21,704 nucleotides of DNA from a virus. The translations under genes and the position numbers were made by a program. The stretch spans positions 1-21,704 of the IMG/VR virus record IMGVR_UViG_3300030118_003100, one strand, 5' to 3'. This document shows positions 1 to 21,704 of the stretch, piece by piece; the first letter of the stretch is position 1, and every line of letters starts with the position of its first letter. A model generated the notes under the pieces. The model had not been told where the DNA came from. It made no database searches and saw only the letters and a program-made list of their open reading frames with translations.

Positions 1-1734
1 GTCTCGCAACGTAATGGCTTCAAAAGCATCATCACCACCTATGGTTAATTTTCCTGATGTTGAAGTCGTGCCGATGCCAACATTGCTGGAACTGTCAAAA
101 CGGACACATTCTGAACCAGCCGTTTCAATGGTAACGGTGTCTGCCGCCGCAAACCTAATCGCAGTATTTGTATCGCCTGAATGAATTATTTTATCAGATA
201 TTGTCAGGTCACCAGTGACAGTCATGCTATCAGCCGTTGTAGCTGCAGAAAGACTTATTGTTCCAGAACCATTTGGATTTACAACTACATTACCATTAGA
301 TGCACTAGTAATTTCATTACCATTTACATCTAAATCACCTCCAAGTTGTGGTGTTGTGTCTCCAACAACATTTGTTAGCGCAGTGCCAACACCTAACTCA
401 CCAGCATCAACTTTCTTTAATGCACCATCAGTTGCATCTAAAAACATAAGATGATCAGCAGAAGCAATAGTTGTATCAGCTAAACCACTAATAACACTAG
501 GATCAAGATGCTCTTCACTTATTGCATTATCTGCTATTTTTGCACCAGTAACAGCATCTGCAGCTAACTCTGCAGTAACAACCCCGCCATCTTTAATTGA
601 AACAGCACCACTGCTAACATCAAAATTATCAGAACTAAAACTAGCAACACCAAGATTCGATGCTGTAGCTGTCTCAGCCGTAATGGTGACAGTATTAGAT
701 GAAGCAGATGTATCAATGCCTTCACCTCCTGTAATAGTAAGTGTTTCACTATCTAGGTCGATAGCAATAGTACCGCTGTCTGTTGTTAAATCTAAATCTT
801 CTGCAGTAACTGTTGCATCTACATATGCTTTAATTGATTGTTGTGTAGCTAAATGACTAGCACTATTAGACGACATATCGTCTTCATCTTTGATAGATGT
901 GCCGCTTATTGTGCCATTGAGAACTGCGCTTGTAAGTGTTTTGTTTGTTTCTGTAACTGATAAATCTTTATAATAATCAGTAACAACACTTACATCCATG
1001 CGTTTAAGTGTGCCAGCATCGCTTACAAGAAGCTCGTCAGTAGCCGCTAGACCTGATGTTAGAGCTGTTTGGGCTGATATAGTATCTGTGTTTAGTTTTG
1101 CGCCTGTAACGCCTGTGTCTGCTATTTTGGCTGTAGTTACAGAAGCACTATCTAGTTTTGCTGTTGTGACTGCTCCGTCATTTATTTTAGCTGTAGTAAC
1201 TGCGCTATCTGCAAGCATTGCACTTGTAATACCACCTGTATCGATTGCTTGTGCTACTGGCTCAATATCACCTGATGTTTCATTAAATCTTAGATATTTA
1301 CCTACCCTATCTGCTTTGAGTGGTAACTCCATGCTTGATGTAGCATCTTGATCTTTTAGTTTGATTGATCTGTCGTTGTCATCTGCTCTATCAGCTTGCA
1401 TAGCAGTAAAACGGTCAAGTTCACGATTGAGTGTTGCAACTGCAAAAGCACCTGATGTAGGAAAGTCAGTAGTCCTAGCAAGAGGTATGTCACGAGTGAT
1501 AACAACAGTAGAGCCGCCACTAGCACCAGTGACAGACATAGTAATGGTGCCAGTACTACCATCACCACCGGATACAGTATAATGAGTAGTAATTGTTTTA
1601 AGAGTACCATCAACATAAACCTTTAAATCGCCATTATCAAAGAACTCAAAAGGCACAGTAAAACTAGTCTGTGTTACCCCCTGGGCTACAGTGTACGATA
1701 CTCTTGGTGTATTATCTGCCAAACTAATAGTCAT
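1..1734 (-). CDS. Tail fiber protein, T7 gp17-like N-terminus (3' end cut by window edge)
   Basis: Receptor-binding fiber attached to the podovirus tail. The frame is open without a stop from the ATG at 1734 to base 1 (578 codons), so the C-terminal, host-recognising part is missing. Residues about 11-130 look like the T7 tail-fiber N-terminal attachment domain: a beta-rich start (SYTVAQGVTQTSFTVPFEFF), VYVDGT, ITRDIPLARTTDF, then a helix with LNRELDRFTAMQADRADD. Residues about 168-217 and 385-415 are decapeptide repeats of the TTAKI type. A motif ending in SIKAYVD lies near 299-306, and NVGIGTT near 551-557 is common in marine phage fibers. An SD-like AGGG lies about 9 nt before the ATG, in the 32-nt gap after the internal virion gene. 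The position after the gp16-like gene is the same as in T7. The terminal domain, any intramolecular chaperone and the trimer tip cannot be judged. Confidence 0.9.
   Translation of the reverse strand, partial: MTISLADNTPRVSYTVAQGVTQTSFTVPFEFFDNGDLKVYVDGTLKTITTHYTVSGGDGSTGTITMSVTGASGGSTVVITRDIPLARTTDFPTSGAFAVATLNRELDRFTAMQADRADDNDRSIKLKDQDATSSMELPLKADRVGKYLRFNETSGDIEPVAQAIDTGGITSAMLADSAVTTAKINDGAVTTAKLDSASVTTAKIADTGVTGAKLNTDTISAQTALTSGLAATDELLVSDAGTLKRMDVSVVTDYYKDLSVTETNKTLTSAVLNGTISGTSIKDEDDMSSNSASHLATQQSIKAYVDATVTAEDLDLTTDSGTIAIDLDSETLTITGGEGIDTSASSNTVTITAETATASNLGVASFSSDNFDVSSGAVSIKDGGVVTAELAADAVTGAKIADNAISEEHLDPSVISGLADTTIASADHLMFLDATDGALKKVDAGELGVGTALTNVVGDTTPQLGGDLDVNGNEITSASNGNVVVNPNGSGTISLSAATTADSMTVTGDLTISDKIIHSGDTNTAIRFAAADTVTIETAGSECVRFDSSSNVGIGTTSTSGKLTIGGDDAFEAITLRD
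490..582 (-). repeat. Decapeptide repeats in the fiber shaft, cluster 2
   Basis: Fiber residues about 385-415 repeat the same 10-residue pattern: VVTAELAADA, VTGAKIADNA, ISEEHLDPSV. The cluster lies about 170 residues after the first one, with a globular-looking segment between them. Confidence 0.7.
1084..1233 (-). repeat. Decapeptide repeats in the fiber shaft, cluster 1
   Basis: Residues about 168-217 of the fiber hold about five units spaced exactly 10 residues apart: SAMLADSAVT, TAKINDGAVT, TAKLDSASVT, TAKIADTGVT, GAKLNTDTIS. The DNA has diverged between units, so this is a protein-level repeat. Such T-A-K-I/L repeats are known in fiber shafts and probably form a trimeric stalk. Confidence 0.85.
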
Positions 1735-1766
1735 GTCGTTACCCTACAAAAAAATAAAATTAAAAT

Positions 1767-4700
1767 CTATCTATTTCTAAATACTCTACCTAAGTCTTGT
1801 TCTGCTTCAACTATTGCTTGTGCATCTTGATCAGCACCAGTGACCCAGCCATATAAAAGACTACTTGCACCCCCAACGATTGGCGTACCTTGAAATGGTA
1901 ATTGCTCACCAATATCTGTTAAATCACCATCACCTGTCATTAAGTTTGTAATTGCTTCAGTAAGTTCTGATACTTGTCCAAATGGCGCACCTAATGGGTC
2001 AGTAGCTGCATCGTATTTGCTAGCATTATATCTACCTTGCAAAAAAGGATTATCTTTATCTACCACACCATGCGCTATCATATTTTGTAAAGCCATATAA
2101 TATATATCTGCATACACACCCAGCACACCACTGCGCTCAACTATCTTTTGAAACAACTCTGGCTTATCCTTTGTATCAAACCACCAATCAGGCTTTTGTA
2201 TGTGTAAAGAAAGGTACGCAAAACCAAGCATACCTAACATACCTTGCATACGATACTTTCTTGCAGGGTCTGTCATTGCTAGTGGCAATCTACTTGTAGC
2301 AGCAACAGTCCAACTTAAAAGACTATATGGCAAAGTCATAGCACCTGACTCAAACCTTACCATTTCAACATCACCAGTTGACATACGAGCATCAACTTTT
2401 AAACCAAGTTTATCAGTCAATGCGCTACGTTGAAAATATATAACGCCATCCATAGCGGCTGGTCTGTCCATTGCTTGTGACATAAGAATAGTATTTTGTG
2501 TTTGTAAATTAATTGCTGTTTGAACTTTACGTTTAAGGTCACGTTGCGCTGGTGTGTCTACAGACCACTCACTCATATTTAAAAGATGAAATCTACCAAC
2601 ACTAAGTTTCTGTGATTCAATAATATCTTCACCAGTTTGTTTTTTTAAATTACCAATAGCCTGTAAGTCTTCTAACTCAAGACCAAGTCTTGACATTTTT
2701 TCTGCATCACGCGCATCTATTTTTTCATTTTTAGCAACTTTAATTGCTATTTCAGCTATTTCATCTGCTTGCATAACAGCATTTAGCAAACGTAACTGTT
2801 TTGTAAATGCGCCTAAAAAATTACCAAATGGTGAATTAAAATAAAGCCCTTGCATACGCTCAAGACCTTTTTCAATCATCGTTTCGTTCTTTGTAATTAA
2901 ATGATCACCATCAATTCTTCTTGTTATAAAATCCATGTTTGCTGCTAGTTCCATACCATAGAGCATCTTTGCCTGGTCTTTTCTAGCTTTTGTAAGCAAA
3001 GGATAGTTTGCAGTATCTATAAGAGGTGCAATATTTTTAAGAACACCACGCTCTAAAACAAAGATACCCAACTCAGAAACAGATGCTACTGCAGTTGCTG
3101 GCAGATAAGTCATAGAAGTAATTTTTCTTAAAGCATTAGCTATTCTAGTATTTAATGCTGTTGGGTCTTGTATTTGTACTCTAAATATTCTTTCAACATC
3201 TGTAGTAAAGTCAGCTTTCATAGCTGCAATTTCTTTATCTGTATTGCCGTTTAATCTACCTTCTGTTTCTATTATTCCAAGTAAATCATCAAGACTTTGA
3301 CGACCAAAGACTCTTGCCCACTCTGCTCTTCTACCTGTCTGTGAAAAATACTCCATCATTCCTTGCATATCTGTTCTAAGATAATCAACAATTTTGTACT
3401 CAGGTATGTCTAATGTTCTTCTTCTAATAAAATAAATATCATCTTTTGGCACACCATTACTTACATCAAGTAGTTCGTCATCAACTTTGCCACTAATAAT
3501 ATCGTTTACAGTTTCTCTTGCTGCTTTGTCTGGGTCAAGCTCTCGTAAACTTTCTGTTATACCAGCCTTTTTGTTTAACGCTCTGATTGCATCTATATCT
3601 GCTTTAGGTACATATCTGCCCCATCTTTTATTTTTAGCATCCCAAAACTGTGTAAGAGGATTTTCTCTGTAATGTTTTGCAAGAATATTTACCAAGCCTT
3701 GTTGTTGTTCTTCTGTTGCTAGCTTTGCCTGGTCAAAACGTATTGTTACTACAAAGTTTGGTTTAGCTCGACCTTCACGCACAATGCCTTCAAAATAAGT
3801 AAGCTCGTCTTGTTTGTAGTTTAGTTCGTTTTTAAGGCTTGCAATATGATCAAGTTCTTTTTTTGTAAGTTGTGCATCCTCTGGTATATCATTGTATTTA
3901 TCTAACTGATTTTTGATTTCATTTATTCTTGTATTCAGTGATTTAACAATAGGGTCAGCTTGTGCTGCATTTACTATTGCACCAGTATCAGACAAATAAA
4001 TTCCCATTTGCTCCATTTTTTTATCAAGCGCATTAAATAAATCTTGTTCAATATCTGTTTTAGTATTGTTTGCAGCAAACTCTGGGTCTTCAAAACGTAT
4101 ACGCCTTGCTAACATCATATCAACAAACTCAGCAAAAGACATCTTATCAGTTTCGCCAAATGCACGCTCAACAGCATTTACAGCAGGGTCAATATCTTGA
4201 TCAACAATCGGTAGCTTAGAACGCTCTGCAGTCACATCATCTTTTATGTATCTTGAAAATGCTCTTTGCAAATCGTCATATAACTGTTCACCCATTAACT
4301 CGCCAAGAAACGCCCTAGCTTGCAAAGATTGATTATTAAAGCCGTATTTAACGTCAGGCACATTACCTTGCAAAGTTACAGATGCATTATTTGTAAGATT
4401 TGCAAACATCATTTTTACTGTAGCTGGTGTTTTTTTATTAAGTAGTTGTCTTAGGCTTGGGCTGTTTTTATAAAAAGGTGTTTTTAAAATCCAATTTAAA
4501 ACATTTGGTTTTACATCTTTGCCCTCTGCCAGCATTTGTAATGCTTCTCTATTCATTCTATTTTCATATTGCGGTACAGTTTCGTTTGCACCACGAGCAG
4601 AACGCGCATGTCTCATCTCATGATATAAAACAAACCTTGCCCATTCTTCTGGCGTTTGAAAATAAAAGTCTGGTAATGGTTCTACACCTTCAACTCTTGG

Positions 4701-6008
4701 TTTTGACCAAGGTTTATTTTTCCAATTATTTAATAAATATTCTTCATCCCAATATATTTTACCTTCTTCACCCTTAAATTTAGCAGCTACATAATCATCA
4801 CGCCCAGGGTCTTGTGGTACTTTGCCTCTTACAACTTTAGCTGTTTTTGGTGCAGATGAATCTTGTTTAGTAGCAGGGTCTACTCTTTGTTTTGGCTTTG
4901 GATTTTTTTTATTTTTAAGGGCATTTAAATCTACAAGAACAGCCTGACCGCTAGGTGAATCTAATCCTGCAAGAGAATTTTTAACTCTTTCTAAAACCCC
5001 TTCTACTTTTTTTATTATTTCATCTATTTCATCATTAGTTATATCTTTTAATTTTCTACCTTCTAATCCAATCCCACCAGTTTCAAACTCAAAATTTTCA
5101 TCTAAAATATCTCTTGTCTGTGCAGATAAATCGCCACCCAAAAGGACTTCTTCACCATCTTGATTGCGAATTATGATACTACCTGCTTCGCTTCTTTCAA
5201 CTACTGGTGCATTATAAGAATTACCAGCAGCATCAAATACAACAATAGTTTCCCCTTGTTGTCCTGCAACATCATCCCTTGTTATTGGCGCTTCATCAAA
5301 CATATCGACTGTATCACCAACCTGCACACCACTTTTATAATCACGAAATTTTTTTGCTGCTTGCTGAACAACTGGTTTTGCTGATCTAAATGCACTTGGA
5401 GCAGAACTTATTAAGCTACTAAATAAAGTTGTTGCTGCAATATTGGTTGCTGCTTCCCCTGGCGTTGCTAAATCATCAAATGGATAACGTATTGTTTCAC
5501 CTGCAACCGCAGAATAAAAACCACCCTTTGCGCCAGCCGCTGCTGATGCTTTAATACCCATACCACCCTTAACAATAGTGCCTAAAGGTGTTCCAATAAA
5601 AGGTATCGCAAATGCAATATTTAATGGATCAATAAGACCAGCAAGCAAAGAGCTTGGACTGTACCAACTCTTTGTTTCCATACGCTGTCGTCTTAATTGA
5701 TTCTCTTTGATAGTATTTATGCGATAATCAAATTGTTCTTTGCTTTGTGAGCCGACCAAATCAGCAGCATGGTTTATTATAAAATCATCATCTAATTCAG
5801 AAAGTGCATTTACAAAATTAAAACTAGCATCTTCCTTGCCAGCAAACATCAACGCCTCTTCTGATTGACGTATTATTGGCTGATAAAAATAGCCAAGCTG
5901 GTCAGAAAAATTTTGAGTAAAAGATGAAGGAGCTACACGCCCTGCAATATCACCTACAGATTCATTTACAGCTAATTCACTTGCATATGTAACAGGTAAC
6001 AAACCCAT
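1767..6008 (-). CDS. Large internal virion (ejection) protein, gp16 position, with HExxH motif
   Basis: A protein of 1413 aa in the place of T7 gp16 (1318 aa), between the gp15-like protein and the fiber; it is expected to sit in the capsid core and be ejected at infection. A GTG at 6029 would add 7 residues, but the ATG at 6008 has an SD (AGGA) 7 nt upstream and starts just after the previous stop (TAA at 6012-6010), so it is preferred. Residues about 119-175 are hydrophobic and Gly/Ala-rich (LLAGLIDPLNIAFAIPFIG), a possible membrane-active segment. HEMRH at 463-467 fits the HExxH zinc-metallopeptidase signature, in the context EEWARFVLYHEMRHARSARG. The C-terminal third has hydrophobic helices (MLGMLGFAYLSLHIQ, GVYADIYYMALQNMIAHGV). 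No lytic transglycosylase motif like that of T7 gp16 was recognised. The internal-virion role comes from synteny and size; protease activity is inferred from one motif. Confidence 0.8.
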   Translation of the reverse strand: MGLLPVTYASELAVNESVGDIAGRVAPSSFTQNFSDQLGYFYQPIIRQSEEALMFAGKEDASFNFVNALSELDDDFIINHAADLVGSQSKEQFDYRINTIKENQLRRQRMETKSWYSPSSLLAGLIDPLNIAFAIPFIGTPLGTIVKGGMGIKASAAAGAKGGFYSAVAGETIRYPFDDLATPGEAATNIAATTLFSSLISSAPSAFRSAKPVVQQAAKKFRDYKSGVQVGDTVDMFDEAPITRDDVAGQQGETIVVFDAAGNSYNAPVVERSEAGSIIIRNQDGEEVLLGGDLSAQTRDILDENFEFETGGIGLEGRKLKDITNDEIDEIIKKVEGVLERVKNSLAGLDSPSGQAVLVDLNALKNKKNPKPKQRVDPATKQDSSAPKTAKVVRGKVPQDPGRDDYVAAKFKGEEGKIYWDEEYLLNNWKNKPWSKPRVEGVEPLPDFYFQTPEEWARFVLYHEMRHARSARGANETVPQYENRMNREALQMLAEGKDVKPNVLNWILKTPFYKNSPSLRQLLNKKTPATVKMMFANLTNNASVTLQGNVPDVKYGFNNQSLQARAFLGELMGEQLYDDLQRAFSRYIKDDVTAERSKLPIVDQDIDPAVNAVERAFGETDKMSFAEFVDMMLARRIRFEDPEFAANNTKTDIEQDLFNALDKKMEQMGIYLSDTGAIVNAAQADPIVKSLNTRINEIKNQLDKYNDIPEDAQLTKKELDHIASLKNELNYKQDELTYFEGIVREGRAKPNFVVTIRFDQAKLATEEQQQGLVNILAKHYRENPLTQFWDAKNKRWGRYVPKADIDAIRALNKKAGITESLRELDPDKAARETVNDIISGKVDDELLDVSNGVPKDDIYFIRRRTLDIPEYKIVDYLRTDMQGMMEYFSQTGRRAEWARVFGRQSLDDLLGIIETEGRLNGNTDKEIAAMKADFTTDVERIFRVQIQDPTALNTRIANALRKITSMTYLPATAVASVSELGIFVLERGVLKNIAPLIDTANYPLLTKARKDQAKMLYGMELAANMDFITRRIDGDHLITKNETMIEKGLERMQGLYFNSPFGNFLGAFTKQLRLLNAVMQADEIAEIAIKVAKNEKIDARDAEKMSRLGLELEDLQAIGNLKKQTGEDIIESQKLSVGRFHLLNMSEWSVDTPAQRDLKRKVQTAINLQTQNTILMSQAMDRPAAMDGVIYFQRSALTDKLGLKVDARMSTGDVEMVRFESGAMTLPYSLLSWTVAATSRLPLAMTDPARKYRMQGMLGMLGFAYLSLHIQKPDWWFDTKDKPELFQKIVERSGVLGVYADIYYMALQNMIAHGVVDKDNPFLQGRYNASKYDAATDPLGAPFGQVSELTEAITNLMTGDGDLTDIGEQLPFQGTPIVGGASSLLYGWVTGADQDAQAIVEAEQDLGRVFRNR

Positions 6009-6009
6009 A

Positions 6010-8271
6010 TTATATTCCTGGAATAACACGTTGAGCAGTTAAAATATCTGGCTCAACTTGAACGCCCTCTTGTAAAATACTTGCAGCTTGTATTGCTTTC
6101 ATTTTTACATCTCGCATCTTCAAAAGATTACCAGCACGAATACTGCGGAAATCAATAGTCATATTATCATCACCGTCTTGTACATAGTTACCCTGGCGGT
6201 CAACAACAAAATACCTAGGTTCGGTAACAGTTGATGATAAATCATGTTTTAAAAAATGTGTGTCTCCTAACTTAATATTAGGTTGTGACAGCGACCCTGT
6301 AAAAGCTGAAACAAAACTTGGCAGTCTCACTTGACCAACAACAGGCAAATCAAACCCCTCTTCTGCAAGTTTATTTGTTATTGTTCCTGCTATTCTTGGT
6401 ATATCAAAAGCTCCAGGCTGCATTACAGGCACTTCATTACTTGCAATAATTTTTTTTTCAACATGCTCAATAAATCTATCTTTATCTTCAAATGTTGCAA
6501 AATGTGCTTCAGGTGCAAATCTACTAACTGCTTCATTAAATAACAAATCAGTTTGCTGATAATTATTTCTTATGTGTTGTTTTAAGACTTCATCAGGATT
6601 ATCAAGTGTTCCATAAATACCAAAAGATGCTTCCACTAATTGATCTATAAATCTTACTGGAATAGCATCTTTAGAAGTATTTAATTCATCTGATACAATA
6701 TCAGATACATATGTTCTAAACTCATCTCTACTTTGTTTTGCAAGTGTTCCATCTTTTTCCATTACAGCATCAATACCTAATACTTGTAATCCTCTTGCAT
6801 AGTTACTTCTTCTTGTTTGAATATCACCAGTAGCAAATCTTAAAACATGTTCTCTTACTTTATTATAATCACCACCATAGGCTACAGTTGCATCTAACAT
6901 TCTACCAAGTGCAGTATTATTTATACCTTCGATTTGTCTGGTGCCACCTATTGGGTCGCGTGACGCATGAAACAATATCTGCATGGTGTTTTGTATTTGA
7001 TTAGCATCAACTTCTGCACCAGATATAATTCTATCTGTTATTGTCTTAAAATGTTTTGGTAATCTATTGTGAGTTTTAACATAATTTATTAATTGTTGCT
7101 GTGGCTTATTAACTTGTTTACCTGGCACAAACTCTGCAAGTGTAATTTGATTAACAACATTATTAGAAAAATAATCATCAGCCATAGACTTTGTTATTTG
7201 ACCAATAACATTTGTATCATTTGATTCAAATAATGATGTAGTAAGTAAATTATCTGCAAATAGTTTTTCTTCATCTTTGATTGCACTCATTCTTTGAGCA
7301 AGATTATTAAGTGTTGCAGGGCTAGCTTCTTCAAATGCAGCGCGTAAACTTACTGCTTGTTCTGGTGATAAACCTATTTGTATTAATTCTTCTCCAAACT
7401 GTTCTGTTGCATAAGAACCATCACGCAAAGATTTATCTAACAGTGTAGTTAATCTTACAGCATTTAGATTAGGTGTATTTTGTTTTATGTTTAATATTGT
7501 TCCTAATGCAAAAACCCTTTTGCTTTCTTGTATAGTATTAGACCTTTGGCTTGGCGTATATTGAGGATTATTATCAAATATTGTTTTATCATCTTTTTCA
7601 ATAACATCCATTAATTCTAATGCAGCTTGAGCATCACCTGCTGCCAATAGATTTTCAACATCTTGAAAACGATTATATGTAAGTTTTAAATGATCTATTA
7701 CTGCTGATTGCTCAGACCTTTGATGTAAACTTTTTAATTTACCAATTTTATATTGACTTATAGAAGTTTGAGCTTGCTGTTGATACTGAGCTTGTAAGAT
7801 TTGATCAAAATCTTGTTCAAGCAATGCAGACTGTTGTGAAACATATGCTAACGCTTGTTCTTCAAATTTTTCTGGGTCATCATATTCATTTGCTAATCTA
7901 AGCAATTCTTCATTTAGTACATTCTCTGTTGCTACAGCAAATCGTTTATTATAAAGATTTTGTGCTTGAGTAGAGCGTTCTCTTTCTTGTCCAAAAAAAC
8001 CAGTACCTTTTTCAAATTTATTTGGTGCAGTATTTGGTATAATTTTACCATTTTCATCACGCTCATATATCGGTTGTGATGCTGCTGCTTCTAAATCTCC
8101 TTGTTCAAATTGTTCTTTTGCTTTTGCAATACTAAAATCTGCAACACCTTGTACTGCTCGTGCCATTGCCATATCTGCACGAAACTTTCCACCATCATCA
8201 TTCGTAATACGCACTACACCAATAGGCTGATTGGTTGCAGTTTGTCTTGAGCGTTTTATAAATTCTACCAT
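6010..8271 (-). CDS. Internal virion protein, gp15-like
   Basis: A 753-aa soluble, largely helical protein; T7 gp15 has 747 aa and the same position, between the gp14-like gene and the giant gp16-like gene. In T7 such proteins form the internal core and then the channel across the periplasm. The N-terminal part is rich in Gln, Glu and Ala and has coiled-coil character (residues about 100-190, including QAQYQQQAQTSISQYK); no membrane segment or catalytic motif is seen. The start at 8271 is 4 nt after the upstream stop with no clear SD, which suggests translational coupling. The stop is immediately followed by the ATG of the next gene at 6008. The gene is among the most AT-rich of the window: 15 G/C in 60 bases at 7441-7500 by hand count. 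The call rests on size, order and composition rather than on a recognised domain. Confidence 0.75.
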   Translation of the reverse strand: MVEFIKRSRQTATNQPIGVVRITNDDGGKFRADMAMARAVQGVADFSIAKAKEQFEQGDLEAAASQPIYERDENGKIIPNTAPNKFEKGTGFFGQERERSTQAQNLYNKRFAVATENVLNEELLRLANEYDDPEKFEEQALAYVSQQSALLEQDFDQILQAQYQQQAQTSISQYKIGKLKSLHQRSEQSAVIDHLKLTYNRFQDVENLLAAGDAQAALELMDVIEKDDKTIFDNNPQYTPSQRSNTIQESKRVFALGTILNIKQNTPNLNAVRLTTLLDKSLRDGSYATEQFGEELIQIGLSPEQAVSLRAAFEEASPATLNNLAQRMSAIKDEEKLFADNLLTTSLFESNDTNVIGQITKSMADDYFSNNVVNQITLAEFVPGKQVNKPQQQLINYVKTHNRLPKHFKTITDRIISGAEVDANQIQNTMQILFHASRDPIGGTRQIEGINNTALGRMLDATVAYGGDYNKVREHVLRFATGDIQTRRSNYARGLQVLGIDAVMEKDGTLAKQSRDEFRTYVSDIVSDELNTSKDAIPVRFIDQLVEASFGIYGTLDNPDEVLKQHIRNNYQQTDLLFNEAVSRFAPEAHFATFEDKDRFIEHVEKKIIASNEVPVMQPGAFDIPRIAGTITNKLAEEGFDLPVVGQVRLPSFVSAFTGSLSQPNIKLGDTHFLKHDLSSTVTEPRYFVVDRQGNYVQDGDDNMTIDFRSIRAGNLLKMRDVKMKAIQAASILQEGVQVEPDILTAQRVIPGI

Positions 8272-8275
8272 AGTT

Positions 8276-8731
8276 TTAACTCATATCCCGTGCTGCGCCT
8301 GTTAAACTGCTTATGGCACTAGCAATACCTTGTTTATAAGCAGCACTACCTTGTTGACGGAAACGTGATTGCGTAAGCTGACTTTGTGTAAACACAGCAT
8401 CTATTTCCATATCTGCTTGTGTATCAATACGAGCTAAATCTCTTGCAACAACCTCTTCTTGCCTATCACGCATAGCTTGTATGCTTCTATCACTAATATC
8501 TCTACCAGTTATACCAACCAATGCAATATTTGTTGCATCATCTTCTATATAAGTACGAAAACGGTCTGCATGCTGTTGTTGCGCTTGCAATCTACGAGTT
8601 TCAGCCTCTGCTCTTGACCGATATTCTTCGCGTTTAGCATTAAGTTTTGCTTGCTGTTTAGCTGTGTAACCTGCCTTGTAGGACATACCTGCAGATACTA
8701 ATGCGCCACCTGCTGCTATCAATTCAAACAT
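8276..8731 (-). CDS. Internal virion protein, gp14-like
   Basis: A 151-aa protein with a short hydrophobic Gly/Ala N-terminus (MFELIAAGGALVSAGMSYKAG) followed by a long charged and Gln-rich helix (KQQAKLNAKREEYRSRAEAE, QAQQQHADR) and a Gly/Ser/Ala tail. This architecture is typical of the T7 gp14 class (196 aa in T7), which is ejected first and forms the outer-membrane pore. It lies between tail tube B and the gp15-like gene, exactly the T7 order without gp13. Its ATG shares one base with the tail-tube-B stop (TAATG), and a GAGGT SD lies about 8 nt upstream. The pore role is inferred from family knowledge. Confidence 0.78.
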   Translation of the reverse strand: MFELIAAGGALVSAGMSYKAGYTAKQQAKLNAKREEYRSRAEAETRRLQAQQQHADRFRTYIEDDATNIALVGITGRDISDRSIQAMRDRQEEVVARDLARIDTQADMEIDAVFTQSQLTQSRFRQQGSAAYKQGIASAISSLTGAARDMS

Positions 8732-11178
8732 TATCTACTTACCTCTACTACCATGCCATTAAGTTGCATATCTAACGGCGCACTTTGAGATATAGTTACT
8801 CTTGGGTCACGACTATATCCTAATAACTTAAATTCACGTTTGCCTGTAACTAGCGTTCTATCTGTAGACATATCATCAGTTACATTTCTTGTAATCAAGT
8901 CATTACTGTTTACAGAAATAGACATTGTATCCACCAAGTCTAATACAACATTTGTTAGCTTTCTAGGCATACCTGTCATCTGTACACCAAGCCTTGTACC
9001 ATAGCTATCAATAGGTAATGTTTTTAAAATAGGTGTAAATGAATAGCCAAGAAAACCTGTAGACACATTATCTTTAGCTCCACTTACGTCAATTTGTGCG
9101 CTAGCAACTGTAAACTCACCAAGATAATCGGTGCCATTTACAGCTTTTACAACAGCATCGTTAGCAAAATGAGAGCCAAGACTGCTAAATACGCCACTCG
9201 ACGCAGAAAACGTATCGCAAAAGTCCATAGGCATATCATCATCAAACTCTTCTAAAAAGAACTTTGTAGTACCACTACCATCATCCCTGGCAGATGCTAC
9301 AAACAATCTATTTTCTATAGTACATACAGAATGAAACTTACCCTGTGTATTCCAAAGTGACCAGCCCTGCTTCTTCTCACCTCTAATAGTATAAAAAATA
9401 GCAAGCGTACCATCACTATTTACAAAGTATGCATATGTTTCTGGTCTATTTGTTGCACCAGTAACTACAAGCTGTTGTGTGGGTGTTATAATTAAATGCG
9501 ATGCCAATGCAGATATACTACCCCCAGTGTAAGCATCTTCACCCTCAGTAAACAAAAACTCACGAACAGATTTGCCACTTCGATCAGTAAATAGTGTTGC
9601 ACCATCTAAAGGTATTGGTCTAGCAAAACCTGTACCAAATGGTGTTTGCCTTCTAATTACAGCACTAGTTGGTGTAATAGGCTTTGTTGTACTAGTTGGA
9701 ATATATAGTTCTGCAGTAGTAGAAAATATCTGCAAGTCACGATTACTCACAAGATGCCTGATAGTAAAAATGTCACCTACATTGGATGTAAGGTCAAGAG
9801 ACTCATTGTCTAATGCTGTTCCTATATCAAAGTTAAAATACTCTGCAGATTTTGATGCCCATATTTGATCAGGTTGTGATGGTGTTCCTGCAAACCATAA
9901 TCTATTTTCATGGAAAGTTGTTGCACTTGGATAGCCCCTAAGTGCTGAGTAGCTTTGTTCTGCCCATTCTGTAGTAGCGGCTGTTGATGCTATGCGTGGT
10001 TGACCACCACCATCAGTTGAAAGATTTGCACTTGCTCCTGCTGTAACTTCATATTTGTTTTCATCTAATACAGTAATTGTTCTTGAGCCATTTATTTGGT
10101 TTGCGTTGATGCCACCAACAGCTGCCGCCCGATCAATAGTTACACTATCACCTGTAGATAAACCATGCAGTGCGTGTGTAATTTGTATTGTTGTTGTTCC
10201 ATCAATAGTTCTTATTGCATCTACATCAAGAGTTGTTCTAATAACATCCAAGACAACAACAGCCGCTTGTGTTGTGCCACTTGTGCCAACAATAGATACT
10301 TCAGAATCACCGATGCGTAATCTTAGACCAACATATGCAGTACTAAAATATGCAGCACTTGTTGTTACTTTTGGACAATAAGTAACAGTAGAGCCATTAT
10401 CATGCGCTGAAGCAGTTGTATTAAATGCACCTCTACTACACCCAGTAAGTGTATTGGTTGATTTACCTGTATAAGTAATTACCTCAGAACCAACAAGTAT
10501 TCTGCCAGATGATGGGAAACTGCTTGCATCAGTAATGTCTATTTCTGTTTCAGAAGAGTCAATAGCCTCTGCCGCAGTTGTTGTATATGACTGCGTATCT
10601 GTTGGTGTAATTGTTACGCCTGGGCTTTGAAACGAGAAAAAAGGCATATGAGTTAAATCACCTGCTGGTGACTCATCAAATGCATATGTTTCTACTTGAA
10701 ATGTGGTTAAAGATGTTCTTACTATCTTGCGTATAGCAAAAGATGGATGCGTAATAAAAAACACATCACCTTTTTGCACATATGTAAAAGACTCAAGATA
10801 GGTAACATCCCAAGGTACAGCAACACTATTGACATCGGTTGTCACAGCTTGAATGTGAGATACAGCACCTGTGGTTGCATTAATCTGAAATATATCTAAC
10901 TTGTTATCACTAAATGCAAAGATATACTTTTCATCATCACTAAATACAAAAGGCTCAAGCCTTACCTGCATACGCTTAGTTGCATCATAGGAAGGCGCAG
11001 AAAAATTATATAGACGCTTTGTGCCAGGGCGTTTTACTACAGCTCCTTCTGCACGAATATATAGATTTCTAATCTGCTCTGCTGCAGCAGTGTATACATT
11101 AGTATCAACACGGCTTGTTAAAGAATTGCTTAATTCACCAAACTCAAAGCTGGACAAAGGTATGCGTACTCTTGCCAT
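8731..11178 (-). CDS. Tail tubular protein B (tail nozzle), gp12-like with inserted domains
   Basis: An 815-aa tail nozzle protein; T7 gp12 has 794 aa. The N-terminus is typical of the family: FEFGELSNSLTSRVDTNVYT, then IRNLYIRAEGAVVKRPGTK. Later family-like blocks include ALRGYPSATTFHENRLWFAG (about 411-430), DQIWASKSAEYFNFD and RQTPFGTGFARPIPLDGATLF. Two segments look inserted: residues about 200-268, with FPSSGRILVGSEVITYTG and GCSRGAFNTTASAH, and residues about 328-392, with ITHALHGLSTGDSVTI and GGINANQINGSRTITV. The second resembles the module often auto-labelled E1 FCCH-like in phage tail proteins. The ATG shares a base with the tail-tube-A stop (TGATG) and has a strong SD at 11182-11189. 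It acts in the tail, joining tail tube A to the tip and to the fibers. Confidence 0.92.
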   Translation of the reverse strand: MARVRIPLSSFEFGELSNSLTSRVDTNVYTAAAEQIRNLYIRAEGAVVKRPGTKRLYNFSAPSYDATKRMQVRLEPFVFSDDEKYIFAFSDNKLDIFQINATTGAVSHIQAVTTDVNSVAVPWDVTYLESFTYVQKGDVFFITHPSFAIRKIVRTSLTTFQVETYAFDESPAGDLTHMPFFSFQSPGVTITPTDTQSYTTTAAEAIDSSETEIDITDASSFPSSGRILVGSEVITYTGKSTNTLTGCSRGAFNTTASAHDNGSTVTYCPKVTTSAAYFSTAYVGLRLRIGDSEVSIVGTSGTTQAAVVVLDVIRTTLDVDAIRTIDGTTTIQITHALHGLSTGDSVTIDRAAAVGGINANQINGSRTITVLDENKYEVTAGASANLSTDGGGQPRIASTAATTEWAEQSYSALRGYPSATTFHENRLWFAGTPSQPDQIWASKSAEYFNFDIGTALDNESLDLTSNVGDIFTIRHLVSNRDLQIFSTTAELYIPTSTTKPITPTSAVIRRQTPFGTGFARPIPLDGATLFTDRSGKSVREFLFTEGEDAYTGGSISALASHLIITPTQQLVVTGATNRPETYAYFVNSDGTLAIFYTIRGEKKQGWSLWNTQGKFHSVCTIENRLFVASARDDGSGTTKFFLEEFDDDMPMDFCDTFSASSGVFSSLGSHFANDAVVKAVNGTDYLGEFTVASAQIDVSGAKDNVSTGFLGYSFTPILKTLPIDSYGTRLGVQMTGMPRKLTNVVLDLVDTMSISVNSNDLITRNVTDDMSTDRTLVTGKREFKLLGYSRDPRVTISQSAPLDMQLNGMVVEVSR

Positions 11179-11765
11179 CAGCTTCTCCTATCAGTGATAA
11201 ACCTTGATGTAGCTATTTTGCGTGTAGTGCTTATCTGGCTATCAAGCGTTCTAGCTTTAGCCATAAACCTATCGCTTACTACAAGCATCTGTTGTGATAG
11301 TTCTGGGTCACGAGCAATGCTGCCAGCAAATACTGAAGCTAGCATATACTCTACAGCTAAAGTAAAATAGGAGGGCCAATCGACTTCGTTGGCTCTAAAT
11401 GTATAGTCAGCCACCACACTATCTGCAACTGTCCTATTACTAAATACTTTGTCACCATATTGTGTATAGTCTACTAAATTATCATTAACTGTTAATGCGT
11501 GAAGCATAAGCAGGTCACTTGGTAGTTGGTGTGCAATATCAAATCTACCTGTAGGTGCATCAGTTAATGCATTTAAAATTGCTTGATTAGTTGAAAATCG
11601 CCAACGTGTGCTTGTTAAGCACGCCCTGGCAACATCTTCATAAAGATTAGAGGCAACAGTAGCTTCTGTTGTTGTCTCGGAAAAAGACGTTATCGGGTCT
11701 GCTCCTATAAGGATCAAAGCCCGACTAGCTACATCTATCGCACTATTACTTGCCTCTGAGGTCAT
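11178..11765 (-). CDS. Tail tubular protein A, gp11-like
   Basis: A 195-aa protein, nearly the same length as T7 gp11 (196 aa), directly upstream of tail tube B as in T7. Family-like features are the N-terminal helix ASRALILIGADPITSF, the block ASNLYEDVARACLTSTRWRF (about 39-58), LPSDLLMLHAL, and a helical C-terminus with LAVEYMLASVFAGSIARDP. It forms the ring between the portal and the nozzle. No good SD is seen in the 12 nt before the ATG at 11765; the start lies 11 nt after a stable hairpin (11777-11806), so translation or transcription into it may be modulated. Identification is confident from length, order and motifs. Confidence 0.88.
   Translation of the reverse strand: MTSEASNSAIDVASRALILIGADPITSFSETTTEATVASNLYEDVARACLTSTRWRFSTNQAILNALTDAPTGRFDIAHQLPSDLLMLHALTVNDNLVDYTQYGDKVFSNRTVADSVVADYTFRANEVDWPSYFTLAVEYMLASVFAGSIARDPELSQQMLVVSDRFMAKARTLDSQISTTRKIATSRFITDRRS
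11182..11189 (-). promoter_or_regulatory. Strong ribosome binding site of tail tubular protein B
   Basis: AGGAGAAG on the minus strand lies inside the last codons of tail tube A, 3 nt before the ATG at 11178 when the whole motif is counted (7 nt from the AGGA core). It supports the one-base overlapping start. Confidence 0.7.
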
Positions 11766-11776
11766 AAGTAAGAAAT

Positions 11777-11806
11777 GGAGGCAGGTGAAGGGAGTCCCCT
11801 GCCTCC
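11777..11806 (-). terminator. Hairpin between head and tail genes (terminator or attenuator)
   Basis: A perfect 9-bp GC-rich inverted repeat: GGAGGCAGG (11806-11798 read on the minus strand) pairs with CCTGCCTCC (11785-11777), around a 12-nt loop that could pair further (GGGAC with a CCC stretch). It is followed by ATTTCTTACTT, a pyrimidine-rich but imperfect U-tract, then the ATG at 11765. It lies 8 nt after the stop of the small capsid-associated gene. T7 has its late terminator in the equivalent place after gene 10. Both arms also contain, or mask, SD-like GGAGG, so a role in translation control is possible. Confidence 0.6.
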
Positions 11807-11813
11807 AAACCCT

Positions 11814-12083
11814 CTAGTCAGAGTCTGTTGCTGTAACAGTTAATCCATCAACAACATCAACAGCCGACGCTGACTGTGCATTTGCATATGTCAGTGTAAC
11901 GGCAGGTGTGCCACCAGTAGAGGTGACAGCAATGATGACATCGTTCAGATTGAACATACCAGCAGAGTCATTAAAATAACCTGCAGTATTTACAGTAGCA
12001 ATCGTATCAGTTGTGGTGTAATGCCAAAGGTTTACACCAGAGCCACCTGATAAACGAGTAAGATTTGCTGCATCATACGCCAT
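11814..12083 (-). CDS. Small capsid-associated protein (putative decoration protein)
   Basis: An 89-aa acidic, Thr/Ala/Gly-rich protein without Cys, beginning MAYDAANLTRLSGGSGVNLW and ending in repeated beta-type segments (TLTYANAQSASAVDVVDGLT). It follows the major capsid gene after 11 nt and has the best SD of the window (AGGAGGT at 12090-12096, overlapping the capsid stop), so it is probably made in large amounts together with capsid protein. The YDAANLTRLSGG start resembles small proteins found next to capsid genes in marine phages. A head decoration or stabilising role is inferred from location and likely expression; no experimental family name is recognised. Confidence 0.65.
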   Translation of the reverse strand: MAYDAANLTRLSGGSGVNLWHYTTTDTIATVNTAGYFNDSAGMFNLNDVIIAVTSTGGTPAVTLTYANAQSASAVDVVDGLTVTATDSD

Positions 12084-12089
12084 GTTCAG

Positions 12090-12096
12090 ACCTCCT
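12090..12096 (-). promoter_or_regulatory. Consensus Shine-Dalgarno overlapping the capsid stop codon
   Basis: AGGAGGT on the minus strand lies 6 nt before the ATG at 12083 and shares two bases with the capsid TAG stop at 12097-12095. Such a perfect anti-16S match points to high translation of the 89-aa protein. Confidence 0.8.
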
Positions 12097-12910
12097 ATGA
12101 GTTGTTGTCAAGAACTTCGTAGATACCGTTATCGTCGATAACTACTGCGCCCATTGACATCATTGAAGTTGCGAGGTGACTTGCTTTTTCTGCAACATAG
12201 TTAAGTTCGGTAGTGACATCAGCACCAACGCCCAAACCTATTGCAGTGTTATGGTAAGCAATATTTTTACCTGCTGTGATTGCAGATGTTGAGAATATCT
12301 TGAATCCAAGAAACTCTTTCATCGTCATTCCACCAGCATATGGTAGATTTTGCTCACCTACAAAGTCTGAACTTGCAAACTCTGTAATTAAGAACAAGTC
12401 GGCATATCCTTTCGGATTCATTGCGAGATAACGCTGTCCATCCTCTGGAATGTTTGCAGAACCAAATGTCTCAAAGAGAGCAAGGATGTCTGCTTTTTCC
12501 AAAGCACTTGAGGTATCATGGATTTGTGTGCTGTTTGCACCTGCATCCATTGCTGTAACCAACAAATCATCAGTCTTACGACCAAGAGCAGCGGCGGCGG
12601 ATGTTGCCACAGCTTGACGCTCATCAATGTTAGTTTTCATTTCATCGAGCTTATCGATGTATTCAGCCGCATAGAAATCAGAAAGTGTGGCTTCTGCGGT
12701 TGTGTGCGCCAGTTCCATCGGAGTGATAGAGCCGTTGCGTGCCTTTGTTGAAGCAGTGCCAGTACCGATTTTTTGGAAGCGAACAACACTTCCTTGCACA
12801 TTGCTGACTGTGCGAACAGTATTCCGTAGCTTGGAACCCATACGCTGATAAGCCATGTGAACTTCGGATTCGAACTGCTTAATAAAGGCGGTATCAATAG
12901 AATTAGCCAT
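12095..12910 (-). CDS. Major capsid protein
   Basis: A 271-aa protein, compact for an HK97-fold capsid protein (T7 gp10A has 345 aa). It starts MANSIDTAFIKQFESEVHMAYQ and contains VVRFQKIGTGTASTKARNG and MELAHTTAEATLSDFYAAEYIDKLDEMK, as seen in capsid proteins of marine podovirus-type phages. The middle is helical (ATSAAAALGRKTDDLLVTAMD, about 102-122), followed by YLAMNPKGYADLF and MKEFLGFKIFSTSAI, an HK97-type ending. It has no scaffold fusion or protease site, which agrees with a separate scaffold gene at 13510-14253. The SD AGGAC lies about 8 nt upstream of the ATG. The start lies behind the largest intergenic gap (79 nt), which leaves room for separate control. Position, size and motifs make this the capsid gene. 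Confidence 0.88.
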   Translation of the reverse strand: MANSIDTAFIKQFESEVHMAYQRMGSKLRNTVRTVSNVQGSVVRFQKIGTGTASTKARNGSITPMELAHTTAEATLSDFYAAEYIDKLDEMKTNIDERQAVATSAAAALGRKTDDLLVTAMDAGANSTQIHDTSSALEKADILALFETFGSANIPEDGQRYLAMNPKGYADLFLITEFASSDFVGEQNLPYAGGMTMKEFLGFKIFSTSAITAGKNIAYHNTAIGLGVGADVTTELNYVAEKASHLATSMMSMGAVVIDDNGIYEVLDNNS

Positions 12911-12989
12911 TATAAAAGTCCTATTAAAAAAGTTTCACCAATGAGCAGTTATCCGTCCTCTAGCATCACTCAGTTATCCAATCGGGCTG
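12911..12989. other. Longest intergenic gap, before the capsid gene, with a direct repeat
   Basis: In this otherwise gene-packed region 79 nt separate the gp13-like stop from the capsid ATG. It holds two perfect copies of CAGTTATCC (12946-12954 and 12971-12979, plus-strand reading), 25 nt apart start to start, and a run of six T on the minus strand shortly before the SD AGGAC. No convincing sigma-70 promoter or GC-rich stem was found. A phage-specific promoter, RNA processing site or translation enhancer for capsid expression is possible but unproved. Confidence 0.4.
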
Positions 12990-13526
12990 TCAGCTAATTT
13001 CGGGCTTCTCAACTCCAGATATAACATGATAAAACTTTTTTTGACAATATATAAAATTAACCATTTCATGCCCATTGGTAATATGTGGCTCTAAAGAAAA
13101 CAAACAACCAAGCGTTGTAAGCCATTGCAATGTTCTCTGATTAGCCAAAGGCACTTCGTTAGTCACAAAGTCATAAAGTTCTGAATAGTATTTAATAAGA
13201 AACTTTGTAGTTTTATAAAAACTAATTTTATTATTTGCTATCTCATCAGTGCCAAGCAGCCATGCAATACCTGCATCTGCCCACTCTATTGAACCTTCTG
13301 GCGTAGGTGCATGACCTGTTAATGCAATAGGCACACCCCCTACAACGAGCGCAAAGTTCTCACCGCTTTGATCAAGAACAGCCTCATGGCAAGCGCGCCA
13401 GGGCGTATAGCCCTGTATTCTGCACTCTGTTACATCACTGCTGCGTAAGTTTTCAAAGATAAGAGAAGCGTGATTTGTTGTAGCACGCTCTATAGATATT
13501 GTTCCTATCTTACTGGGAATCACCAT
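12990..13526 (-). CDS. T7 gp13-like protein with GNAT-type fold (DUF2833-like)
   Basis: A 178-aa protein whose pattern follows T7 gp13 (138 aa) and related GNAT-fold phage proteins: an N-terminal HASLIFENLRSSDVTEC segment, the strand FALVVGGVPIALTGH, then an aromatic strand with WADAGIAWLLGT, the helix FLIKYYSELYDFVTNEV, and a C-terminal RTLQWLTTLGCLFSLEP. The last block corresponds to the HIRFLKTIGAVFHEE segment that I recall in T7 gp13. The acetyl-CoA loop (Q/RxxGxG/A) is not evident, so acetyltransferase activity is doubtful. In T7 gp13 is needed for virion morphogenesis and follows tail tube B; here it lies between scaffold and capsid. It overlaps the scaffold stop by 17 nt; an SD-like GAGGG lies unusually far (about 16 nt) upstream, so coupling to scaffold translation is likely. 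Confidence 0.7.
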   Translation of the reverse strand: MVIPSKIGTISIERATTNHASLIFENLRSSDVTECRIQGYTPWRACHEAVLDQSGENFALVVGGVPIALTGHAPTPEGSIEWADAGIAWLLGTDEIANNKISFYKTTKFLIKYYSELYDFVTNEVPLANQRTLQWLTTLGCLFSLEPHITNGHEMVNFIYCQKKFYHVISGVEKPEIS

Positions 13527-14253
13527 AGATACGCTTATAACCCTCTTGTACTTGTTTTACATAGTTAGGGTCACGACTACCTGATTTCCAATATCTTTCA
13601 TCGCGCATCATTTCTTCAAGTTCAGTCTGTGTAACTGCGCTTGGTGATGATGCTTGGTCACTCATTTGAGTAGAACTTAATGCTTGCATAATATGCTCTA
13701 GTGCCATTATGCCCTCGGCTGATTCACCCAGGCGCATGATTGACTCTTCGTACTCTGGAGGAAAAAACTTCTGTGACCAAAGACTAACAGCTTCAATACG
13801 AGCATTTGCATTGTCACCAAGCTTTGCTGTTTCTGCAGGTATATCAGGTTGATTTGCACTTATGGCTTGCTGCCATACTTCTAGTCCTGCGGTAAACTCT
13901 TCTTGGTTAAAGCCATTTTCATAGCAATGATTTGACCACCAATCCAATAGTTCATTATCTACAACAAAGTCATCTGGTATTTCTTCTGGCATTTGATATT
14001 CGCCAGCACTAGCAGGACGCTCTGAATATGCCTGTTCTTCTAGTTCTTTAATTATGTTTTCTCTTAGCTCTGCTTCACCTTTACTTAGCTTTGCCTCTAG
14101 TGAACCATAAGACTCAGCTAATGCTTCTGGTGTTTCAAACTTTTCTGGAAGCCACGCTGGACGTTCTACAGTCTCAGCTTGTACTTCTGGTGTTTCTACA
14201 GATTCTGATGCGATTGCATCACTCACTGTCATTGGTGCTTCTGTTTCCGACAT
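13510..14253 (-). CDS. Capsid scaffold (assembly) protein
   Basis: A 247-aa strongly acidic, Glu/Ala-rich helical protein upstream of the capsid gene. Its N-terminus is low complexity (MSETEAPMTVSDAIASESVE), followed by RPAWLPEKFETPEALAESYG and LEAKLSKGEAELREN, which is the usual scaffold motif in marine podovirus-type phages. The C-terminal end (EEMMRDERYWKSGSRDPNYV) contains the small basic helix with which scaffolds usually bind capsid protein. It would act inside the procapsid and be removed during packaging. The ATG at 14253 has an SD (GGAGAAAG) about 7 nt upstream, and its first 35 nt overlap the Bbp19-like gene. No protease motif is present. Confidence 0.82.
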   Translation of the reverse strand: MSETEAPMTVSDAIASESVETPEVQAETVERPAWLPEKFETPEALAESYGSLEAKLSKGEAELRENIIKELEEQAYSERPASAGEYQMPEEIPDDFVVDNELLDWWSNHCYENGFNQEEFTAGLEVWQQAISANQPDIPAETAKLGDNANARIEAVSLWSQKFFPPEYEESIMRLGESAEGIMALEHIMQALSSTQMSDQASSPSAVTQTELEEMMRDERYWKSGSRDPNYVKQVQEGYKRIYGDSQ

Positions 14254-14500
14254 CTTTTGCTTTCTCCGATTGTTTCATGCGTCGCTCTATAAGGCCAACA
14301 AGATAGCGTTGCCCTTCTAAATGACGCAATTCGTCTGCGCTTATATTGGGACCTGATACAGCCTCAATGGTTATTGAACGTAAATATTGTAAGACAGCTT
14401 CACCAGTTGGTGATCTAAACAGGCTTTCTATATTGCGTGATATAATTAAGTCGTCTGCTTTTGTGCGTGTAAAGCCATCAAGAGAGAGGTGTCGTGCCAT
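14219..14500 (-). CDS. Bbp19-like small phage protein
   Basis: A 93-aa protein with the layout of the Bbp19-like phage domain: IESLFRSPTGEAVLQYLRSI (about 24-43), a short variable segment, then ADELRHLEGQRYLVGLIERR (about 55-74). Members are found next to portal and scaffold genes in many podovirus-type phages; their function is not established. The gene overlaps the portal end by 23 nt and the scaffold start by 35 nt, and no good SD is seen, so it is probably translated by coupling. The family match is from memory of the motif (E-G-Q-R in the second helix). Confidence 0.68.
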   Translation of the reverse strand: MARHLSLDGFTRTKADDLIISRNIESLFRSPTGEAVLQYLRSITIEAVSGPNISADELRHLEGQRYLVGLIERRMKQSEKAKDVGNRSTNDSE

Positions 14501-16022
14501 CTGCTATTGCTTGCCCTTCTGGTGATTGCTGTAGCATTTGCGCCATTTCTATTACTGCCTGACGCTCTGCCATGTCCCTTACCAAATGATCGGGTACACC
14601 AAACTTCTTAGCTAAATACAATGCTGTCTCTTCTGAAGATACCAGCAAGTTCATTAACTGAGGTCCGAACATTCCATTCACCATTTCTAAGAAACGGCTT
14701 ACTGCCATTATATCCTGATTTGCCTGTGCTTGTGCAAGTGGAGATATGCTTTTTATTTTTATTTCTCTACCATTAACTGTAGGCAGTTCAATGCGTCCTT
14801 GCTTGCGCAGTATATATACTACACGTTGTAATATTGGTTGCACCATTTCTGCTTGCAATCTACCAAAGGCTGCACCGATACGTCTGCTTAAATCAGCCAT
14901 ACGCTCTGCAACTTCTGTTGCTGATGCTGGTGTACGATTAGGGTCGCCAAGCATATCATTATATAGCGCACGTTTAATATTATTACGCATGTCATTTAGA
15001 ATAAGATTTGCAACATTGAAGTCACCTGCCGCACGGATTGGTTGTAGTCCTGCGCTGCCTGGCGCTTTTGGAATGACTGTGCCAGGCATGAGATTGATTG
15101 TGTCAACATTGATAATACCATCATCATCCATCTGATAAATACCAGACACAGACATCTGTGCATTTTCAAGAATTAGTTCGATAGTAAGATTAGTTGTTTT
15201 GATTGCGCTCAGTGCATTAACAAGTGGACCACGCCCATATGTTTCACCTGCTGCCTTAGACCAGCGAAAGCATACAAATGGATTAGAGCCAACGCCCTCA
15301 TAGTTTTCCATAAACAGCATTTTCTGACGATCAATATCAATCACAAAGAAGCCATATTTTTCTACATTTGGCTTATCATAAATACGACAAACAACTTCCA
15401 ATATCTTTGTCTTGGCATCTGGATTATTCTTCATCATGTTAATCATCTCAGGCGCAAGTTCTGCTTTTGGATATATAATAGTTATATCCGAACAGCGAAC
15501 TTCACGCTGACGATACACATGGTCAATCTTATCATCGGGACCACTTTCAAGAACAAGTTGTGGCAAAGGTATTGCATTAAATCTAACAGGATTGATTGCA
15601 TCACCCTCTTCAACAATTAGACAAGCTGTGCCTACAGCTAAATCAAGAAATGACTCATGCACTTCCTGACTAAAGTTTGAGTTCTGCAATATCTCAAAGA
15701 TATATTCTGTTACTTTGTCGAGTTCGTTATTAACTTCGTCAGCATCTTCTTCAGCCATTTCTGACCCTGCGATAAAATCTGCCCAACGCGCAAAATTAGG
15801 GACAAGCCCAGATTGTAAACGCGACGCAAACTCTTGGACACCAACGACTGCAGTTTCGTCAAATATTTTGTCATCTCTTCTTTGCCCCTTTGTTTCATAG
15901 TGAAACCCTGCTCTTTGAGGCAGGGCATAGTCATAGCACTCTTCATAAAGTTCTTCGAATTGCATACGCTCTGCTTTTGCTTTGCGATACTTTTCAAGAT
16001 AATATTTAGCCGTATCTTTCAT
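14478..16022 (-). CDS. Portal protein (head-to-tail connector)
   Basis: A 514-aa portal; T7 gp8 has 536 aa. The sequence follows the Head-tail_con family: N-terminal helix YYLEKYRKAKAERMQFEELY with the conserved YALPQR (about 32-37), FDETAVVGVQEFASRLQSGL, QEVHESFLDLAVGTACLIVE, FVCFRWSKAAGETYGRGP, a long helix IKTTNLTIELILENAQMS, and DPNRTPASATEVAERMADLS (about 385-404), as in other members. Twelve copies form the channel for DNA entry and exit. The ATG overlaps the previous stop as ATGA (16022-16019). The C-terminus is Gln-rich and overlaps the Bbp19-like gene. This is among the safest assignments in the window. Confidence 0.95.
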   Translation of the reverse strand: MKDTAKYYLEKYRKAKAERMQFEELYEECYDYALPQRAGFHYETKGQRRDDKIFDETAVVGVQEFASRLQSGLVPNFARWADFIAGSEMAEEDADEVNNELDKVTEYIFEILQNSNFSQEVHESFLDLAVGTACLIVEEGDAINPVRFNAIPLPQLVLESGPDDKIDHVYRQREVRCSDITIIYPKAELAPEMINMMKNNPDAKTKILEVVCRIYDKPNVEKYGFFVIDIDRQKMLFMENYEGVGSNPFVCFRWSKAAGETYGRGPLVNALSAIKTTNLTIELILENAQMSVSGIYQMDDDGIINVDTINLMPGTVIPKAPGSAGLQPIRAAGDFNVANLILNDMRNNIKRALYNDMLGDPNRTPASATEVAERMADLSRRIGAAFGRLQAEMVQPILQRVVYILRKQGRIELPTVNGREIKIKSISPLAQAQANQDIMAVSRFLEMVNGMFGPQLMNLLVSSEETALYLAKKFGVPDHLVRDMAERQAVIEMAQMLQQSPEGQAIADGTTPLS

Positions 16023-16195
16023 TTCATTTTCCTTATTTTTCTTTGAACTGCTTTTGGTAATTCTGAAAAATGAAAAAGTTTTTTACTCTTGCTTGTATGT
16101 TTTGAACCAGAATGAACATCGCCATTAGGCATTTTATGCGTACCACCAGAATACTTTGTACCATCTTTTAAATAATGACTTACTGATTTAGCCAT
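16019..16195 (-). CDS. Small basic KDGTKYSGGTHKMPNG-type phage protein
   Basis: A 58-aa, His/Lys/Ser-rich protein: it begins MAKSVSHYLKDGTKYSGGTH and continues with KMPNGDVHSGSKHT and a basic end (VQRKIRKMK). Its ATG lies 8 nt inside the previous gene and its stop forms an ATGA overlap with the portal start. The same short motif (LKDG-x-x-Y-x-G-x-x-H-K-MPNG-x-x-x-SG-x-x-H) is familiar to me from small proteins encoded next to portal genes in marine podovirus-type phages. Function unknown; the regular His and Lys could bind metal or nucleic acid. The conserved motif and tight overlaps at both ends support it as a true gene. Confidence 0.75.
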   Translation of the reverse strand: MAKSVSHYLKDGTKYSGGTHKMPNGDVHSGSKHTSKSKKLFHFSELPKAVQRKIRKMK

Positions 16196-16685
16196 AATAA
16201 GGTCTACTCGCTGCAGGTTTTAACAAACTTCTACGTTGTCCTCTAAAAGCTCGTAGCTGCTGTCTTCGTCTTTCTTGTTCATCAGGGTCATCCCTAAACC
16301 GAGGTTGTTCAGATGCTGGTCTTTCCTCTGGTTGAGGTAAGTCTTCCATAACAGGCGCAGCAGTACCAACAGCTTTTTCGATTGCAACACGTTTCTCTTG
16401 CACTTGTTCTTTTTTTGTTGGAGGTGGTGGTTTGTATAAAGTTGGTACAGTAACATACCCAAATCCACTATCTGCAGTAGAACTAAGTGAGTAAAATTGG
16501 TCGCCTTGTTTAATTAAAGTATTACCTCTTTGATCTTTAAATTGACCAGGAGATGTTTCAGTAACACCTCTTGGCAGAACTAAAGACTTAGCTGTTGTTT
16601 TTTTAGATTGTGTAGTTCTTGGCTGTATCATGCTTGTTGCCATGCCACCATATAAACTACCTATATCCATAGCAAAACTAACCAT
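16188..16685 (-). CDS. Hypothetical protein with Pro-rich linker and RRSLL tail
   Basis: A 165-aa protein with no recognised family. Residues about 38-75 look like a small beta domain (LPRGVTETSPGQFKDQRGNT, IKQGDQFYSL). A Pro-rich linker follows (YKPPPPTKKEQVQEKR), then an acidic and charged stretch (MEDLPQPEERPASEQPRF) and a basic end with RGQRRSLLKPAASRPYYG. The final RRSLL resembles the RRSLI of the preceding 93-aa protein. It overlaps that gene by 8 nt at its start and the 58-aa gene by 8 nt at its end, so the three are coupled. An accessory role in head or tail completion is possible from the location only. Confidence 0.6.
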   Translation of the reverse strand: MVSFAMDIGSLYGGMATSMIQPRTTQSKKTTAKSLVLPRGVTETSPGQFKDQRGNTLIKQGDQFYSLSSTADSGFGYVTVPTLYKPPPPTKKEQVQEKRVAIEKAVGTAAPVMEDLPQPEERPASEQPRFRDDPDEQERRRQQLRAFRGQRRSLLKPAASRPYYG

Positions 16686-16959
16686 CGTTTTGTTGTCCTG
16701 GTAATTGACTTAAAAATCCTGCGCCGCTACCGCCACTCATAATTAATGAACGTCGTCCTATACCTTTACGCTTACGAGCAACAGTCTGTTGCAAACGCTC
16801 CTCTTTGAGTTGCGCTCTTTCATCTGCAGCTTGTTGAGCCATTATCTTTGCTTGTTTACGCTGTTCTTCAAGTTGTGCAATAATAGCATCATTAGCTGGG
16901 TCAGCCTTTGGTCCTTTGGGGCGTAAACCTAATAATCTACCTACAGCTTTAAGACACAT
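16678..16959 (-). CDS. Small helical phage protein with RRSLI-SGGSGAG tail
   Basis: A 93-aa basic protein: N-terminal MCLKAVGRLLGLRPKGPKAD, a central charged coiled-coil-like helix (IIAQLEEQRKQAKIMAQQAA, RAQLKEERLQQTVARKRKG), and a Gly-rich end GRRSLIMSGGSGAGFL. The RRSL-x-x-GG-x-G-x-GFL ending occurs in small proteins between terminase and portal in marine and other podovirus-type phages; function is unknown. It follows terL after 18 nt and has a good SD (AGGAGT, about 6 nt from ATG). The Cys at position 2 is not preceded by a signal peptide, so it is not a lipoprotein. Confidence 0.68.
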   Translation of the reverse strand: MCLKAVGRLLGLRPKGPKADPANDAIIAQLEEQRKQAKIMAQQAADERAQLKEERLQQTVARKRKGIGRRSLIMSGGSGAGFLSQLPGQQNDG

Positions 16960-16977
16960 AATATACTCCTAAATTCC

Positions 16978-18498
16978 TTATAGCCTTGCCCACAGTCCTT
17001 GTCTACGCTTTCCTTTTGGTTTTCTTGTAAACACATCATAGTCAGTACGAGCGTTAAATACCTTTGCTTGTCGTGAATTGCCTAGAACTTCGCGCCCTTC
17101 CCCTGCTCCTAGCATTAAATATTGAAGTGCATCATGTATATGAGAAAATCTATTTTTATCTGGTTTATCATCATAACGCTCACCAGATACTTGTATACGC
17201 CTATACTGATAGCCACCCTCAAAGCCTTTGATAGTTTCTTTGCATCTTTGATCAATCAGAAAGCCAGCATGTCCATCTACCATTCTATTCAATGGTGCAG
17301 ACACAGCTTCGATGCGTAAACTCACATCATTGCTTGGTGCGGGACGAGCAATTAAACCCGCCCCACGCAAAACTTGGAATGGTGTAGACTCATCAGTCTG
17401 CGCTCTAAAATCACCACTAGGGTCGCCATATATATTTACTTCGCAAGCACCATATCGTGTTGCTATCTCTTGTCTTAATATTTCAGAGAAACGCACTATG
17501 CCCATATCAAAGGCAACTATCTCTTGCAAGATAAGCCATCTACCACGCACCTTCTGTCCAAAGATAGCTGCTGGAGTCAAACCAAAATCCAATCCACAGA
17601 AGACAGGCACACCTGCAGCAACAGGTATTTCTTCTTGCGCTACATGAGTATCACGTACAAACATATTGTAGATTGGCTTACCATCTTGGATTGCACCAAG
17701 TCGGTTCATTACATAAACATCAATCCAACTTTTACTCTTACCTCTGATAAGATTTGTATAGTAGCTATCAAGCATGTTCCTTGAGTTCTCTGCATCCTTA
17801 TTAGGTAGATACTCATCTACATTGCCATCTTCATCGCGCTTCTCAACCATGCCAGGTGGTTGTGTAAAGAAGAGCCAGTTATCAGGCTTGACCAACATCT
17901 TAGCTTCTTCTGCATTTATATAATCTGGCACAGGTGCTTCACCTGACATAATAGACCACCAGTGGTCTTCTTCTGGTGCGTTAGTATCTGCAATAACACC
18001 AGACCAACTCGGTCCACCTTCACGCATACTAGGATACCTGCCAACACGCATCGTACAAGCATCAATGATAGACTTAGGCAACTCCCTTGCCTCATTTATC
18101 CATATGCCTGTCAACTCAAGTGACAGTAGTTTCTTTACATCCTCTGGTCGATCAAGAGCCAAGAAGATAACCTCAAGGTCTAGGTCGCCCTTCTTGATAT
18201 GGTGAGTGTATGGGACAGACCATGTAAACTTGCCCCAATCATTTTCTGGAAACCAATCCAGCCATGTCTTGATTGTTGTAGTTCTTAGCTGTGGATTAGT
18301 ATTACGGATAATAGCCCATCTGCTTTGACGTATACCATTTTTGTTTTTCTCTTGCATACACGCTCTGCGAAACACCTCAACAGAACAACCAACAGACTTG
18401 CCGCTACCAACTGGACCACGAATACCACGAAAGAAAGAGTTATCTTTCATAAAGTCTTTTAGTATTTCACCATCAGGTTTGTAATTAAAGTTCGTCAA
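16978..18498 (-). CDS. terL: Terminase large subunit
   Basis: A 506-aa packaging ATPase and nuclease. Walker A is GPVGSGKS (28-35). The Walker B region is LTGIWINEARE (129-139) with E136 as the likely catalytic Glu. The nuclease domain has the RNase H-like acidic residues: D304 in FCGLDFGLTPA, D359 in IYGDPSGDF, and D456 in SHIHDALQY. It works at the portal, cutting and translocating DNA. The start is TTG at 18498: upstream in frame there are only ATC and ATA before a stop at 18510-18508, and the next ATG is codon 17, just before the ATPase domain, so TTG gives the better N-terminus (TNFNYKPDGEILKDFM). It overlaps the 71-aa gene by 14 nt, and weak initiation with coupling is likely. In T7 terL is near the end of the late genes; here it precedes the portal. 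Confidence 0.95.
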   Translation of the reverse strand: MTNFNYKPDGEILKDFMKDNSFFRGIRGPVGSGKSVGCSVEVFRRACMQEKNKNGIRQSRWAIIRNTNPQLRTTTIKTWLDWFPENDWGKFTWSVPYTHHIKKGDLDLEVIFLALDRPEDVKKLLSLELTGIWINEARELPKSIIDACTMRVGRYPSMREGGPSWSGVIADTNAPEEDHWWSIMSGEAPVPDYINAEEAKMLVKPDNWLFFTQPPGMVEKRDEDGNVDEYLPNKDAENSRNMLDSYYTNLIRGKSKSWIDVYVMNRLGAIQDGKPIYNMFVRDTHVAQEEIPVAAGVPVFCGLDFGLTPAAIFGQKVRGRWLILQEIVAFDMGIVRFSEILRQEIATRYGACEVNIYGDPSGDFRAQTDESTPFQVLRGAGLIARPAPSNDVSLRIEAVSAPLNRMVDGHAGFLIDQRCKETIKGFEGGYQYRRIQVSGERYDDKPDKNRFSHIHDALQYLMLGAGEGREVLGNSRQAKVFNARTDYDVFTRKPKGKRRQGLWARL

Positions 18499-18700
18499 CT
18501 TTATGATCTACACCAAACTTTAGCATACGCTCTACCACTTCAGGTCCGATAACTGCAATCATCTTGTCAGCTTCTCTATCAGTCTGAAACTCTGTTGGGT
18601 GATATGCTAGGTGTACCTTCTTTACAATCTTTCTAAGTATCCTGCGCTCCTCATCATTCAAAGTATGTAAGAAGCCATTACTAGATGTAATCTGATTCAT
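18485..18700 (-). CDS. Hypothetical 71-aa protein next to terL (candidate small terminase)
   Basis: A 71-aa helical, charged protein: NGFLHTLNDEERRILRKIVK, VHLAYHPTEFQTDREADKMI, then IGPEVVERMLKFGVDHKVDE. Related proteins with the LxDEE...YHPTEFQTDxE...GPEVVERLLK pattern occur next to terL in uncultured marine phages, as far as I recall. It begins with an ATGA overlap with the DUF5872-like gene and ends inside the terL start. It has no clear helix-turn-helix and is shorter than typical small terminases, so a TerS role is only a positional guess; it could be a terminase cofactor. Confidence 0.6.
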   Translation of the reverse strand: MNQITSSNGFLHTLNDEERRILRKIVKKVHLAYHPTEFQTDREADKMIAVIGPEVVERMLKFGVDHKVDEL

Positions 18701-18939
18701 GTTCTATATGACCTTGTTTTTTTCGCAATAGAGCGAGGCTGTTTGGAGAACTGCTTGCCAGCACGAGTATCCTTACGTTTCTTTCTTGTTGTTGCGGCAT
18801 ACTCTGCAGCAGTAAGACTTTTGATGGCAGCACTAGGTAGGTATCGCTCACCTGTCTTAGCAGAAGGCTTGCCACTCTTGGTGCGCCATTTCTGCTTAGT
18901 CCAACTAACTAATGACTGTTGTGACTTTTTGCGAGGCAT
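18697..18939 (-). CDS. Basic DUF5872-like protein
   Basis: An 80-aa Lys/Arg-rich protein in the DUF5872 pattern: SLVSWTKQKWRTKSGKPSAK, TGERYLPSAAIKSLTAAEYA, ATTRKKRKDTRAGKQFSKQP and a basic end. This domain is found in phages and large DNA viruses; its role is unknown, and its charge suggests nucleic-acid binding. The ATG shares a base with the previous stop (TAATG) and its stop overlaps the next start (ATGA). A GGAGG lies about 14 nt upstream, too far for a normal SD, so coupling is likely. Confidence 0.72.
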   Translation of the reverse strand: MPRKKSQQSLVSWTKQKWRTKSGKPSAKTGERYLPSAAIKSLTAAEYAATTRKKRKDTRAGKQFSKQPRSIAKKTRSYRT

Positions 18940-19115
18940 TAGTTTCTATAACCGCCTCCAGCTTTTTTGTAAGCACGGGCAAGCATCTGTGCTTTACGAG
19001 CAGACCACTGCCCAGGTCTGCCGCCCTTGCCACCAGCTTTGATGCGATTAAACAAGTTCTTTCGCATTGTAGGCTTAGTGTAATTACCAGCTTCATTAAC
19101 TCTTGACTTAGCCAT
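18939..19115 (-). CDS. Small basic GRPGQWSARKAQML-type protein
   Basis: A 58-aa, strongly basic protein: MAKSRVNEAGNYTKPTMRKN, LFNRIKAGGKGGRPGQWSAR, KAQMLARAYKKAGGGYRN. The GG-x-PGQWSARKAQML-x-x-x-YK-x-x-GGGY core is a common small-protein motif in marine phages and other large-virus datasets as I recall it. Function unknown; nucleic-acid contact is suggested by charge. It overlaps both neighbours by one base through TAATG junctions, strong evidence that it is translated although the gene is short. Confidence 0.75.
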   Translation of the reverse strand: MAKSRVNEAGNYTKPTMRKNLFNRIKAGGKGGRPGQWSARKAQMLARAYKKAGGGYRN

Positions 19116-19255
19116 TACTTATTCTTTGAGGCTAAGATACGCTTTTGAAGTGAACGTGGTAGTGTCTTTTGTTTCGCCGTAAGAAGAGATTTCTTCTTCT
19201 TCTTAGATGGGCGACCAACTTGACTTCCATATGTTCCTTTTCCCATAGGCATCAT
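19115..19255 (-). CDS. Tiny basic GKGTYGSQVGRPSKK-type protein
   Basis: A 46-aa protein: MMPMGKGTYGSQVGRPSKKK followed by a basic helix (TLPRSLQKRILASKNK). It has about 14 Lys or Arg residues. The M-GKGTYGS-x-VGRP-x-KK start is a familiar motif of tiny phage proteins. The ATG at 19255 makes an ATGA overlap with the previous stop, but the second ATG at 19252 has the better distance (7 nt) from the SD AGGAG, so the true protein may be 45 aa. The stop overlaps the next start by one base. Role unknown; DNA binding is possible. Confidence 0.7.
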   Translation of the reverse strand: MMPMGKGTYGSQVGRPSKKKKKSLLTAKQKTLPRSLQKRILASKNK

Positions 19256-19494
19256 GTGTCTCCTTCTGGTCTGTTTTCTTCCTGCTGTTCCGCTATCTTA
19301 CGAAGCTCCTCAATCTCTTCCTTAGATAGCGCATCCTCAAACTTAGCCTTGTCCATTTCTTCTATCAATCCTTGTATAACTAAATATCTAACCTTAATCT
19401 CAAAAACTTTTTCTACGCTTTCTTCTTTGCTTTGTTTCTGCGTGAAATAGCGGCGGCTTTCTTTCTCGCGTCTGCTTTCGAAGATGCGCCCCAT
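19252..19494 (-). CDS. Hypothetical charged protein (start uncertain)
   Basis: An 80-aa protein of Glu, Lys and Arg without a recognised family. The reliable part is the C-terminal half: VFEIKVRYLVIQGLIEEMDK and FEDALSKEEIEELRKIAEQQ, a helical acidic segment. The first 27 codons overlap the end of the DUF6321-like gene (82 nt), and no SD precedes the ATG at 19494, so a later non-ATG start is possible. The stop overlaps the next ATG (ATGA). Its acidic tail contrasts with the basic neighbours. Confidence 0.55.
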   Translation of the reverse strand: MGRIFESRREKESRRYFTQKQSKEESVEKVFEIKVRYLVIQGLIEEMDKAKFEDALSKEEIEELRKIAEQQEENRPEGDT

Positions 19495-19715
19495 GCTCTT
19501 AATGACAGAAGTAATCTTGTTGGTCTCCCTTTTGAATCACGTTCGGGACCACGCATGTTTCCCATCCTAGCAAGAAAGGATGCGCGTCTAGGGTTATCGC
19601 CAGACTTAACTGGCGGTCTGAGTGTCCCCTGTTTGTACGACCTGCGACCCGCTGCGTTCAATCCCCCCTTCGGGTTCTTGCCCTCCTTGCGTTGCCATGC
19701 TGGTGTCTTCGCCAT
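19413..19715 (-). CDS. Basic DUF6321-like protein, GC-rich and overprinted at both ends
   Basis: A 100-aa Arg/Lys-rich protein: MAKTPAWQRKEGKNPKGGLN, AAGRRSYKQGTLRPPVKSGD, NPRRASFLARMGNMRGPERD, SKGRPTRLLLSLRAWGASSK, then a basic end. This pattern matches what I know as the DUF6321 domain, shared by phages and large algal viruses; function unknown, DNA or RNA binding likely. The ATG at 19715 has a good SD (AGGAG, 7 nt), which lies inside the 659-aa gene. It overlaps that gene by 110 nt and the next by 82 nt, so almost two thirds of it is double coding. Hand count gives 60 G/C in 100 bases at 19601-19700, far above its surroundings. Confidence 0.78.
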   Translation of the reverse strand: MAKTPAWQRKEGKNPKGGLNAAGRRSYKQGTLRPPVKSGDNPRRASFLARMGNMRGPERDSKGRPTRLLLSLRAWGASSKADARKKAAAISRRNKAKKKA

Positions 19716-21585
19716 CTAGTGACTCCTGCTCATCTTTATATCTAGTTGTATAATCATTACCACGCCAAGTAAAGGTGCTTTGACCTGCACTGCGACTACG
19801 CGCAAAGGCTTCGCCAAAACCAAGCACATCTAAATTATTTGGCCGCTCAACTTCTGGCAAAGGTGTTGCTTCAAGAACTGCGTTCATCTTATCAAGACGA
19901 GACTTTGTTAATGGGTTTGTTAAAAACTTGGGAACAGCTGCAGTCTCTTCAATGCCAAAGAAATCATCCATTGCATCAGACACAGCTTCCATAACTGGTG
20001 GTATTTTAATATCAATATTAATACTGTCATTTTGAAATTGACTAGCAAACCAATCGGTGCTTGATGTAATTGCTTGGTCAACTTGCTCGGCTAGACCCTG
20101 TGCATAACGCCTGCCAGCAACAAGGATATTATTATTTTGGCTTGGATCACTTGCATCTTTTAACTGATAGCCACCATCATTTGTACGCTTTGCAACCACA
20201 TGATTCATAATAGTATCTGATTCAAAACCAAGAAAGTTAGAACTTGTTTCCACCTCAACCGCATCTGGGTTTGCGGTAAAGTATTTATCAAGTGCATGTT
20301 TTATTGTACCAAGAGCTTCAGGAGAAAATTTTTCTGTAGTTATCTGTTCTTCTGCAATAGCGTCTGTAGATAACTCATTTTCTATAGCATCAAAAAAACG
20401 AGCAAAATAATTTGAACCAGTTTTGTTTACTGCGTCTTTATGCTCTTCACGGATAAAGTCTTCTGAATCTTTCTGCGGCGCAACAATTCTTCCTGCAGTA
20501 CGCATAGGCTGAACAAGGTCTGCAGGTGCTGGACCCAGGTCAATATAAACTTCTCTATCATTCTTTTTAGATACGCCAAAGATACCACTAGGCATAAACA
20601 TACGCTCTACACGATCAACAACTCGCTTACTCCCAGATGTGTCTGCTTCATGGAAGTTATAACTATCAACAATTATTAAATGACCTCTATCATCTATATA
20701 GGTATCTGACTTACCTAAACTTGTCTTAGCTGCCTGTTCTGGACTAAGAGAAGTAGCAATCTGTGCAAGCTGTTGAAACGTACCCATACCTGCCTGATTT
20801 CTTGCACTAAGAATATCATTGCTACCAACACGATAATCATTATAAGTGTTTGAGTATCTCCCAGCACGAGCGTTTTTAATTGCAACATCTCTAATCACGT
20901 TAAGAGTAGAATCAGTAAATTGATTTGCAGTTATAGTCATAGCTTGACCCAAATCTACCCCAACTCTTTCTGCCAATGAGATAGCTACCTGCTGGGCAAG
21001 CAATTTAAAATGGTCAGTAGATATAGCCATCTTTTTTGTCTCCTGGTTTCCTGAAATACTACCTGAAACATTAAATGATAGCGTTTCATTCTTAGTTATA
21101 TCTTGCCCTTTAACTACAGCCTTGCCAAAATCATCCGTAGGTTTGTAACCTTTTTTTGTTTTGCTTGCGTCAAAATCATATTTATCATTTACTGTAAACC
21201 CACCATCGTTAGTATTTTTAAAATTAAAAACACCTAGCAAAGTATACATTGCATAAACAGGGTCTGCAAGTGAACGACGCAACATTACAGCAGAGGATTC
21301 TTTTTTTAACCTACCACTTTTTCTATGTGTTGCAGGACTCATGCCATCAGCAAGCGGGGGATAATCTTCATACTTAATAAAAGAACGTCCATCTTTTCTT
21401 GCATTTTCTACAGCAGTGCGAAGAACATCTTTTTCTTCTTTACCAATGTTAGAAATATTAAAATCAGGTAATCTAACAGGGTCTGATGGATCAACCCCAA
21501 GCGCAGAAGTTATTGGATTTCCAAGTCGATACAGTGCATAAGCTACTGCGTTAGGCGGCAACACACTTCTCTTTGGAGCAACCAT
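19606..21585 (-). CDS. Large phage protein of unknown function (659 aa)
   Basis: A 659-aa soluble protein. No enzyme motif is recognised. The N-terminal part contains YALYRLGNPITSALGVDPSD and a segment SFIKYEDYPPLADG; a GGFTVNDKYDFD motif (about 128-139) resembles the V-x-D-x-YDF signature seen in many large phage proteins of unknown role. A conserved-looking FTWRGNDYTTRYKDE (605-619) probably ends the family-like part; residues 624-659 are low complexity (GGQEPEGG, SGSQVVQTGDTQTAS) and overlap the DUF6321-like gene. No signal peptide or membrane helix. The SD before the ATG is AAAGG, about 7 nt. Its place upstream of the terminase cluster could fit a virion or ejected protein, but this is a guess. 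Confidence 0.75.
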   Translation of the reverse strand: MVAPKRSVLPPNAVAYALYRLGNPITSALGVDPSDPVRLPDFNISNIGKEEKDVLRTAVENARKDGRSFIKYEDYPPLADGMSPATHRKSGRLKKESSAVMLRRSLADPVYAMYTLLGVFNFKNTNDGGFTVNDKYDFDASKTKKGYKPTDDFGKAVVKGQDITKNETLSFNVSGSISGNQETKKMAISTDHFKLLAQQVAISLAERVGVDLGQAMTITANQFTDSTLNVIRDVAIKNARAGRYSNTYNDYRVGSNDILSARNQAGMGTFQQLAQIATSLSPEQAAKTSLGKSDTYIDDRGHLIIVDSYNFHEADTSGSKRVVDRVERMFMPSGIFGVSKKNDREVYIDLGPAPADLVQPMRTAGRIVAPQKDSEDFIREEHKDAVNKTGSNYFARFFDAIENELSTDAIAEEQITTEKFSPEALGTIKHALDKYFTANPDAVEVETSSNFLGFESDTIMNHVVAKRTNDGGYQLKDASDPSQNNNILVAGRRYAQGLAEQVDQAITSSTDWFASQFQNDSINIDIKIPPVMEAVSDAMDDFFGIEETAAVPKFLTNPLTKSRLDKMNAVLEATPLPEVERPNNLDVLGFGEAFARSRSAGQSTFTWRGNDYTTRYKDEQESLDGEDTSMATQGGQEPEGGIERSGSQVVQTGDTQTAS

Positions 21586-21622
21586 ATCAAACCTTTTAGA
21601 TAAAAAATATTTCTAAGACACA

Positions 21623-21703
21623 CTATCCAGCAAAACCTATTTGAGAAGCAAGTCTTTTTTTTGCGAGCCTTGAGAAGAAATAATGTTTGTATGAGACCAC
21701 TCG
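21623..21703 (-). CDS. C-terminal end of an upstream gene (partial)
   Basis: A 26-codon open end from the right edge to a TAG at 21625-21623, reading RVVSYKHYFFSRLAKKRLAS and ending QIGFAG. It is preferred because its stop leaves a 37-nt gap before the next ATG. Another frame (ending SQKKDLLLK) also stops in this stretch, so the frame is uncertain; a run of eight A lies in the middle. Confidence 0.35.
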   Translation of the reverse strand, partial: RVVSYKHYFFSRLAKKRLASQIGFAG

Positions 21704-21704
21704 C

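Follow-up and report, generated by a model that had tools for sequence, protein, structure and literature searches.

The window, that is, the whole stretch of DNA analysed here, spans the 21,704 bases of a virus record and holds the minus-strand late operon of a podovirus, with genes for TerL, a T7-type portal (phrog_332), the MCP and the tail tube. Among cultured phages, the closest relative found was Pelagibacter phage EXVC031P Hodr. Six small open reading frames (ORFs), termed g1 to g6, run into terL on the minus strand (Table 1). From g1/g2 to g5/g6, consecutive ORFs overlap by 82, 4 (ATGA), 1 (TAATG), 1 (TAATG) and 4 (ATGA) bases, g6 shares 14 bases with terL, which begins with TTG, and g1 overlaps a 659-aa ORF located upstream by 110 bases. 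Judged by net charge, four of the six cassette proteins (g1, g3, g4 and g5) are strongly basic.

Table 1. Positions and properties of the cassette genes, terL and h3 in the window.
Feature	Position	Strand	Description
g1	19413..19715	-	100 aa; DUF6321 (PF19846), phrog_4689; net charge +24
g2	19252..19494	-	80 aa; acidic; net charge -4; private to close relatives
g3	19115..19255	-	46 aa; GKGTYG family with AT-hook-like [KRV]GRP; net charge +14
g4	18939..19115	-	58 aa; GQWSARKAQML family, phrog_17747; DUF5872 N-terminal half; net charge +14
g5	18697..18939	-	80 aa; phrog_14910; DUF5872 C-terminal half; net charge +21
g6	18485..18700	-	71 aa; helical, neutral; net charge -1; TerL-linked
terL	16978..18498	-	TTG start; phrog_2 7.3e-20; TIGR01547 5.7e-8 (under the TIGR01547 cut-off)
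h3	16019..16195	-	58 aa, before the portal gene; the h3 family directly precedes g4 in other loci

Compared with the two nearest contigs, most differences fall on third codon positions (positions 1/2/3: g4, 0/0/6 and 0/1/13; g6, 0/0/5 and 1/2/26; g1, 1/2/11 and 4/5/17), and the cassette ORFs, including g2, are therefore genes. g3 shows three differences in all from the near-identical contig L007, too few to judge coding. Sizes, overlaps and net charges agree with the first-pass annotation, which had described six small coupled ORFs before terL, four of them strongly basic. The DUF6321 motif that it had named is likewise present, as g1 matches PF19846 with 73.8 bits against a cut-off of 28.5.

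The six genes do not form one unit; the true cassette comprises g1, g3, g4 and g5. Homologues of g1, g3, g4, g5 and g6 are found in the same gene order in dozens of contigs, every family scan of viral contigs yielded at least 600 matches, and single genomes combine g1, g4 and g5 (HTVC034P) or g1, g3, g4 and g5 (Lederberg). In a set of 80 contigs that encode a related TerL, g5 is present in at least 70, g4 in at least 67, g1 in at least 50 and g3 in at least 39 (lower bounds, since many of the contigs are incomplete), and g6 precedes terL in all or nearly all of them. Homologues of g2 were found at 3 loci, all in the nearest relatives, and none were found in phage records. The cassette also varies in composition: g2 and h2 are private, and h3 and a family termed GLYANIH come and go. 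Six contigs (L101, L108, L131, L132, L133 and L327) carry g1 and a fused g4-g5 gene between TerL and portal, while g6 (and g3, if present) stays before TerL. Accordingly, g6 is considered TerL-linked and outside the mobile set. No role for the cassette families and no DNA-binding assay of them were found.

In about 80 related loci, g6 directly precedes terL. The AlphaFold2 model of g6 comprises three helices (pLDDT 78), for which no fold match was found in the PDB. A similarity to DnaJ extends over 36 columns, yet the HPD motif has Thr, Lys or other residues in place of the Asp, and the assignment as a J-domain protein was rejected. g6 matches no TerS family, and its identification as TerS was also discarded, since relatives harbour a separate TerS candidate upstream. 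This candidate is related to a protein matching phrog_2538 and is located 1.4-3.8 kb before terL. Where the upstream sequence suffices (30 contigs), terS and terL flank the cassette in 21. In contig L007, 40 bases separate the end of the TerS candidate from the stretch corresponding to the window edge, and thus the window cassette is most likely located between terS and terL as well. With a TerS candidate most likely just outside the window, none of the six cassette proteins is taken to be TerS. g6 would rather be a separate small partner that contacts TerL, and it is g6 for which a TerL role is likelier.

Searched alone against Pfam, neither g4 nor g5 matches DUF5872 (PF19197) at E values up to 1. 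Fused homologues exceed the Pfam cut-off of 27.5, e.g., L121 with 34.0 bits and L099 with 30.4 bits, and cover positions 19-110 and 2-105, respectively, of the 116-position profile. HMMs built from g4 and g5 match the two halves of the fused homologues in the same order. By sequence comparison, g4 and g5 are the two halves of one DUF5872 domain. DUF5872 and GQWSARKAQML, which the first-pass annotation had listed as separate motifs, are therefore one family: DUF5872 is present, but as g4 and g5 jointly.

The two halves are tightly linked. g4 occurs in 20 and g5 in 19 of 50,697 phage records, the two record sets being almost identical and comprising HMO-2011-type, pelagiphage, roseophage, Methylophilales and cyanophage genomes. 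In a sample of 310 contigs fetched without using g4 or g5, g4 is present in 129 and g5 in 135, and g5 is found within 2.5 kb of g4 in 129/129 cases. The 129 joint loci compare with approximately 56 expected under independence, a descriptive figure, since the contigs are related. The co-occurrence of the families, which was to be checked according to the first-pass annotation, is far beyond chance, and g1 and g3 are often adjacent, too. The order is constant, with g4 before g5, and 69 ORFs fuse the two, those of Hodr and S-CRES1 among them. In Hodr the fused gene occupies the same slot, between g3 and g6. A quick tree of split and fused forms (133 alignment columns, many forks poorly supported) places the split form essentially in one clade (33 of 34 rows, SH-aLRT 96), in which several phage types are mixed; this would fit a single fission and later exchange. 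The fused domain was modelled confidently by AlphaFold2, with a pLDDT of 88 and a pTM of 0.59. The predicted fold has no match in the PDB, and in BFVD a stretch of the model aligns with part of a 1022-aa phage protein termed “ParB/Sulfiredoxin”.

A scan of bacterial and archaeal genomes identified fused DUF5872 proteins with 55-73% identity on proteobacterial chromosomes, including those of Sphingomonas, Roseomonas, Methylobacterium, Azospirillum, Stutzerimonas, Pseudomonas and others. Two MAG contigs with DUF5872 (L486 and L489) carry DUF6321 as well and are possibly of phage origin. The cellular distribution is patchy, with 15 of 61 genomes in one Sphingomonas-type genus and 5 of 289 in the class of that genus. 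Five proteobacterial proteins were tested: four combine DUF5872 with a C-terminal Rho_N-like motif, and the fifth has Rho_N only. The best Rho_N match (4.7e-5, 23.7 bits) is just under the cut-off of 24.9, and the other matches are weaker. Rho_N is a SAP-like nucleic-acid-binding motif, and hence the tail on cellular DUF5872 points to nucleic-acid binding. No strongly conserved neighbour was found around the bacterial genes. An ORF resembling UvrD/PcrA helicases, identified by eye, adjoins bacterial DUF5872 in 16 loci. The chromosomal location implies that DUF5872 has a role in the cell, which may be unrelated to virions. Finally, DUF5872 has been annotated in a protein of the algal virus CpV-BQ1 (PMC12085832). 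Taken together, g4 and g5 span the domain in the order seen in the DUF5872 proteins of phages, bacteria and the algal virus, but in the window they are two overlapping ORFs and lack the Rho_N-like tail of the cellular form. The families named in the first-pass annotation as widespread in marine viruses are indeed found in many ocean phages, yet they are not confined to them.

DUF6321 is present in about 480 phage records, mostly of T4-like cyanophages. The DUF6321 gene is located between terS and terL in Sf-CH8, S-CREM2, S-CREM1, S-SCSM1 and S-SZBM1 (SSZBM1_192); in S-CREM1 it encodes a stand-alone 91-aa DUF6321 protein (S-CREM1_179) and is separated from the downstream terL by one ORF. The T4-like cyanophage proteins S-CREM1_179, S-SCSM1_29 and S-CREM2 gp137 share with g1 the domain and the position between terS and terL. 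They differ in that the domain is often the C-terminal part of a protein of 400-520 aa and has Cys residues, which are missing from g1 of the window. No convincing PDB relatives were found for g1, its P-SCSP1 homologue or GLYANIH.

DUF6321 proteins occur in two cyanophage virion proteomes. S-CREM2 gp137 carries the domain (40.8 bits) and was detected by virion MS with 4 unique peptides and a coverage of 4.1%, in a table that includes neither TerS (ORF135) nor TerL (PMC10665884). S-SCSM1_29 ends in DUF6321 (2e-31) and, unlike TerS and TerL, bears the label “virion protein” in the phage record. The virion MS of S-SCSM1 is described in PMC9602691, where NMNAT (ORF91) is named as detected; since NMNAT is labelled alike, we infer that the label of S-SCSM1_29 denotes MS detection. 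The peptides of these cyanophage proteins may stem from outside the DUF6321 domain. The published virion detection found concerns the larger DUF6321 proteins of these two cyanophages, and none was found for g3, g4, g5 or stand-alone DUF6321. The P-SSP7 paper gives no proteome.

The motif [KRV]GRP is found at a fixed distance in all 109 GKGTYG (g3) proteins, the canonical RGRP not being general. Net charge is conserved in all four families, with medians of about +20 for g1, +13 for g3, +12 for g4 and +20 for g5. DNA binding by g1, g3, g4 and g5 is plausible in view of the charge, the Rho_N/SAP-like cellular tail and the AT-hook-like GRP motif. The cassette families recur in many unrelated ocean phages, and our analysis suggests that they bind DNA and are probably carried in the virion rather than forming parts of the packaging motor.

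We tentatively propose, with slightly less than even confidence, that g1, g3 and g4+g5 are horizontally exchanged, late-expressed and DNA-binding-like proteins, which enter the virion together with the genome. The proteins would be made late, along with the capsid proteins, bind phage DNA and neutralise or compact it, and then enter the virion with the DNA; ejection into the next host may follow. For g3, g4 and g5 we infer packaging from this model, together with a role in the compaction or protection of DNA. In the first-pass annotation, the location directly before terL had suggested an accessory complex for packaging, DNA condensation or genome ejection. This proposal gains from the co-occurrence of the families, the late operon, the DUF6321 proteins in virions and the plausible DNA binding; a terminase-specific role is disfavoured by HTVC034P, the other genome sites and the separate TerS.

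The cassette families are encoded on the same strand as TerL (471 to 1), and their distance from terL varies. In HTVC034P, TerL (32.9-34.2 kb) is 23 kb away from g1, g4 and g5 (8.6-9.6 kb), and elsewhere the families are found between the TerL and portal genes or near genes for capsid or lysis proteins. In contigs with 4 kb of sequence on each flank, the distance to TerL is at most 4 kb for at least 11 of 20 copies of g1, 6 of 12 of g3, 6 of 13 of g5, 10 of 27 of the fusion and 5 of 19 of GLYANIH. These counts are lower bounds, because TerL was recognised by an HMM from ten seeds only, and for roughly half of the sampled copies or more, the seeded HMM gave no match within 4 kb. In cyanopodoviruses and Pelagiviruses, g3 and DUF6321 are inserted between scaffold or MCP and MCP or tail genes, in most cases beside a further tiny basic family (GLYANIHAKRKRI), and T7-like phages have g1, g3 and GLYANIH together. 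A neighbourhood with terL is thus frequent but not required, given the 23 kb in HTVC034P, the copies beyond TerL, the capsid-tail location in T7-like phages and the bacterial chromosomes. The cryo-EM shell of P-SCSP1u consists of the MCP alone, and the P-SCSP1u group has homologues of g1 and g3, which are therefore probably not ordered shell or decoration components there. Based on this literature, an ordered capsid decoration protein appears unlikely.

Alternatively, in line with the packaging reading of the first-pass annotation, the proteins might serve the packaging motor, binding DNA at the motor or helping the terminase with DNA ends, and not be kept in the virion. We consider this rather unlikely for the set, but the likelier reading for g6 alone. 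The location between terS and terL, seen for the cassette in most contigs with enough upstream sequence and for DUF6321 genes in T4-like cyanophages, fits such a role, as does the nearly constant presence of g6 overlapping terL. A motor function is harder to reconcile with a set far from terL in HTVC034P and beyond TerL in some contigs, with the capsid-tail position in T7-like phages, with chromosomal DUF5872 in bacteria and with virions in which DUF6321 proteins were detected and TerS and TerL were not.

A similarly low probability is assigned to the possibility that the proteins are late DNA-binding factors of the infected cell, whose targets are the host nucleoid or phage DNA during replication (for silencing, protection or recombination) and which are absent from virions. 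The detection of DUF6321 proteins in virions and the placement of the genes amid those for capsid and terminase, seen in most phage groups, argue against it, even though cellular DUF5872 with its Rho_N/SAP-like tail suggests a nucleoid or DNA-protection role, and the genome position varies while the late strand is constant. It is very improbable that the genes are loosely selected small late-operon ORFs without shared function, grouped by common habitat and gene exchange: the variable composition of the cassette would allow this, but strong purifying selection, strict g4-g5 linkage, repeated fusion and conservation in unrelated phages and in bacteria contradict it.

The proposed packaging of g1, g3 and g4+g5 with the genome has parallels in known systems. 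The T4 internal head proteins IPI-IPIII are small, basic and packaged with DNA. The cassette proteins resemble them by description as small basic proteins, and no capsid-targeting leader was recognised in them. DVNPs are nucleoproteins of marine dsDNA viruses, one of which was detected in a giant-virus virion, and have homologues in cells (PMC11953307). None of the six cassette proteins matches DVNP (PF19060) in a Pfam search at E values up to 1; if our reading is right, the set would work like such nucleoproteins without being a member of the DVNP family. More speculatively, and in our estimate unlikely, DUF5872, DUF6321 and GKGTYG/GRP may constitute a nucleoprotein kit common to aquatic dsDNA viruses. 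Tailed phages of unrelated kinds would package it with their genome, DUF5872 being found in an algal virus, too. The kit would travel as a module, with a split into two chains in one phage clade, and bacterial chromosomes would encode a DNA-binding version with a SAP-like tail.

Two families without assigned role thus emerge as halves of one domain that is also encoded on bacterial chromosomes, and a third is tied to virion proteomes. Viewed as a linked set, these DUFs yield a hypothesis, amenable to testing, on how marine phage genomes may be packed or protected.

Upstream, the cassette is preceded by a 659-aa ORF that matches no PHROG family and whose sequence is divergent, even among near relatives. 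The small helical protein encoded by g6, the TerL-linked gene, shows weak similarity to the part of DnaJ spanning helix II to helix III, and lacks the J-domain motif HPD.

DUF5872, the two halves of which are encoded by g4 and g5, occurs in its fused form close to the N-terminus of a 2920-aa ORF in a 105-kb viral contig (L129), and this ORF also harbours NUDIX and DnaJ domains. Since a methanesulfonate monooxygenase gene separates g4 from g5 in phage HMO-2011, the pair tolerates inserts. The GKGTYG gene (g3) is present without annotation in several T7-like marine phage records.

DUF6321 (g1) is fused with a further tiny basic family, GLYANIHAKRKRI, in three records, which ties this family to the set of g1, g3, g4 and g5. 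The DUF6321 protein of phage Sf-CH8 begins at its N-terminus with another Gly/Lys-rich stretch, KWFGKGKEGGAGGGGWDRYN, and therefore larger cyanophage proteins may contain several small basic modules strung together.

Coordinates of the features discussed
Record	Positions	Feature
Window	19606-21585	659-aa ORF
Window	18485-18700 (-)	g6
L129	7617-16376	2920-aa ORF
L002 (HMO-2011)	6389-7471	Methanesulfonate monooxygenase gene
L095	6888-6956	GKGTYG gene
L098	6001-6123	GKGTYG gene
L474	568-1092	DUF6321 fusion
L478	2405-2929	DUF6321 fusion
L481	7998-8393	DUF6321 fusion
L087 (Sf-CH8)	6041-7249	DUF6321 protein
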